Assembly: GCF_000015765.1 (NCBI RefSeq)
Contig: NC_008942.1
Coordinates: 945,921-1,009,920 of the forward strand
Direction: 5' to 3'
Length of the DNA stretch: 64,000 nt
From: Methanocorpusculum labreanum Z
Lineage (GTDB): Archaea > Halobacteriota > Methanomicrobia > Methanomicrobiales > Methanocorpusculaceae
Shown here: positions 1 to 64,000 of the stretch, in pieces
Layout of the letters: every line of letters begins with the position of its first letter
Position numbering within the stretch: position 1 is the first letter of the stretch
Notes under the pieces: model-generated
The model's database searches: none
The model's input: the letters and a program-made list of their open reading frames with translations, nothing else
Told to the model about the DNA's origin: nothing
Translations under genes and position numbers: made by a program

Positions 1-38
1 CCGTAGGAGGTGGTCGGCAGTCCGTTTTCGTTAGCCAT
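1..38 (-). CDS. 5' end of an unidentified protein, cut by the window edge
   Basis: An ATG on the minus strand at 38-36 opens a reading frame that runs off the left edge; only 12 codons (MANENGLPTTSY) are visible. An AAGGAG ribosome site lies about 9 nt upstream, which is why I accept it as a real start. Too little is visible to name the product. It is divergent from the mbh operon. Confidence 0.45.
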   Translation of the reverse strand, partial: MANENGLPTTSY

Positions 39-86
39 AATTAGTAACTCCTTGCCGTTCAATCAAAAGGATTGATTTTCAGACAG

Positions 87-99
87 GCGTATATTACGC
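87..99. promoter_or_regulatory. Perfect palindrome GCGTA-TAT-TACGC in the promoter region of the leftward edge gene
   Basis: A 5-bp inverted repeat with a 3-nt centre lies about 50 nt upstream of the leftward ATG at 38 and next to an AT-rich TATA-like stretch (108-118). The place and symmetry suit a regulator operator. No regulator can be assigned. A second inverted pair (AATCAA/TTGATT, 61-77) lies closer to the gene. Confidence 0.4.
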
Positions 100-309
100 A
101 TACTGGAATATAAATTTATCCGAAATGACCTAAGAAGAAGCGAAATTCCGGCAGTATTTCAACTCATTTTAAACGGATTATGATCTCAAGCTCTATGTTC
201 CGGCAAAAAATCGCGGCGCAGGGTATAAATTACTGATACACTTATTAATATAGATGCAGGCATCATCCACGACGTATGAGTCTGTACAAAATCATGTGTG
301 GAGATAAAG

Positions 310-322
310 TGATAATTTATCA
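310..322. promoter_or_regulatory. Palindrome TGATAATTTATCA upstream of mbhA
   Basis: A perfect 13-bp palindrome lies 32 nt before the mbhA GTG. A TATA-like GGTATAAAT is at 222-230. The 39-353 gap has no gene; it carries these divergent promoter elements. The palindrome could be an operator of the hydrogenase operon or part of its leader. Confidence 0.35.
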
Positions 323-353
323 TGAGAAATAAGAACAACCTCAGGGGTGCAGC

Positions 354-893
354 GTGAGTAACGTTTTTCCCGCAATACTCGCAGGTGTTGCTGCATTCAT
401 CATCTATCTGGTACTTTCTGCAGGCTCGGCGACGCCGGGCGACGGGATACTTATCTGGTCATCTGCCGAACTCGTCATTGGACTAATTCTTTCGATTATA
501 ACCGGGTTGATATGCCGGAAACTCTGGAATGGAAAAAGCTATAGAATGGCAAACCCGCTTCGCTGGCTCCTTTTAATCGTCTATATCATTCCGTTTCTAA
601 TCGAACTTATTATTGCAAATCTGACTGTGGCTTCCAAGATTATCACCGGCAGAAACATCAGACCCGGGATCGTGAAACTCACGCCCGGTATGAAAACCGA
701 CGGAGGAGCGCTGCTTCTTTCGGCATCCATCACCTACCAGCCGGGAACGGCCACGGTGGACGTGAACGATGAGACCCGGGAGCTCTATGTTCACTGTCTC
801 GATGCCGGCGAAGACGCAAAAGGCGTCATGCCTGCAGATAAGATATTTGCAAAGATCAATCTCGCCAAATGGATCAGGAGGATCACCGAATGA
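354..893 (+). CDS. mbhA: Mbh hydrogenase subunit A (MrpE-like antiporter subunit)
   Basis: First gene of a complete 14-gene membrane-bound hydrogenase operon. The 179-residue protein has three hydrophobic segments (about 5-23, 34-54, 70-90) and then a soluble C-terminal domain, the layout of MrpE/MnhE. In Mbh complexes this subunit belongs to the Na+/H+ antiporter module that couples ferredoxin-H2 electron flow to ion pumping. The GTG start is chosen because AGGGGTG lies about 7 nt upstream. The stop overlaps the next start as ATGA. The name follows gene order compared with the Pyrococcus mbhA-N operon. Confidence 0.88.
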   Translation: MSNVFPAILAGVAAFIIYLVLSAGSATPGDGILIWSSAELVIGLILSIITGLICRKLWNGKSYRMANPLRWLLLIVYIIPFLIELIIANLTVASKIITGRNIRPGIVKLTPGMKTDGGALLLSASITYQPGTATVDVNDETRELYVHCLDAGEDAKGVMPADKIFAKINLAKWIRRITE

Positions 894-1150
894 ACGATAT
901 ATTCATGGTCGCGGCGATCATCTTCGTACTTCTGATCTTTGCCTGCGGGGTTCGGATCTGGCGCGGCCCGACGAATGCCGACCGTATGCTCGCACTTGAA
1001 GTGATCAACATTCTCGTCGTCACTATCATGATCACCCTCTCGTTGTGGTTCGAGCAGCCGGTGTTCATCGATGTGGCTATCGTCTATGCTCTTCTCTCCT
1101 TTGTTGGAACACTCTACGTCGCAAAACTCATCATGGGGGAACTCAGATGA
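890..1150 (+). CDS. mbhB: Mbh hydrogenase subunit B (MrpF-like)
   Basis: An 86-residue, three-helix membrane protein of MrpF/MnhF type, with the typical RxWRGPTNADRMLALE loop after helix 1. The start at 890 gives a 4-nt overlap with mbhA and has AGGAGG just upstream; a longer in-frame start at 869 lies inside mbhA and is less likely. It is a small antiporter-module subunit of the inner-membrane hydrogenase complex. Confidence 0.88.
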   Translation: MNDIFMVAAIIFVLLIFACGVRIWRGPTNADRMLALEVINILVVTIMITLSLWFEQPVFIDVAIVYALLSFVGTLYVAKLIMGELR

Positions 1151-1521
1151 TCGATATAATCGTAACCGTGTGTGTGGTGATCTCGCTCATATTCTGTATT
1201 CTCGGGGTTATCGGCCTTTTCAGGTTCCCTGACTTTTATACACGCATCCATGCCGCCGGACTGGTCAGCAGTCTCGGTTTCCTCTTCATGGGGGCCGCTG
1301 TCCTTACTTACGCCGTAGGTCTCCTGCTTGCAGGAGATGAAGCCTGGCTCAACTTCAGCACGCATCTCGTTCTGGCATTACTCGTCGTGGTTATCACAGG
1401 AACTACAGCCACCCACGCGATCGCCCGTAGTGCATACAGGTCTGGAAATATGCCGATCGCAAAAACCGATGCCCTCAAAGCGGATGAACCGAAAATGAAA
1501 CGTCGGGAGGAAAGAAAATGA
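1147..1521 (+). CDS. mbhC: Mbh hydrogenase subunit C (MrpG-like)
   Basis: A 124-residue protein with three hydrophobic helices and the MrpG signature GLFRFPDFYTRIHAAG near residues 24-39. It continues the antiporter block E-F-G. The start overlaps the mbhB stop by 4 nt (ATGA), indicating translational coupling. The C-terminal 25 residues are basic and probably cytoplasmic. Longer upstream starts in this frame would lie inside mbhB and are rejected. Confidence 0.88.
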   Translation: MIDIIVTVCVVISLIFCILGVIGLFRFPDFYTRIHAAGLVSSLGFLFMGAAVLTYAVGLLLAGDEAWLNFSTHLVLALLVVVITGTTATHAIARSAYRSGNMPIAKTDALKADEPKMKRREERK

Positions 1522-1790
1522 TCGAACTGTTTCCGGAAAGCTATGTGGTTTTGCACCTTCTCTTCCTCGCTGCAATCCTCTTCTGCGCAGTGACGGTGTT
1601 TTTCCTGAAGGATCTGATTGCGGCGGCGATCGCCTTTTCAGCATTCAGCTTCCTTCTCGCTCTCGAGTTCTTCCTTCTGCAGGCCCCAGATGTGGCGATC
1701 GCAGAAGCGAGTATCGGGGCTGGAATTTCTACAGCGATCATGATGATCGCCATACGCGGAACGAAACGTAAGGAGGGTGATGAGGAATGA
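1518..1790 (+). CDS. mbhD: Mbh hydrogenase subunit D (DUF4040, N-terminal MrpB/MrpA-like part)
   Basis: A 90-residue protein with two to three helices and the DUF4040 motif QAPDVAIAEASIGAGI near residues 54-69, also found in the MrpA C-terminal region and MbhD. It probably links the antiporter module to the hydrogenase arm. It overlaps its neighbours by 4 nt on both sides. The name rests on this motif and its position between the MrpG- and MbhE-like genes. Confidence 0.87.
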   Translation: MIELFPESYVVLHLLFLAAILFCAVTVFFLKDLIAAAIAFSAFSFLLALEFFLLQAPDVAIAEASIGAGISTAIMMIAIRGTKRKEGDEE

Positions 1791-2071
1791 AAGACACAGG
1801 CGCAATCTTCCAGCCAAAATTTGCGATCGTTCTGATCGTTCTTGTAACGATCATCTTCCTTCTGCCGGCATTCGGTCTGACCTTCGGCGATCCGGCAGCC
1901 ACGATGACTGATCAGTATTATATCGACAACTCGCAGACGGAGACCGGAGCGAACAACGTTGTCGCCGCGGTCGTCTTCGACTTCCGTGGATTCGATACGC
2001 TCGGCGAAGCGACCGTGCTCTTCATCGCGGTTCTTGGAGTCGCGATGATTTTCAGGAGGCTGCACAAATGA
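1787..2071 (+). CDS. mbhE: Mbh hydrogenase subunit E
   Basis: A 94-residue protein with two hydrophobic helices (about 12-32 and 72-90) flanking a short extracytoplasmic loop rich in Asp, Asn and Thr. The later motif VVFDFRGFDTLGEATVLF is typical of MbhE and of the matching stretch of large MrpA proteins. Fourth-base overlaps with mbhD and mbhF show it belongs to one polycistronic unit. Confidence 0.86.
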   Translation: MKDTGAIFQPKFAIVLIVLVTIIFLLPAFGLTFGDPAATMTDQYYIDNSQTETGANNVVAAVVFDFRGFDTLGEATVLFIAVLGVAMIFRRLHK

Positions 2072-2601
2072 CGATCGGTCTTATTGTCAGGACAGCAGGC
2101 CGCCTGATCGTTCCCTTTATCTTCATCTTCGGTTTCTACATCGTGGCCCATGGTCACCTGACGCCGGGAGGAGGTTTCCAGGGAGGAGCGGTGATCGCAA
2201 CAGGCGTGGCACTGATCCTCGTATGTTATTACTACCGCGAGTGCATGGAGAATTTCATTCCGGTGACGAGCTTCAAACTCGTCGAATCAGCGGGTCTTAT
2301 TCTTTTCATCTGTACGGCCCTCGCCGGACTTGTTGTTGCTTCAGGCTTCCTCTTCAACTGGCTGAACGCCACGGGAGGACTCTTCGGTGACGCAGTCGTC
2401 TACGGAATAAATCCAGGTAATCTCTACACCGCCGGAATCATCCCGGTGCTGAACTTCGCGATCGGCATCGAGGTGTTCGGCGCACTTTCAGCCGTGCTGA
2501 TGTTCATGTTTGCCGGTCTGAAGGAGACGACCAAGGAAGAGGACGATGCGGAAACATCGCTCCATCATATGAATACGGGCAAAAAAGGAGGGAGAAAATG
2601 A
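2068..2601 (+). CDS. mbhF: Mbh hydrogenase subunit F (MrpB-like)
   Basis: A 177-residue, four-helix membrane protein with the MrpB/MnhB hallmark GHLTPGGGFQGGAV around residues 29-42. It belongs to the antiporter module. The C-terminal tail after residue 150 is charged and extends past the usual MrpB core. The start overlaps the mbhE stop by 4 nt. Confidence 0.88.
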   Translation: MTIGLIVRTAGRLIVPFIFIFGFYIVAHGHLTPGGGFQGGAVIATGVALILVCYYYRECMENFIPVTSFKLVESAGLILFICTALAGLVVASGFLFNWLNATGGLFGDAVVYGINPGNLYTAGIIPVLNFAIGIEVFGALSAVLMFMFAGLKETTKEEDDAETSLHHMNTGKKGGRK

Positions 2602-2945
2602 TAGCAAATCTGCCGTTTATTGCGGTAGCATTACTTATAGGCATCGCGCTTGCCACCATTCTTCTCAAGAAGAATATGATAAAAATGGTGATGGGACTTG
2701 CGATGCTGGAAGGAGCGGTCAATCTCTTCCTGGTAACGCTTGGTTACCGGGAAAACGGGATCGCCCCGATCTTCACGAATGCACCGGAAGGCGCCGATAT
2801 GGTTCTCCCGACGGTCCAGGCGCTCACGCTCACAAACATCGTTATCGGTGTGGCAACGACCGCCCTGATGCTTGTTCTCGTGATGGTTATCTATAAAAAA
2901 TACGGTACGGTTAATTCGGATAAGATGCGGAGGCTCAAGGAATGA
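2598..2945 (+). CDS. mbhG: Mbh hydrogenase subunit G (MrpC/NuoK-like)
   Basis: A 115-residue protein with three helices, homologous in layout to MrpC and NuoK. The motif NMIKMVMGLAMLEGAVNLF carries the membrane Glu (near residue 39) important in this family. The segment DMVLPTVQALTLTNIVIGVA is typical of MrpC. It lies directly before the large MrpD-like subunit, as in other mbh operons. Confidence 0.88.
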   Translation: MIANLPFIAVALLIGIALATILLKKNMIKMVMGLAMLEGAVNLFLVTLGYRENGIAPIFTNAPEGADMVLPTVQALTLTNIVIGVATTALMLVLVMVIYKKYGTVNSDKMRRLKE

Positions 2946-4513
2946 ACGTTTTCTTCGATAATCTGCCGGCATTGCTGATCGCAGTCCCGCTGTTCTGCGC
3001 ATTCCTCGTCCCGCTCATCGGAAGATTCGTGCCGAAGATCCGGGATGCCTGGATCGTTCTCGCCTCGTTCGCATCAAGTCTTCTCGCCGTTATTACGGCG
3101 ATAACGGTCTACACGAAAGGAACGATCGTCTACGTCTTTGGAGCGGCGGCGGGAACGCCCGCGGCCCCAATCGATTCGGGGGGAATTCCGTTCAGGATCA
3201 TCTTCACGATCGACGGATTCGGCGCATTCATGCTGCTTTCAGCGGCGATCGTTTCGTTTGCGGTCGTTCTCTACCTCATTTCCTCCCAAAAGGAACGGAG
3301 CGGCAAATCCGAGTTCTATGCCCTGTATCTCCTGCTGACTGCAGGCGTCTTCGGCATGGTCTCTACCGGGGATATGTTCAACTTCTTCGTGTTCCTTGAG
3401 ATCAACTCGCTCGCAGGCGCAGCGCTCGTCTCCTACCACAGGAGAGGAGGAATCGCCGCCGAAGGAGCACTTAAATACCTGATCGTCAACACCGTCGGCG
3501 GACTGATGGTCCTGTTCGCGATCGGTCTGCTGTATGCCCAGTACAACTCGCTGAACATGGCAGTGATCGCATCGCAGATGACGCTTTCGACTCTGAACAT
3601 CATTGCACTCGTCCTCTTTGTCGCGGCTCTTGCCATGAAAGCAGGATCGGTGCCCTTCCACTTCGCAACCCCCGACGCATACTCGGTCGCTCCCTCGGGA
3701 ATCACCGCGGCAATGATCGTGGCAAGCCAGGCTGGTCTGTATGGTATGTTCAGGATCCTGTTTACCCTCTACGGCGACACGTTCAACACCGTTACGATCG
3801 GCTGGGTAGTCATTATCCTTGGTGTCCTTTCGATGGTCATCGGTGTTACTATGGCAATACCCCAGAAGGATGTTAAACGTCTGCTGGCATACCATGCCGT
3901 TTCACAGACAGGATACATGCTTCTCGGCGTGGGCGTGGCTTTGGCCGTTTTGGGCGATCCGCTCGCAATGGCCTCCTATGGTCAGACGGCCATGGAAGGA
4001 GGTCTCTTCCATATCATCAACCATGCGATGTACAAGGGTCTCCTGTTCCTCGCAGTCGGCGCCGTGATTTACCGGACCGGTGTGTGGAGTCTGAACAAAA
4101 TGGGAGGTCTCGGCCACAACATGAAATGGACGATGATCTTCTTTTTGATCGGAGCACTGGCAATCGCCGGAATCCCGCCCTTCAACGGATTTGCCTCGAA
4201 GCTGATGATCTACGAATCGGTCTTTGCGTTCAACCCGGCTCTTTCGATCATCGCAATGGTCGTTTCGATCCTGACGCTCGCCTCATTCATGAAGGTGTTC
4301 CACTCGATGTTCATGGGACCACAGCTCCCCGAGTATGCAGAAGTGAAGGAAGTTCCGAAACTCATGATCGCCGGAATGGTCATTCTCACGATCTTCGTGA
4401 TCGGATTCGGTCTCGTGCCGGATCTTGTGGTGAACAACCTCATTGCCCCGGCGGCCAACGCTTTGATCGATAAAGGCGCGTATATCACCGCCGTTTTAGG
4501 AGGCGGATTATGA
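2942..4513 (+). CDS. mbhH: Mbh hydrogenase subunit H (MrpD/NuoN-like ion-translocating subunit)
   Basis: A 523-residue polytopic protein of the MrpD/NuoL-M-N family, with about 14 hydrophobic segments. Conserved charged membrane residues are visible: a Glu in VFLEINSLAGA (about residue 152), a Lys in MKAGSVPFHFATPDAY (about 233), and the HAVSQTGYMLLG and HAMYKGLLFLAVG motifs further on. These form the ion path of complex-I-like antiporters. It should be the main Na+ or H+ channel of this Mbh complex. Confidence 0.9.
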   Translation: MNVFFDNLPALLIAVPLFCAFLVPLIGRFVPKIRDAWIVLASFASSLLAVITAITVYTKGTIVYVFGAAAGTPAAPIDSGGIPFRIIFTIDGFGAFMLLSAAIVSFAVVLYLISSQKERSGKSEFYALYLLLTAGVFGMVSTGDMFNFFVFLEINSLAGAALVSYHRRGGIAAEGALKYLIVNTVGGLMVLFAIGLLYAQYNSLNMAVIASQMTLSTLNIIALVLFVAALAMKAGSVPFHFATPDAYSVAPSGITAAMIVASQAGLYGMFRILFTLYGDTFNTVTIGWVVIILGVLSMVIGVTMAIPQKDVKRLLAYHAVSQTGYMLLGVGVALAVLGDPLAMASYGQTAMEGGLFHIINHAMYKGLLFLAVGAVIYRTGVWSLNKMGGLGHNMKWTMIFFLIGALAIAGIPPFNGFASKLMIYESVFAFNPALSIIAMVVSILTLASFMKVFHSMFMGPQLPEYAEVKEVPKLMIAGMVILTIFVIGFGLVPDLVVNNLIAPAANALIDKGAYITAVLGGGL

Positions 4514-4848
4514 TCGGAGATCTCTTAACTGGATACGGATTCTGGAATCCGCTCGTCTGGATCGTCGTTATGGCCACGGGACTGCTGGTCGCCTGGCTTA
4601 TCTGGCGCTGCGGCGAGTCGGACTACGACAAAGGAACCGAACAGACGAAACCCTACCTCTCCGGAAACGACGAGCCCGAAAAAGGCGCAGTCCACATCAG
4701 AGGCGGGAACATGTACTGGGGATTCACCCAGACCCTCAAAGGATACTACGACAAACTCGTTCCGCTCCATTCCGGCGTGGTGAACGACTACCTCGCATGG
4801 TTCCTGATAGGAGTCATCGTGATCTTCGTGGTGGTGATCGTCCTATGA
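4510..4848 (+). CDS. mbhI: Mbh hydrogenase subunit I
   Basis: A 112-residue protein with a helix near the N-terminus (about 13-33), a soluble middle part and a C-terminal helix (about 92-112). The motif KPYLSGN followed by YWGFTQTLKGYY matches the small MbhI subunit that links antiporter and hydrogenase modules. The stop overlaps the mbhJ start as ATGA. Identity rests on position plus this short motif. Confidence 0.82.
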   Translation: MIGDLLTGYGFWNPLVWIVVMATGLLVAWLIWRCGESDYDKGTEQTKPYLSGNDEPEKGAVHIRGGNMYWGFTQTLKGYYDKLVPLHSGVVNDYLAWFLIGVIVIFVVVIVL

Positions 4849-5276
4849 AACTCACACCATCCTTAAACAAATCCCTCTGGGTCTTCCACTTCAATGCGGG
4901 TTCGTGCAACGGCTGCGATATCGAGATCGTGGCGACCCTGACCCCCAGATACGATCCTGAACGTTTCGGCGTAAAACTCGTGGGGTCTCCCCGCCATGCT
5001 GACGTTTTACTCGTAACGGGCCCCGTCACCAATCAGATGGCCGACAGACTCCGCCGGGTTTATGCACAGATGGCAGGACCCAAAGTGGTGATGGTCGTTG
5101 GAACATGCGGCCAGTCGGGCGGTGTGTTCTCGACATCATACAATCTGGCAGGCCCGGTCGATCAGATCATCCCGGTGGACGTATATGTCCCGGGATGTGC
5201 CCCGAGACCCGAGGCAATTATTAACGGCGTGGTTACGGCGATCGCGAAGCTCGAACGACTCGAAGGAGGAAAATAA
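4845..5276 (+). CDS. mbhJ: Mbh hydrogenase small subunit J (NuoB-like, [4Fe-4S])
   Basis: The 143-residue small hydrogenase subunit. Four cysteines fit the proximal [4Fe-4S] ligands: C21 and C24 in GSCNGCDIE, C88 in VVGTCG and C118 in VPGCAP. It passes electrons between the NiFe site in MbhL and the ferredoxin-like MbhN. A longer in-frame start at 4797 lies within mbhI, so the ATG in the 4-nt overlap is preferred. Confidence 0.92.
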   Translation: MKLTPSLNKSLWVFHFNAGSCNGCDIEIVATLTPRYDPERFGVKLVGSPRHADVLLVTGPVTNQMADRLRRVYAQMAGPKVVMVVGTCGQSGGVFSTSYNLAGPVDQIIPVDVYVPGCAPRPEAIINGVVTAIAKLERLEGGK

Positions 5277-5857
5277 TGGATGAAATATATACCCCCGCAG
5301 AAGTGGTGGAGAAACTCAAAGCCGCACTCGGAGACGCCATGCTGGAATCCTCCATCAGGGTCAGAGCCGAAGGCGTGAAGAAACGGGAAAACAGCAATAT
5401 CTGGATCACGATCCAAAAGGAAGCGATTCATTTCGCAGTCGAAGAACTGATGAAGATCAGATATCCTCACCTGTCCTGCATTTCCGGATACGACAAAGGA
5501 GCAAAAGATCCAAACCTTCGCGTTCAGTATATCTTCTCCCTTTACGGCGGGATCGAAAACACTGAATGCATGGTCATCTTTTCGACCGACATCCCGAAAG
5601 CCGACCCCCATATCCCGACGATCACCGATCTGATGGAAGGGGCAGCCTTCACCGAACAGGAGAAACGGGAGTATCTCGGCATCATCGTCGACGGCCTGCC
5701 GGAAGCAAAACACAAATTCTTCCTGCCGCAGGATTTCCCGTCAAATATCTATCCGCTGCGAAAAGACGAGAAGAAGATCCCGGACTCGATGGTCAAGGAT
5801 CTCTGGGCATGCGGCAGACCGGAAAACCGCCCGCCTGCACCTCTGGAGGATGAGTAA
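5276..5857 (+). CDS. mbhK: Mbh hydrogenase subunit K (NuoC/EchD-like)
   Basis: A 193-residue soluble protein of the NuoC (30 kDa) type, with the region HFAVEELMKIRYPHLSCISG and later HPGF-like elements altered to YPLRKDEKKIPD. It is a structural partner of the large subunit. The start overlaps the mbhJ stop (TAATG), with GGAGG upstream. The gene ends directly before the mbhL ATG. Confidence 0.88.
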   Translation: MDEIYTPAEVVEKLKAALGDAMLESSIRVRAEGVKKRENSNIWITIQKEAIHFAVEELMKIRYPHLSCISGYDKGAKDPNLRVQYIFSLYGGIENTECMVIFSTDIPKADPHIPTITDLMEGAAFTEQEKREYLGIIVDGLPEAKHKFFLPQDFPSNIYPLRKDEKKIPDSMVKDLWACGRPENRPPAPLEDE

Positions 5858-7078
5858 ATGGCCGGAAAAGCACCCTACATCGTCCCGGTCGGTCCGATCC
5901 ACCCGGCGTTAAAAGAGCCGGTCCACATCGAACTGACCGTGGTCGGCGAAGAGGTCATCTCGGCCGATTTCACGCCCGGACAGACCCACCGCGGTATCGA
6001 GTGGATGGGTCTTTCCCGAAACCCGGTCCAGATCGTGCATCTCACGGACAGGATCTGCGGTATCTGCGGCGTGACCCACTCGCTCGCATTTGCGAGAGCC
6101 GTCGAACAGATCGCCGACATCACCGTTCCCGAACGGGGCGATTATGTCAGAACGATCATCGCCGAGTTCGAGCGTATCCAGTCTCATCTTCTTTGGGCGG
6201 GAGTCGCCGCTCACGAACTCGGATTCGACACGCTGTTCTATCTTGCGTGGAGAGTCCGCGAAGAGGCAATGGACGCGATAGAAGTGATCACCGGAAACCG
6301 GGTGAACTACGACATCATCCAGATCGGCGGCACCCGCCGGGACATCACCGAGGATCAGTACGACAAGATCCGCAAATGTCTCAATACCTACAAGGACCTG
6401 TTTTCGAAACTGAAGAAGCTCTTCCTCGAAGACGCGGTGATCAAATCCCGCTGTGTTGGAACCGGCCTTCTCTCTTTCGAGACCGCGATGGCATATTCAG
6501 CCGTCGGTCCGACCTCGCGTGCGTCCGGCGTGACTGCCGATCTCCGTGTGGATTATCCCTACTGTGCCTACGGAGATCTCGACATCAAACCAATCATGCC
6601 GACCATTTACGGAAGCGACGTGAACGGAGATACCTATGACCGGATCGTGGTCCGCATCTTCGAGGTAGCCCAGTCGGTCGAGATCATCGAGACATGTCTC
6701 GACAACATGCCGCCGGGCCCTGTCATCTGGGAAGAGAAGGTCGCAAAGATCCTCTCGACCTGCAAGAAGGCATCGGGCGAAGCGGTCGGACGGCACGAAG
6801 CCCCGAGAGGCGAGGCGGTCCATTATGTCGCCATGGACGGAGCGGAAGCCCCGATCTCCTGGAAGGTCAAAGCCTCCTCATACAGTAATCTGCATGTCTG
6901 GCCGATCATCCTGAAAGGCGCCCAGCTTGCCGACATCCCGGTCATCGTGGCCTCGGTCGATCCGTGTCTTTCCTGCACGGACCGGGTCGCCGTCACCGAT
7001 AACGGATCAACGAAGATCTTCACGAAAGAACAACTCGCAAAGATGTCCTACGAGAAGTCCCGGAGGATGATGCAATGA
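5858..7078 (+). CDS. mbhL: Mbh [NiFe]-hydrogenase large subunit L
   Basis: The 406-residue catalytic subunit. NiFe ligands are visible as DRICGICG (C67, C70) and DPCLSCTDR (C370, C373). These establish a real hydrogenase rather than a NuoD-like or Fpo-like subunit that has lost the metal site. After the second CxxC pair there are 33 further residues. The protein oxidises H2 or reduces protons, exchanging electrons with ferredoxin through MbhJ and MbhN. It abuts mbhK with no gap. Confidence 0.95.
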   Translation: MAGKAPYIVPVGPIHPALKEPVHIELTVVGEEVISADFTPGQTHRGIEWMGLSRNPVQIVHLTDRICGICGVTHSLAFARAVEQIADITVPERGDYVRTIIAEFERIQSHLLWAGVAAHELGFDTLFYLAWRVREEAMDAIEVITGNRVNYDIIQIGGTRRDITEDQYDKIRKCLNTYKDLFSKLKKLFLEDAVIKSRCVGTGLLSFETAMAYSAVGPTSRASGVTADLRVDYPYCAYGDLDIKPIMPTIYGSDVNGDTYDRIVVRIFEVAQSVEIIETCLDNMPPGPVIWEEKVAKILSTCKKASGEAVGRHEAPRGEAVHYVAMDGAEAPISWKVKASSYSNLHVWPIILKGAQLADIPVIVASVDPCLSCTDRVAVTDNGSTKIFTKEQLAKMSYEKSRRMMQ

Positions 7079-8076
7079 ACATCCTCCTCTCAGCTTTCGG
7101 AGGGACAATTGTCCTCGCGATCATTGCGATCTTCGTCGGCCTGTTCCTTGCCGGAATCGACCGGAGGATCGTCGCCCACATGCAGGCACGCATGGGCCCG
7201 CCCCTTTCCCAGCCTTTCACCGATGTGAAAAAACTGTTCGCCAAACAGAGCATCGTGCCGGCGAACGCGATCCCCTGGCTCTTCAATCTGATGCCGATCG
7301 TCGCTCTCGCATCCTCGATCGCTGTACTTCTGTACCTGCCGTTTGGAAGCCTTGCCCCGATCCTCGGCGATGCGGGCGATATGATCCTCGTCCTCTATCT
7401 CCTGATCGTTCCGTCGCTTGCCCTCGTAATTGGCGGATTTGCCTCGGGCTCGCCGTATGCAACGGTTGGTGCCCAGCGTGAAATGGTCTCGATGATCGCC
7501 TACGAACTGCCGCTCGCAGTATCCGTGATCATCATCGCCTGGAGACTGATGGCCGCGAATGTCGCAAACCCGTTCTCCTTTACGACGCTGATGCAGACAT
7601 CCGTCTGGGATGTCGTCGGACCCCTCGGTATCATCGGTCTTCTGATCCTTCTGATCCTCTTTGCCTGGATCACGCCCGGAGAGCTCTCGAAGATCCCGTT
7701 CGATACGCCCGAAGCCGAAACGGAACTTGCGGGAGGTATTCTGGTCGAGTATTCGGGGAGAAACCTCGGCGTCTTCTCCCTTGCCCAGGCTGTGAAAACG
7801 GTCGCGATGATCGCGTTCGGCGTTATCATCCTCTTACCCTGGAATCTTTCGCCGGTCTTCGGCCTCACGGGGGCCGGAGCCGCGGCTATCGATCTGGTCT
7901 TTTTCTTCGTGAAAGTGGTCATCGTCTCGATCCTTTCGGTGACGGTGATCAGAACGATGATGGCAAGATTCCGTATCACGCAGGTCGTGAAGGTCTACTG
8001 GTTCATCTTCGGCGGACTTGGGATCGCGGCGATCATTCTCCTGATGCTGGATGCTTTTCTGATGGGAGGTCTCTGA
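7075..8076 (+). CDS. mbhM: Mbh hydrogenase subunit M (NuoH-like)
   Basis: A 333-residue membrane subunit of the NuoH/EchB family with about eight helices. The first cytoplasmic loop RRIVAHMQARMGPPLSQP and the acidic loop FDTPEAETELAGGILVEYSG are the family signatures; the latter contacts the large subunit. It anchors the hydrogenase arm in the membrane and probably relays the conformational or charge signal to the antiporter module. It overlaps mbhL by 4 nt. Confidence 0.92.
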   Translation: MNILLSAFGGTIVLAIIAIFVGLFLAGIDRRIVAHMQARMGPPLSQPFTDVKKLFAKQSIVPANAIPWLFNLMPIVALASSIAVLLYLPFGSLAPILGDAGDMILVLYLLIVPSLALVIGGFASGSPYATVGAQREMVSMIAYELPLAVSVIIIAWRLMAANVANPFSFTTLMQTSVWDVVGPLGIIGLLILLILFAWITPGELSKIPFDTPEAETELAGGILVEYSGRNLGVFSLAQAVKTVAMIAFGVIILLPWNLSPVFGLTGAGAAAIDLVFFFVKVVIVSILSVTVIRTMMARFRITQVVKVYWFIFGGLGIAAIILLMLDAFLMGGL

Positions 8077-8077
8077 G

Positions 8078-8518
8078 ATGTTTCCGATGTTAAAAGAGAT
8101 CCTGGCCCAGTCGGTAAAAAAGCCGGTCACAAATCTCTTCCCGGCAGCACGCCTCCCAAAAACCATCACCGGATTTTTAGGGCAGGTCGGCGAAGGAAAA
8201 GCCGCCCTGATCCCTCCGGTGGAGACGCCGTCCGCGATGCGGGGAAAGCTGCTCTACGACAGAAATCTCTGCAACGGGTGCGGCCTGTGTATGAAGGTCT
8301 GTCCGGCCCATGCGATCGAACAGGTCGTGTATCCGGTCCCGCCTGCAAAGGATGCCGAGGACAAGCCGCGTGCCCAGAAGAGGGTCCGGATCTATGTCGG
8401 AAACTGTATTTTCTGCGGGCAATGCATCGATATCTGCCCGAAGGGAGCGATCTCCCAGTCGCCGGATTTCCTGCTGGCAACGGAAGACCGGTTCGCCGAG
8501 AGCCAGATCATAGAGTGA
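8078..8518 (+). CDS. mbhN: Mbh hydrogenase subunit N (NuoI-like, 2x[4Fe-4S])
   Basis: A 146-residue iron-sulfur protein with two complete [4Fe-4S] motifs: C65, C68, C71, C75 (CNGCGLCMKVCP) and C110, C113, C116, C120 (CIFCGQCIDICP). It is the likely docking point for ferredoxin. It closes the 14-gene mbh set. Its stop overlaps a GTG that starts the next gene (GTGA). Confidence 0.92.
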   Translation: MFPMLKEILAQSVKKPVTNLFPAARLPKTITGFLGQVGEGKAALIPPVETPSAMRGKLLYDRNLCNGCGLCMKVCPAHAIEQVVYPVPPAKDAEDKPRAQKRVRIYVGNCIFCGQCIDICPKGAISQSPDFLLATEDRFAESQIIE

Positions 8519-8997
8519 GAACTTTGCATATCGACCTTCGACCCTGGGAGGAGCAGGACGCCCCTTCCCTTGCTTTTTTTGCCAACGAACCATTAATAGC
8601 AAAGAATCTGCGAGCAGGGTTTCCCTCGCCTTACGGCCTCGAGGATGCGAAAGCCTACATCGCGTTTTGTCATCAGCAGGATCCAACAGAAAATCTCTGC
8701 CTCGCGATAACCGATGACGATTGTGCGGTCGGCAGCATCGGGGTGTTCTGCCGGGGCGAGAGGAAGGCAGAGCTTGGCTACTGGCTCGGCAAACCCTACT
8801 GGGGCAAAGGGATTATGACGAAGATGGTGATAGAGATTTGCGATATGGCGTTTCAGATATTTCCCATCGACGAGATCTTCGCCGAGCCCTATGAGTGGAA
8901 CGCGGCATCGCAAAGGGTCTTGGAAAAGGCGGGCTTCGTGTATTCGGGAGAGAAGGAGAAGTCCCGGGTGTATACGCTCGGGCGTGGCCGCGGGTAA
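8515..8997 (+). CDS. GNAT family acetyltransferase (RimJ/RimL type)
   Basis: A 160-residue protein with the GNAT fold: an acetyl-CoA loop of the form LGYWLGKPYWGKGIMTKMV (about residues 87-105) and the late NAASQRVLEKAGF motif typical of RimJ/RimL enzymes acetylating protein N-termini or small amines. I take the GTG at 8515, which overlaps the mbhN stop as GTGA; the longer ORF that starts inside mbhN is a shadow. The coupling suggests cotranscription with the hydrogenase, though a functional link is unproven. Confidence 0.82.
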   Translation: MRTLHIDLRPWEEQDAPSLAFFANEPLIAKNLRAGFPSPYGLEDAKAYIAFCHQQDPTENLCLAITDDDCAVGSIGVFCRGERKAELGYWLGKPYWGKGIMTKMVIEICDMAFQIFPIDEIFAEPYEWNAASQRVLEKAGFVYSGEKEKSRVYTLGRGRG

Positions 8998-9073
8998 ATT
9001 TCGGGATAGATTTCTGTAATTATTTTTTTGCGTTGGCTTTTTTGAATGTGCTTCGATTGTTTGTGTATCAATG

Positions 9074-9200
9074 CATCACACGAAATACACAAAAGAAATA
9101 CGAAAACACGAAAGAGAATAAGATGAGATTGGGCACACTCCTTTCTTCCACACAAAACTCACAAAAATCAACGAAATGCACGAAAAGAAGACTGGGACGG
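9074..9200 (+). repeat. Dispersed AT-rich repeat, family B copy 1
   Basis: This stretch contains the phrases CATCACACGAAATACAC, ACGAAAACACGAAAG and CAACGAAATGCACGAAAAG. Similar phrases recur at 21065-21110, 25670-25794 (inverted), 32436-32520 and 36990-37026 (inverted). It lies in the gene-free stretch 8998-9594 downstream of the GNAT gene. Confidence 0.6.
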
Positions 9201-9250
9201 AAGAATCTGTTTTCTACTATTTTCATAAGAAGACTGCGAATATTTTATGA

Positions 9251-9360
9251 ATCGGGGTGCAGGGAAGTGACTGCGGGGTGGACGCCGTAAGCGGACGCTC
9301 TCAGTTGAGCAAGGCTTTGCCTTGCGATCCGGCGCGGAGCGTCCCGCGGTGGAGATATCT
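9251..9360 (+). repeat. Dispersed GC-rich repeat, family A copy 1
   Basis: About 110 bp ending in GGCGCGGAGCGTCCCGCGGTGG. It is very similar to the reverse complement of 25341-25450, and its ends match 20931-20989. It contains an internal hairpin (GCAAGGC-TTT-GCCTTGC). It is the left neighbour of the RavA/ViaA block. The remaining 9361-9594 bases hold nothing I can identify. Confidence 0.65.
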
Positions 9361-9594
9361 TTTTTGGTGTGGTTCAAATGGATGAGCAGGGAACCATATG
9401 TAATGGAATATTGTCATTCACAAAAAAATCTGAAATTAATGCCCGCTATTTCTAGGAGAAATGATATTATTAGGATCCCACATAAGAGAAATAGGAAAAA
9501 GTTGCAGTCCAGGAAAGTAGAATCATAATGCTACATGTATAAGGAAGTTGTAGATAAATTCAGGTGTCAATATTTATTGCTCTTTTTCATGATC

Positions 9595-11082
9595 TTATGA
9601 CTTCCGAGTAACCCATTCAAACACATTGTTAATTTCTGCAATACTCCCACTTCGAGGGTCATAAGTCCAACTCTGATCAAAAACACCGTCCTCTACTCTC
9701 TGAGTGCCAAAACTGCCGATACACAACGCAAAAAATCTATTCTCTTCCTGCTTTTGTTTTTTGCATAGCGGAACAATATCAGAAGACAAACCATAGATTA
9801 CGAAATCAGAAATTACCAATAAATCTGCTTTTTTATAATCAGATTCCGACATCATTCGTATTCCCTCGTATAATGCCGGCGCAACATCGGTGCCTCCATG
9901 AAAACTCATTTTAAGGAAGTTAATTAAATCATGAATCCCTTTTGGAGGGGTAAAATCAAGGGTGTTTATTGATGTACTGAAATTAATTAAATAACAATTT
10001 CTCTTTTGAGAAATTGCACGTGATGCTAAACTAAGTGTTAATGCTTTAGCTATATTTTCGGGGGCACCGGACATTGACCCACTCGTATCCACACAGATGA
10101 TTATCGGCCCCATTTTTTCCTCATCATCAACGTTCACAGTTTCCTGCATGTTCTCTTCAATGATTTCTGTTATATAGCCTTGTTTAGAAAAACACATCAA
10201 TCTATTTTCAACATATTTCAGATCAAAGAGTAATGTAACCTCAGGGTCGCTTAATAGAGCCAGTTCCTGCGGAATGATATTTTCCAGATCCCTACCAAAC
10301 TTTATACCAATAATTTCTTCATTGGAATGGACATCCGGTTTTTTAACATGATATTGAATTGTTGAATTAATAATCTCTGTATGATGAGACTGTTGTTCTT
10401 TATGTAATCTCCCCATTAATTCACAGAGTTCACGGATTTTTTCATCATATTTTAGGTAATCTGCCCATTTTTTAAGGACTGAGATGTCTTGTGCACTTAA
10501 TTTACCTACGCTTAAATCCCAAAAAACTCCGGTATCAACTCCCAACGCTTCAAAGACCTCTTTCATCTGCTGTATTGTTTCAAACCATTCTTTTAAATTT
10601 TGCAGCAATTGTTTACGGCGATTTTGTATTTCTTCAAGCTGCCATTCAAGTAACTGTTTTTCATACTCTTTTCTCCATGCTTCCTGCTCATTCCGACGAA
10701 TAAGACTTAGGTTTTCTATAATGGACTCATCTTTCCTTTCTCCAGTTTGATTGTCAACTTCACCTATTTTTTCTTCCCAAAATTTAACATTTACAGACGG
10801 TTGAAGCACTTTATATTCATCTAAATCACTTATGATAGATTTTTTAGAACCTCCGTGTGCTCTATAATCCCACTCTGCAGAAACCAAGTTTAATCTATGT
10901 GTTTCAAGAGGATTGGTGTTCTCTAAATAACTAACCGTTGATTTTTCCCAGTCAGTAAGTTTTTTATTTAATTCATTTTCAAAATCCTTATCATTTAAAC
11001 CAGAAAAATAATCAAAATAAAGGTTAATTGCTAACTCCTTCGTTCTTGGTATTTCATTATTTGGAGACGGCATGTGATTCAA
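9595..11082 (-). CDS. viaA: ViaA-like von Willebrand factor A (VWA) domain protein
   Basis: A 495-residue protein, near the usual ViaA length. The C-terminal VWA domain carries the metal site DTSGSMSG at about residue 331 and a matching GGTD further on. The middle is charged and probably coiled coil (about 130-180). ViaA works with the MoxR-type ATPase RavA, encoded just upstream. The ATG at 11082 overlaps ravA by 26 nt; an internal ATG at 11073 is possible. The gene is visibly AT-rich compared with the flanking metabolic genes, suggesting transfer. Confidence 0.85.
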   Translation of the reverse strand: MNHMPSPNNEIPRTKELAINLYFDYFSGLNDKDFENELNKKLTDWEKSTVSYLENTNPLETHRLNLVSAEWDYRAHGGSKKSIISDLDEYKVLQPSVNVKFWEEKIGEVDNQTGERKDESIIENLSLIRRNEQEAWRKEYEKQLLEWQLEEIQNRRKQLLQNLKEWFETIQQMKEVFEALGVDTGVFWDLSVGKLSAQDISVLKKWADYLKYDEKIRELCELMGRLHKEQQSHHTEIINSTIQYHVKKPDVHSNEEIIGIKFGRDLENIIPQELALLSDPEVTLLFDLKYVENRLMCFSKQGYITEIIEENMQETVNVDDEEKMGPIIICVDTSGSMSGAPENIAKALTLSLASRAISQKRNCYLINFSTSINTLDFTPPKGIHDLINFLKMSFHGGTDVAPALYEGIRMMSESDYKKADLLVISDFVIYGLSSDIVPLCKKQKQEENRFFALCIGSFGTQRVEDGVFDQSWTYDPRSGSIAEINNVFEWVTRKS

Positions 11083-12688
11083 CCTTTTTCAACAAATGCT
11101 CGGCATTCAGTTTATGGTTTTCCAGATCTTTGATGAAAGAATTGAATACATCAAGCACTAAATCTCTCTTTTCTGCAGGCACGAAAGGTGTTTCATTCAA
11201 CTTTTTCTGGGTCCTCACATAAGATCTTGTGTCGGTGATGATCTTCTCGAGAGATTCTAAAGACTTGTGGCATTCATTGATAAAAGTAGCTTTCACCCGG
11301 GAATCTACATGCTTTTGCACTCCTTTTTTTATCTGTATAGGAGGAGTTACGTCAAACCACTTAACAAAGAAATTATTTGCATAACCAGAATCCCATCCAT
11401 AGTTTAATACCTCATTATATATTTGTACTTCGCACGACTTTTTTCCATTAAAATTGCATGTGACCTGATTTACGGACTTTCCTTCTTCATCAAGAGGAGA
11501 AAACGATTTCGTTGTATCCATATATTCAACCGGAATATAGAATCGGATTTTTATCGTATTCTTATCCTCATTATAATAATTGTAACTACGATTTTTACGT
11601 ATATTCGGTGTAGTTACCGGGAAACACGGCTTGTCTCCAATTTTTTCAGTCTCATATACATCTTCCGTGTAAAAGAATGTATCAGATACACCATTCTCAA
11701 GGTCCTTGTGATTGAGTAACCATTTCTGTAATTCCGCATTGTTAGCACAGCCAAACTCTTTCACGCACTTTATAATTATTTCATCAATAGATATCCTGTT
11801 CTCTTCGAGTGTCCATAAACAATGTCGTAATATCAGGGCGTCAACGGGTATTACTTCAGTGCGATCACACAAATATGCAGCTGTTTTCAATATAATCGCA
11901 ATTTTCTGCCATCTGCGATCGGAAACATAAACTGCAATTTCCGGATTATCTTTATTAAACTCATCAATCAAAACTCGAATTGAATGTATTATGTTGAAAA
12001 CCTCTTTGGAAATAGTTACTTTTGAGATTTCCCTGGAAAGCTGCTCCCACTCATCATAAGAAAACTGCAATTCAGCTGGAACCTCAATGTCAGCTGAAAC
12101 AACACCTCCATCAAGCAGTTTTTCAAAATTTTCTCGCTTTTCCAGAGGATTTACGATTATACGCATTATAAACCGATCATAGAGAGCGTCTAATCCTTGA
12201 TTCGGTGGCGGAGTCTCATTACTTGCGGCGATCAATGCTTTAAGCGGGACCTTTTCATCTTTACCACCGTTGCGATAAATTCGTTCATTTATGATCGTCA
12301 ACAGGGTGTTTAGAATAGCGGGACTGCTTTTCCATATTTCATCAAGAAATGCAAAGTCTGCAGTAGGTAAGTATCCCTCTGTTTTGCGAATATAATTGTC
12401 ATTTTTCAGTTCTTGAATACTCACAGGTCCAAAAACGTCTTCAGGCGTGCTAAATCTTTGCATCAAATATTCAAAATGAGTTGTATCTTTAAACGCCTTT
12501 GATAAACGACGGGCAATGAGACTTTTTGCCGTTCCTGGTAACCCGTATAAAAATATTGACTGCCCAGAAATTGCTGAGAGAAGAGAAACTGCAACGATCT
12601 CTTCTCGTTCATACAATCCATCAGAACAGATCGTAATTAAATCCGTAACTCTTTCTTTCATAAAATTATGTGCTTGTGGATGAGTCAT
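11057..12688 (-). CDS. ravA: RavA-like MoxR AAA+ ATPase
   Basis: A 543-residue MoxR-family AAA+ protein. Walker A is GLPGTAKS (49-56) and Walker B is FAFLDE (112-117), followed by IWKSSPAILNTLLTIINER, a phrase typical of RavA. It should form a hexamer that acts with ViaA as a chaperone-like or regulatory machine. The C-terminal half (about 310-480) is the part most divergent in this family. The gene is AT-rich. The motif AAGGTTGTAATGTAAC abuts its start codon and resembles one upstream of the giant gene at 24994. Confidence 0.87.
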   Translation of the reverse strand: MTHPQAHNFMKERVTDLITICSDGLYEREEIVAVSLLSAISGQSIFLYGLPGTAKSLIARRLSKAFKDTTHFEYLMQRFSTPEDVFGPVSIQELKNDNYIRKTEGYLPTADFAFLDEIWKSSPAILNTLLTIINERIYRNGGKDEKVPLKALIAASNETPPPNQGLDALYDRFIMRIIVNPLEKRENFEKLLDGGVVSADIEVPAELQFSYDEWEQLSREISKVTISKEVFNIIHSIRVLIDEFNKDNPEIAVYVSDRRWQKIAIILKTAAYLCDRTEVIPVDALILRHCLWTLEENRISIDEIIIKCVKEFGCANNAELQKWLLNHKDLENGVSDTFFYTEDVYETEKIGDKPCFPVTTPNIRKNRSYNYYNEDKNTIKIRFYIPVEYMDTTKSFSPLDEEGKSVNQVTCNFNGKKSCEVQIYNEVLNYGWDSGYANNFFVKWFDVTPPIQIKKGVQKHVDSRVKATFINECHKSLESLEKIITDTRSYVRTQKKLNETPFVPAEKRDLVLDVFNSFIKDLENHKLNAEHLLKKVESHAVSK

Positions 12689-13135
12689 GTTACATTACAA
12701 CCTTACAAAGTTTTTCAAATAATTTTCATAATCAAGTTTTCAATAAAGTATATTTATTAGTTTTAATTATATAATAAATAATCAACATTAATATCAAAAG
12801 ATTATCAAATCAGTGATTTAGTAATCTATTCCCTCCTTTTTTCATAGCCAACCTCTTTGTGAGGAGGGATAGGCACTTTAAGAAGGATTTCCAATATAGC
12901 ATACCTGCAGATTACCAATACAACCTTAAAAATGTTTAATTTTGTAGATTCAGTCCATATCACTACATTTTCATTAATGATACTGATTGACTCATACTTT
13001 TCAGAAGATTCAATATGGATATAAAAAACCAAGTACAACCGCATGACGTATCCGTTCGAAAAACTCATAATATCTAGACACTTAGATTAAGAATGTATAT
13101 TACTGAGAATGTAAAATCATTATAGATATCAATAT
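12689..13135. other. AT-rich intergenic region between ravA and the DUF362 gene
   Basis: About 450 bp with divergent promoters but no gene I can support. An 80-codon minus-strand frame (12826-13068) lacks a convincing ribosome site and similarity. A small hairpin-like CCTCTTTGTGAGG lies at 12846-12858. Composition matches the ravA/viaA block, not the GC-richer gene that follows, so the boundary of the AT-rich segment is near 13130. Confidence 0.5.
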
Positions 13136-13151
13136 CCGGCCGATAGGCCGG
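13136..13151. promoter_or_regulatory. Perfect palindrome CCGGCC-GATA-GGCCGG before the DUF362 gene
   Basis: A 6-bp inverted repeat with a 4-nt loop ends 17 nt before the ATG at 13169. As RNA it would form a stable tetraloop hairpin in the leader; as DNA it could be an operator. An AGGA ribosome site follows it. Confidence 0.4.
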
Positions 13152-13168
13152 CATATACACAGGAAAAT

Positions 13169-14317
13169 ATGAAAAGTATAACCGGCTCGGCACGATGCAG
13201 CACGTATGAAAGAGAACAGGTACGTGAAGCCGTGGAAAAAGCGATAAAAGCTTCCGGCGGCCTGCCGCGAGTCGACGGCAGAAAAGTTCTGCTCAAGCCA
13301 AATCTCCTCTCTGACGCCGGAATCGACCGTGCGATCACCACGCATCCGGAAATCGTCTACGCGGTCGGGAAAATGATCATCGAAGCCGGCGGGATCTTAA
13401 CGATCGCCGACAGTCCGGGGGCCGGGATCATCTACTCACCGAGGGTTCTCAAGAGAGTCTACCACAAATGCGGGATCGAGAAGGTCGCCGACGAACTCGG
13501 CATCAAACTCTCCTACGACACCGGATATCAGGAACGTTCCTGTCCTGCCGGAAACGTCATGAAACGATTCACGGTCATCAATCAGGCATGCGAGGCGGAC
13601 GTCATCATCTCGGTCTGCAAACTCAAAACCCACATGTTCACGCATTTTTCCGGCGCCGTCAAAAACACCTTCGGCGTCGTACCCGGGCTCGACAAACCCG
13701 TTTTTCACTCCAGATTCCCTGACGCGATCGATTTTTCCGAGATGCTTGTTGACTTGAACGAGCTCATCGAGCCGGACTTCGTCGTCATGGATGCGGTCGT
13801 CGGTATGGAAGGAAACGGCCCGATGGGCGGCCAGCCCCGTGAAGTCGGCTACATCCTTGCTTCCCACTCGGTCTACGGGCTGGACATCTCCGCACAGACA
13901 CTCGTCAACATGCGGCCGGAATGCATCGGAACGACGATGGCCGCCCTTCGCCGCGGACTCGTCGACGAGGTCGAGGTCGAAGGAGACGAGATCATACCGA
14001 TCAAGGACTACGTCCACCCGTCCACCTACAGCGGCCGCCAGAAAGAGTCCTGGCACAAAAAAAATATCTACCGAAAACTTCAAAGGGTCGGCAAAAGATA
14101 CGAACCCTCTCCCGTCATCAACAACAAAAAATGCATCGGCTGCGGGCAGTGTGCACGGATTTGCCCGGTGAAAGCCGTTGAAATCATAAACGACAAGGCG
14201 CTCTTCGATCTGACCAACTGTATTCGTTGTTACTGTTGTCATGAGATGTGCCAGTATCACGCGATCGAAATGAAGCGCTCGATGAGCGGAAAAGTCATCC
14301 ACAAAGTCATCCACTGA
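13169..14317 (+). CDS. DUF362 protein with C-terminal 2x[4Fe-4S] ferredoxin domain
   Basis: A 382-residue protein. The DUF362 domain fills residues 1-300 (KVLLKPNLL, THPEIVYAV, ADSPGAGI, KLKTHMFTHFSGAVKN). A ferredoxin-like tail follows, with CIGCGQCARICP and the altered CIRCYCCHEMCQ cluster motif. DUF362 proteins are redox proteins of unknown substrate, common in anaerobes and methanogens. The start has AGGA 4 nt upstream. It stands alone between AT-rich DNA and the glycosylation genes. Confidence 0.85.
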   Translation: MKSITGSARCSTYEREQVREAVEKAIKASGGLPRVDGRKVLLKPNLLSDAGIDRAITTHPEIVYAVGKMIIEAGGILTIADSPGAGIIYSPRVLKRVYHKCGIEKVADELGIKLSYDTGYQERSCPAGNVMKRFTVINQACEADVIISVCKLKTHMFTHFSGAVKNTFGVVPGLDKPVFHSRFPDAIDFSEMLVDLNELIEPDFVVMDAVVGMEGNGPMGGQPREVGYILASHSVYGLDISAQTLVNMRPECIGTTMAALRRGLVDEVEVEGDEIIPIKDYVHPSTYSGRQKESWHKKNIYRKLQRVGKRYEPSPVINNKKCIGCGQCARICPVKAVEIINDKALFDLTNCIRCYCCHEMCQYHAIEMKRSMSGKVIHKVIH

Positions 14318-14409
14318 CGGCCTCTTTTCGGCGTCAGTTCACTCTCCTTTTTCCATGATCGGGGACGGACGTACTCATCTTATTATTGTTCAGCCCCAAA
14401 TATATACTC

Positions 14410-15729
14410 GTGAAATGGGCAATTTTAGGCGGAGGTCTGACAGGGGTCACTCTCGCCCGTCTTCTCAAGGAAAAAGGACATGAAGTCACGGTCCTCGAAA
14501 AGGAACCGAAAATCGGCGGTCTGTGCAAATCCGAAGTGCGAAACGGATTTACCTTCGACTGCGGCGGATCGCATATCATCTTCTCCCGCGATACAGATGT
14601 TCTCGCATTCATGCAGAACGCTCTGGCAGAGAACCAGGAATTTCGAAACAGAAACACCAAAATATTCTATAAAGGTCAGTATGTAAAATACCCGTTCGAA
14701 AACGGACTGTACGCTCTTCCAAAAGAAGACCTGTTCTTCTGCATAAACGAATACGTCAAGAATCTGGTCGCGGTCGAAAAAGGCGAAGTAACGGAGCCGA
14801 AAAGCTTCAAGGACTGGATCTACTACACCTTCGGCAAAGGGATCGCCGAGTGTTATCTCGTTCCCTACAATGAGAAGATCTGGAACTACCCGACCGACAA
14901 AATGTCGAAACACTGGATGGACGGCCGCGTTCCCCGCCCGCCGGTGGAAGACATCATCAAATCGGCGATAGGCATCGAAACTGAGGGATACACTCACCAG
15001 GCGGTCTTTTCCTATCCGATCGATGGCGGCATCGAAGCCCTGATCCACGCCATCGCAAAACCTATCGCTGATTCAATCAAGACAAACTACACCGTCACCT
15101 CGGTTGTGAATACGGGCGACGGATGGGCTGTCTCCAATGGAAAAGAGACTATTTTGGCCGACCGGATCATCTCGACCCTGCCGCTCCAGACCCTTCTTCC
15201 GATGCTCAATGTCCCTGCCCCAATTAAGGAGGCATGCGATGCCCTCAGGTACAACTCGATTGCCTGCATCTCCGTCGGATTCAAAGGGACCCTTCCGGAC
15301 ATCTCCTGGATGTACGTGCCGGAAGAACAGTGGGGTGCCTTCAACCGTCTCTCCTTCCCGTCCAACTTCTCGAGCAAAGTCGCGCCTGAAGGCTGCTCTG
15401 CGGTCCTTGCCGAAATCACTTACAACGAAGGCGACGACATCTCGAAGATGAACGACGAGGAGATCATTATCCACACCGTCGACGGTCTTGTCAGAATGGG
15501 GATCATCCCGTCGGCCGACGATGTCGTTCATACCGCGGTCGACCACTTCAAATTCGCCTACGTCGTGTACGATCTCGATTACCTGAAAAATATCAAAATC
15601 GTCAGGGAATATCTCGAAGGAGCTCTCGGCATCGATCTCGTCGGCAGATTCTCCGAGTTCGAATACATCAATATGGACGGCTGCATCCGAAGCGCCATGA
15701 ACTTCGTGGAGAAAAATACATGCGAGTAA
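14410..15729 (+). CDS. FAD-dependent oxidoreductase, UDP-galactopyranose mutase/protoporphyrinogen oxidase-like
   Basis: A 439-residue flavoprotein. It opens with a Rossmann FAD motif (AILGGGLTGVTLARLL) followed by VTVLEKEPKIGGLCKSE and FDCGGSHIIF, as in the UDP-galactopyranose mutase and amine-oxidase superfamily. Two glycosyltransferase genes overlap its end, so a sugar-nucleotide or glycan role is more likely than haem synthesis. I use GTG 14410, which places the Rossmann strand at residue 3; an ATG at 14386 would add eight residues. Confidence 0.78.
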   Translation: MKWAILGGGLTGVTLARLLKEKGHEVTVLEKEPKIGGLCKSEVRNGFTFDCGGSHIIFSRDTDVLAFMQNALAENQEFRNRNTKIFYKGQYVKYPFENGLYALPKEDLFFCINEYVKNLVAVEKGEVTEPKSFKDWIYYTFGKGIAECYLVPYNEKIWNYPTDKMSKHWMDGRVPRPPVEDIIKSAIGIETEGYTHQAVFSYPIDGGIEALIHAIAKPIADSIKTNYTVTSVVNTGDGWAVSNGKETILADRIISTLPLQTLLPMLNVPAPIKEACDALRYNSIACISVGFKGTLPDISWMYVPEEQWGAFNRLSFPSNFSSKVAPEGCSAVLAEITYNEGDDISKMNDEEIIIHTVDGLVRMGIIPSADDVVHTAVDHFKFAYVVYDLDYLKNIKIVREYLEGALGIDLVGRFSEFEYINMDGCIRSAMNFVEKNTCE

Positions 15730-16694
15730 ATATCCGGGTGGAAAATTTTTCGGTATTCAAATACGTCGGCTGTGCAACGGTCGCGATGATGCTTTACGAA
15801 GGTCTGCAGAAGACCCCGGGCGTCGATGTCGAGCTGAATAGTAAAAAACACGACCACGACATAACCCACTGTCATACCCTTGGCCCGGGTGCGGTCTGGT
15901 CGATGCTTCGGGCAAAACACGTCAAGATCATCACGGCCCACTCGACCCCGAGCCTGAACGTCAACAACCTCGCCGGTGCTTCGCTCATTAATAAGATCTA
16001 CAAGCCGATGTATAAAAGGTACGATCACATCATCACCATCACGAAAGACAATGAGCGGGAGATCAAAGAGATGCTCCCAGACATGCCGACGACCAGAATC
16101 CCAAGCTGCGTAAATATGGACAAATTCAAGCCGGACGCAGAAAAACGCCGGATTTTCCGGGAAACATACGGCTTTTCGGATGACGACAAAGTGATCCTTC
16201 AGGTCGCTCAGCAGACCCCGAGAAAAGGCATCTACGATTTTCTTGACTTGGCGGATGAACATCCTGAATACAAATTTATGTGGGTCGGGGGATTTCCTTA
16301 CGGGCCGATCTCGGACGATAAGAAAAAGGTCGAGGCACGGAAAGCCAAAGCAGGCGACAACGTCATCTTCCCGGGATTCGTCCCGGACATCACCGGCGTA
16401 TATGCCGGAGCCGACGTCTTTTTGTTCCCGTCCTACGGGGATCTGATGTCGATTTCCATCATGGAAGCACTTTCGAGCGGCCTTCCGGTCATCTCCCGCG
16501 ACCTGCCGGAGTACCGGGAACTTTTCACCGGGATCGCCGGATTCTTTACCAAAAACGAGGAGATCTCCCCCCTGCTCGCAGACGACGCTCTTCTCAGAAA
16601 CGCCGCGTCCCATGCCCGGGCATCGGTCGAGCAGTATGACATTTATAAGGTAGCACAGATGCATGCCGATCTGTATGCGGAGTTATTAGCATGA
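15720..16694 (+). CDS. Glycosyltransferase family 4 (GT-B fold)
   Basis: A 324-residue GT-B enzyme. The C-terminal half shows QVAQQTPRKGIYDFLDLA, then PGFVPDITGVYAGADVFLFPS and SISIMEALSSGLPVI, the sugar-nucleotide site of GT4 enzymes. It overlaps the flavoprotein gene by 10 nt and the next gene by 4 nt. It probably builds an S-layer glycan or a glycolipid together with its neighbours. The acceptor is unknown. Confidence 0.85.
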   Translation: MRVNIRVENFSVFKYVGCATVAMMLYEGLQKTPGVDVELNSKKHDHDITHCHTLGPGAVWSMLRAKHVKIITAHSTPSLNVNNLAGASLINKIYKPMYKRYDHIITITKDNEREIKEMLPDMPTTRIPSCVNMDKFKPDAEKRRIFRETYGFSDDDKVILQVAQQTPRKGIYDFLDLADEHPEYKFMWVGGFPYGPISDDKKKVEARKAKAGDNVIFPGFVPDITGVYAGADVFLFPSYGDLMSISIMEALSSGLPVISRDLPEYRELFTGIAGFFTKNEEISPLLADDALLRNAASHARASVEQYDIYKVAQMHADLYAELLA

Positions 16695-17398
16695 TTTCAG
16701 TCGTAGTTCCATCATTCAATGAAGAGGCAGGCATCGAAGCCTTCCTGAAAAGTCTCTGTGACCAGACTCTTCCAAGAGACCAGTATGAGATCATCGTGGT
16801 CGACGGAAATTCCAAGGACAAGACCAGGGAGATCGCCGAAAAATACGCGGACAAGGTCTTCATCCAGACGAGCAAAAAGGTTGGCGGGGCAAGAAACGAC
16901 GGCGTTCTTGCAAGCAAATATGACCTGATCGTGACGACCGATGCAGACTGTTTCCTGCCGAGACCCTGGCTTGAGACGATCGTAAAAGACTTCGAGAAGT
17001 ATCCTGACGCATCGATCATCTACGGCCCGATCTATCCGCTGGAACCCGGATTCAAGCATAAGTTCGAGGTGTTCCTGTATAATATCGTCGTTCGGATCGG
17101 CGGGAGAACGGGAATCTTCTACGCGACGCTTGGAGCAAATACGGCGTTTCGGAAGAACCTTTTCATCGAGGCCGGGATGTACAAGGTCTGCGATGCCGGA
17201 GACGACTGGGAACTGCCCAAACGTATGAAAAACTATGGACGGGTCGTCCTCGATATGAAGATGATCATCGGCTTTTCGATGCGGCGGTACATCAACTTCG
17301 GTCTCTTCCGCTCGGCGTTCCAGTGGTTCTACGTGGTCGCGAAAGGCGGGTTCTCGGACAAACACCAGTATATGGGTAAGGAATATACGAAAAAATAA
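16691..17398 (+). CDS. Glycosyltransferase family 2 (GT-A fold)
   Basis: A 235-residue GT2 enzyme with the N-terminal VVPSFNEEAGIEAFLKSL, the VVDGNSKDKT nucleotide loop and the TDADCF DxD-type metal motif (about residue 78). One hydrophobic stretch near the C-terminus may associate with the membrane. It overlaps the GT4 gene by 4 nt and shares a base with the next start (TAATG). Confidence 0.86.
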   Translation: MISVVVPSFNEEAGIEAFLKSLCDQTLPRDQYEIIVVDGNSKDKTREIAEKYADKVFIQTSKKVGGARNDGVLASKYDLIVTTDADCFLPRPWLETIVKDFEKYPDASIIYGPIYPLEPGFKHKFEVFLYNIVVRIGGRTGIFYATLGANTAFRKNLFIEAGMYKVCDAGDDWELPKRMKNYGRVVLDMKMIIGFSMRRYINFGLFRSAFQWFYVVAKGGFSDKHQYMGKEYTKK

Positions 17399-17589
17399 TG
17401 GTCACGCTGTATCTCCCCGACGATCTGGTCTTAACGACCCATGCCGGAACGCTTGAGGAGATCCTTCTCCGTCTGGATCTGAATCCGTACGAGATCCTTG
17501 TCACAAGGGACGGCGAACTTTTGCTTGCCGACGACGAGGTCCGTGAGGACGATGTCCTTCGGGCGACCTCGATCGTGCACGGAGGATAG
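17398..17589 (+). CDS. ThiS/MoaD-like sulfur carrier protein (SAMP/TtuB type)
   Basis: A 63-residue beta-grasp protein ending in the diagnostic Gly-Gly (IVHGG). Such carriers form a C-terminal thiocarboxylate and donate sulfur, or modify proteins like ubiquitin. It sits immediately before a tRNA-thiolating enzyme gene with no gap, so tRNA 2-thiolation is its likely job. The sequence LRLDLNPYEILVTRDGELLLADDEV matches the MoaD/ThiS core. Confidence 0.82.
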   Translation: MVTLYLPDDLVLTTHAGTLEEILLRLDLNPYEILVTRDGELLLADDEVREDDVLRATSIVHGG

Positions 17590-18492
17590 ATGACGACCAT
17601 GTGCAGCCGCTGCGGAAAAAAGGCGGTGTACGTCGATCCGGTCACAAAGCAGCGGTTCTGCGGGGAGCATTTTTCGACATGGTTCGAGGCGGGAGTTTCT
17701 GCCGCGATCGAAAAATACCGGATGATCGAACCCGGTGACCGGATCGCGGTGGGCCTTTCGGGCGGGAAGGACTCGACGGTTCTTTTGACGGTACTTGCAA
17801 AACTGGATCTGGACGCGGAGCTGATCCCTATCACGGTTGACGAGGGGATCGGCGGCTACCGGGACGATACGATCCTTGCGGCGACCCGGCTCTGCGATAA
17901 ACTCGGCCTCGCAGACAGACTGGTCTCTTTTACGGATATCTGCGGGAAAACGCTCGACGAGCTCCTCTCCAATGATCCCCGGCAGGCGTGCTCGGTCTGC
18001 GGGACGTTGCGGCGGCGGGCTTTGAATCAGGCGGCCCGCGAGGTCGGGGCAACCAAAATCGCGACGGGTCACTGTCTGGACGACGAGGCACAGTCGGTTC
18101 TGATGAATTATCTGCGGGGCGATGTGACCCGGGTTACGGGATCGTATCGGACGAACGCGGATACGCTGTTTCTGCCGAGAATCAAACCGCTCTGCCGGGC
18201 AACGGAACGGGAGACGGTTGCCTACGGGATCGTGAACCGCCTGCTTACCGATCTGCCGGAGTGCCCTTACACAAAGTATGCTCTGCGTGCGGACGTCCGA
18301 AAAGGACTTGGGAAGCTCGAGTACACAACTCCCGGGACGATGATGAATATCGTGACCGGCCAGGAGAAGCTTCTCGCAAAACTCGGACCGCGGGAGGGCG
18401 AGATCACCATGATGGGCCGCTGCGAACTCTGCGGGGAACCGACGAGTCACCGATTGTGTGCGGCGTGTGCTCTGCTCGAAAAGCTGAAGTAA
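17590..18492 (+). CDS. TtuA/NcsA family tRNA 2-thiolation enzyme
   Basis: A 300-residue PP-loop ATPase with SGGKDS at 57-62. An N-terminal zinc knuckle (CSRCGK and FCGEH) and a C-terminal one (CELCGE and LCAACA) flank it, as in the TIGR00269 family of TtuA/CTU1 enzymes. The central CSVCGTLRRRAL and later CPYTKYALR supply catalytic or cluster cysteines. It adenylates tRNA uridine and inserts sulfur delivered by the carrier encoded just upstream. The target could be U54 or wobble U34; the sequence alone does not decide. Confidence 0.87.
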   Translation: MTTMCSRCGKKAVYVDPVTKQRFCGEHFSTWFEAGVSAAIEKYRMIEPGDRIAVGLSGGKDSTVLLTVLAKLDLDAELIPITVDEGIGGYRDDTILAATRLCDKLGLADRLVSFTDICGKTLDELLSNDPRQACSVCGTLRRRALNQAAREVGATKIATGHCLDDEAQSVLMNYLRGDVTRVTGSYRTNADTLFLPRIKPLCRATERETVAYGIVNRLLTDLPECPYTKYALRADVRKGLGKLEYTTPGTMMNIVTGQEKLLAKLGPREGEITMMGRCELCGEPTSHRLCAACALLEKLK

Positions 18493-18527
18493 CGTTTTTT
18501 TTTGGTGAATTTTTTGGGAGCCGGAAC

Positions 18528-19418
18528 ATGAATCTCAATTTCTTCAAATATATCCTCGCCCTGCTGATCTTTGGTTCGAACGGCATCGTGGCGAGCTTTA
18601 TCGCGTTGACCAGCTACGAGATCGTGTTTTTCCGAACAATGATCGGCGCCCTGTTTCTCATCCTGCTGTTTGTTGGAATCCGGAAAAAACCGCAGTTCCC
18701 GGCTTATCGAAAAGAGACCCTGTTTGTCGTGATCTCCGGAGTCGCGATGGGGATCTGCTGGATGTTTTTGTACGAGGCGTATGCACAGGTCGGGGTGAGC
18801 ATCGCGTCGCTTGCGTATTACTGCGGCCCGGTCCTCGTCATGATCGCAGCACCGATCATTTTCCGGGAAAAACTCCATCTCTCGATTATTGCGGGATTCG
18901 CCGCCGTGCTTCTCGGGATGCTCTTCGTCAACGGAGGAGATCTTCTCACGGGCGGCATGTCGTTTGGGTTGTTCTGCGGGATCATGTCGGCTGTGATGTA
19001 TGCCGTGATGCTGATCTTCAATAAAAAAGCGGTCCATATAAACGGCCTTGAAAACCCGATGATCCAGCTGACGAGCAGTTTCATCACCGTCGCGGTTTTC
19101 ACGCTTGCCTATCAGGGACTCTCCTTCCAGATCCCGGCTGGAAGTATCCTGCCGCTTCTTTTCCTCGGCGTCGTGAATACCGGATTCGGGTGTTATCTCT
19201 ACTTCTCGGCGATCGGGAACCTTTCCGTGCAGACGGTGGCGATCGTCGGGTATCTCGAACCTCTGTCGGCTCTGGTATTTTCGGCGGTCATTTTATCGGA
19301 ACATCTGGGTTTTATCCAGGTAATCGGTGCGGCCCTGATTCTCGGCGGGGCAATGTTCGGCGAGATGTTCAGTCATAAGAAACTGCCTTGGAAAAAGGAA
19401 AAGGAAGATACACTATAA
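18528..19418 (+). CDS. EamA/DMT family transporter
   Basis: A 296-residue membrane protein with ten predicted helices in two EamA repeats, the drug/metabolite transporter layout. Substrate cannot be read from sequence. The ATG at 18528 follows GGGAG by 7 nt and begins with the first helix; the longer frame upstream runs inside the thiolase gene and is rejected. A T-rich run (18494-18503) precedes it and may end the upstream transcript. Confidence 0.83.
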   Translation: MNLNFFKYILALLIFGSNGIVASFIALTSYEIVFFRTMIGALFLILLFVGIRKKPQFPAYRKETLFVVISGVAMGICWMFLYEAYAQVGVSIASLAYYCGPVLVMIAAPIIFREKLHLSIIAGFAAVLLGMLFVNGGDLLTGGMSFGLFCGIMSAVMYAVMLIFNKKAVHINGLENPMIQLTSSFITVAVFTLAYQGLSFQIPAGSILPLLFLGVVNTGFGCYLYFSAIGNLSVQTVAIVGYLEPLSALVFSAVILSEHLGFIQVIGAALILGGAMFGEMFSHKKLPWKKEKEDTL

Positions 19419-19435
19419 TTGAGATGGGGACGACA

Positions 19436-19987
19436 TCACGTCGTACCGATTCGAACCATTTTCCCCGCAGCCGTGAGATTTTGGAAGTCAGCATTGGAGT
19501 GGGCGACCAGAATGACCCGGTCGAATGCATCCGGATCGTCCCGGAGAAACGACAGAACCGTTTCGACCGCGATGACGGCGGCTTTGTCTTTCGGATAGCC
19601 GTATACTCCGGTGCTTACGGCGGGAAAGGCGATGGTTCGAAGACCGTGTTCCCCGGCAAGCGTGAGCGAATGAAAATAACAGGCCCTCAGTTGTTCCGGC
19701 TCTCCTTCATTCCCGCCCCACCAGACGGGGCCAACCGTGTGGATGATGTATTTCGCGGGGAGAGCATAGCCTTTCGTGATTTTCGCTTCCCCGATCCTGC
19801 ACCCCCCAAGCGTCCGGCACTCAGCAAGAAGTCCGGGACCGGCCGCATGATGAATCGCCCCGTCCACGCCCCCGCCACCAAGAAGCGTGGTGTTTGCGGC
19901 ATTGACGATTACGTCGACGGAGAGGGTTGTTATGTCGGTTTTGACGACGCCGAGATGGTCGGTTATCCATAAGACGGGATCTTCCAT
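19436..19987 (-). CDS. Macrodomain protein (ADP-ribose binding or hydrolysing)
   Basis: A 183-residue macrodomain. The signature [22 protein letters not shown] and the later [11 protein letters not shown] are the ADP-ribose loops. Relatives remove ADP-ribose from proteins or nucleic acids or hydrolyse O-acetyl-ADP-ribose. I choose the ATG at 19987 because the domain begins 11 residues later; an upstream in-frame start at 20089 would add an unrelated basic stretch. It converges on the transporter gene. Confidence 0.86.
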
Positions 19988-20239
19988 GCTCAATTCTTCG
20001 CCGTTCAGCCGGATAGTGTTTTTCCTGTGGGAACGAAACGGGTGACCACACACCCAAAAAAACCCGCCTCGAAAACACCTTCCATGCACCCAAAAATGAC
20101 CATGTTTCCATTCGCAAATAGGTGTTTCGATTCCATTTTGATGATCCGAACACCATTTTTGGCCAAATTTCTTTGATGATTTTTGGTGGTGAAAAAATGA
20201 AATCGGCAGGATTGGGCGTATTTTCCGTCCAACGAGGTC

Positions 20240-20534
<295 letters not shown>

Positions 20535-20758
20535 TGATGTTTTGCCGGGGAAATCGGCAGGATTCGGCTTGTTTTATGTTTGGGGTATGGTTTTTGATGA
20601 GCGGGAGAGGGGTCATTTTGATGGGCGGATGGTCATTTTGGAGTTGAAATAGTGGTTTTCGTGTGGAACTCTGCATGTTTTGGGTTCGGGTGAGGAAATC
20701 AGATGAGGTGTACTTTCATTTCGTGTAAGGGATTCTTGGGGACACATGAAATAAAACC

Positions 20759-20989
20759 AACCGCGAATCTCCGCGAATTCTCGCGAATCGCATTTTTCTT
20801 GCGTCGTCGTGCTCTGCTCCGGCTTATCGCCTACGCAGAAATCGCACGCCGTCTGGAAAAAATGCTGAGGAAAAACCGGCGTGCCGGTTTTTCTTTTTCA
20901 TGATCATTCCAGAGTGTGCTAATATAATTGATATTTCGGGGTGCGGGGCCGCGACTCCGGCGCGGAGCGGCCCGCGGTGGAAATATCCT
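20759..20989 (+). repeat. Left inverted-repeat arm of giant-gene island 1 (C and A elements)
   Basis: Positions 20759-20897 match the reverse complement of 25471-25611 nearly base for base. The arm starts with CCGCGAATCTCCGCGAAT and ends in a 22-bp palindrome AAAAACCGGC-GT-GCCGGTTTTT (20871-20892) that could end transcription both ways. A family A copy (20931-20989) follows toward the gene. The remaining 20990-21157 includes a short family B copy (21065-21110). Confidence 0.85.
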
Positions 20990-21157
20990 AAGTTCTAGGA
21001 TGAATGAACGATCCGAGAAGCTCAATGAATCCTCAAAGGTGGCGAGATTCTTTGGAGAGTATGACTCATCACGCTAAATTCACAAACAAATCCACCAAAA
21101 CAGAGAGAGAGGATTCTATTTTCCATGAATACAGATGAAAAATGATTTTTAATGGAT

Positions 21158-24100
21158 TTAACCGCGGTATAACTCCTTTTCTTCATCTTCACGTTCAGCA
21201 GCTCGTATGTTATCTCTCAAAGATTCAATATTTATTTCAGCCCATCTTTTGACACGTGGATTAAGGTGAGTGAGGAGCGCTTCGAAATTATTTAACCAAG
21301 TTTCATAAAATGGTCTTTTAGAACCAATCCACGAAAAAATAGAAATTTTGTTAGTTAACCCTGCCAACACTTTTTCATTGTCACCATAATGATTAATTAA
21401 ATACTTGGCCAATGGACTCCAAGTGATTTTCTGATCAATATTAATAAGTGGTAATATTGCATTTGCAAGGAAGATGGGAGCACGATCTGGTTCGTCTTCA
21501 CACCACTGAGTTATTAGTGGTAATTGGATAGATTCTAATGGACTGGGCGCCCATTTTCCAGCTGATGCTTCCGATCCAAGAATAAGCTCAAGAGAATCAG
21601 ATCCGCGATATTCCCTGGAGGTTATAGCAGCTCCAAATATTGGCCAAGTTGTTTCAATATATTCTGGTAAGAGAAGTAATTTAATAATTTCTTCAAGATC
21701 TTCATAAATTAATACGATAACCGTGTTGCCAGAACATAATGCGATTATTTCTTCGGTTAAGTTCTTTGCTATGTCTAAATCGGGTCCGGATTGTTGTAAC
21801 AAACCTGAAATAATGTTAGTAACTGAATAAAGGGTACCTTGAAGCGAGTTAGTATCTTTTATCATCGTGGAAAAACATTTGTAATCAATGAATAGTTTTT
21901 TGAAAAATGGTCTAAACATATGCGTCTTTATTTCATCATCATAAGCATAGTCAAATGCTAATTCAAATACCATGATACACCCATTCTCAGAATTTAACAA
22001 CAAATCATTAAAGAAATCAAGTACTGAAGCAGGATATAAGTGCCTAAGAGCGTTTCTATACTGAAATTCCCTAAAATCCTCAATATGTAATTTATCATTC
22101 TTTAATTGAGTGATCAATAAATCCAAATCAGTCTTTTCAGGTTTAGTTCGTGCAGTCAAAACTAATAATAAATGGGATAATTGTGGATCTTCGGATATCC
22201 TTTTAAGATACTGACTTACAAGAGCCGAGTTTTCCGATCGGAGTGCATAGAGATAGCCCCCTAAAACAGAATCATCCATTTCCTCTTTAGGTACGCCTTT
22301 TAATAAATCAATTAACGTGTTGATGATCTTATCTTTGTCATCAGTGCAATTACAAAGGGCATAACCAAACTGATATCCTTGACTTGACGGGGTTCTAGAT
22401 AATAATTCTAAGACTTCACGCAAGTCTTCTGGTTTACTGCTTAGATATTTTGCAAATTCAATAGTCTCAGTATTTACTTTTTCATAATGATTCGAACCAT
22501 CATACGGCGTATATTGTTTCGGGCTTATTATTTTGAGATATGCTTCATCAATAATCGATTGAGGTCCCAATTTATTGATCCAATTATTTAGTCGGATCTT
22601 TGCATCTTCTGGAATATCCTCTGAATGGTAATGGAGAAACCTGTTTAATTCTGCTGATACTTCCGGCCAGAAATATCCCCTCTCTTTACAAATAGAGAAT
22701 ATAACATCATCTAAAATATCAAGTCGTCTATACTCTAGCATACCCCAGATGGATTTTTCTATTTGAGATATAGCAAGCTTTCCAATTGGATCCTCATTTA
22801 AGGCATATTTTTTCAATATCCGTAGAACATCATCCCAATAATCAAAAACTTCTTTCCTTGTTTTTGGAATCCAGTCTTTTTTGGGATATCGACTGCCTTG
22901 AAGCTCTACACCACCGATCCTTAAGAAACTATGGGTTTGGAGGGCATGACCCAGAGCTGTGATACAGATCGTCTGGAACTCAGGATCATTTGTTGATAAT
23001 CCCTCATCAATTACCTTTAATCTCATGTTCGGCGGTGCTTGCGTACCAGACAATGCCAAATGAAACAACTGATAAAACTGCTCTGTAGAGTTATTTCCCA
23101 ATCCTGGTTCAGTTTCTGAAACTGCGAACTTAAGTAATAAATTTGCGGCTTTCGTAAAGGTGTTTTCCCAGAAACACAAATTTTCGAGAGCCCAAACAAT
23201 GTTTCTTCTACCTGGGATAATTTGTTTAATCAATTCTTTATCTGCGTCACCAAAACATCGGTAAAGGGCATCGGTAGCCTCGCGGGGATTCACTTCTGCA
23301 ATTGAGCGGAAGATCCGTGAACCCCTCTCAGAATTTAGTGTCTCTGCTTTCCCTAAACGGCGTCGATTATTGCATAGTTCTTTAGTTAATTCTTCAATTT
23401 CTGGATCAATGTTTATGTATCTAAATTGATTACAGAGAGAATTGACCAAACCCTCTGGAATATCATTTCCGAATAAGAGTTTTTCAGCCTGATCTGGAGA
23501 ACAATATTTCCACCACCCTGTTGCAAGAGTGATTGCAAGGGGCATGGGAGTTACTCTAAAATACCGTCCTCTTTCTTCGATAATACCACGTTCAGATTTT
23601 ATCTGTTTGATGATACGGTGGAAATCATCAGAGGATATATTGCAAATATTTTTAGCAATAAAATCTGCATGGATATACAGATTATCCTTCACACCAAATT
23701 CCGTGAAAAGAGAACACGCTTTAATTACGTCTTTCTGAATATCGGTTGGTTTTTCTCGACCGCCAATTAATCGATCTATGAGATATTCTTTAGTAATTGT
23801 TCCAATCGATTCAGCGCCGGCTGTTCTATTCTTAGCAATCAAAACAGCCATTTCAGGATATCCCTGAGTAAAATCTACTATTCGTTTAACATCTGGCTCA
23901 GGCAATCCAGAAAATTGTTCCAATACAATTTTTTCGATTATGTCATTACTAACCGGTTGGAGTTTGTAAACGGGATCTTCTCTTATACCACACGTATCTG
24001 TGTAATCAATTGATAATAAGGATAAACAGCTATCTGAATGTTTTATCTCTATTGCAAGGCGATCATGGGTTTCACAATCGCATTCATCAACAATTATTGT

Positions 24101-24994
24101 TCCAGACAACTTACTCTTACGCCAATTTCTTATCGCTGAAATAAGGTTTTCAACATCCCGAGCGTTGTCAAAATAAACGACGTCGGCACTTAGCTGACTC
24201 TGTACAATATCACCAGGTGATATCTCATCACTAAGAAGTTCAGGGGGTCTAAAGGCCTCTAATGCTACTCGGGTTTTCCCTAATCCAGAATTTCCGACAA
24301 AACGCACAACCTTCTGCTTACCAGAGATATTCGTTCGTATTCCTGTAATTATATCTTGAAGATATTTGTCTGAAAAAAACCTATTACAATAATATTTTTC
24401 CCATTCTCCCCACGTGAGAGCACCGCAGGGGACTGGACGACCAATACATTCACACACATAAAGAGCCGCTGCTGGAAATTGGTTTGTCCAATCTGCAATT
24501 TTTTCCCCATCATAAATCTGAATAGCACAACTTTCAGCATAAGGCGCGTGTGCAGCCCTCAAACCCTTTCGAAACCCCTCTATTCTATCTTCTTGCATAC
24601 TCCGATTACATGGAAAATTACAGAACAAGATATATGTACCCTGGTCTAAAAAGTGAGAATTAATGCGTTCTTTAACGGTTTTATTATCGGTGTTCAATAA
24701 TTCTTTTTTGCATGCAGCTGCGGTAAAACCATTTGCATCAGTTCTTTGTTTACATTGGAATAATATTGATTTATTTGGAAAATAATCTGTTTTTTTTATT
24801 GATGAGTGATCCCATTTTATATACCCATCCTCCCCACCATCTTTTTGGTTTGAAGCTAGAGAAACCCTAAATGATTGTATCTGTAAATTCCATCTTTTAA
24901 CTTCAAGAGAGAGGAGTTTCTTTAATAATTGTGTTAATTGCTCATCATCCAGTCTTAGAATATCTTTATGGCCAATCTCAAATAAGTGTGTCAT
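21158..24994 (-). CDS. Giant PD-(D/E)xK nuclease / P-loop NTPase / helical-repeat protein (STAND-like)
   Basis: A 1278-residue protein. Residues 1-125 look like a PD-(D/E)xK nuclease: D56 in KDGGEDGY and Q80-C81-K82 in LFQCKQR. A linker DWTNQFPAAALYV (168-180) follows. The NTPase core has Walker A GNSGLGKT (234-241) and Walker B TIIVDECD (299-306). From about 480 to the end it is alpha-helical repeat, with IAEVNPREA near 563 and VWALENLCFWEN near 598. This order resembles STAND-type defence NTPases. The gene is AT-rich and flanked by long inverted repeats. A GGAG site precedes the ATG. The antiviral role is inferred. Confidence 0.8.
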   Translation of the reverse strand: MTHLFEIGHKDILRLDDEQLTQLLKKLLSLEVKRWNLQIQSFRVSLASNQKDGGEDGYIKWDHSSIKKTDYFPNKSILFQCKQRTDANGFTAAACKKELLNTDNKTVKERINSHFLDQGTYILFCNFPCNRSMQEDRIEGFRKGLRAAHAPYAESCAIQIYDGEKIADWTNQFPAAALYVCECIGRPVPCGALTWGEWEKYYCNRFFSDKYLQDIITGIRTNISGKQKVVRFVGNSGLGKTRVALEAFRPPELLSDEISPGDIVQSQLSADVVYFDNARDVENLISAIRNWRKSKLSGTIIVDECDCETHDRLAIEIKHSDSCLSLLSIDYTDTCGIREDPVYKLQPVSNDIIEKIVLEQFSGLPEPDVKRIVDFTQGYPEMAVLIAKNRTAGAESIGTITKEYLIDRLIGGREKPTDIQKDVIKACSLFTEFGVKDNLYIHADFIAKNICNISSDDFHRIIKQIKSERGIIEERGRYFRVTPMPLAITLATGWWKYCSPDQAEKLLFGNDIPEGLVNSLCNQFRYINIDPEIEELTKELCNNRRRLGKAETLNSERGSRIFRSIAEVNPREATDALYRCFGDADKELIKQIIPGRRNIVWALENLCFWENTFTKAANLLLKFAVSETEPGLGNNSTEQFYQLFHLALSGTQAPPNMRLKVIDEGLSTNDPEFQTICITALGHALQTHSFLRIGGVELQGSRYPKKDWIPKTRKEVFDYWDDVLRILKKYALNEDPIGKLAISQIEKSIWGMLEYRRLDILDDVIFSICKERGYFWPEVSAELNRFLHYHSEDIPEDAKIRLNNWINKLGPQSIIDEAYLKIISPKQYTPYDGSNHYEKVNTETIEFAKYLSSKPEDLREVLELLSRTPSSQGYQFGYALCNCTDDKDKIINTLIDLLKGVPKEEMDDSVLGGYLYALRSENSALVSQYLKRISEDPQLSHLLLVLTARTKPEKTDLDLLITQLKNDKLHIEDFREFQYRNALRHLYPASVLDFFNDLLLNSENGCIMVFELAFDYAYDDEIKTHMFRPFFKKLFIDYKCFSTMIKDTNSLQGTLYSVTNIISGLLQQSGPDLDIAKNLTEEIIALCSGNTVIVLIYEDLEEIIKLLLLPEYIETTWPIFGAAITSREYRGSDSLELILGSEASAGKWAPSPLESIQLPLITQWCEDEPDRAPIFLANAILPLINIDQKITWSPLAKYLINHYGDNEKVLAGLTNKISIFSWIGSKRPFYETWLNNFEALLTHLNPRVKRWAEINIESLRDNIRAAEREDEEKELYRG

Positions 24995-25021
24995 TTGAAC
25001 TCCATATTTACTCTTTTAAAA

Positions 25022-25042
25022 AGATGTTGCATCACAACCTTT
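25022..25042 (-). promoter_or_regulatory. Motif AAGGTTGTGATGCAACA upstream of the giant gene
   Basis: On the minus strand this motif contains GTTG-CATCA-CAAC symmetry and lies about 30-45 nt before the ATG at 24994. A near copy, AAGGTTGTAATGTAACA, ends at the ravA start codon (12688). It may be a shared operator or a promoter element. Confidence 0.35.
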
Positions 25043-25340
25043 TATTCAATCTATTATACGATAAAGTTAGTTATTGTAACGCTATTTTGTGGTGATTATA
25101 AGATTTTCAGTGAAATTAGATAATTCTCCTATCTCCTTGAATTCATAGAAAACTCAAAAAACTACCCCCTTGACGAGCAGGATCCACATTGATTCAAGCG
25201 AGGGCACATGTCTGAGTTGGAGAGCCAGCCGGAAGTTATCGAACGCGGTTTTTTAATTTTATCTCTCTACCATCATTCTCTTGGTGAAATTAATATCTAC
25301 TCCCGCAAAAAAAGAATCCCTTCTCCCGAAAATAAAAATA

Positions 25341-25611
25341 AGATATTTCCACCGCGGGCCGCTCCGCGCCGAATCGCAAATCAAAGATTTGCTCAGCTGA
25401 GGTCGGCCGCTTTCAGCGTCCACCCCGCAGTCACTTCCCCGCACCACAAAATCAGAAAAGAATAACAAACAAAAAGAAAAACCGGCACGCCGGTTTTTCC
25501 CCAGCATTTTTCCAGACGGCGTGCGATTCCTGCGCAGGCGATAAGCCGGAGCAGAGCACGACGACGCAAGAAAAATGCGATTCGCGTTAATTCGCGGAGA
25601 TTCGCGGTTAA
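25341..25611 (-). repeat. Right inverted-repeat arm of giant-gene island 1 (A and C elements)
   Basis: Mirror image of the left arm: a family A copy (25341-25450), the palindrome AAAAACCGGC-AC-GCCGGTTTTT (25477-25498), then the C element with its TTCGCGG head at 25601-25607. This A copy is longer than the left one by about 50 bp and matches the copy at 9251-9360. The gene-free stretch here is 24995-25926; 25043-25340 holds nothing else I recognise. Confidence 0.85.
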
Positions 25612-25669
25612 ATCATCTCATACATCCACACTCATCTCAACTACTTCCATCTCAGAGCTTGCCTGTCTA

Positions 25670-25794
25670 TCCTTCCACCTCTGTCCCCCTTTTCGTGGAT
25701 TTCGCTGAATTTCGAAAATTTTGTGTGGGGGGACGATCCAAATGATTTTCTCTATTTCGTGTTTTCGTATTTTTTTCGTGAATTTTGTGTGATA
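25670..25794 (-). repeat. Family B repeat, inverted copy outside island 1
   Basis: Read on the minus strand it has ATCACACAAAATTCACGAAA, AATACGAAAACACGAAAT and GAAATCCACGAAAAGGGGG. It lies just outside the right arm, as copies at 32436-32520 and 36990-37026 lie outside the arms of island 2. Confidence 0.6.
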
Positions 25795-25841
25795 GATGCG
25801 CACATCAAAAAAAATCCCATACACGAAACCGAAGCCCACAG

Positions 25842-25906
25842 TCGCAAATCAAAGATTTGCTCCGCTGAGGTCGTCCCCTTCGCTTCGCTCGGGTCCAACC
25901 CGCCCC
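25842..25906 (-). repeat. Partial family A repeat
   Basis: CGCAAATCAAAGATTTGCT-CCGCTGAGGTCG repeats the hairpin segment of the 25341-25450 copy. A GC-rich tail with CGCTTCGCTCGGG follows. It sits just downstream of uvrA and may act as its terminator. Confidence 0.5.
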
Positions 25907-25926
25907 AAAAAAAGAACAGATAATTC

Positions 25927-28722
25927 TTACAGCATCCTCTGTAAAAACTGCCCCGTATAACTCCGCTTCACCTTCGCTACCTCCTCCGGCGTTCCTTCGG
26001 CAATGATCTCGCCGCCGGCATTCCCGCCCTCAGGGCCGAGATCGATCAGATAATCCGCCGACTTGATAACATCCAGATTATGCTCGATCACCACAACCGA
26101 ATTCCCTTTCCCGACCAGACTGTCCAGAACCCCGATAAGCTTCTTCACGTCATGGAAATGGAGACCAGTCGTCGGCTCATCTAAGAGATACACGGTCTTC
26201 CCCGTCGCCCGCTTCGCAAGCTCCCTCGTCAGTTTGATACGCTGGGCCTCGCCGCCGGACAGCGTCGTCGAACTCTGCCCGAGCTTGATATACCCGAGAC
26301 CCACATCGGCAAGCGTCTGGAGCTTTGCACTGATCGACGGCACGTTCTCGAACAGTTCGAGGGCCTCGTCCACGCTCATATTCAAAACATCCGCGATCGA
26401 CTTCCCCTTATACTTCACCTCGAGCGTCTCCTCATTATACCGGGTCCCCTTACACTCCTCGCACTCGATATACACATCAGGCAGGAAATTCATCTCGATC
26501 TTCATCACGCCGTCCCCCGAACACGCCTCGCAGCGGCCGCCTTTGATATTGAACGAAAACCGCCCCGGGCCGTATCCCCGCAGCTTCGCCTCCTTCGTCT
26601 CGGCAAACAATTTCCGGATATCGTCGAACACCTTCGTGTAGGTCGCCGGATTCGACCGCGGCGTCCGCCCGATAGGCGACTGATCGATCACGATCACCTT
26701 GTCGATCTCCGACTCGAAGATCAGCTCCTTATATGCCCCCGGCGTCACCTTCGACTTATACAACTCCTTCATCAGGGCCTGATACAGCGTATCGTAGATC
26801 AGCGTGGATTTTCCCGAACCCGAAACGCCAGTTACGACCGTCAGCGTCCCAAGCGGGATCGCCGCATCGATATTTTTCAGATTGTTCTCCGTGCAACCGT
26901 TGAGCCGGATGAACCGCTTCGCCGGCCGTCTCTTCTCGGGGACGGGAATAGAAAGCTCGCCCGAAAGATACTTTCCCGTCAAAGACTCCGGGAACGTTTC
27001 GATCATATCCGGCGTTCCTTCGGCAACGACTTTCCCGCCGTGAACGCCTGCCCCGGGACCGATATCCACTACGTAGTCGGCCGCCCGGATCGTGTCCTCG
27101 TCGTGTTCGACCACGATGAGCGTGTTTCCAAGATCCCGAAGCTTCTGCAGGGTCTGGATAAGTTTCTGGTTGTCCCGCTGGTGGAGACCGATCGACGGCT
27201 CATCCAGAATATACAAAACCCCCATCAGGTTCGAACCGATCTGGGTGGCGAGCCGGATACGCTGGGCCTCCCCGCCGGAAAGACTCCCCGCACTCCGGGA
27301 AAGCGTCAGATATCCAAGACCGACCGACTTCAGGAAGTTCAGTCTGGACTTGATCTCCCGAAGGATCAGCCTCGCGATCTCCTCTTCCTTTTCAGAAAGC
27401 GGCAGAGACTCGAAGAACTCGAGGGCCGCATCGATCGACATATCGGCGACGTCCGCGATGGATTGACCGCCCACTTTGACCGCGAGCACGTGATCCTTCA
27501 GCCGTTTTCCGTGACAGGTCGGACAGGGAAGGATCCGCATGAACTTCTCAAGCTCTTCTTTGCGGTACTCAGACTTCGTCTCCTTATACAGGCGTTCGGT
27601 CTGGGGAAGCAGCCCCTCCCAGGTCCCGTGATAGGCCCACTCGGCATTTTTCGAGGTGTGGCGGAACTTCATGTCCTGGTTCACGCCGTACATCAGCCCG
27701 TCATACTGCTCTTTGGTGAACTCGCTCACCGGCGTCATCAGCGTGAAGCCGAGATGTTTCGCGACGGCGTCCAGATACTGGACACGGAACCCGTCGAGGA
27801 AATTTTTGTACACGGCGACGGCGCCGTCGGCAAGAGAGAGGCTCTTGTCCGGGATGATCAGGTCGGGATCGAAGACCATCTGGAACCCAAGACCGTTACA
27901 GGTCGGACAGGCCCCGAACGGACTGTTGAAGGAGAACATTCTCGGCTGGAGCTCCTCGAACGAGAGACCGCAGACGGGACATGCCATCCGTGCCGAGTAG
28001 ACGGAGTCCGTCTCGCCGGCGTTCGCATACACGAGCCCGTCTTCGGCGTGCTTCAGTGCCGATTCGATCGCCTCGGTCAGCCGGCTCCGGTCGGACGTTT
28101 CCACCCGGTCGATGACGACATCGATGTTGTGCATGATGTATCTGCCGAGCTTGATCTCGTCGTCGGTCCGGAAAATCTCGCCGTCGACCCGAACCCTTGC
28201 AAAGCCGTCGGCATGCAGATCGCGGAACAACTGTTCATACGTCCCTTTCTTCTTGCGGATGATCGGGGCGAGGATCGTGACCATCGTCTCCGGATACTCC
28301 TTCTGGATCGAATCGGCGATCTGACCAGGCGTCCTCGACTCGATTTTTACGTGATGGATCGGACAGTAGGGAATCCCGATCCTGGCATACAATAACCGCA
28401 GGTAGTCATAGATCTCCGTCACCGTACCTACGGTAGAGCGCGGATTTTTCGAAGTGGTTTTCTGTTCGATGGATATTGCGGGGGAGAGGCCTTCGATGGA
28501 ATCAACATCGGGTTTGCTCATCAGTCCGAGGAACTGGCGGGCGTAGGCGGAGAGAGATTCGACGTATCTGCGGTGCCCTTCCGCATAAATCGTATCAAAA
28601 GCGAGTGTGGATTTTCCCGAGCCCGAAACCCCGGTGACGACGATCAGTTTGTCACGCGGGAGTTCTATATTGATATTCTGAAGGTTGTGCTGTCTGGCAC
28701 CCTTCACGATCAGGTTTTTCAT
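25927..28722 (-). CDS. uvrA: Excinuclease ABC subunit A
   Basis: A 931-residue UvrA of normal length, the damage-recognition ATPase of nucleotide excision repair. The N-terminus shows the first P-loop ([21 protein letters not shown]) and a second P-loop follows near residue 630. Two ABC signatures (SGGEAQRI) and the CPVCG and CEACSGDG zinc sites are visible. UvrA is widespread in bacteria and present in mesophilic methanogens. It lies 29 nt after the DUF116 gene and may be the last gene of that operon. Confidence 0.95.
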
Positions 28723-28751
28723 GCGGGGTACATGTTTGCGGCAGGGGGTTA

Positions 28752-29489
28752 TTATGTTTTAGAACCGGGGAGTTTGTCGCCGGTCTCGGGCTTCATGACC
28801 ACGGGGTGGGCAAGCCCGAGGGAGGCAACTTCCATGAGCTCTTCGTAGTCCATGGTCGTTTCCACGCATCCGTCCGTCTTGGTAACGAATCCGATCGTCG
28901 TCATGGAGATCTTTCGGCCCATCTGCAGACCTTCCTTGACCTCCATCATGCAGCCGACGCCGATCATTGCCTTCGGCTTATATTTTTTCACCATCCTTTT
29001 AATGAAGGTCGAGCCCGGGATGATGAAGGTCTTGTATCCTGCTTCGTTGAGAGCAGGGACCGCCCGTCCAAGCCCGCAGCGCCCGCAGGAAACGCATTTG
29101 AGTCCGTCGGGGGTCAGACGGGCCGGGCAATCGTGAGCACGGAGACACTGGGGAAAGAAGACGACACGGTCTTCGACCGGGGTTTTCGCGAAGTTGGAGT
29201 AGTTCATCTCGTTGTCGATTCTGATCAGAAACTCCATCAGCTCTTTTCCGTCGACGCCGAGGAGGAGACAGACGATCTTGACCGTGCCTTCCATGATCGT
29301 AAAGAACGGTCTGAGAAGCCGCGGGAAGTACATCTGTTTCCGGTGGATCGAGATGACGATTAAGATCGCCATCAGAATGGAGAAGATCAGCCAGAAGGCT
29401 ATGAAGATCAGAAGAAGCTGGCCGAGGATCAGGGCCAGGTTGTTCCAGACCGGACTGTCGAAAAATGCGAGGGAGAGGGTCGCAGCCAT
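28752..29489 (-). CDS. DUF116 membrane-anchored cysteine-rich protein
   Basis: A 245-residue protein. Two hydrophobic segments lie near 18-50 and 60-80. The cytoplasmic domain has FPQCLRAHDCPA, CVSCGRCGLG and GVGCMMEV, which look like metal or cluster ligands and define DUF116. Function is unknown; the family is common in anaerobes. It starts directly after the mtnA stop, so it is translated from the same message as the enzymes upstream. Confidence 0.8.
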   Translation of the reverse strand: MAATLSLAFFDSPVWNNLALILGQLLLIFIAFWLIFSILMAILIVISIHRKQMYFPRLLRPFFTIMEGTVKIVCLLLGVDGKELMEFLIRIDNEMNYSNFAKTPVEDRVVFFPQCLRAHDCPARLTPDGLKCVSCGRCGLGRAVPALNEAGYKTFIIPGSTFIKRMVKKYKPKAMIGVGCMMEVKEGLQMGRKISMTTIGFVTKTDGCVETTMDYEELMEVASLGLAHPVVMKPETGDKLPGSKT

Positions 29490-30506
29490 TTATTTCATGT
29501 CCTGGAAATCATACGGGGGATACAGGACACCCTTTTCGGTTATAATGGCGGTAACTAGATCCAGCGGCGTCGCGTCGAAGGCGTAGTTGATGACCGGGAC
29601 GTTTTCCGGAACGGTCGTTCTCCCAAAGAGGCCGGAAACTTCGGTCCGGTCACGCTGTTCGATGGTGATATCGGACTCTGACGCCGCTGCGTCAAAAGTC
29701 GAGACGGGAGCCGCGACGTAGAACGGGATGTCGTGATATTTGGCACAGACGGCGTGCATGTAAGTCCCGATCTTGTTGAAGACGGCGTCTTTTGTGATCC
29801 GGTCGGCACCGACGATGACGGCGTCGATTTTTCCCTGACGCATCAAAAATGCGGCTTCTGAGTCAACGATCGTTGTCACGGGGATCTCATCACGGGCGAG
29901 TTCCCAGGCGGTGAGCCTGGAGCCCTGGAGAAGGGGGCGGGTCTCGCAGGAGACGACCGAGATCTTCTTGCCCATCTTTTTGGCCGAGCGGATGACCCCG
30001 AGCGCCGTCCCCCATGAAGAGCAGGCGAGTGCCCCTGCATTACAGTGGGTAAGCACGGTCCCGATCTGCGGGAGAAGCGAGGCGCCGTTGTGACCCAGAA
30101 GCATGCAGGCTTTGGTGTCGTTTTCGGCGATGGTTTTCGCGGCGAAAAGCGCCATGACCCGTGCCATCTCCGGGGGGAGATTTTCCATGCTGCGGAGGAC
30201 TTTGTCCACGCCCCATGCGAGATTCACGGCGGTCGGGCGGGTGCTTTTCAGAAGCGCCGCATCGGACGCGATCGTCTCGTCGAACTCGACGTCCGAAACG
30301 CAGCGTGCCGCAGATAAAGCGACCCCGAATGCGCCGGCAACGCCGAGGGCCGGAGCTCCTCTGACTTCGAGCCGGCGGATCGCGTCCGCGAGCCGGGAAA
30401 CCTCGGTGATCTCGATGACCTTATACTCGGTTGGGAGCAGCGTCTGGTCGATGAGCATCACGGAACTGTTTTCATCGTTCCACCAGATGGTTTTGTCCTC
30501 GGTCAC
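29490..30506 (-). CDS. mtnA: S-methyl-5-thioribose-1-phosphate isomerase family (MtnA)
   Basis: A 338-residue aldose-ketose isomerase of the MtnA/eIF2B-like family. Signatures are VRGAPALGVAGAFG and VIVGADRITKDAVFNKIGTY, followed by PFYVAAPVSTFD. It converts methylthioribose-1-phosphate to the ribulose form in methylthioadenosine salvage. A related archaeal activity is ribose-1,5-bisphosphate isomerase, but the length and motifs fit MtnA better. It overlaps the HdrA-like gene by 4 nt. Confidence 0.88.
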   Translation of the reverse strand: MTEDKTIWWNDENSSVMLIDQTLLPTEYKVIEITEVSRLADAIRRLEVRGAPALGVAGAFGVALSAARCVSDVEFDETIASDAALLKSTRPTAVNLAWGVDKVLRSMENLPPEMARVMALFAAKTIAENDTKACMLLGHNGASLLPQIGTVLTHCNAGALACSSWGTALGVIRSAKKMGKKISVVSCETRPLLQGSRLTAWELARDEIPVTTIVDSEAAFLMRQGKIDAVIVGADRITKDAVFNKIGTYMHAVCAKYHDIPFYVAAPVSTFDAAASESDITIEQRDRTEVSGLFGRTTVPENVPVINYAFDATPLDLVTAIITEKGVLYPPYDFQDMK

Positions 30507-31789
30507 TGTTCGCTCCTGACGACGTCGATGGAGGCTTTCATGGCGGCGGCACCGGCGGACATGACCGAGTCAGGGATGTCTTTTGGAGCAAGGGCGGCGC
30601 CGGCGATGTAGATCCCGGGACGGATCGTTCCCGCCGGGTCGAGTTTCATATCGGCGGGACTTAAGAACTGGTGATCGTCGAGGGGAAGGCCGAGCGATTT
30701 TGCGAGCCGCACGGTTTCCGGTTCGGGGATCATGCCGACCGAAAGGACAACGAGATCGGCTTCCAGATTGAGGAATTCGGCGGTCTCGGTGTTTTCGACC
30801 GGGAGAACCAGCCGGCCCTTTCCGTTGTCCTGCACATCGCCCGGCAGTCCGCGGATGATTTTGACGCCGGCGTCGATCGCCCGCTGGTAATACTCCTCGT
30901 AGCCTTTTCCGTAGGCCCGGATGTCAGAGTAGAGGATCGAGACCTCGCAGTCGGGATAATGCTCTTTGATGAGCATGGAGTTTTTGAGGGCGTACATGCA
31001 GCATACGCAGGAACAGATGTTTCTGTTGATCGTCATGTCACGCGATCCTACGCACTGGACAAAGACGATGCTTTTCGGGGTCTCGCCGTTCGAGAGCCGG
31101 CGTAAGTTGCCGGTGGTCGGTCCGCCGGCATTGATCATCCGCTCGAATTCGAGGGAGGTGATGACATCCGGGTATCGAAGATAGCCGAATCTGGATTTCT
31201 TCTGCGGGTCGAAGAGCGAGTATCCGGTCGCGATCACGACGGCGGAGGCGTTGATCTCGAGGGTTTCGACTTTTGCCTCGGTGACTTTGAGGACGGCGTC
31301 TTTGCCGCAGACCCCGTAGCAGAGGCCGCATTCAATACAGTGGAGATTGTCTTTTACAACGATGTTGGGGATCGACTGGGCGTGGGGTTTGTAGATCGCT
31401 TTTCGAACCCCGATGCCAGCATCGAATTTGTTGTAGACTTCGATCGGGCAGATGGTGATACAGTCGCCGCAGCCCGTGCACTCCTTTTCATTGATGTAGC
31501 GTGGATATTTGGTGACGGTGACGGTGAAATTTCCAACCTCACCAACGATTTTTTCGACCTCGGCGAGGGTGAGGATCGTAACGTTCGGATGCCGGGAGAT
31601 CTCGGCCATCTTCGGCGAGAGGATGCACATCGAACAGTCGTTGGTCGGGAAGGTTTTGTCGAGCATGGCCATGTGGCCGCCGATCGACGGCTCGCGCTCG
31701 ATCAGATAGACATGGATGTTGTGATTGGCGATGTCCATGGCACTCTGGATGCCGGCGACTCCTCCGCCAATGACAACAACATTATTCAT
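30503..31789 (-). CDS. HdrA-like FAD/iron-sulfur protein, short form
   Basis: A 428-residue protein related to heterodisulfide reductase subunit A. It has GGGVAGIQSA (FAD), the HdrA phrase FPTNDCSMCILSPKM, two ferredoxin motifs (CTGCGDCITICP and the altered CIECGLCYGVCG), and VQCVGSRD with CSCVCCMYALKNS. It is about 220 residues shorter than typical methanogen HdrA, lacking the C-terminal ferredoxin part. With MtnA and a carbonic anhydrase-like gene beside it, it probably serves a side redox reaction rather than the main CoM-S-S-CoB reductase. Confidence 0.83.
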   Translation of the reverse strand: MNNVVVIGGGVAGIQSAMDIANHNIHVYLIEREPSIGGHMAMLDKTFPTNDCSMCILSPKMAEISRHPNVTILTLAEVEKIVGEVGNFTVTVTKYPRYINEKECTGCGDCITICPIEVYNKFDAGIGVRKAIYKPHAQSIPNIVVKDNLHCIECGLCYGVCGKDAVLKVTEAKVETLEINASAVVIATGYSLFDPQKKSRFGYLRYPDVITSLEFERMINAGGPTTGNLRRLSNGETPKSIVFVQCVGSRDMTINRNICSCVCCMYALKNSMLIKEHYPDCEVSILYSDIRAYGKGYEEYYQRAIDAGVKIIRGLPGDVQDNGKGRLVLPVENTETAEFLNLEADLVVLSVGMIPEPETVRLAKSLGLPLDDHQFLSPADMKLDPAGTIRPGIYIAGAALAPKDIPDSVMSAGAAAMKASIDVVRSEQ

Positions 31790-32273
31790 GGAGATACCTC
31801 TGCCCGACAGAGACGTAGGTCGCGGCGTTTTTGAGGTTGCCGGCGGCCTCTTCGGGGGTGAGTTCGCGAACGACTTTTCCTGGAACGCCGATGACGAGCG
31901 AGTTCGGGGGGATCTCCTTTCGCTCGGAGACGAGAGCTCCGGCTGCGATGAGGGATCCTTTGCCGATCTTTGCGCCGTTCAAAACGATCGCTCCCATGCC
32001 GATGAGTGCGTCGTCTTCTATTGTTGCCCCGTGGATGATCGCCCCGTGACCGATCGAGACGTTTTCACCGATGGTGACGGGATATCCGTGGCTTTCGTGG
32101 ATGACGGCATTGTCCTGCACATTAGAGCCGTTGCCGATTGATATTTTTTCCATATCTGCACGAAGGACCGCCCCGAAAAGGATGGTGACGTTATCGCCGA
32201 GCGTTACGTCGCCTTTGAGGGTCGCATTGGGTGCGACATAGGTGTTTTTTCCGATAGAACCGCCGAAGTCCAT
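31782..32273 (-). CDS. Gamma-type carbonic anhydrase-like hexapeptide-repeat protein
   Basis: A 163-residue left-handed beta-helix protein. Hexapeptide repeats run through residues 10-125, with the metal histidines in VIHESHGYPV, SIGHGAIIHGA. This fits the Cam/YrdA family of zinc or iron carbonic anhydrases. It may supply CO2 or bicarbonate, but YrdA-like proteins are often inactive in assay. The stop overlaps the HdrA-like start by 8 nt; it is the first gene of the operon. Confidence 0.85.
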   Translation of the reverse strand: MDFGGSIGKNTYVAPNATLKGDVTLGDNVTILFGAVLRADMEKISIGNGSNVQDNAVIHESHGYPVTIGENVSIGHGAIIHGATIEDDALIGMGAIVLNGAKIGKGSLIAAGALVSERKEIPPNSLVIGVPGKVVRELTPEEAAGNLKNAATYVSVGQRYLHE

Positions 32274-32435
32274 AGTGGTTATATAATTGCATGCCGGAAG
32301 TTATGAGTATTGTGGATAGGGGAGGAATGGGGGCGGGGTGCCGGAATATAACGGCACCCGTAAATTTCCGAGGTTGAGATTTTTTTTGGATTGGACAATA
32401 TTAGTCAGGTGTACAAGATTTTTGGATATTATTAT

Positions 32436-32520
32436 TCATCACACCAAATGCACGAAATTCACCACGAAAACACGAAACTATCGAAAATCAACGAAATGCA
32501 CAAAACGGGGCAGAGATGGT
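32436..32520 (+). repeat. Family B repeat outside island 2
   Basis: The stretch begins CATCACACCAAATGCACG and holds CACGAAAACACGAAACTA and CAACGAAATGCACAAAACG. It precedes the left arm of island 2 in the same order (B then C) as on the right side of island 1. The gene-free stretch is 32274-32930. Confidence 0.6.
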
Positions 32521-32582
32521 TGTCTGGGAGAGAGGAATTATTCTCAAAAGAAAGGGATTGGCAGAGGGCAGAAACATGAGAT

Positions 32583-32735
32583 AAACCAACCGCGAATCGG
32601 CGCGAATCCCGCCCTTCGGGCTCCCAGAATCGGATTTGCTTAACCTCACTTTCGCAATCCAGCTACGCTGTCTTGCTCATCCCTCATCGGGAGCGTTCGG
32701 GCAAATCCTGTCGCCGCCCCGGCGGCTCCAGTGAA
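32583..32735 (+). repeat. Left inverted-repeat arm of giant-gene island 2
   Basis: It opens with CCAACCGCGAATCGGCGCGA, sharing the head of the island 1 arms, then has a different tail: CCCGCCCTTCGGGCTCCCAG, CATCCCTCATCGGGA and GGGCAAATCCTGTCGCCGCC. The same blocks recur inverted at 36774-36924. A partial family A element (32757-32790) follows toward the gene. Confidence 0.83.
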
Positions 32736-32930
32736 ACAAACTGGATGTTTTTTGTTATATTTCGGGAGTGCGGGGCCGGGGTGGAGAATCTTTTTTTGAT
32801 GAAGAGATGCAACCATTTTCATCTTATTTTGAGGAGGGGGAGCGATATGATCTCTCATATGGTAATAGATTTAAATAAGCGCCCATCTTAGAATGCATAT
32901 TATGACATACGTTCTGGATAGGAGATGGAG

Positions 32931-33275
32931 ATGACCTATTATCGTATAATTACCGAAGAAAAACTGCAGAGTTGGGTTGATCAGAATTCACGAAGAGCCC
33001 AGGAGATTATTGTTGAACTGGTAGATCGTTTGGTTCGTGCATCCGTATCTTATCCAATTGAATGTCGATTTTCAAAAGTAATTATGGAACATGGATTTGA
33101 TGGAGAACTCAACGTCAAAGAGTCGCCTATTCACTATATTCCAGAAGGATATTCCTGTTGGGAAATTGGAACGAACAAGGATTCTATTTCTAAATTCAAG
33201 AGTGATCTGCAGTCATCTGAAAAAAATTTCAGAATGATCAGTACAATAAATCAAATTCGACATTTGTATTTGTAA
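32931..33275 (+). CDS. N-terminal nuclease part of a frame-disrupted giant gene
   Basis: This frame codes the first ~100 residues of a protein whose remainder continues in another frame. The motifs GFDGEL (D59 G60 counting from ATG 32925) and WEIGTNKD (E80, K85) suit a PD-(D/E)xK restriction-type nuclease. Real homology ends at the A7 run (33220-33226); the last 15 residues are out-of-frame. ATG 32931 is preferred because GGAG lies 6 nt upstream; ATG 32925 abuts it. A TTTAAATA box is near 32872. One extra A, or a -1 slip, restores the frame into the following ORF. Confidence 0.7.
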   Translation: MTYYRIITEEKLQSWVDQNSRRAQEIIVELVDRLVRASVSYPIECRFSKVIMEHGFDGELNVKESPIHYIPEGYSCWEIGTNKDSISKFKSDLQSSEKNFRMISTINQIRHLYL

Positions 33276-33289
33276 CGCCACGTCTTGCA

Positions 33290-36200
33290 ATGGGTAAAGA
33301 TTTAGATAAAACTGGTCGTGGCAAGTGGATTCAGGATGAGATCAAAAAGGGGGAGTGGAGGGATATCAAAATTATTGATGCTGACTCCTTATGTGATTGG
33401 CTTTCACTCTACCCAACAGTTGGGATTTGGATGGCTGATCAAATGGGGATGCCAGTTGAGGATATTCGCCCATTAGAGAAATATTGGGATGCTATTCTAG
33501 AGGCTACAAAAATACATCCATTATCCCCAGAGATATTTCTTGCACATCGTGCGGAAGCAAAAGAGCGTGTCAATCAATTCCTTGATAATCATCAAAACCG
33601 TCTCAAACTGACTACATATTGTCCAGCTCAAATTCCGGATTTCATTGCGGCTGTCTTACAAAGCAGAGATGACAGGAATACTTGGTATTCTAAAACATTG
33701 GTCATTGATACACAATCAGCTTTTCAAAAAATGGTTAGTGAATCTGGATCGCATGTATTCGTAATCACATTCGAAGTTATTGACGAAGAAAAATTAATTA
33801 GTGAAGCAAATTCAAGAGAACACTCAGTAATTTACTCTGGTAAACCAAGTCAGAATTCAATCACAAACTCTTACACAAGCACTCTTCCAGATATTCCACC
33901 AGAATATATCTCCACAGAATTAGATAAACTTGGATATGGGAAGTTAGAGGCATTCTATTTTGCATACAAATGTTTCGGAAATCCAAGCAATCTTAGAACT
34001 CTCATTTCTGGTTATCCAATTAGTCCAACATGGAATTTGGGAAATATCGATGTGAATACAATATTATCTGCATGTCTCTTTGGGAAGTGGGACGGAAGTT
34101 ATGAAGGAGACCGAAAAATTATTTCGGATTTTGTAAAAAAACCATACGAGGACTGGATACGAGAAATAACCAATGCTCTCCTGCAGTCTCCTCAGATTCC
34201 GATTTATGAAGAAAATAATGTCTGGAAGGTAACACGAAAACTGGAAATCTGGGATTTAATCTGGGAACGAGTTAGAGCTGAACAGATTCAGCAGTTCTGC
34301 AAACAGGCAGTTCAGGTATTACAAGAGATTGATCCGAAATATGAGCTTGAACCGAATGAAAGATACATGGCCAGCATTCTAACGAAAAGTCCCACATATT
34401 CTTCTACATTGCGTGAGGGGGTGGCAGATACCTTAGCATTTCTGGCAAGTCCTCTCTGTCAAAAAAACAGCGGACTGGATGTTGATGTTCAATCAATAAT
34501 TCAAATGTCGGTTCGTGAAATTCTTTCCTCACCCAATTGGAAACTTTACGCCACACTTGACCACTCAATATCACTCTTGGCAGAAGCATCCCCAAGAGAA
34601 TTTCTCAACAGACTCCGGAAAAATCTGAAAACGCCTTTTATTAAGGATTTGATTCGGGAAGCACCGAATCAATTTGGTCCAATATCATATTTACCAGGTC
34701 TTATCTGGGGTCTGGAAAAACTTGCATGGAGTACAGATAATCTTACTCAGGTGATAGCCATTTTGGGTGATATAATTGAAATGGAGGGGGAACCATATCA
34801 TGAAAAACAAGCATTTCGTGTTCTCAATACAATATTGTGGCTACCAAGACCGCATACATCTGCCGATTCAAAAAAATGTAAAGCCGCGATATATAGTCTT
34901 CTAAAAAATCATCCAGCTATAGGCAGTGTCCTTATCCGTGAGGAGACATCTCTCCAGAATAAGTATTGCGATGGTGGCACTAAACCCAAATGGAGGGGTG
35001 ATTTCTTTGGAGAATGTTCAAACGTTGTGTCATTATATCCAATATATTGCGATATAACACATTATTTGATAGGTAATGATACTGATTTCACATCAAATCT
35101 TCTAAGTGAATATGTACAGAAGAACGGTTGCGTGCGCAAATATATTGTGGAGTTTTTGGAAAATAATGACTTCAACTCCACGCAGCAACTTGAGAAACAT
35201 CAAATTTGGTTGGAGATTAATAAGGCTCTCATGTGGATTTCACGTTTTCCAGATAATAAAATATATTCTCAAGAAGAGGTGGAGAGGTTATCTGCCATCA
35301 GCCTGAAATTAATGCCGGATGAACCCAAATATAAACACAGGTCTTTGTTTAATCCAATAAATAATTCTGCTCTTTATCATCCCGGCATATTAGATTCTGA
35401 CGCATCACTGACTCCTCAAATAGATGCATTGAAGGAAATATACTCTATTGGCGGGATCTCCGACATACTGGAGTTTGCAGAATCAACATCTGTACCTGAA
35501 TCTGTCGGTTATTTATTTGGCAAGAGTGCGGAAACTGAAGATGATACAATCCTCCTTCCAAAATATTTGACCACAACTGATGAATGGAAAAATAAATTTA
35601 TCATTGGATATTGCAGGGGAAGGTTCGATAAATCAGCATGGCAGTTTGTTGATAGTTTACTTATCACATCGTGGACTCCAAATGAAATGAGCGTTTTCTT
35701 CCTCTCTCTTCCGCGTATGAATAAGACATGGGCATATGTCTCGACTTTAATGGGAGATGAAGAAAAAATCTATTGGGAACACATGTGGCCATATCTTCCT
35801 AAAGAAGAAAATAATTGGGCATATGTATTAGATAAATTTCTTCAGTTCAACTTACCGCTGCAGGCGATTAAATGTATTTCCTCTCTGCTATTTGATAAAC
35901 AAAAAGTAGAGGGCGAATACATAATCGGTGCTCTTAAATTGCTTCGTGCAGATAAGAACATGCATCCATATATTGAACCATATGCCATTACGCAAATTCT
36001 GAAATATCTCGCTGAGTCAAAAGATATTAACAAGGAAGAAATATGGATATTAGAAGTTGCCTATTTCTCTGGAATGGATGTTCATGGAAGCCTTCACACA
36101 ACGATTTTTGAGAGAAGACTTGCCGAAAGTCCTGAATTTTTCTGTGAGATGCTGCAACTCATTTACAAATCTAAAAATGAACAAGCCACTGATATGAAGT

Positions 36201-36691
36201 ATGATATCAGCATAGATGTACGAAATAATATTTATTACATGCTTCAGCATTGGAGAGTTATCCCAGGGACAAGAGATGACGGTACATTTGATGAAAGCGC
36301 CTTCCTTGATTGGTATCATTCAGTAATTGATATCTGTCAGAAACAGGGTCTTGAAGATGTAGCATTCGTTGAAATTGGCCGAATACTGACATATGCTCCA
36401 GAAGATCCAGATGGCCTCTGGATTCACAGAACGGTTGCGAATCTGCTCAATGAAGATGATAATGAATCATTAAGACGGCATTTCGGGATTGGTATTAGAA
36501 ATAAGGATGGGGTTCATATCTGCGATGGAGAATGGGAAGAACAACGAACCAAAAATTCTAGGGAGAAAGCAGATGCTTTGGATAATGCTGGATATCCTCT
36601 ATTCGCAGAACTCATGCGAGAGATTTCGGAGTCATATATTCAAGATAAGAAGAGATCAGAAATGGAGATCAGGAGTTTTGAATCATTTTAA
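33290..36691 (+). CDS. Main part of the second giant nuclease/helical-repeat protein (downstream of frame break)
   Basis: An open frame of 1133 codons from its first ATG; homologous sequence starts earlier (FQNDQYNKSNSTFVFVTPR from 33227), giving about 1253 codons with the upstream part. After GKDLDKTGRGKW comes IKIIDADSLCDWLSLYP, matching the linker of the protein at 21158-24994. Where that protein has Walker A, this one has TTYCPAQIPDFIAAVL, so the P-loop is lost. LAEASPREFLNRL (fused residue ~550) and IWGLEKLAWSTDNL (~590) match IAEVNPREA and VWALENLCFWEN at the same distances in the first giant. The rest is helical repeat. AT-rich and flanked by inverted repeats. Defence role inferred. 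Confidence 0.72.
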   Translation: MGKDLDKTGRGKWIQDEIKKGEWRDIKIIDADSLCDWLSLYPTVGIWMADQMGMPVEDIRPLEKYWDAILEATKIHPLSPEIFLAHRAEAKERVNQFLDNHQNRLKLTTYCPAQIPDFIAAVLQSRDDRNTWYSKTLVIDTQSAFQKMVSESGSHVFVITFEVIDEEKLISEANSREHSVIYSGKPSQNSITNSYTSTLPDIPPEYISTELDKLGYGKLEAFYFAYKCFGNPSNLRTLISGYPISPTWNLGNIDVNTILSACLFGKWDGSYEGDRKIISDFVKKPYEDWIREITNALLQSPQIPIYEENNVWKVTRKLEIWDLIWERVRAEQIQQFCKQAVQVLQEIDPKYELEPNERYMASILTKSPTYSSTLREGVADTLAFLASPLCQKNSGLDVDVQSIIQMSVREILSSPNWKLYATLDHSISLLAEASPREFLNRLRKNLKTPFIKDLIREAPNQFGPISYLPGLIWGLEKLAWSTDNLTQVIAILGDIIEMEGEPYHEKQAFRVLNTILWLPRPHTSADSKKCKAAIYSLLKNHPAIGSVLIREETSLQNKYCDGGTKPKWRGDFFGECSNVVSLYPIYCDITHYLIGNDTDFTSNLLSEYVQKNGCVRKYIVEFLENNDFNSTQQLEKHQIWLEINKALMWISRFPDNKIYSQEEVERLSAISLKLMPDEPKYKHRSLFNPINNSALYHPGILDSDASLTPQIDALKEIYSIGGISDILEFAESTSVPESVGYLFGKSAETEDDTILLPKYLTTTDEWKNKFIIGYCRGRFDKSAWQFVDSLLITSWTPNEMSVFFLSLPRMNKTWAYVSTLMGDEEKIYWEHMWPYLPKEENNWAYVLDKFLQFNLPLQAIKCISSLLFDKQKVEGEYIIGALKLLRADKNMHPYIEPYAITQILKYLAESKDINKEEIWILEVAYFSGMDVHGSLHTTIFERRLAESPEFFCEMLQLIYKSKNEQATDMKYDISIDVRNNIYYMLQHWRVIPGTRDDGTFDESAFLDWYHSVIDICQKQGLEDVAFVEIGRILTYAPEDPDGLWIHRTVANLLNEDDNESLRRHFGIGIRNKDGVHICDGEWEEQRTKNSREKADALDNAGYPLFAELMREISESYIQDKKRSEMEIRSFESF

Positions 36692-36773
36692 GTATTTTAC
36701 TTGAGACTCTCCCATTTTTTTGAATATTGCATCATCTCCTCATTAATGAATAACATACCCAAGATTTCCTCAC

Positions 36774-36924
36774 AGGAGCCGCTGGGGCGGCGACAGGATT
36801 TGCCCGAACGTTCCCGATGAGGGATGAACCGGTGGGGTGATAAGACCCACCGTGTTCAAGTGAGGAAAAGCAAATCCGATTCTGGGAGCCCGAAGGGCGG
36901 GATTCGCGCCGATTCGCGGTTGGT
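36774..36924 (-). repeat. Right inverted-repeat arm of giant-gene island 2
   Basis: Mirror of 32583-32735. It shares GGAGCCGC-GGGGCGGCGACAGG, GGATTTGCCCGAACG, CCCGATGAGGGATGA and GGGAGCCCGAAGGGCGG, and ends outward with ATTCGCGCCGATTCGCGG. The middle (36827-36865) differs between arms. A degraded family B copy (36990-37026) lies outside. Positions 36692-37057 hold no gene. Confidence 0.83.
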
Positions 36925-37057
36925 CTATCTCTTGTTTCCACACCCTCTCGTCTCCTTTCTCCCATAGCATCACAATAGTTTGAAGTCACCCACCTCTATC
37001 CCATTATTCACGGATTTTGTGTGATTAATAATTATACAAAAAAAAGAAAGCCGGAAC

Positions 37058-38710
37058 TCAAAGCCCCCTGGCCTTTGCGAGCTCCGCTGCGAGTCTTGCG
37101 GCATTCTCCGGTTTCATCAGAAAAACCATCGCGGCGGCCTTCATTTCGTCCGTGATCACCGGCTTTGCAAAAATCCCGGCCATCTCAGGCGTATCAGGGA
37201 TGCCGGCAAGCCGCAGATTCTGTCTGCAGGCATCCGCATAACTCACATTTTCCAAAAAGCCCGAGCCAATTCGTTTGCCTTTGGGCCACTCGATGCTGAC
37301 CGCCCCTTCCGAATACTCCGCTCCTGCCGCAAAAAATCCCTGCTGACCGGTCGAAACGATCGGGATCATCACGAATTGTTTGCATGCATCCGGCACCTCC
37401 GCAGTTTCCACGGTGACCTCCATTCGGTTCGGATACCAGACGCGGGTCGTCAGATACGGGCCGTCGGTCACCGAACTCTTCACCCATTCGGTGACCTTCA
37501 GCATAGCTTTGATCGGGAAATACTCCCCGTTTTCTTTAATAAACGACCCAACGGCAGGAGCCGTCATAACGCCCGGCGGGGTTGGCCCGGACTGATTAAT
37601 GAAATCCTTCTGCTCTTTAGAATGGATCGACGCGAGGGTAAGCTCGGTGTCGTTATCGAACTGAACCTCCATCCAGTCCCAGCCGACGGCCGGCTTGTCA
37701 TCGATGATCCCTGCCGCACGCAGAACATCGCTTCGCGGACTGCCCGCCGGCATAAAACCGGTCCCCCACTGATGATCGTACCAGAACGTGCCGGATGCAA
37801 GTTGGAGCTCCTCCCCGTCGATCGAAAGCCGGCTTTTTTCCGGATCGACCAGAAGACGCGGGACAGAATAATACAGTGTCCCAACCCCGCCGACACTCGG
37901 CATCAACCCTTCGTCCCCGTTCAGAACATAGCCTTTAGTCTGGTTGATCGTGATATCGATCGAGATCTCAGCCAGCACATCCTTGTGGTTGTCGATCCCC
38001 CATGCCTGAAGTCTCAGGGGAAAAAGAGCGTCTTTCGATTGAGACTGAAGGGTCTGTTTGCCAACCGAATACGTGTAAGGTCCGGTCGAGAAGTTGATAA
38101 GACCTGTCGTTCCGGCAACAACCACCGGCCGCATCCGATAATGCCTCTCACCTGCCGCACTCACCGCAAAATGGATCTCGACGATCTGATTCTCGATATC
38201 AGTCAACCCGGCCTCCTTTGCCATTTCCGGAGGGAGAAGAGAATACCTCCAGAACATCAGCTGGACCCCGTACTCGCGGCCCTTCGTATCAAAAACATTT
38301 CCGACGAAAAAGTGCCAGCCGACCTGATACTCGAACTGCGGGCGGTCATCCTCCGGGAAGGTGAATTTTTTGTCGGTTGGAAGTTCCTGATATCCACGGG
38401 CACTGTCCATACCGAAAAGATTACTCATCGCATATGCCTGATGCGGCGTCAGATCGCCGGCATACCTGAAAAGTTCGGCATAACGTTTTGTGTAATCCGG
38501 ATTGAAACTCTCGGGAGCATCGCGAAGATCGGTGATCCTTGCCCGGATGCGTTCGCCGAACGCCGAGCCGAAATTCTTTTGATCCGAGATGCGGGCTCTG
38601 ATCTCCGGGGGCAGTGCCTCCGGCGTATATTCATGCATCCACAGAGAACGGGCGATGTTTTCCCCGGTTTCACGGTCCGGTCCTTTGAGGTCTGCGTCCA
38701 CGGTCGTCAT
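37058..38710 (-). CDS. CrtC/AttH-like lipocalin-fold protein
   Basis: A 550-residue protein. The region from about 130 on carries features of the CrtC/AttH two-domain lipocalin fold: FEYQVGWHFFVGNVFD, FAVSAAGERHYR, GTFWYDHQWGTG and GWDWMEVQFDNDTEL. Bacterial relatives include hydroxyneurosporene synthase and AttH-type proteins. Residues 1-110 are a separate helical part. No signal peptide is evident. I take ATG 38710; a TTG at 38752 would add 14 residues. A TATATA stretch near 38771 can serve both this gene and the divergent one at 38806. Confidence 0.72.
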   Translation of the reverse strand: MTTVDADLKGPDRETGENIARSLWMHEYTPEALPPEIRARISDQKNFGSAFGERIRARITDLRDAPESFNPDYTKRYAELFRYAGDLTPHQAYAMSNLFGMDSARGYQELPTDKKFTFPEDDRPQFEYQVGWHFFVGNVFDTKGREYGVQLMFWRYSLLPPEMAKEAGLTDIENQIVEIHFAVSAAGERHYRMRPVVVAGTTGLINFSTGPYTYSVGKQTLQSQSKDALFPLRLQAWGIDNHKDVLAEISIDITINQTKGYVLNGDEGLMPSVGGVGTLYYSVPRLLVDPEKSRLSIDGEELQLASGTFWYDHQWGTGFMPAGSPRSDVLRAAGIIDDKPAVGWDWMEVQFDNDTELTLASIHSKEQKDFINQSGPTPPGVMTAPAVGSFIKENGEYFPIKAMLKVTEWVKSSVTDGPYLTTRVWYPNRMEVTVETAEVPDACKQFVMIPIVSTGQQGFFAAGAEYSEGAVSIEWPKGKRIGSGFLENVSYADACRQNLRLAGIPDTPEMAGIFAKPVITDEMKAAAMVFLMKPENAARLAAELAKARGL

Positions 38711-38805
38711 AAGAGGAAAAACGGCGGATGAAGATAAAATAGAGATTCCCAACCTGCCTGACGGAAATCTTATATATTCTTCACCCCTTTCTACCCCTTA
38801 GTATC

Positions 38806-39594
38806 ATGTCTCTGCCCAAACAGTACTCCCAGATGTATGCACCGATCATGAACTTCCTTGCTGACGGCGCCCCCCGCAAAAGAAAAGAGATCAAAACCAG
38901 TCTCGTCGCCGTTTTTAGTCTGACTCTGGATGAACAGATCATGCAGACCGGGGGAAGAGGAGTTGGGATTTTCGACAGCAAAGTGAACGATGCCCTCTTC
39001 TACCTCCTGAAAACCGGCATGGTCGAGCAGACCGACACGACCATCTTCAAAATAACCGAACGGGGAATGGATCTCGCGAACATGAAACTCCGGGTCATCG
39101 ACAACGAGATCCTGACCAAACACGGGAACGGATTTCGGATCCTTGACAAACAGCAGGAACCGGGAAAGCGGCCCGAACCAACCTTACGAAAACCGGTCCA
39201 TGAAAAGATCATGCCGCCTTCAAGACCGAACGCCGCCCCGCCGAAAACCAGGGCCGTGCCTCCTGCAGAAAGCAAAGCACCCGCCGCACGGCCTGCGATC
39301 ACGGTCGTGAAAAAGGATCTGGACTTCAAAAAGATCATAAACACGTCACGGCAGGGACCCTGGCGTCAGCGGGTCGAACGAGTGACCCAGACATATGGAT
39401 CGAAGATGTCTGCTGAAGAGTCGGACGCGATCAAACGGATCACGAAAAATAAGGACAAAAATCTCCCGCCCGCATCCGAAGACGTAAAGCAGATCGACCT
39501 GCTGTTTGAAAAACTGTATGCAGAGGAGGGGAAAAGTCTCCTTGCCGTTCTTTTCATCGATGAAAAAGGACAGGACATCTCGCCGGACGTATGA
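38806..39594 (+). CDS. Mrr_N-type winged-helix protein without a nuclease domain
   Basis: A 262-residue protein. Residues 1-95 resemble the Mrr N-terminal winged helix: YAPIMNFLADG, LTLDEQ, FDSKVNDALFYLLKTGMVEQ and FKITERGMDLA. The usual DNA-cleavage domain is absent. Instead there is a Pro/Ala/Lys-rich linker (about 120-165) and a short charged C-terminal segment. It may be a DNA-binding regulator. The start lies about 30 nt after a TATATA element, giving a very short leader. Confidence 0.65.
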   Translation: MSLPKQYSQMYAPIMNFLADGAPRKRKEIKTSLVAVFSLTLDEQIMQTGGRGVGIFDSKVNDALFYLLKTGMVEQTDTTIFKITERGMDLANMKLRVIDNEILTKHGNGFRILDKQQEPGKRPEPTLRKPVHEKIMPPSRPNAAPPKTRAVPPAESKAPAARPAITVVKKDLDFKKIINTSRQGPWRQRVERVTQTYGSKMSAEESDAIKRITKNKDKNLPPASEDVKQIDLLFEKLYAEEGKSLLAVLFIDEKGQDISPDV

Positions 39595-39619
39595 TCCGGC
39601 GGACACGATCATTCTATAA

Positions 39620-42154
39620 TTATACGAGCGAACCGGACCCTCCGGCCCCGCCCTTTTTTACCCGCAGTAATTTCCTGATCTCGATCCAGTAGGTCGCAGC
39701 AAACGACAGAAGAACGATGCCGACGACCGGCAGCAGACCTACCTGGGATAACTTCAGGTATTCGATAAAGAACGGAACGTTCAGGACCAGGAGCAGGAAA
39801 ACGATCACGCCGATCACCCAGATGTTCATCGCTTTGCTGGAGAAATACCCGACCCGGATCAGCGGCACGCGGCTGGTCCGCATATTCATTGCCAGAAGAA
39901 CATGGCAGAAGAGCCAGGCGACGAACGCATACGTCTGGGCAGCGCCAAGGTCCCCGGTCGTAAACCAGCTGAAGAAGTAGACGAACAAAACGACCGCGAT
40001 CAGCGTCAGGCTGCCGGTAAAAATACCGGAGATCATCTTTTTGTTCATGAACTTCTCGCCCGGATCACGCGGTTTCTGCTTTAAGAGATCCGATTCGGCC
40101 GGCTCCACGACAAAGGACGTGGACGCGAAAAGATCCATGAAAAGCTCCATGATGATGATCTGGATCGGGGCAAACGGGAGCGGCACGTCCAGAAGGATCG
40201 GGATCAAAAGCATGAAGACCAGACCGATTTTGCTTGCGAGCGTGTACATGATGCACTTGAACATATTCTCGTACAGCCGTCTGCCTTCTTTGATGGCGTC
40301 CACGAGGGCGGTGAAGTCGTCATTTGCGAGGATCATATCGGACGCTTCCTTTGCGACGTCGGTCCCCGCAATACCAAACGATATCCCGATGTCGGCGGCT
40401 TTCAAAGCCGGAGCGTCGTTGATCCCGTCCCCGGTCACGGCCACAACTTCCCCGTTTTCGTGCAGGGCGGTAACGATCCTGAGTTTTTCTTCCGGGGTGA
40501 TCCTCGCAAAAACATTACAGCGGGAAACGGCGTCGCAAAGTGCTTCGGAGGACATCCCGCGGATTTCTTCACCGGTCAGAACGGTGTCGACGGTGATCCC
40601 CGCCTCGTCCGCCACCCGGGCCGCCGTTCCCGCATGATCGCCCGTGATCATCATGACCCGAACGCCGGCACTGGAAAACTCCCGGATCGCCGGTTTGACT
40701 TCTTCACGGATCGGATCGTCGAAACTGATCAGACCGGCGATCGTGTATTTCTCCTCGGACGGGGATTTAAATCCGGCGGCGATCGTGCGAAATCCCGATT
40801 TGATCGAGTTATTGAGCCTGGTTTCCAGATCAGGATCCGGTTTCGACAAAGCAAACACGCTTTCAGGGGCCCCTTTGATGAGATCGACGGGAGTTCCGGC
40901 ATGGTCATACCGCATCAAAAAGATTTTTTTCGCGCCGTCGAAGCCTGCATCCTCCATCAGCGTGTACTCTTTCAGCAGTGCGGTTCGTTCGAGCCCAAGC
41001 AGGCCGGCCTGTTCGACGACGGTCTTGTCCATCGGGTCGCCCAGAAAGTTCCCCTCGTGATCGACGGAGACATCCGCCATCAGAACGCCGATGGTGAAAA
41101 GCTGCTTTTCGTTTTCGGCGGTCCATGACTCGATGCTCATTTTGTTTTCCGTCAGCGTGCCGGTCTTGTCGGTCGCAATTATCGTAACGCTGCCGAGAGT
41201 CTCGGCGGCCTTCGTCCGGCGGATGAGGACGTGTTTTCCTGCAAGCTGGATCGCCCCAAAGCCAAGCAGCATCGTCATGATGATGGGAAGTTCCTCGGGG
41301 ATCGTCGCGAGAGCAAGGGAAAGACCGGTGAGGATCATGTCCTGAAGGGGGAGACCGCGAAAAAATCCGAGGATGGGGATGGCGATGGTGAAGATGACCG
41401 CAAGCCCGATCAGATTTTTGGTCAAATGCAGGGTGGATTTCTGCATCGGCGTTTTCGGGTCGCTCGCCTCCTGCGTAAGGCCGGCGATTCTTCCCAGTTC
41501 GGTATCCATCCCTGTACGTACCGCGATACCGGTCCCGTTTCCTTTCAGGATCACGCTTCCCATGTGGATCATGTTGGTTCGGTCGTTGAGCCCCGTCTCC
41601 TGCGGGATCGGCCTTTCGTCTTTTCCGACACCCATCGACTCGCCGGTGAGCTGCGACTCGTCGACCTCGAGGCCCTGCGATGTCACGATACGGACATCGG
41701 CACTTACCCGAACGCCGCTCTTTAAGATCATCAGATCGCCGGGCACGACCTCGGCAGCCGGGATCTCGTCGGGTTTGCCGTTTCTTATGACCCAGGTCGT
41801 CGGCGCCGCCAGTTTTTTCAGAGCCTCCATACTTTTTTTGGCTTTGAACTCGGTGTAGACCTCGACGAGCGTGACGAGCAGAATGAGGCAAATGATCATG
41901 ATGGTGTCGCCGATCTGTCCCCATATGCTGTAGAGGATGCCTATCAGAATCGTGACCACGATCAGCGGTTCTTTGAGTTCTTCGAGCAGTATTTTGAAAA
42001 AAGAGATTTTTTTAAACTCGGTTATGGTGTTCGACCCGGACTCTTGGAGTCGTCGTTTTGCGTCCGCAGCATCAAGCCCTGTCTCTGTATCGCAGGTGAG
42101 GGCACGCCGAAGTTCGTCGGTATCCAATGACCAGGGATGTTCTACCTTTTCCAT
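39620..42154 (-). CDS. Cation-translocating P-type ATPase (type II, Ca2+-like)
   Basis: An 844-residue P-type ATPase. It has the N-terminal cation-ATPase domain, TGES actuator loop, DKTGTLTENK phosphorylation site (about residue 326), the membrane-4 motif TIPEELPIIMT, TGDGINDAPALK hinge and the membrane-6 MELFMDLFAS. The PEELP and ELFMD residues differ from the SERCA PEGLP and NLVTD, so the ion could be Ca2+, H+ or Na+. Ten helices are predicted. It exports the ion from the cytoplasm using ATP. Confidence 0.88.
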   Translation of the reverse strand: MEKVEHPWSLDTDELRRALTCDTETGLDAADAKRRLQESGSNTITEFKKISFFKILLEELKEPLIVVTILIGILYSIWGQIGDTIMIICLILLVTLVEVYTEFKAKKSMEALKKLAAPTTWVIRNGKPDEIPAAEVVPGDLMILKSGVRVSADVRIVTSQGLEVDESQLTGESMGVGKDERPIPQETGLNDRTNMIHMGSVILKGNGTGIAVRTGMDTELGRIAGLTQEASDPKTPMQKSTLHLTKNLIGLAVIFTIAIPILGFFRGLPLQDMILTGLSLALATIPEELPIIMTMLLGFGAIQLAGKHVLIRRTKAAETLGSVTIIATDKTGTLTENKMSIESWTAENEKQLFTIGVLMADVSVDHEGNFLGDPMDKTVVEQAGLLGLERTALLKEYTLMEDAGFDGAKKIFLMRYDHAGTPVDLIKGAPESVFALSKPDPDLETRLNNSIKSGFRTIAAGFKSPSEEKYTIAGLISFDDPIREEVKPAIREFSSAGVRVMMITGDHAGTAARVADEAGITVDTVLTGEEIRGMSSEALCDAVSRCNVFARITPEEKLRIVTALHENGEVVAVTGDGINDAPALKAADIGISFGIAGTDVAKEASDMILANDDFTALVDAIKEGRRLYENMFKCIMYTLASKIGLVFMLLIPILLDVPLPFAPIQIIIMELFMDLFASTSFVVEPAESDLLKQKPRDPGEKFMNKKMISGIFTGSLTLIAVVLFVYFFSWFTTGDLGAAQTYAFVAWLFCHVLLAMNMRTSRVPLIRVGYFSSKAMNIWVIGVIVFLLLVLNVPFFIEYLKLSQVGLLPVVGIVLLSFAATYWIEIRKLLRVKKGGAGGSGSLV

Positions 42155-42278
42155 AACACTCTTCTATCCTTTACTCCGTCGTCCTACATTAATATATATT
42201 CCTGCAAAGAAGCCTGCTCGGGTCAAACATAAATGATAGAATTACCAAATTATACCTAAACCAGCGGAGACCGTTTGT

Positions 42279-42938
42279 ATGAATATCATTGACTTAACCC
42301 ATGCGATGGAAAAAGGAATGCCCTGCTTCCATGCGGACTGGCACACGGCGTTCTCTTCTGAAACGCTTGGAACGATTGAATCGGTCGGAAGAAACACGAA
42401 AAAACTGACGCTCGGCAGTCACACCGGCACCCATATGGATGCACCGAAGCATTTCATCTCCGACGGGATAACGATCCCCGAGATCCCCTTATCAACGCTT
42501 TTTGGCGATGTGACCCTCATCGATCTCCGAAGTCTTGCAGACGATACAGAGGTCACAATTGAGATGCTTCACGGGATACCGCTGCACGAGCGGGTCATCT
42601 GCGTTTTTGGATGGGACAAGCACTGGACCACCGGGGATTATTATGCGAAGTATCCGTACTTCAGCGAAGAGGCGGCGCAGTATCTCGTCGATTCGGGCGT
42701 GAAACTCCTCGGACTGGACACCCCGTCGCCCGACAACAGCAAAACGCCCCTTCATGCAGAAAACGATTCCGTGATCCATAAACTGTTTTTGAAAAACGGC
42801 GTGATCCTCGTCGAGTATCTGGCAGCGTCCAAAATAACCGATTACACCGCCGAGTATCAGATCGCGGCGCTCCCGATGAAGATCAAAGACAGCGACGGAG
42901 CACCGGCGCGGGTCCTTCTCATCGAGAAGGAAAAATAA
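42279..42938 (+). CDS. Cyclase family metal-dependent hydrolase (kynurenine formamidase-like)
   Basis: A 219-residue protein with the motif SHTGTHMDAPKHF (about residues 47-59), the metal site of the cyclase/kynurenine formamidase family. Later GLDTPSPDN and HKLFLKNGVILVEYL are also typical. The physiological amide or cyclic substrate in a methanogen is unknown. Its promoter region (TTAATATATATT near 42187) is shared with the divergent P-type ATPase gene. Confidence 0.82.
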   Translation: MNIIDLTHAMEKGMPCFHADWHTAFSSETLGTIESVGRNTKKLTLGSHTGTHMDAPKHFISDGITIPEIPLSTLFGDVTLIDLRSLADDTEVTIEMLHGIPLHERVICVFGWDKHWTTGDYYAKYPYFSEEAAQYLVDSGVKLLGLDTPSPDNSKTPLHAENDSVIHKLFLKNGVILVEYLAASKITDYTAEYQIAALPMKIKDSDGAPARVLLIEKEK

Positions 42939-42974
42939 TTTTTTCAAAATTGTGAGGTGTGGTCCAGGCAAGAC

Positions 42975-44009
42975 TCAGCTTGCACAGTTTGGACAGATCG
43001 GGTGGTCGAGCTGCCGCAGACGGGAGTTTTTCTGCATCGTCATCGCCATGCTGCAGAGTTTATCGTAATCCATATTGGCCTGATCGTACTTCGAGTACTC
43101 GATGATCAGACGGAACGGATTCACATCGAACTCTTCTGCGCAGGTGTTGATCTGATTGAGATAACTGGTGTGGAACCCGGCATATCCGCAGACGTAATCA
43201 AGCGGATCGGTGAGGTCTTTATTCGTGATCGGCCGGAGAAGATCGTATCCCGCCGAAAATAATTCCACGAGATCCACATCGGTCCGGTATCCGTTTTTCT
43301 CAAGGATCGCGAGAAACATTTCCGTGCAGGCGTTGCCGGAACTTCGTCCAAGCCCCTGCAGCGAGCAGTCGATGAAATCGAATCCGAGCTTTGCACAGTA
43401 CACGCTGTTTGCAACGGCGAGTCCGAGATTGTTGTGCCCGTGAAATCCGAGCTGGATGCTGGAATATTCGCGTATGGTATCATAATATTCCTGTATTTCG
43501 CCCGGGAACATGCCCCCGGCCGAGTCGACGATATACACGCAGTCTGCCCCGTATTTTTCTGAAAGCATGACGTTTTGCGCAAACTCGTCGGGTGTGAGAA
43601 CATACGACTTCATGTAGTTCGTCATCACCGTTAAGCCGAGGTCTTTTGCTTCGCGGATGTACGGTTCGGTCAGCGGGATCTGATCCGCATTGATGCCGAC
43701 CCTGATAAACGAGGCCCCGCAGTCGACGGCGAGCTGCAGATCCTCCAGTCGTGCGATGCCCGGAATGCAGAACATTCCGAATTTGGATTTCGTCAGCACC
43801 TCTCCGGCCGCACGCATGTATTCCTCGTCGGTCTGGGCGGCGATGCCGTTTTTGGGAGAACTGGCGTTCAGTCCCATCCCGTGTCCGATTTCGATCAATC
43901 CTATGCCCATCCCTTCCAGCTTGGAAGAGATGTTTCTAACGTCTGAACAGGAGAAGTTGAAATCAACTGCATATCCCCCGTCCCTAATGGTTGTATCTAG
44001 TATTTCCAT
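42975..44009 (-). CDS. HMGL-like (DmpG-type) aldolase family protein
   Basis: A 344-residue TIM-barrel protein opening with ILDTTIRDGGYAVDFNF, the metal-binding DTTIRDG of the isopropylmalate synthase/HMG-CoA lyase superfamily. Other motifs are YIVDSAGGMFPGEI and GFHGHNNLGLAVANS, with catalytic His, as in 4-hydroxy-2-oxovalerate aldolase. The C-terminus ends in DHPICPNCAS, a possible metal-binding pair. The substrate is not clear; a dehydrogenase partner is not adjacent. A palindromic promoter region lies upstream. Confidence 0.8.
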   Translation of the reverse strand: MEILDTTIRDGGYAVDFNFSCSDVRNISSKLEGMGIGLIEIGHGMGLNASSPKNGIAAQTDEEYMRAAGEVLTKSKFGMFCIPGIARLEDLQLAVDCGASFIRVGINADQIPLTEPYIREAKDLGLTVMTNYMKSYVLTPDEFAQNVMLSEKYGADCVYIVDSAGGMFPGEIQEYYDTIREYSSIQLGFHGHNNLGLAVANSVYCAKLGFDFIDCSLQGLGRSSGNACTEMFLAILEKNGYRTDVDLVELFSAGYDLLRPITNKDLTDPLDYVCGYAGFHTSYLNQINTCAEEFDVNPFRLIIEYSKYDQANMDYDKLCSMAMTMQKNSRLRQLDHPICPNCAS

Positions 44010-44070
44010 GAATCCCTTTCCCGTTACGCATGATCGGCTCGGTACCTTAAATGGTTACAGCACAATGCTG

Positions 44071-44084
44071 AATACCTTGGTATT
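44071..44084. promoter_or_regulatory. Palindrome AATACC-TT-GGTATT upstream of the aldolase gene
   Basis: A perfect 14-bp palindrome lies about 60 nt before the leftward ATG at 44009. Nearby GGTACC (44041) and GGTTAC (44053) resemble the half-sites near the regulator gene on the other side. It may be an operator of the TrmB-type regulator encoded at 44319. Confidence 0.4.
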
Positions 44085-44244
44085 TCCGCATCTTTTTTGA
44101 TCAATTGGTAACTTTTTTTGGAGATAAAATCCGGGCGGGATCCTGTTGCCCAGAATCCCGCATCATATCCGGCTCCGATTTTCAGAACCCCAGATATGTT
44201 TCAACTGGTTATTACAAAATTGGCACAAACGCATATATAATTGG

Positions 44245-44263
44245 TGTTACCATAAAAGGTAAC
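44245..44263. promoter_or_regulatory. Inverted repeat GTTACC-N7-GGTAAC in the promoter of the TrmB-type gene
   Basis: The pair lies within a wider near-palindrome (AATTGGTGTTACC to GGTAACAACACACCAATT, 44239-44274). It starts just after the TATA-like CATATATAAT (44232-44241) and should overlap the transcription start, a good place for autorepression by the encoded regulator. Confidence 0.5.
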
Positions 44264-44318
44264 AACACACCAATTATTCATCATGAAAAACCCATAATAA
44301 TCAGAGGAGAAGGGAAGC

Positions 44319-45107
44319 ATGCAGGAGTTCGTTGAAAAACTGAAATCGATCGGAATGACCGAAAACGAGGCAAAAGTCTACGCGGTTCTTTTCGAACTGA
44401 AGGTAGCGACCGCCCGGGAGATGCACGAGATCAGCAAGGTGCCGCGAAACAAAGTCTACGAAGCACTCGCCGCTCTTGAAGAGAAGGGATTTGTCGGTAC
44501 GGCAGAAGAAGCAGGACCTTCTCGGTTTTTTATCCACGACATCACCAAGACGTTCAACCGGTTAAGACAGGAGAATCTCGAACGGCTCAATGACGTCGAA
44601 CAGTATCTCCATTCAAGAATCACCTTCCAGCACAACCGCCCGCTGCTCTCGCACACTCTCCAGAATACCTGGGCAATCGACAGTCATCTTCGGATGATGT
44701 TCAACAGAAGCAAAAAAGAGATCGTGATGATCTGTCACGACACGGCCTATGTGAAAAAACATATCTTGAACCTGAAAAATCTCTCGAAAAAGATCGACCT
44801 CTATTTAATCGTCCCGGACGACACCGACCCGGATATGTTTCCAATAAGGTGCTACAAACTTCAGCCCGAGATGAAGGAGTTCATGGATGCGCGAAATACC
44901 GACGGGTTCGGGACGGAACCAGAGTTCCAGCTGACCATCCATGCAGACCGGCAGGACACGCTGATCATCGGTAAACTGGACGGACGGGAGATCGGGATCT
45001 TTTCCGCAGGCAATCCGTCGGTCTCCATTTTGGTAAAATACCTGCTCAAAAACATTATTCCGCTCACCAAAGAAACAGCCTCGGAACAGCCGGATCAGGC
45101 CGCCTGA
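44319..45107 (+). CDS. TrmB family transcriptional regulator
   Basis: A 262-residue regulator. The N-terminal winged helix (IGMTENEAKVYAVLFELKVATAREMHEISKV then VPRNKVYEALAALEEKGF) is typical of TrmB proteins, which bind palindromic promoters and sense sugars or other metabolites through a C-terminal domain. The C-terminal part (about 105-245) carries the PLD-like fold region with KKEIVMICHD. GGAG sites precede the ATG. It is followed by the ammonium transporter gene, a possible target. Confidence 0.85.
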   Translation: MQEFVEKLKSIGMTENEAKVYAVLFELKVATAREMHEISKVPRNKVYEALAALEEKGFVGTAEEAGPSRFFIHDITKTFNRLRQENLERLNDVEQYLHSRITFQHNRPLLSHTLQNTWAIDSHLRMMFNRSKKEIVMICHDTAYVKKHILNLKNLSKKIDLYLIVPDDTDPDMFPIRCYKLQPEMKEFMDARNTDGFGTEPEFQLTIHADRQDTLIIGKLDGREIGIFSAGNPSVSILVKYLLKNIIPLTKETASEQPDQAA

Positions 45108-45124
45108 CGGGAACATTTATGTAT

Positions 45125-45168
45125 GGTAACATGTGACATGCTAACCACTCTCACAATTTATATATTTA
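45125..45168 (+). promoter_or_regulatory. Promoter region of the ammonium transporter gene
   Basis: A GGTAAC half-site (45125-45130) and the near-palindrome CATGTGACATG (45130-45140) lie just upstream of the TATA-like AATTTATATATTTAC (45154-45168). The half-site matches those in the TrmB-type gene promoter, suggesting common regulation. Confidence 0.4.
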
Positions 45169-45202
45169 CAGAATCAATAAGTCCGGTGTAAATTATCTGT
45201 GA

Positions 45203-45249
45203 GCCGGGACGAAGGAGGGTCTGTCCTGCATCGCAGACCTGGTCCCGGC
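45203..45249 (+). ncRNA. Structured leader hairpin before the ammonium transporter gene
   Basis: An outer stem GCCGGGAC/GTCCCGGC (45203-45210 with 45242-45249) encloses an inner stem GGTCTG/CAGACC (45218-45223 with 45234-45239). There is no T-run after it, so it is not a simple terminator. It lies between TATA box and start codon, 23 nt before the ATG and ahead of the GGAG site. It may control translation or bind a ligand or protein. Confidence 0.5.
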
Positions 45250-45272
45250 GACCCGATGGAGACACCATATAT

Positions 45273-46469
45273 ATGATTGACACCGGATCCGTTGCCTGGG
45301 TGCTTGCTTCAACCGCCCTTGTACTTTTAATGACGCCAGCCCTAGGTCTTTTCTACGGCGGCATGGTTCGCAAAAAGAACTTCATTTCCGTTCTGATGCT
45401 CGTATTCGCATCTCTTATGATCGTGATTCTCCAGTGGTTCCTGCTCGGCTACTCGCTTGTGTTTGGAACCGACATGCTGGTGATCGGCGGTCTCAACCAT
45501 CTCGGTTTAAACGGCGTGGAGTTTGGAACAACCCTTGGCCTGCAGATCCCCGATCTGCTGTTTGCCGCATTCCAGATGACGTTTGCAGGCCTTACGCTTG
45601 CAATCATCGTCTCGGGCGTTGCCGAACGCGTGAAGTTTGGAGCATTCCTTCTTTTCGGTGTTCTCTGGACAACGTTTGTGTATGACCCGATCGCCCACTG
45701 GTTATGGGGCGGAGGCTGGCTTCAGCAGCTCGGCGCTCTGGATTTCGCCGGAGGAACGGTCGTGCATATCAGTGCAGGATTCGGCGCCCTTGCTCTCGCG
45801 ATTTATATCGGGAAACGGTCAGGGTTCGGATCATACAACTTCCACCCGCAGAACATTCCTCTCACCTTCTTCGCCGGCGGCGTTCTTCTTTTCGGGTGGA
45901 TGGGATTCAACGGAGGAAGCGCTCTTGCCGCCAACGAACTCGCCATTCACGCGATCATGGTAACGCTGATTTCCGCAGCTGCCGGAACGATCTCCTGGAT
46001 GATCGCAAACTGGCGACATGGTAAACCAAGCTCGCTTGGATTTATCTCGGGAACGATCGCCGGTCTCGGGGCGATCACACCCGCCGCCGGATTCGTCAAC
46101 ATGTGGGCAGCCCTATTAATTGGAACGGTCGCCGGAATCCTTTGTTACTACGCCCTTATCTGGAGAGTCAAGAAAGGATTCGACGAGAGTCTCGATGCCT
46201 GGTCTATCCACGGTGTCGGCGGATTCTGGGGGACCATCGCCTGCGGTATTTTCGCGACAGCCGCTGTCGGCGGAGTTTCCGGCCTCATTGAAGGAAACGC
46301 CTATCTCTTAGGGATCCAGATCCTCGATGCCTGCGTGACCGCAGTGTTTGCCTTCGGCGTAACGTATCTCCTTGCCTGGGTCGTGGACAAGACGGTCGGT
46401 CTAAGAGTCTCCGAAGACGAGGAGTATATCGGTCTTGACCTCACGCTGCACGGTGAGATGGTCAGATAA
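45273..46469 (+). CDS. amt: Ammonium transporter (Amt family)
   Basis: A 398-residue, 11-helix Amt/Rh channel. Signatures: [16 protein letters not shown] early, the twin-histidine-type [18 protein letters not shown], and the C-terminal [17 protein letters not shown]. It takes up ammonium. A GlnK (PII) gene usually follows amt in methanogens, but none is next to it here. The long leader contains a strong hairpin, and the gene follows a TrmB-type regulator. Confidence 0.93.
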
Positions 46470-46575
46470 TTCTCCCAACATCTTTTTTTCACCGGCATTC
46501 GCTCTTTCATTATCCATACTCCTATTAGGTAGCACGCCAAAAATACTGGATACCTATTCGCTGTTACGAAGATAA

Positions 46576-48144
46576 ATGCAGGAATCTGCAGAAAGTAATA
46601 CCGATCCGGCACAAGGAACGACCATGAGCCTGCAAGAGACAACGACCGATACCAGCGGGATGACCGAAAAACTTCCGGCAGTTCTCTGGAACGAAGGAGA
46701 AGTCACGCACATCTGCGACACTGCCGCACGGGAAGAGGAGATCGTGCTGTATCTGAACGGCAGAGAGTATCTGCACATCGTGGCAAGTCCAAATATGCTG
46801 CTGGAGTTTGGCGCCGGGTATTTCACTGCGGCAGGGATCGCCGAAAAAATCCTTTCAGTCAGGATAGACGACAAAAACGTGTTTGTGGAGGCGGATCTAT
46901 TTCCGGGCGCCGGACCCCGCGAAGGATTTGCCCCGGCAGAGAAAAAAGGTCATGTAGTTTCAGAACTGCTGATAACCCCGGAAGAGATCTTTGCCGTACG
47001 AAAAGCCATGGACGTGGATGTCTGGCGGCAGACAGGCGGACTTCACTGCGCCGCATTGTGGCATGATCACAAAATTATCGCCGTGTCAAGCGATATCGGA
47101 AGACACAACGCCGTCGATAAACTGATTGGATTCATGACGCTGCAGGGAATCCCCCCGGGAGAGTGCGTTCTTGGATGTACCGGGAGGCAGCCGAAAGGGA
47201 TGGTCATGAAGGCGGTGAATGCCGGGATCCCCGTGATCGTCGGCAGGACCGCGGTGACATACCCCGGGGCGATGCTCGCAAAAGAGGAGGGCGTGACCTT
47301 AATCGGCTTTACCCGGGAGAACCGGTTTACCGTCTACTCACACCCTGAAAGGATCGCCGGGTTCCCTGCAGAAGAACCGGAGAACGGAAAAGGAACAGAA
47401 AATAACGGCGAGCTCCTTCTTTCCGGCTGGCAGTACGACAAAGGATCGGTGAAACCCGCCGTCGATGTGGTCGTTTTGGAGGACACGGTCACTCTGTATC
47501 TGAACGGAGAAAAATATCTGGATAATACGGCAACGCTGGAATCTCTCGAAGAACTCGGCGCCGGATTTTTCATAGCCGCAGGGATCACCAAGAAAATCCG
47601 GTCGGTGAAAGTCCGGGACGCGGATATTTTCGTGGAGGCGGACGAGGTCGCCGAAGTCTGCGGTAAAATGGAATCGGCCGGAGGTTTTTGTCCCCGCGAG
47701 TCCGCAGTAAACGTGGAAGGCGGCATTACGATTTCGCCGGAGGAAATTTTTACCGTCCGCGAACAGATCAACACCGAGGAGTGGGACAAGACCGGAGCTC
47801 TGCACTGCGCCGTTTTGTATTATCAGGGAGAAGTTGTTTATTCCGCCAACGACATCGGCAGGCATAATGCCGTAGACAAGGTCATCGGATATATGACCTT
47901 ACATCGGCTGCCTGCAGGAAAATGTGTTCTTGGATGCACAGGCCGCATGCCGCACGGTATGGTTTCCAAAGCGGCAAATGCCGGAATCCCGGTCATTGTA
48001 TCCCGTGCTGCGACGACGAGCACTGGAGCGGCGCTTGCCGAACGATCCGGGATCACGCTCATCTGTTTCACGAGACCACCCCGGTTCACCGTTTACTCGC
48101 ATCCGGAACGGATCGTCGGCCTTGGATACGAAAAAGGCATCTAA
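46576..48144 (+). CDS. Tandem FdhD-like protein (two fused FdhD domains)
   Basis: A 522-residue protein made of two FdhD-like halves (about 30-260 and 285-520). Both contain LYLNGxxYL, TGGLHCAxL or TGALHCAVL, DIGRHNAVDKxIG, and VKAxNAGIPVIV-like stretches of FdhD, the sulfur carrier that activates formate dehydrogenase. Normal FdhD is about 270 residues with a CGxCG loop. Half 1 has no cysteine there; half 2 has only widely spaced ones. Both halves instead have CVLGCTGR. It may act on a different molybdenum or tungsten enzyme. Confidence 0.8.
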   Translation: MQESAESNTDPAQGTTMSLQETTTDTSGMTEKLPAVLWNEGEVTHICDTAAREEEIVLYLNGREYLHIVASPNMLLEFGAGYFTAAGIAEKILSVRIDDKNVFVEADLFPGAGPREGFAPAEKKGHVVSELLITPEEIFAVRKAMDVDVWRQTGGLHCAALWHDHKIIAVSSDIGRHNAVDKLIGFMTLQGIPPGECVLGCTGRQPKGMVMKAVNAGIPVIVGRTAVTYPGAMLAKEEGVTLIGFTRENRFTVYSHPERIAGFPAEEPENGKGTENNGELLLSGWQYDKGSVKPAVDVVVLEDTVTLYLNGEKYLDNTATLESLEELGAGFFIAAGITKKIRSVKVRDADIFVEADEVAEVCGKMESAGGFCPRESAVNVEGGITISPEEIFTVREQINTEEWDKTGALHCAVLYYQGEVVYSANDIGRHNAVDKVIGYMTLHRLPAGKCVLGCTGRMPHGMVSKAANAGIPVIVSRAATTSTGAALAERSGITLICFTRPPRFTVYSHPERIVGLGYEKGI

Positions 48145-48246
48145 ACCCCGCTCATTCAATTTCCGAGCCTCTCTTTTTCACCTGATTTTGGGCCGCAACG
48201 CACACAATCAGATGCTATTTATCCCCTCACGGAAAACAAATACATC

Positions 48247-48609
48247 ATGACTCTTACGCCAAAAGATGCACTTCTGCAGTATCACCTCGCCGAGCGGCTC
48301 AAACTCGACATCATGATGATCGCTCACCAGTTCGTGACCATTCCTTCCCTGAAAAAAGAGGAGAAGGCCGGGGCAAAAACCGTTCTGATCGCCCTGACCG
48401 ATGTTCTTGCAAGCGACTGCGAAGCCGCCGCAAAAATGACCGGGGCCGAAGAGTTCAATCAGGCGGCCGCCGTTTTGCTTGCCGTCATCGGTCTTGCCGA
48501 ATCGAACCAGTTCGGTCTTGCTTCCGATAAATCAGGCGAAGCAATGACCCCGATAACAACCGTTGCCGCAGGCGCCTTTGCGGTATTACACGAACATGGA
48601 CTTATCTGA
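48247..48609 (+). CDS. Uncharacterised small alpha-helical protein
   Basis: A 120-residue protein, mainly helical, Ala- and Leu-rich, with no motif I recognise and no clear membrane segment. A TATA-like region (GCTATTTATCC, 48211-48221) precedes it. The stop overlaps the start of the nitroreductase gene by 14 nt, so the two are probably cotranscribed. Coding quality is good and the start is close to the promoter, which supports a real gene. Confidence 0.6.
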   Translation: MTLTPKDALLQYHLAERLKLDIMMIAHQFVTIPSLKKEEKAGAKTVLIALTDVLASDCEAAAKMTGAEEFNQAAAVLLAVIGLAESNQFGLASDKSGEAMTPITTVAAGAFAVLHEHGLI

Positions 48610-49123
48610 ATTCCAGAACTTCCTTGCGACCCGCTACTCGGTCCGCGAGTACGAACCCGACTGTCTCACCGAAGAGGAGCTGGAGTATCTTCTTCAGGCC
48701 GCTTCATCAGCCCCTTCGGCCGGAAACCTCGAAGCATGGGACGTCGTCGTCGTGACCGATCCAAGCCAGCTCGAGATCCTCGGAGATGCTGCAGGAAACC
48801 AGCACCAGATCCCTGACGCGGGTTCCGCCCTTGTCGTCTGCGCAAATTACGTCCGGTCGATGTCCAGATACGGCGACAGAGGGATCCTTTTCGCCGTTCA
48901 GGATGCCACGATCGCCGCGACCTACATGATGCTTGCGGCACACGCCCTTCGCCTGCACACCTGCTGGATCGGAGCATTCGACGAGAACGAAGTCAAAGAG
49001 GCTCTTGATCTTCCAACCCACATCCGGCCGGTCGCCATCCTCTCCGTCGGCAGAGGGATGCCGCCTGAATCACACCCCGAGCGGATGGATCCTGAGGGTC
49101 ACACCCATTTCGATTTCTGGTAG
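48596..49123 (+). CDS. Nitroreductase family FMN protein
   Basis: A 175-residue nitroreductase: RYSVREYEPDCLTEEELEYLL at the start and AASSAPSAGNLEAWDVVVV are the FMN-binding elements, and HTCWIGAFDENEV is the later signature. It uses NAD(P)H or reduced F420 to reduce quinones, nitro compounds or flavins. The ATG at 48596 is preferred to an earlier one at 48563 because the domain begins immediately. It overlaps the previous gene by 14 nt. Confidence 0.85.
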   Translation: MDLSEFQNFLATRYSVREYEPDCLTEEELEYLLQAASSAPSAGNLEAWDVVVVTDPSQLEILGDAAGNQHQIPDAGSALVVCANYVRSMSRYGDRGILFAVQDATIAATYMMLAAHALRLHTCWIGAFDENEVKEALDLPTHIRPVAILSVGRGMPPESHPERMDPEGHTHFDFW

Positions 49124-49234
49124 AGCAGCTCCCGGCAATCATTTTCTTTTTTTTGTACGGCATCGACGGATTACCCGATCAGGTCCCCACTTCCAACACC
49201 CTCTTCTATCTGCACATCCAATAGCTAGATAATT

Positions 49235-49837
49235 ATGAATTACGGAGTGTCCGTTCAAAACATGATGAGCCTTATGGCATCACGCATCGATGCCATCGCT
49301 CAAAAGATCCCAACAGACCAGGTGGATGCATTTCTTGACGCGATCCTCGCTGCAGACCGCATCTATGTGATGGGGGCCGGGAGATCAGGACTGGTTGCCA
49401 AATCCTTTGCGATGCGTCTGATGCACACCGGATTTACCGCCTACGTCGTCGGCGAGACCATCACCCCGGCAATCGGCGATACCGATCTCATCATTGCCTT
49501 CTCCGGATCGGGGAACACGAAAACCATCGGTGATATCGCAGAAACCGCAAAAGGTCTCGGCGCAAAAGTTGCCCTTGTTTCCTCCAATCCGAAGTCGCGT
49601 ATCGGCAATATTGCGGATTTTATCATCGAAATCGAGACCCAGCGCGACCCGGTCACCTGCGATGCCCACGAATACGAGATCCGTCAGATGCTGGGCGAAC
49701 ACCGCTCGTTTGCTCCGCTTGGCACCATCTTTGAAACATCCTCTCTGATGTTCGGCGATGCGGTCATCTCGACTCTGATGGACATGAAAAAGATCGAAGA
49801 GGCCGATCTGAAACGCCGCCACACCAACATCGAATAA
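49235..49837 (+). CDS. hxlB: 6-phospho-3-hexuloisomerase
   Basis: A 200-residue SIS-domain isomerase. GAGRSGLVAKSFAMRLMHTG and AFSGSGNTKTIGDIA are the phosphosugar-binding loops of HxlB. It interconverts fructose-6-phosphate and 3-hexulose-6-phosphate. In methanogens the pathway runs from fructose-6-phosphate toward ribulose-5-phosphate and releases formaldehyde, handled by Fae. The partner Hps is encoded at 52125-53336 fused to Fae, on the other strand. An in-frame aminotransferase gene follows by 1 nt. Confidence 0.92.
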   Translation: MNYGVSVQNMMSLMASRIDAIAQKIPTDQVDAFLDAILAADRIYVMGAGRSGLVAKSFAMRLMHTGFTAYVVGETITPAIGDTDLIIAFSGSGNTKTIGDIAETAKGLGAKVALVSSNPKSRIGNIADFIIEIETQRDPVTCDAHEYEIRQMLGEHRSFAPLGTIFETSSLMFGDAVISTLMDMKKIEEADLKRRHTNIE

Positions 49838-49838
49838 T

Positions 49839-50948
49839 ATGACAGATTTTGCTTCACGTGTAACATCCATCGACATCTCGGGGATCAGAAAGATGTTCGA
49901 ATCGGCGGCTCCCGGATCCATCAACATGGGTCTCGGCCAGCCGGATTTCGACACCCCGGAGAATATCAAAAACGCTGCGTTCAAAGCCATTGCCGAGGGC
50001 AAAACCGGATATACGAACAATGCGGGAATTGACGAACTTCGTGCCGCAATAGCTGCAAAACTCAAGACGGAAAACGGACTCTCGTATCAACCTGCCGACA
50101 TCCTGATCACGGCCGGCGGGTCGGGCGCACTGCACGCCGCGATCTTTTCACTCGTTGAAAACGGACAGAAAGTCGTCTTCAACAATCCGGGATTCGTCTC
50201 CTACGGCTCTCTTGCGACGCTTGCCGGCGGCATCCCCGACCCGGTTGCCCTCAAACCAGATCTCCATCTGGATATCGAGGCACTTAAAGAACACTTCTCC
50301 GACAAGAACACCAAAGTCATGGTCTTAAACAGCCCGGCAAATCCTACCGGAGCAGTCGAAACGAAAGAGACGATCAAGGCGGTCGTCGAATCCGCCGCGG
50401 ATTACGGCGTCACCGTTCTTTCCGACGAAGTGTACGAGAAGTTCTGCTACGGAGACACCGAGTTCGTCAGCGCTGCAAGATTCGGCGAGAATGTCGTCAC
50501 GATCAACGCGGCAAGCAAGACCTATGCGATGACCGGCTGGCGTATCGGATTTATGGCAGCTTCCCGGGAGATCATCGACCAGGCGGTCAAAATCCAGCAG
50601 TACTCGCTTGCCTGCCCGACATCGATCGCCCAGTATGCGGCGCTCGAGGCATACACCGGAGACCAGTCTTCCATCGGCGTTATGAAAAAGGAGTATGAGG
50701 CACGCAGAAATCTCCTTATCGGCGGACTTCGCGAGATGGGGATCTCGGTCGAGATGCCGGAAGGAGCGTTCTATGCGTTCCCGAAACTCGACCTCGACAC
50801 GGTAATGAAGATCGTAGAGGCGGGCGTCATCATCACGCCGGGAGCCGCTTTCGGCTCGAAGGGTGTAGGATATGCCCGTATGAGTTATGCAACGTCTCAG
50901 GAAAATATAAAAATCGCTCTTGACAGAATACGAACGGTCGTGGCGTAA
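49839..50948 (+). CDS. Class I/II (aspartate-type) aminotransferase
   Basis: A 369-residue PLP enzyme. NLNxPANPTG-like NSPANPTGA, LSDEVYEKF and INAASKTYAMTGWRIGF contain the PLP lysine (near residue 230) and phosphate-binding residues of the fold-type I aspartate aminotransferase subgroup. Amino acid specificity is not evident. It lies between hxlB and an M42 peptidase gene with almost no spacing, so it is part of one transcript. Confidence 0.88.
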   Translation: MTDFASRVTSIDISGIRKMFESAAPGSINMGLGQPDFDTPENIKNAAFKAIAEGKTGYTNNAGIDELRAAIAAKLKTENGLSYQPADILITAGGSGALHAAIFSLVENGQKVVFNNPGFVSYGSLATLAGGIPDPVALKPDLHLDIEALKEHFSDKNTKVMVLNSPANPTGAVETKETIKAVVESAADYGVTVLSDEVYEKFCYGDTEFVSAARFGENVVTINAASKTYAMTGWRIGFMAASREIIDQAVKIQQYSLACPTSIAQYAALEAYTGDQSSIGVMKKEYEARRNLLIGGLREMGISVEMPEGAFYAFPKLDLDTVMKIVEAGVIITPGAAFGSKGVGYARMSYATSQENIKIALDRIRTVVA

Positions 50949-51998
50949 ATGGAACTTACTGATATCAATACTTTACTTGAAAAACTCTCGAACGCACACG
51001 GCATTTCCAGCCGTGAATCGGAGATTGCAAAGATCATCCGTGCCGAGATCGCAGATTACGTGGATGAGATCAAAACCGATAAGATGGGCAATCTTATCGC
51101 GGTGAAAAAAGGAGACGACTTCAAGATCATGCTTGCCGCCCACATGGACGAGATCGGCATGATGGTCCAGTTCGTGGACGATCACGGATTTATCAGATTC
51201 GTCGCGGTCGGCGGCTGGTATAATCCGGTCATGGTCGGCCAGCGTGTGATCCTCCACGGAGAGAAAGGCGACGTATACGGTGTTCTCGGCAACAAACCCC
51301 CGCACGTCATGACCGAAGAGGATAAGAAAAAGCCAATCGATATGGCTGATCTGTTCATCGATATCGGCGCAAAATCCCCCGAAGAGGTCGAGGCTCTTGG
51401 CATTACGGTCGGAACTTCCGTCACGATGGACAGGCAGTACACCAGACTTGCCGGGACCACGGTTACGGGAAAAGCCATGGACAACCGTGCCGGCTGTGCT
51501 ATGCTGATCGGCGCTCTGAAAGAGATGAAGACCACGCACACTATATACGCAGTTTTCACCGTCCAGGAAGAGGTCGGGCTTAAAGGCGCAAAGACGAGTT
51601 CTTTCACGCTGAACCCTGACGTGGCAATTGCGACGGACGTGACGATCCCTGGCGACTCTCCCGGCGTCGAGCGGCGGAAAGCTCCGGTGTATATGGGCAA
51701 AGGGCCGGTCATAGGCATGGCGTCGGCGAGCGGCCGCGGCCACCTCGCAGATCCGCGGATCGTCGACTGGCTGGTAAAAACCGGAAAGAAATTCAGCATC
51801 CCCTGCCAGATCGAGGTTGGAGACGGCGGCAACACGGATGCGTCCGCCATCAACTTTGAACGCGGCGGCATCCCGAGCGTTCCAATGTCGGTTCCGGCGC
51901 GATATATCCACTCCCCGGTCGAGGTCATCGACTTAAAGGATCTCGAAGCGGCGATCCATCTGCTCGCAAAAGCAGTCGAAACAAAACCAAAATTCTAA
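50949..51998 (+). CDS. M42 family metallo-aminopeptidase
   Basis: A 349-residue peptidase of the tetrahedral aminopeptidase/FrvX family. Metal and catalytic residues show as AAHMDEIGMM (His, Asp), KAMDNRAGC (Asp), VQEEVGLKGA (catalytic Glu pair) and IPSVPMSVPARYIHSPVEV (His). It cleaves short peptides to amino acids in the cytoplasm. It starts directly after the aminotransferase stop. The end is followed by a T-rich stretch (52011-52029) that could terminate the transcript. Confidence 0.9.
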   Translation: MELTDINTLLEKLSNAHGISSRESEIAKIIRAEIADYVDEIKTDKMGNLIAVKKGDDFKIMLAAHMDEIGMMVQFVDDHGFIRFVAVGGWYNPVMVGQRVILHGEKGDVYGVLGNKPPHVMTEEDKKKPIDMADLFIDIGAKSPEEVEALGITVGTSVTMDRQYTRLAGTTVTGKAMDNRAGCAMLIGALKEMKTTHTIYAVFTVQEEVGLKGAKTSSFTLNPDVAIATDVTIPGDSPGVERRKAPVYMGKGPVIGMASASGRGHLADPRIVDWLVKTGKKFSIPCQIEVGDGGNTDASAINFERGGIPSVPMSVPARYIHSPVEVIDLKDLEAAIHLLAKAVETKPKF

Positions 51999-52082
51999 AT
52001 TTTCCCATCTTCTTTTTTGTTTGTTTTTGAATGGATCAGTTCTGCAGACGCCGGCGTATCTGCTGAAGATACAGGAACGATC

Positions 52083-52111
52083 AAAAAAAATAGGCTGGCG
52101 GCAAAAGCCGC
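52083..52111 (-). terminator. Hairpin plus T-run terminator of fae-hps
   Basis: On the minus strand a GCGGC-TTTT-GCCGC stem (52098-52111) is followed about 8 nt later by a run of eight T (52083-52090), just after the Fae-Hps stop codon. The layout is that of an intrinsic terminator. Confidence 0.65.
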
Positions 52112-52124
52112 GGGTATGACCGCT

Positions 52125-53336
52125 TTAGAAGTCGGTCATGATACGGAACTGGTCGATCTCTTCCGAGTCGAGTTCCTCGAGGAAGCTCTCTGCTGCATTC
52201 TTGATGTCCTTGCTTGCGGTGATCGCTCTGCCGACAACAACGATATCTGCTCCTGCTGCAATTGCTTTCTTGACGACCGGCTGACGGATACCGCCTGCAG
52301 TCGCAACAAGGATCTTTGCATCGTATGTCTTTGCAACTTCCTTGATCTTCTTGATGTCACCCCAGCTGTAGTCGCCGGTGGATTCCTTATCGATCGCACG
52401 GTGCATCTCGACATACTGCGGGAGAAGTGCTGCGCCGCCCATCTGACCGAGGGACTCGATGAGTTTTGCAGGCTCTTCGACATTGAGCATGTCGATGATC
52501 GCGTAGATGCCGCACTTCTTTGCTTCTTTGATGAAGGCTGCGATGGTTTCTACCGGTGCAAGGCCGGAAACGACTGCGGCGTCTCCGCCGGCGTTCGAGA
52601 CCATGCGTGCCTCAAGGTTACCCGTATCCAGGGTCTTCAGGTCGGCAACGATGAAACAGTTCGGGCGGATCTTTCTGATCTCATTGATAACACTGAGACC
52701 GAACTGTTTGATCAGCGGGGTACCTGCCTCGAAGATGACGTGGTCGTTCTGCGGGACGCCGGTTAAAACACGCTCGACCTGCTTCATGTCGACAAGATCC
52801 ATGGCGACCTGGAGGTAGGGCGGGTTCCACAGACGCTGGACCTTGAAGCCCATGACGCCGTGAGCTGCTCTGTCCTTCTCTTTCAGAACGGTGGTGGTGT
52901 CCGGGAACTTATCGAGAGCGCGTGAGAGGGCAAGGCGCGTTGCTCCGTAGTTGAAACGGTACAATTTATTGAAGTCTTTTGCCGAGGGGTCGATGAAAAC
53001 ACTTGCAACAATGACGTTTTCCTCAACATCCATTCCTGCGAAAACGCCGTCTTCCAATGCATCTGCTATTGCTTTGGAGACCGCAGCCTGTGCGGGACCA
53101 AAGATCTGGGTAACCTGCTCGGTGTGTTTGAGGGTTACTTTGGGGACGATCAGAACTGCCGGTTTTGGCAGAAGGTTGGGGCGGATAACGCCGAGAAGAG
53201 GAGTGTGGCCGGCGGAAAGCTGGGTCAGACCATTTGCGAATGACATGCCGACCGGGCCGTTTTTATCTCCGATCATAAGGTCGATGTGAGCGAGTTCCGC
53301 TCCATCGCCGACGAGTGCTTCACCAATTAAGAACAT
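52125..53336 (-). CDS. fae-hps: Bifunctional formaldehyde-activating enzyme / 3-hexulose-6-phosphate synthase
   Basis: A 403-residue fusion. The N-terminal Fae domain (1 to about 165) begins with GEALVGDGAELAHIDLMIG and has SAGHTPLLGVIRPNLLPKP; it binds formaldehyde to tetrahydromethanopterin. The Hps domain (about 170-400) is a TIM barrel with VADLKTLDTGNLEARMV. Together they turn hexulose-6-phosphate into ribulose-5-phosphate and capture formaldehyde, giving pentoses for nucleotides. I use ATG 53336, where Fae normally begins; an upstream ATG at 53387 overlaps a CTTTATACC box that is probably the promoter. Confidence 0.94.
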   Translation of the reverse strand: MFLIGEALVGDGAELAHIDLMIGDKNGPVGMSFANGLTQLSAGHTPLLGVIRPNLLPKPAVLIVPKVTLKHTEQVTQIFGPAQAAVSKAIADALEDGVFAGMDVEENVIVASVFIDPSAKDFNKLYRFNYGATRLALSRALDKFPDTTTVLKEKDRAAHGVMGFKVQRLWNPPYLQVAMDLVDMKQVERVLTGVPQNDHVIFEAGTPLIKQFGLSVINEIRKIRPNCFIVADLKTLDTGNLEARMVSNAGGDAAVVSGLAPVETIAAFIKEAKKCGIYAIIDMLNVEEPAKLIESLGQMGGAALLPQYVEMHRAIDKESTGDYSWGDIKKIKEVAKTYDAKILVATAGGIRQPVVKKAIAAGADIVVVGRAITASKDIKNAAESFLEELDSEEIDQFRIMTDF

Positions 53337-53483
53337 AGGTATAATCTCTGCAGTAGTGTTAGCGCCGGGAGGGTATAAAGACTTCATTCAACCACCAATA
53401 GAGGATATAGCGTTCCTATATTTCATATATGATAACCTTGATGTAAGATGCCAAACGAATGTATGTATAATCAGGGGAAACTG

Positions 53484-54113
53484 ATGGGTCTAAAAAGTTT
53501 AATCGTACCGCAGGACAAGATTTTTTTTGAACTGTTTGAGGAACAGGCAGCCACTGTCTGCACCGCGGCCGAGCTGCTGATCGATATATTTTCCGACTAT
53601 ACGAATATCGAAGAAAAATACCGGAAAATGAAAGAGATCGAGCATCAGGGCGATGCGATCGCTCACAAAGCATATGATGAACTGAACCGCACTTTTATAA
53701 CTCCTTTTGAACCGGAAGAGATCTCCCGGCTTGTTACCGCGCTGGATGACGTCATTGACTACATCGATGACGGGGCACGCATGCTTCTTATCTACGAAGT
53801 GAAAAAGACCGACCAGTTCATGATCGAGTTCGCAAAATGCCTCCGTCAGGCAGCCGACGAGATCAAAACCGGCATCAGCGGCCTTCGCACGCTCAAAGAT
53901 ATGGAAACGATCAAGGGATGCTGCATCGAGATCAACCGGCTGGAAAATGTCGCCGACGAGATCCTTTCCAACGCAATCAGAAACCTGTTCAAATCCAATG
54001 ATCCTGTCGAGATCATCAAACTCAAAGATATCTATGAACATCTGGAGATCGCAACCGACAAATGCGAAGATGTTTCCGATGTATTTTCCGCAATTCTGAT
54101 CCGTCACACGTGA
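53484..54113 (+). CDS. PhoU-like DUF47 protein (phosphate transport accessory)
   Basis: A 209-residue all-helical protein of the DUF47 (TIGR00153) family: AELLIDIF, IEHQGDAIAHKAYDELN and LVTALDDVIDYIDDGARML are typical metal-binding helices. It is thought to regulate low-affinity phosphate uptake. The PiT gene follows by 7 nt. ATG 53484 has AGGGGAAA about 6 nt upstream; an ATG at 53448 would add 12 unconvincing residues. Confidence 0.87.
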   Translation: MGLKSLIVPQDKIFFELFEEQAATVCTAAELLIDIFSDYTNIEEKYRKMKEIEHQGDAIAHKAYDELNRTFITPFEPEEISRLVTALDDVIDYIDDGARMLLIYEVKKTDQFMIEFAKCLRQAADEIKTGISGLRTLKDMETIKGCCIEINRLENVADEILSNAIRNLFKSNDPVEIIKLKDIYEHLEIATDKCEDVSDVFSAILIRHT

Positions 54114-54120
54114 GTAAAGC

Positions 54121-55320
54121 ATGGATACCATTACTTTTATTGTTGTTATTCTCGGGATCATCATCGCGCTCGCGTTCAACTTTTCGAATGGACGAAACGA
54201 TGCATCCAATGTAGTTGCGACCGTGGTCGCAACTCGTGCCCTTTCTCCGAGAAACGCGATCGTTTTGGCATCGGTCTGTTGTTTTGCAGGTCCGTTCATC
54301 TTCTCGACCGCAGTTGCTAAAACTATTGGGAAAGGAATCGTAAATCCGGAAATCTTCACCCCCATTCTTCTTTTGATCGGTCTTTGCGGAGCTGTTTTCT
54401 GGGTGAATTTCTGCTCGCGGTCAGGAATCCCGGTCTCTTCATCGCATTCTCTTGTAGGCGGGCTGATGGGAGCGGGAATTGCCGCCGGCGGTCTTTCGGT
54501 CGTGAACTGGCCTACATCGGAAATGGCTCTTGGGATGGTGTATTATCTGATTCTCGGTGCAGTTATCGGCGCGATCGTAATGCTGATTGTAGCACTCATC
54601 TTCAAGGACTCGGTAAAACTGTTTCTTCTGCTCGGGGCCGGGGCCGGAGCGATTTTGGCCGTGCCTATTGCGATGATTTTAGGGATTTTTACCTTTTCCG
54701 GGCTTCTTGCGATCCTGCTTTTCATCTGCGTTTCGCCGATTCTTGGAATGATCGTATCATATGTATTCACGACGCTTTTAACGAGGATCACGGCAAAGCG
54801 TTCAAATCATCCGATGCTTTTGAACAAATGGTTCCAGCGTGCCCAGGTTCTCGCATCCGGTTTCCAGGCGGCAAGTCTTGGTGGGAATGATGCTCAGAAT
54901 GCAATGGGTATCATCCTTGCCATTCTGATCTCGACAGGTCTTGCGGCATCCACCGACGACCTGCCTCTTTGGGTGATCCTTCTCGCAAGTTTGGCGATCG
55001 CCGCCGGCATTCTCTCCGGAGGATGGCGGGTGATCAAGAAAATGGGTTCGGGAATCACGAGGATCCTGCCGTATCAGGGTTTTTCCGCAGCAGTTTCCGG
55101 CGGAGCCGTGCTTTCGTTTATGACGTCGTTCGGTGTTCCCGTCTCGACGACCCATGTCGCGAGCGGGACGATCATGGGAACAGGGGTCACCCGCGGCGTC
55201 GGAGCAGTGAACTGGAGTACGGTTCGTCAGATGGTCACAGCCTGGGTTATCACGATCCCCTGCGCAGCAGTGGTCTCGTTTTTGGCATATATCATTCTCG
55301 CTTTCGTGTTCGGATTCTGA
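54121..55320 (+). CDS. PiT family inorganic phosphate transporter
   Basis: A 399-residue membrane protein with about ten helices. The duplicated PiT signatures are visible: FSNGRNDASNVVATVVATRALSPR near the start and GGNDAQNAMG in the second half, with SSSHSLVGGLMGAGI and STTHVASGTIMGTGV. It takes up phosphate with a cation. It forms an operon with the PhoU-like gene before it. Confidence 0.92.
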   Translation: MDTITFIVVILGIIIALAFNFSNGRNDASNVVATVVATRALSPRNAIVLASVCCFAGPFIFSTAVAKTIGKGIVNPEIFTPILLLIGLCGAVFWVNFCSRSGIPVSSSHSLVGGLMGAGIAAGGLSVVNWPTSEMALGMVYYLILGAVIGAIVMLIVALIFKDSVKLFLLLGAGAGAILAVPIAMILGIFTFSGLLAILLFICVSPILGMIVSYVFTTLLTRITAKRSNHPMLLNKWFQRAQVLASGFQAASLGGNDAQNAMGIILAILISTGLAASTDDLPLWVILLASLAIAAGILSGGWRVIKKMGSGITRILPYQGFSAAVSGGAVLSFMTSFGVPVSTTHVASGTIMGTGVTRGVGAVNWSTVRQMVTAWVITIPCAAVVSFLAYIILAFVFGF

Positions 55321-55393
55321 GAATCAATTCTTTTTTCCCGTGATTTGGAAAGCTTCGTCCAACGACGGGCTGAGAAAAAAAAGTTTGGAAAAA

Positions 55394-55936
55394 TCAGTAG
55401 TTGGTTTTTCTGATCTCGAAGTATGCCTGCGGGTGTTTGCAGACTGGGCATTCATCCGGAGCTTTGTCCCCGATATGGATGTGGCCGCAGTTTGCACAGT
55501 GCCACTGCTGTTTTTCCGGGCGGGCGAATACTTTTCCTTCTTTGATATTTGCGAGAAGTTTTCTGTAGCGTTCTTCGTGTAATTTTTCGATTGCGGCAAC
55601 CCCTTCGAAGGTTTTTGCAAGTTTCTCGAACCCTTCTTCCTTGGCGACAACGGCAAAGCCGGCATACATTTCCGTCCACTCTTCGTGTTCGCCGGCTGCT
55701 GCGTCAAGGAGATTTGTTATGGTGTCGGGAACTTCGCCGCCGTGGAGAATCTTGAACCAGAGTTTTGCGTGTTCTTTTTCATTGCCGGCGGTCTCGTCGA
55801 AGAGATCTGCGATCTGGTTGTATCCCTCTTTTCTGGCCTGGGAGGCATAATAGTTGTACTTGTTTCGTGCTTTGGACTCCCCTGCGAAGGCAAACTCGAG
55901 GTTTGCTTCGGTTTTGGTGCCTTTTACGTTACACAT
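55394..55936 (-). CDS. Rubrerythrin
   Basis: A 180-residue rubrerythrin. The di-iron ferritin-like domain has [13 protein letters not shown] and [14 protein letters not shown] with ExxH ligands; the C-terminal rubredoxin domain has two CxxC pairs (CANCGHIH and CPVCKHPQ). It reduces hydrogen peroxide in anaerobes using electrons from rubredoxin-type donors. The gene stands alone, converging with the PiT gene. Confidence 0.93.
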
Positions 55937-56040
55937 ACTCTGTATTTAGGCAGAAAGAGTAAAAAGAGTTTCTGTCAGGGGAATTTTGAAAAAAAAGAGG
56001 GGAGGGAGTTTTGATGATCCGCCCACAGGATCACAAAACC

Positions 56041-56643
56041 TTATTTTCTCTCTGCTTCCAGAAGCTTTCGAATCGCCGTGACCTCGGCAAGAAGTGCCTG
56101 CATATCTGCCGGAGCAGAACGTCTGCCGAAATCAACGCCGGTCGCCGCAGGGCTTGGGGCATTGCCGCGAACGAAATCCATGATCATGGCACGCAGCGGC
56201 TCGGGATCGGCGATGCCTTCCAGCTGAATCTCGGCCGAGTTCTTCCCGGAGTTCCCGCCGGCTGTCTCGATTTTTAAATTCGAGATGCCGAAGATCCGCA
56301 TCACGGGGCCCTGAACGATATCCACGTTCGTGATACGGTTGTAGGGGACAATGCCGGTCTTTCTAAACCAGACACCGCGTTTCCAGGTCATCTCCGTATC
56401 ATTCAGATGATACACGACCGAGGCGTAATACAGACGCGACCAGATCAGAACGAAGATCACAATCGCAGCAAGAACGCCGAGAGAAATCTCTCCGATCAGA
56501 ACAAAAAACGGTTCGCCTAACGCAACGAAATAGACCCAGCCGACACAGCAGGCCCAGATAAGAATAACCGCCATGACGCTCGCAAGTGCCAGATACGAAG
56601 TATACTTCGCCGCCGGCTTAAAATCTTCACCGAGTTTAACCAT
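56041..56643 (-). CDS. Bacterial PH-domain (bPH2) membrane protein
   Basis: A 200-residue protein. Two hydrophobic segments (about 15-40 and 44-70) are followed by the bPH2 domain: YHLNDTEMTWKRGVWFRKTGIVPYNRITNVDIVQGPVMRIFG, shown here only in part, typical of YdbT/YdbS-like proteins. A helical tail ends the protein. Function is unknown; bPH2 proteins are membrane-associated. ATG 56643 begins just before the first helix; an earlier frame start at 56691 adds a weak hydrophobic stretch. Confidence 0.78.
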   Translation of the reverse strand: MVKLGEDFKPAAKYTSYLALASVMAVILIWACCVGWVYFVALGEPFFVLIGEISLGVLAAIVIFVLIWSRLYYASVVYHLNDTEMTWKRGVWFRKTGIVPYNRITNVDIVQGPVMRIFGISNLKIETAGGNSGKNSAEIQLEGIADPEPLRAMIMDFVRGNAPSPAATGVDFGRRSAPADMQALLAEVTAIRKLLEAERK

Positions 56644-56678
56644 GAAAAACAGATGTACCGGCAGATACAATAAGGTTT

Positions 56679-56924
56679 GTGAGAGACACATACATAATCG
56701 TGAACCAGAAGCTGGAACCTGACCCGGATTTTACCGAAGAAGAGCGTGCCGAGTTCGAACGGCTGGAAAAGGACCATCCCTACAAAGAGATTCAGGAAGA
56801 AGTCATTCGCGTGCCGGCTCAAAATAAACCGGCGGCCGACACAAAACACGACCTCCTCTATCTTCTGATCTTCATAATCCTTATGGCGGTATTCCTCGTC
56901 ATCATCTTCGTCACCCAATATTGA
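56679..56924 (+). CDS. Small tail-anchored membrane protein
   Basis: An 81-residue protein with an acidic soluble part (1-55) and one C-terminal helix (about 60-80: LLYLLIFIILMAVFLVIIFV). No family recognised. The GTG at 56679 has AAGG about 5 nt upstream; a second GTG at 56700 is also possible. It diverges from the PH-domain gene and may share its promoter region. Confidence 0.6.
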   Translation: MRDTYIIVNQKLEPDPDFTEEERAEFERLEKDHPYKEIQEEVIRVPAQNKPAADTKHDLLYLLIFIILMAVFLVIIFVTQY

Positions 56925-56987
56925 AGCTTCAATCAGGAAACACAACGCTTAAATTGCTATACGCTGAATTTGTATAAGAAAACTGGC

Positions 56988-57163
56988 GGGGTCGTGGCCT
57001 AGTCCGGAATGGCGACGGGCTCCAGCGGTCTTAGCGTATGATGAACTATCGGGTCTACTGATTTGATGATGACCCGCTGGAGCACTGATCTAATCACTGC
57101 TCTTGAACATGTTCGCTTGTCGGAGAGACCCGTCGATCGTGAGTTCAAATCTCACCGACCCCA
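56988..57163 (+). tRNA. tRNA-Trp (CCA) with a 102-nt intron
   Basis: Acceptor arms GGGGTCG (56988-56994) and CGACCCC (57156-57162) pair, with A as discriminator. The D arm is GCC/GGC, the T arm GTGAG-TTCAAAT-CTCAC. The anticodon stem ACGGG/CCCGT is split by an intron; anticodon CCA lies at 57022-57024. CCA is not encoded at the 3' end. The splice site is a regular bulge-helix-bulge: CTCC pairs with GGAG, with AG^C and AG^A bulges. Confidence 0.93.
57026..57127 (+). ncRNA. tRNA-Trp intron, box C/D methylation guide
   Basis: The intron lies between tRNA positions 37 and 38. It carries box C ATGATGA (57038-57044), D' CTGA (57058-57061), C' TGATGA (57064-57069) and D CTGA (57085-57088). The guide before box D (57074-57083) pairs with 57019-57028; the fifth base from D pairs with C34. 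The guide before D' pairs with the 3' exon, selecting position 39. This matches the known euryarchaeal guide for C34 and position 39. Confidence 0.88.
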
Positions 57164-57207
57164 CGTTTTTCGAAACTCTTTTCCCGGCAATTGACCTAGA
57201 ATTCCCT

Positions 57208-58005
57208 ATGCGATTACCCTATCTGCTGCTCATCGGTCTTTTTGTATGCACCGCAGTCATCTCTGCCGGCTGTGTCAACACAGTGGACACATCAAAGGAA
57301 AATGCAGCATCCGAAGCAATTTCAATGATAAATATCAGCCTGAGTGAAAACGCAGACTGGATGACACAAGCCGCCGATGAGATCGCGGCCGGCAAAAACG
57401 ATGCGGACTCCTCGAAACAAGTCCTTGCGGATCTCTATCAGAAATCGACACTTGCCCAGACGATCCTCTACGCGAACGAAAATATGATCGTCGTCTCCGT
57501 TTATCCGGATATCATACTCTCGTCCGTTGGAACAGATCAGAGCTCCTACGGAACAAACGAAGCATACTACAGCGGAAAAACGATCGCCCTTACCGAATAT
57601 TTTCATCTCGACGACGGGACAAATGCCTCGGTCCTTTCGGCACCAGTCTACGACAACGGAACATGGAAAGGATACATCTCCATGTCGTTCGACAGTTCGA
57701 GACTCTTCGGCGATGTGGAAAAGTATCTTTTCGAAAACTACGGATATCACCTCTGCGTCCTGCAGACAAACGGCCTTCAGGTGTATGACTACGATCTGCG
57801 CGAGAGAGGCAAAAATATCCTGACCGATCCGTCGTATCCGGACGATGTAAAAACAGCAGCTATGGAAATATGCCGGGAAACCTCCGGGACAACGAAGTAT
57901 ACCTACAAAAAAACCGGATCGGATGAAATTGTTCAAAAGACCGTTGTTTGGGACACGCTTGAGTTCGGCGGGCAGACCTGGCGCGTTCTGATTCTTGCCG
58001 AGTAA
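57208..58005 (+). CDS. Lipoprotein with a Cache-like extracytoplasmic domain
   Basis: A 265-residue protein with a signal sequence (PYLLLIGLFVCTAVISAGC) whose SAGC lipobox marks Cys21 as the likely lipid-anchored residue. The rest is extracytoplasmic. Motifs such as ALTEYF, VLSAPVYDNGTWKGYISMSFDSSRLF and the FENYGYHLCVLQTNGLQVYD region resemble Cache-type small-molecule sensors. No cytoplasmic signalling domain is attached. ATG 57208 is chosen because it directly begins the signal peptide; the upstream part overlaps the tRNA. Confidence 0.72.
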   Translation: MRLPYLLLIGLFVCTAVISAGCVNTVDTSKENAASEAISMINISLSENADWMTQAADEIAAGKNDADSSKQVLADLYQKSTLAQTILYANENMIVVSVYPDIILSSVGTDQSSYGTNEAYYSGKTIALTEYFHLDDGTNASVLSAPVYDNGTWKGYISMSFDSSRLFGDVEKYLFENYGYHLCVLQTNGLQVYDYDLRERGKNILTDPSYPDDVKTAAMEICRETSGTTKYTYKKTGSDEIVQKTVVWDTLEFGGQTWRVLILAE

Positions 58006-58120
58006 CCACTCCGCATATTTTTTAAGAGCGGATTGATCCCGGGAGAAGCGTATCACTCCAAGGGGTCATTGAACACACACTACATATATGTCGGGAAGGA
58101 ACAAATAACTAGGACAATTT

Positions 58121-58828
58121 ATGACGAGGGTAGTTATTTCTGTAGGAGGGTCGGTCCTAGTACCGTCACTTGACGCACACCGCCTGAAAGAATGGGCTGA
58201 AGCACTGATAAACCTCACCAATGCCGGCATCCAGATATTTGCCGTTGTCGGCGGCGGCGGGGAAGCCCGAAGATATATAGAAGCCTGCAGGGATATTGGG
58301 CTGGATGAAGCCTCATCCGACGAGATCGGGATCCAGGTCACCCGGATCAATGCCGCGCTTCTTATCGGCGCCCTCAAAGAATATGCATATCCGGTCGTTG
58401 CCGAATCCTATCGCGAGGCAAAGACCGCGGCCGTGTCCGGAAAGATCGTGGTGATGGGCGGCGTTACGCCAGGTCAGACCACCGACGCCGTAGCTGCCGT
58501 CCTTGCAGAAGAGGTCGGGGCCTCTATGATGATCAATATGACCGCGATCGACGGAATCTATACCGCCGACCCGAAAAAAGATGCAAAGGCAAAACGACAT
58601 GACATCCTGAGCCCGCAGGGACTTATCGATCTGATCATGAAGGAGAAAATGTGCGCCGGATCGAATATGGTCATCGACCTCGTTGCTGCAAAGATCACCG
58701 AACGAAGCGGAATTCCTCTTGTAGTAATCGACGGACGAGACCCCGCACTCATTGAAAAAGCCCTCCTCAAAGGCGAATTTGCCGGAACGATCGTCGGGAA
58801 TTCTGCCATCCGATTCCCGATCGTCTAA
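58121..58828 (+). CDS. pyrH: UMP kinase (archaeal type)
   Basis: A 235-residue amino acid kinase-fold enzyme. VVISVGGSVLVP and FAVVGGGGEARRYIEA are the nucleotide and phosphate loops; TAIDGIYTADPKKD and GSNMVIDLVAAKITERSGIPLVVIDG are typical of archaeal PyrH. It phosphorylates UMP to UDP. A TATA-like CTACATATATGT lies at 58079-58090, about 30 nt before the ATG. A short gap separates it from tRNA-Pro. Confidence 0.93.
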   Translation: MTRVVISVGGSVLVPSLDAHRLKEWAEALINLTNAGIQIFAVVGGGGEARRYIEACRDIGLDEASSDEIGIQVTRINAALLIGALKEYAYPVVAESYREAKTAAVSGKIVVMGGVTPGQTTDAVAAVLAEEVGASMMINMTAIDGIYTADPKKDAKAKRHDILSPQGLIDLIMKEKMCAGSNMVIDLVAAKITERSGIPLVVIDGRDPALIEKALLKGEFAGTIVGNSAIRFPIV

Positions 58829-58906
58829 ATGCTTCATATCCGCAAGTCGCGGAACACCATACACATCTCTTTTTAAGGAAGAACACTAATATTATTGGGC
58901 AACAGG

Positions 58907-58981
58907 GGGGTGGTAGGGTAGCCTGGTCCATCCTAGAGCGTTTGGGACGCTTTGACCCCAGTTCGAATCTGGGCCACCCCA
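58907..58981 (+). tRNA. tRNA-Pro (UGG)
   Basis: Acceptor arm GGGGTGG (58907-58913) pairs with CCACCCC (58974-58980), followed by A. The anticodon loop TTTGGGA has anticodon TGG (58951-58955 region), flanked by GAGCG/CGCTT. The T arm is CCCAG-TTCGAAT-CTGGG. No intron and no encoded CCA. A run of eight T follows. Confidence 0.93.
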
Positions 58982-58989
58982 TTTTTTTT

Positions 58990-59640
58990 ATGAACGCTAT
59001 AACCGCAGAATCCATTCTCGAAGAGCTGGACCATCAGTATCCATGCAACCAGGACGAGATGAACTTCCTCAAATTCAGAAACCCTTTTGAACTGCTTATT
59101 ATGACGATCCTCTCCGCACAGACCACCGATGTTACCATAAATGGTCTGCGCGACGAACTTTTTTCCGCATATCCAAATCCTGCAGCCTTGGCGCGAGCAG
59201 ATCCTTTGGATGTTGAACGGATCATTCACTCAGCCGGATTTTACCACTCGAAAGCAAAAAACATCATCGGTACGGCAAAGATGCTCGAAGAAAACTTCGG
59301 CGGGGTCGTTCCAAGAACGATCGAGGAGCTCACGACCCTTCCCGGAGTTGGAAGAAAGACCGCAAACATCGTCACGAACCACGCCTTTCATGAAGCCTGC
59401 GGCATCGCTGTTGACACGCATGTTCGAAGGCTTTCAAAGAAGATCGGATTTACCCAAAACACCGACCCTGAAAAAATCGAAAAGGATCTGATGAAACTCT
59501 TTCCAGAAAAATGGTGGAGTAAGATCAACTACCTTCTTATCCGACACGGGAGGGCAGTATGTACGGCGAAAAAACCGGACTGTATGAAATGCATAATCAG
59601 GCATAACTGCCAATCATATATTAACAGTGGTGAAGAGTGA
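58990..59640 (+). CDS. nth: Endonuclease III
   Basis: A 216-residue HhH-GPD base-excision repair glycosylase. LSAQTTDVTINGL, the helix-hairpin-helix TLPGVGRKTANIV with its catalytic Lys, and VDTHVRRLSKKIG with the catalytic Asp are present. The C-terminal iron-sulfur cysteines are CTAKKPDCMKCIIRHNC. It removes oxidised pyrimidines. The ATG begins only 8 nt after the tRNA-Pro end, with a T-run between and no ribosome site; it is either leaderless or cotranscribed with the tRNA. The stop overlaps the next GTG. Confidence 0.93.
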   Translation: MNAITAESILEELDHQYPCNQDEMNFLKFRNPFELLIMTILSAQTTDVTINGLRDELFSAYPNPAALARADPLDVERIIHSAGFYHSKAKNIIGTAKMLEENFGGVVPRTIEELTTLPGVGRKTANIVTNHAFHEACGIAVDTHVRRLSKKIGFTQNTDPEKIEKDLMKLFPEKWWSKINYLLIRHGRAVCTAKKPDCMKCIIRHNCQSYINSGEE

Positions 59641-61028
59641 CGGAAATAAGTGTACATGAACGGAGAATGATCCTCTTCGCAACCTCCATGGGGGCTTTCC
59701 TCAATCCTATGATCGCAACGATGGTGATCCTTGCCCTCCCGGCGATCGGACTTGAGTTTGGGGTTTCGGCGCGGGATCTTGGTTGGATGAGCACGGCATT
59801 TATCTTGGCAACTGCCATTCTTTTGGTACCGGCATCCCGTCTTGTCGACAGTATCGGATACAAAAAATCCTACATCATCGGCGGCATCGTTGTCGTAATC
59901 ACCTGTTTCTTCTCGGTGTTTGCACCAGATTACACTACCCTGATCATTTTACGAATCATTGCCGGGATGGGATCCTCATTTATTATGATAACCGGTCTTG
60001 CGATCCTGACAAGGGTGTATCCGGCAAATAAACGCGGTATGGTGATTGGAATCAACACGGCAATGGTCTATGTCGGTGCATCCATGGGTCCGATCATCGG
60101 CGGATTTTTGACTGAATACACCGGATGGCGCAGCATATTCCTGCTGATGATCCCGCTTCTGCTGATATCTGCAGGCCTTATGATCATCTTTCTCAAACAG
60201 GAGTTTAAAAATCCAGGTAAATCCTTCGATTTCAAAGGCACGATCTTATACGGAGCAGCAATATTCTGCACGATGTACGGTCTTTCCACCATTACCGACA
60301 CCGGATCCCTCTATCTCGCAATACTTGGAGCGTGCCTGATTGTCATCTTCATGTGGTACGAACGAAAAGTTCCAGAACCGGTTCTTCATGTGGATCTGTT
60401 CTTCAAAAACAAACGGTTCGCACGTTCATCCTACACGGCACTTTTGAACTACGGCTGCACGTATGGGGCGGTCTATATGGTGAGTCTGTATCTCCAGTCG
60501 GTCGGTGCGCTGAGTGCGCTCGAGGCAGGATTCATTATCTTCTTCCAGCCTCTCATTCAGGCGATAATGACCCCGATCGCAGGAAAACTCTCCGACCGGT
60601 TCGACCCGAGATACCTCGTCACTTTCGGCATGGCGCTCTCGGCAATAGGCGTAACCCTGCTTGCCGGACTCGGGCTTACCGCCGCCGTATCCTACATCGC
60701 GATCACGCAGGTGTTTATCGGGCTTGGATCAGCTCTCTTCTCGGCGCCGAACACCAATGCGATCATGAGCTCGGTCCCGCAAAATGAATACAGTTCGGCA
60801 TCGAGCATCGTCGCAGTGATGAGGCAGCTTGGCATGATCCTGTCGATGGCCGTTTGTATGGCAGCGATATCCGTCTTTGTCGGCGGTCTGGATATGCTTG
60901 GCCCCGACATGTATCCCGAGTTCGTCCAGGCCCTGCAGATCTCGATGCTGGTATGTGCAGGCCTTGCCGTGATCGGAATCCTGTTCTCATGGTTCCGTGG
61001 AAACGCACCAACGGGGGCAGACGCATGA
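59637..61028 (+). CDS. MFS transporter (DHA2-like, 14 helices)
   Basis: A 463-residue major facilitator protein with about 14 helices. RLVDSIGYKKSYIIG is the MFS motif A and GTMGPIIGG-like ASMGPIIGGFLTEYTGWRSIF is motif C of drug/H+ antiporters. Drug or metabolite efflux is likely; the substrate is unknown. The GTG start overlaps the nth stop (GTGA), and the end overlaps the coaD start, so the three are one transcript. Confidence 0.87.
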   Translation: MTEISVHERRMILFATSMGAFLNPMIATMVILALPAIGLEFGVSARDLGWMSTAFILATAILLVPASRLVDSIGYKKSYIIGGIVVVITCFFSVFAPDYTTLIILRIIAGMGSSFIMITGLAILTRVYPANKRGMVIGINTAMVYVGASMGPIIGGFLTEYTGWRSIFLLMIPLLLISAGLMIIFLKQEFKNPGKSFDFKGTILYGAAIFCTMYGLSTITDTGSLYLAILGACLIVIFMWYERKVPEPVLHVDLFFKNKRFARSSYTALLNYGCTYGAVYMVSLYLQSVGALSALEAGFIIFFQPLIQAIMTPIAGKLSDRFDPRYLVTFGMALSAIGVTLLAGLGLTAAVSYIAITQVFIGLGSALFSAPNTNAIMSSVPQNEYSSASSIVAVMRQLGMILSMAVCMAAISVFVGGLDMLGPDMYPEFVQALQISMLVCAGLAVIGILFSWFRGNAPTGADA

Positions 61029-61522
61029 AGGTAATGGTTGGCGGGACATTCGATCCGCTTCACATCGGTCACCAGCTTCTCCTCACCCGGGCATTCATGA
61101 CCGCAGGACCGGGAGGACATGTGGTGATCGGATTATCCTCGGATTCGTTTGCTTCGAGAAAACTGCATCCGGTCAGAAGTTATGATGTGAGATTCGCAGA
61201 GCTGACCAAATGGATCGAGTCAAAACATTTCGAAGCAACTTACGAGATCGAAATCCTCTTCGACCAGTTCGGGAGTGCCCTGACCCAGGACTTCGATGCT
61301 CTGGTCGTGAGTCAGGAGACGTTCCCGGTTGGAAATCTTATCAACGCGAAAAGAAAGGAGATGGGTAAAAATATGGTGGACCTCTACCAGATCCAGTGCG
61401 TTATGGCTAAAGACGGAAAAGTGGTCTCTTCCACGAGAATCTATCGGGGAGAGATCAACAGATACGGCGAACCGGTCTCGGAAGAGCAGTTTGCAGGGAC
61501 GGAACCATGCAAAAAAGAATGA
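61025..61522 (+). CDS. coaD: Phosphopantetheine adenylyltransferase (archaeal CoaD)
   Basis: A 165-residue nucleotidyltransferase. GGTFDPLHIGHQLLL has the HxGH motif; SSTRIYRGEI is the second signature (ISSTRI type). It adds AMP to 4'-phosphopantetheine in coenzyme A synthesis. The archaeal form differs from bacterial CoaD in its loops. The ATG at 61025 lies in the 4-nt overlap with the MFS gene; longer frames upstream are shadows. Confidence 0.92.
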   Translation: MKVMVGGTFDPLHIGHQLLLTRAFMTAGPGGHVVIGLSSDSFASRKLHPVRSYDVRFAELTKWIESKHFEATYEIEILFDQFGSALTQDFDALVVSQETFPVGNLINAKRKEMGKNMVDLYQIQCVMAKDGKVVSSTRIYRGEINRYGEPVSEEQFAGTEPCKKE

Positions 61523-61983
61523 AGGATCATCAGTTATCCGAAGAAGAGATAACGTATCTTCTGGAGAATGCGGCAAGCGGCGTTCTGGGAACGTCTGATG
61601 CGGACGGTAGTCCGTACTGCGTGCCCGTGCATTTCGTGTACCTCGACAAAAAAATCTACATTCACGGCCTGACCGCAGGCGAGAAGACCGAGAATATCCA
61701 GAGGGATCCACGGGTCTGTTTTACCGTGTACAGAATGGGAGAACTTCTCTACAGTGCCGAAGCTAAATCTCCCTGCAGTGTGAACACTGCATATCAAAGC
61801 GTGGTGGTGAAAGGTTCAGCCATTCTCGTAGACGATCTGCAGGCGAAACGGGAAATCCTTGATGCAGTCGTGAAAAAATACACGCCGCAACTTGCCTGTC
61901 TTTCGATGCAGGAAACTGCCGTCATGCAGACAGCAGTTATCGTGATTACGCCGGCGATCTGTACTGGTAAATATTATCTTTAA
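61507..61983 (+). CDS. Pyridoxamine-phosphate-oxidase-like flavin-binding protein
   Basis: A 158-residue split-barrel protein: AASGVLGTSDADGSPYCVPVHFVYLDKKIYIHG (opening strands), then EKTENIQRDPRVCFTV and QSVVVKGSAILVDD. It resembles the NimA/PNPOx-like family, which binds FMN or F420. It overlaps the coaD gene by 16 nt. Enzymatic role is uncertain. Confidence 0.82.
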   Translation: MQKRMKDHQLSEEEITYLLENAASGVLGTSDADGSPYCVPVHFVYLDKKIYIHGLTAGEKTENIQRDPRVCFTVYRMGELLYSAEAKSPCSVNTAYQSVVVKGSAILVDDLQAKREILDAVVKKYTPQLACLSMQETAVMQTAVIVITPAICTGKYYL

Positions 61984-61990
61984 TTGGATG

Positions 61991-62016
61991 AAATGACGGG
62001 GAGATCCCCGCCATTT
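61991..62016. terminator. Bidirectional hairpin between convergent genes
   Basis: AAATGACGGGGA (61991-62002) pairs with TCCCCGCCATTT (62005-62016), with one mismatch and a 2-nt centre. It lies between the convergent flavin-protein and methyltransferase genes and is followed by T-rich or A-rich DNA on both sides. Confidence 0.6.
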
Positions 62017-62028
62017 CCTTTAAAGGAT

Positions 62029-62841
62029 TTATTTTTCCCAATAGAGCGTAGTGACCGTCGCATTTATCTGATCGGTAATCCGTCCATCCTTTGTAATCGA
62101 AGAGAGATATTCCTTAACGGCATTACTTTCATCTTCCGTCAGTGGTTTTGCATATGTTGTTCGGCCCAGATAATAGGAACAGGCATCCTCGTATGACTGA
62201 TCCATTTTCCAGATCTGATTCTCGTATGCAAGTTTCGGCAAATACCCCATCTGGAATAACATGTCCAGCTGGTAGATAAGCGTGTTTCCGCAACTTGCTT
62301 CATCTTCTTTTACTCCTGCAATTTTATGGACCTCCGACATGACCGGTTCAATCATTTTGGTCGGATTGGATACAGCACAGAAACGTTTGCTGGATGCATT
62401 CATTTTTTCAAATGTGGCTGCATCAGATATGGCCGGCGAGGTATGGGCAAAAACCAAATCAAAACGCTCTTTGAATCCTTCCTGTTCGAGATCCACGGCA
62501 TTCCAATCCTTACACGTAAAAACCACATTCGTTTTTTGATGTTCCGTTAACTTCTCCTGTGCTTTCTGAATCATGTTCGGGGAAAAATCAACGCCTGTTA
62601 CGGATTGTACACGCTGAGCCAATGCAAGAGAATACACACCGGCGCCGCACCCGATATCCAGTACGTCAGAGGTACTGTCAATCATGTGTTCCTGTTCCAA
62701 CAACTGCAGGAATTTATTGTCCTGAAATGTGGGCATCTGATGGTAGGTAGGATCCTCTGCCTGTGAATCCCATAATTCAATTTCGGACGCTGGGTTCGTG
62801 TTATGTGCAATCCATTCTTTTCTGATTTCATTAAGATTCAT
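62029..62841 (-). CDS. Class I SAM-dependent methyltransferase
   Basis: A 270-residue enzyme with SAM motif I VLDIGCGAGVYSLALAQRV (about residues 59-77), motif II VTGVDFSPNMIQKAQEKL and a motif IV region RFDLVFAHTSPAI. Such proteins methylate small molecules; substrate unknown. A strong ribosome site AAAGGAG lies about 9 nt upstream. The gene is more AT-rich than its neighbours, perhaps acquired. Confidence 0.85.
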   Translation of the reverse strand: MNLNEIRKEWIAHNTNPASEIELWDSQAEDPTYHQMPTFQDNKFLQLLEQEHMIDSTSDVLDIGCGAGVYSLALAQRVQSVTGVDFSPNMIQKAQEKLTEHQKTNVVFTCKDWNAVDLEQEGFKERFDLVFAHTSPAISDAATFEKMNASSKRFCAVSNPTKMIEPVMSEVHKIAGVKEDEASCGNTLIYQLDMLFQMGYLPKLAYENQIWKMDQSYEDACSYYLGRTTYAKPLTEDESNAVKEYLSSITKDGRITDQINATVTTLYWEK

Positions 62842-63136
62842 GTAATGTTTCTCCTTTTTTTATGGTTAGATAGTGGTCATCTTGTTCTCTGTGCAGTCCA
62901 TCAATGCCCACAGATAACATTTTTTTAAATAATACTCACAACAAATACACACTAATATACACACAAAGCATAACTTATATCCTCAATAATATAATAAAAT
63001 ATTCATTGTCATAACAGACATCAAATTTAATCAATTATTCAGGAAAATGGTCAGATCAAGATAAAATATATTTTCAATAGGAGAGAAAAAGGAAATTTTG
63101 GGGCGGATTGTCCTGATGAGTATAACCTTCAGTCAA
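62842..63136. other. AT-rich intergenic region
   Basis: About 295 bp with a TATA-like stretch for the methyltransferase gene (62920-62935, read on the minus strand). No gene or repeat seen. The formate-tetrahydrofolate ligase ends just to its right. Confidence 0.5.
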
Positions 63137-64000
63137 TCAGAAGAGACCGGAGATATATCCATCATTGTTTACGTCGATCGAACATGCTGCAGGTACAGCC
63201 GGCAGTCCCGGGAGCGTCATGATGTCTCCGGTCTCGACAACGATAAATCCGGCACCATTACAGAGCCTGACCGTTGCTGCGTTAATAACAAAGTTCTTCG
63301 GTCTGCCGAGTTTATTTGGATCATCGGAGAGCGAGTACTGGGTCTTTGCCATACAGATCGGCAGATTGCTTCTGCCAAGAGCATCGATATCTTTGATTGC
63401 AGCATCGGCGGCAGGAGAGTAAACGACCCCGTCAGCTCCGTATATCCGGGTCGCGAGAGCATTGATCTTCTCTTTTATCGGTGTATTCAGTTCGTAGAGA
63501 CACTGGAACTTCTGCGGCTTCTCGCAGGAGGCAACGACTTTTTTCGCCAGTTCAACGCCACCTTCCCCACCTTTGGCAAAGACTTCCGAGATTGCAAACT
63601 CGGCTCCCTGCGCTGTGCAGAATTCTTTAAGCACGGCAAGTTCTTCGTCCGTATCGGTAGAGAACCGGTTGATCGCCACAACAACCGGAACCCCAAACGT
63701 CTGGAGGTTCTGTATGTGCGCCTCAAGATTGACCATTCCTGCTTTGAGCGCAGCAACGTTTGGAATCGTGGTGTCCTCTTTCTTTACACCGCCATTGTAT
63801 TTCAGTGCCCGAACGGTGGCCACCAGAACAACAGTATTCGGCGTCAGGCCCGCATACCGGCATTTGATGTCGAAGAACTTTTCAGCACCAAGATCAGAAC
63901 CGAAACCCGCCTCCGTGATGACATAATCTGCCATCTTCAGCGAAAGTTTTGTTGCACGAACCGAATTGCAGCCGTGTGCGATGTTGGCAAACGGTCCGCC
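63137..64000 (-). CDS. fhs: Formate-tetrahydrofolate ligase, C-terminal part (5' end outside the window)
   Basis: At least 288 codons of an Fhs protein; the frame continues past the right edge. [38 protein letters not shown] and [13 protein letters not shown] are conserved Fhs motifs, and the C-terminus ends [11 protein letters not shown]. The enzyme makes 10-formyl-tetrahydrofolate from formate and ATP. Most methanogens use tetrahydromethanopterin, so this suggests a folate-type C1 branch or an enzyme adapted to it. Confidence 0.93.

Follow-up and report, generated by a model that had tools for sequence, protein, structure and literature searches.

The archaeon Methanocorpusculum labreanum Z encodes, in a single gene, a 1278-residue protein with a predicted Mrr-like nuclease domain, a STAND NTPase core and a long helical solenoid. 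We consider it probably to be an antiviral sensor of the STAND type, complete in one protein and belonging to the PD-Lambda-4_A family; a viral ligand would set an NTPase switch, drive oligomerization and so bring about DNA cutting. The gene lies in a 64,000-nucleotide stretch (the window) of the genome, which is a single 1.80-Mb contig with two MCR alpha genes and therefore that of a methanogen; all coordinates are positions in the window (Table 1). The gene is one uninterrupted minus-strand ORF of 1278 codons, from an ATG at 24994 to a stop at 21158, with GGAG directly 5′ of the ATG. An earlier note, which gave no strand, had claimed a giant protein at this place, and the ORF proved real and unbroken.

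Table 1. Coordinates of the STAND gene, its predicted domains and the repeat arms around it.
Feature	Positions	Strand	Basis
Single-gene STAND-type protein, PD-Lambda-4_A family, 1278 aa	21158..24994	-	Intact ORF; PADLOC PDLC03991
Predicted Mrr-like PD-(D/E)xK nuclease domain, residues 1-192 (D52, D56, Q80, K82, E98)	24419..24994	-	Model, conservation, hhalign
Predicted STAND NTPase and winged-helix region, residues ~228-498 (Walker A 234-241, Walker B 300-304, GxP 378-380)	23501..24313	-	Foldseek, conservation
Predicted alpha-solenoid (HEAT-like) tail, presumed sensor, residues 500-1278	21161..23497	-	AlphaFold2, Foldseek
MITE-like repeat, left arm	20759..20909	+	Inverted copy of 25471-25609, ~96% identical
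MITE-like repeat, right arm, inverted	25471..25609	-	~96% identical to 20759-20909

Domain architecture

Residues 1–640 were modelled by AlphaFold2 with 44 homologues (pLDDT 89.2, pTM 0.86). The N-terminal domain has helices at residues 17–34 and 109–116 and strands at 39–44, 57–61, 76–82 and 120–125, giving an αβββαβ order, with D56 beside strand 2 and Q80 and K82 on strand 3, as in a PD-(D/E)xK core. D52, D56, Q80 and K82 are present in all 57 nuclease-type homologues aligned, and these four together with G54 are invariant in a 34-sequence alignment of the domain whose diverse members include E. coli. By hhalign, residues 14–89 matched a set of 24 archaeal Mrr_cat domains (E 2.4e-4) in register, DGGEDG pairing with the D-GG-D of Mrr and FQCK with VQAK; the score of 29.9 was reached by none of 150 column-shuffled profiles, the best of which scored 22.3. 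The earlier note had let its reading stand or fall by an N-terminal PD-(D/E)xK fold, and both the strand order and this alignment agree with one. Reversed, alpha/beta-hydrolase and Cap4 profiles gave no match by hhalign; kinship to the Cap4 nuclease, represented by three sequences only, scored no higher than background and was rejected. As a single sequence, the domain scored 12.7 bits (E 0.14) with Pfam Mrr_cat, under the gathering cut-off of 21, which points to remote homology, and a PDB sequence search with the domain alone returned only coiled-coil noise. On profile, topology and motif, residues 1–192 are a predicted Mrr-like PD-(D/E)xK domain. It shares the DGGxD and QxK motifs of Mrr-type restriction endonucleases (Pfam Mrr_cat) but differs from them in being fused, as an effector, to a STAND core.

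A Foldseek search of the PDB with the model of residues 1–640 returned STAND proteins as top matches (E 1.8e-7 to 1e-4), led by the prokaryotic STAND-TPR protein 6mfv, Apaf-1 and, third, Avs3 bound to terminase (8dgc), with the apoptosome, the NRC3 and NRC4 resistosomes, CED-4 and NLRP9 further down. TM-scores over whole chains were low, as the targets are multidomain, flexible and in different states. Searched against PDB sequences, the family profile placed two plant NLRs at the top, NRC1 (E 0.006) and NRC3 (E 0.03), both as weak matches. Among 72 full-length homologues, G239, K240, C305 and G378 never vary, and D303 is retained in 92%; a Walker A motif followed by arginine (GKTR, R242), D303-x-C305 and G378-x-P380, which we take to be the GxP motif of STAND proteins, are likewise conserved. 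The earlier note had listed D56, Q80-x-K82, GNSGLGKT at 234–241 and IIVDE at 300–304; every residue number is exact, and conservation of the catalytic and nucleotide-binding residues across homologues argues that these motifs are not due to chance. Pfam AAA_16, nSTAND3 and NB-ARC match relatives of the protein weakly. Taken together, the Walker A and B motifs, the winged helix, the GxP motif and the STAND-like fold identify the core as a predicted STAND NTPase. An NB-ARC/STAND NTPase with a winged helix is shared with eukaryotic NLRs, Apaf-1 and CED-4, a remote homology at the level of the fold; in the M. labreanum protein, however, the effector is a nuclease and the solenoid is neither LRR nor WD40.

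Residues 500–1278 are modelled as helix nearly throughout (mean pLDDT 89.2), in keeping with the helical tail of about 800 residues that had been described from the letters alone. Their best Foldseek matches are the HEAT-repeat proteins CAND1, SF3B1 and importin beta, at low TM-score, and from residue ~500 to the C-terminus we predict a HEAT-like solenoid.

Family membership and effector exchange

Searches of Pfam and NCBIfam with the 1278-residue protein gave no match, and a PDB sequence search with the whole protein gave nothing useful. In PADLOC, by contrast with the profiles of Avs types 1–5, none of which matched at E up to 1, only the PD-Lambda-4_A models did: PDLC03991 aligned at E 1.7e-78 from residue 4 to 1274 of 1278 over profile positions 3–1279 of 1283. 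The earlier note could not place the protein in a named Avs class and thought that it might be a new type; the latter idea gives way to this full-length match, which puts the protein in a named family. PD-Lambda-4 is an experimentally discovered phage-defence system, obtained from E. coli strains by selecting for defence against phage lambda (Vassallo et al. 2022; PMC9519451). Both that paper and PMC10952713 go no further than to call it a ‘P-loop NTPase’ system whose mechanism is unknown. A test for bNACHT proteins with Pfam NACHT (PF05729) yielded one match in the genome, which lies elsewhere and scores below the cut-off.

STAND proteins share a tripartite plan of effector, NTPase and sensor, and among them Avs1–4 carry nuclease effectors and recognise terminase or portal (PMC12931631). 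The M. labreanum protein resembles Avs1–Avs4 (AVAST) in its N-terminal nuclease, central STAND NTPase and C-terminal repeat tail, an Avs-like order that the earlier note had proposed and that the Foldseek ranking upholds. Were it a true AVAST protein, of a known or a new type, it would sense terminase or portal through TPR repeats. The domain order, the nuclease effector (PMC12931631) and the third rank of Avs3 favour this, but the protein lacks an Avs profile match and its tail resembles HEAT solenoids rather than TPR; we regard such an assignment as distinctly improbable, reject placement in an Avs class, and conclude that the protein is not an Avs. The comparison with Avs, Mrr and Cap4 recommended earlier thus came out in part: the Mrr profile and the Avs3 structure matched, the Cap4 and Avs profiles did not.

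At the E. coli EC71 locus, component A, 1283 aa long and scoring 2524 bits with the profile, is followed by component B (248 aa; PDLC03992). Component B has no match anywhere in the M. labreanum genome. In a survey of 89 loci, about 80 of them with an A homologue and each with 1.5 to 8 kb of flanking sequence, in some cases cut short where the contig stops, a recognisable B stood beside A in EC71 only. Across 5426 E. coli genomes, EC71-type A was found in 151 and B in 149; nearly all copies are at least 99% identical, so the pair is close to one lineage. E. coli STEC434 carries a second A with a reverse transcriptase gene (L021:12075-13613) next to it in place of B. From these sequence comparisons, component A appears normally to be a stand-alone gene. 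The M. labreanum protein shares whole-length homology, domain order and nuclease residues with component A, but in PADLOC the experimentally tested E. coli system comprises both A and B, and with B missing the protein falls outside the two-gene system so defined. The E. coli namesake forms a distant branch on the core tree, with 24% identity in the nuclease domain, and A from Enterobacter, which is related to it, shows 19% identity. By its sequence, the M. labreanum protein belongs to the PD-Lambda-4_A family as a divergent member from an archaeon.

The N-termini of the family vary. Among the 72 full-length homologues, 57 carry the nuclease. Its place is taken in 10 by a PGAP1/DUF676-like alpha/beta hydrolase bearing GHSLGG, in two by a calcineurin-like phosphoesterase (E ~1e-12) and in two by a TIR-like domain of the CAP12/Pycsar family, the last matched weakly in one member (E 7e-4) and assigned in the other, which had no match, by clustering with the first; one N-terminus is cut. 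These counts understate the non-nuclease members, since DGGED was one of the two seeds of the scan. In every one of these homologues the alternative effector and the core lie in a single open frame. On a tree of the core only (residues 228–1255), the effector labels require at least four changes, and hydrolase labels fall among nuclease labels on highly supported branches. One NTPase–solenoid core is thus predicted to bear at least four N-terminal effector types, the modularity typical of STAND proteins and a further likeness to eukaryotic NLRs, in which interchangeable N-terminal effectors likewise sit on one sensor core.

The same observation bears on a different account of the protein, that of a type IV restriction-like enzyme in which the Mrr-like nuclease acts on modified DNA, powered or controlled by the NTPase, and no immune-receptor step of ligand sensing takes place. 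Mrr-family enzymes restrict modified DNA, and the nuclease profile is Mrr_cat-like. Moreover, the E. coli screen reported direct immunity, and not abortive infection, for seven of the 11 systems that include putative DNA-binding or DNase components (PMC9519451). Against this, the fold is that of STAND switches and not of McrB or helicase motors, and a DNA-restriction motor is hard to reconcile with a core that in relatives bears hydrolase, TIR-like or phosphoesterase domains. We think this account unlikely.

The present work identifies PD-Lambda-4_A as a family of STAND receptors whose effectors can be exchanged. No earlier description of effector swapping was found in the literature searched, most subscription papers lying outside its reach; the usual occurrence of A without B and the presence of at least four effectors on one core both look new.

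Genomic setting and distribution

The gene has a GC content of ~36%, against ~54%, its surroundings lying at ~52–58%, and its next neighbours are housekeeping genes, with no defence island or defence gene adjoining. A UvrA-like excinuclease gene (25927-28722) adjoins the cassette, and its 3′ end is a flank conserved in 24 of 25 genomes of the genus. Downstream of the STAND gene, the intergenic stretch 20244-20530 holds an inverted repeat of 61 nt (84%) and, close to it, ~20 nt of (CT)n.

The gene sits between two inverted arms of ~140 nt belonging to a MITE-like repeat, which has 54 to 70 matches in the M. labreanum genome, depending on query length, and occurs in tens of copies in four close relatives as well. 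With tens of genomic copies, the repeats cannot be specific to the STAND gene, and that idea was rejected. About a dozen copies are empty, their two arms ~30–48 nt apart, and at least six hold cargo, the STAND gene included; the other cargoes, at least five, measure 0.5 to 2.3 kb. Among the loci compared (L100–L107), they comprise a YdjM-like gene (L100), a DUF4062 gene (L101) and three PDDEXK_3 (GxxExxY) genes (L102–L104) that are 88–89% alike, arms included. The element may either move genes or only mark sites of integration.

The window contains other islands of low GC content. One at 9595-12688 (~35–38%) carries a MoxR-type ATPase gene (Pfam bpMoxR, of MoxR–vWA–beta-propeller ternary systems; E 3e-52) overlapped by a vWA-domain gene at 9595-11082 (VWA_2, E 4e-7), and is a possible NTP-dependent conflict system. 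A second very large low-GC ORF (33290-36691; 1133 aa) matches only DUF7288 (E 0.012) and is preceded by a 116-aa ORF at 32925-33275.

Within the genus, the PD-Lambda-4_A-type gene occurs in this one of 25 genomes and is absent from the other 24; seven of 393 genomes of the phylum have the family. The nearest relatives are found in another genome of the phylum (G407; 36% identical) and in a Methanoregula MAG. With the M. labreanum protein they form one clade (SH-aLRT 97, on long branches that make it less than certain), nested in a group with members from Bacillota, Binatota and Pseudomonadota. Of the relatives that share these flanks, the closest is G016, with 93% identity on the uvrA side; there the flanks lie ~1 kb apart, and the gene is missing between them. 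Many bacteria and haloarchaea carry homologues on plasmids; a viral contig scan and tblastn of phage records revealed no relative. From the gene-free interval, the plasmid-borne homologues and the patchy occurrence, we conclude that the gene was probably acquired horizontally, and recently.

Clustering of neighbouring genes found no conserved partner; integrases (5 loci) and DNA methylases (4 loci) were the commonest families. STAND proteins also serve in transcription control and development, and the lack of defence genes among the next neighbours would suit a regulatory or programmed-cell-death switch with a cellular, non-viral purpose. The patchy distribution, the carriage on plasmids, integrases as the commonest neighbour family and the experimental discovery of a relative as a defence system all speak against such a switch, which we hold to be very unlikely.

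Proposed action and meaning

By analogy with other STAND proteins, the protein, as an antiviral sensor, would rest with its NTPase kept inactive. Binding of a viral component by the HEAT-like C-terminal solenoid would then trigger nucleotide exchange in the NTPase and oligomerization. The oligomer would gather the N-terminal Mrr-like PD-(D/E)xK domains to cut DNA, so that the genome of the virus would be destroyed or the infected cell killed. The targets of this defence would be archaeal viruses or plasmids.

We also incline, on balance, to a broader view, in which PD-Lambda-4_A represents a single branch of a class of prokaryotic STAND immune receptors, each complete in one gene, that has so far gone unrecognised. 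Its members would combine a HEAT-solenoid sensor with a STAND switch and exchange nucleases, lipases/esterases, TIR-like domains and phosphoesterases across many bacterial phyla and methanogenic archaea, with component B a local accessory only.

Once seen as a STAND receptor whose effectors can be exchanged, component A acquires a mechanism open to experiment and a link to Avs proteins and NLRs. To our knowledge, few single-protein virus sensors have been characterised in archaea, and the occurrence of this protein in a methanogen would extend STAND-type immunity of this kind to that domain of life. Four effectors on one sensor core would, finally, allow sensing and killing to be studied apart within one family.
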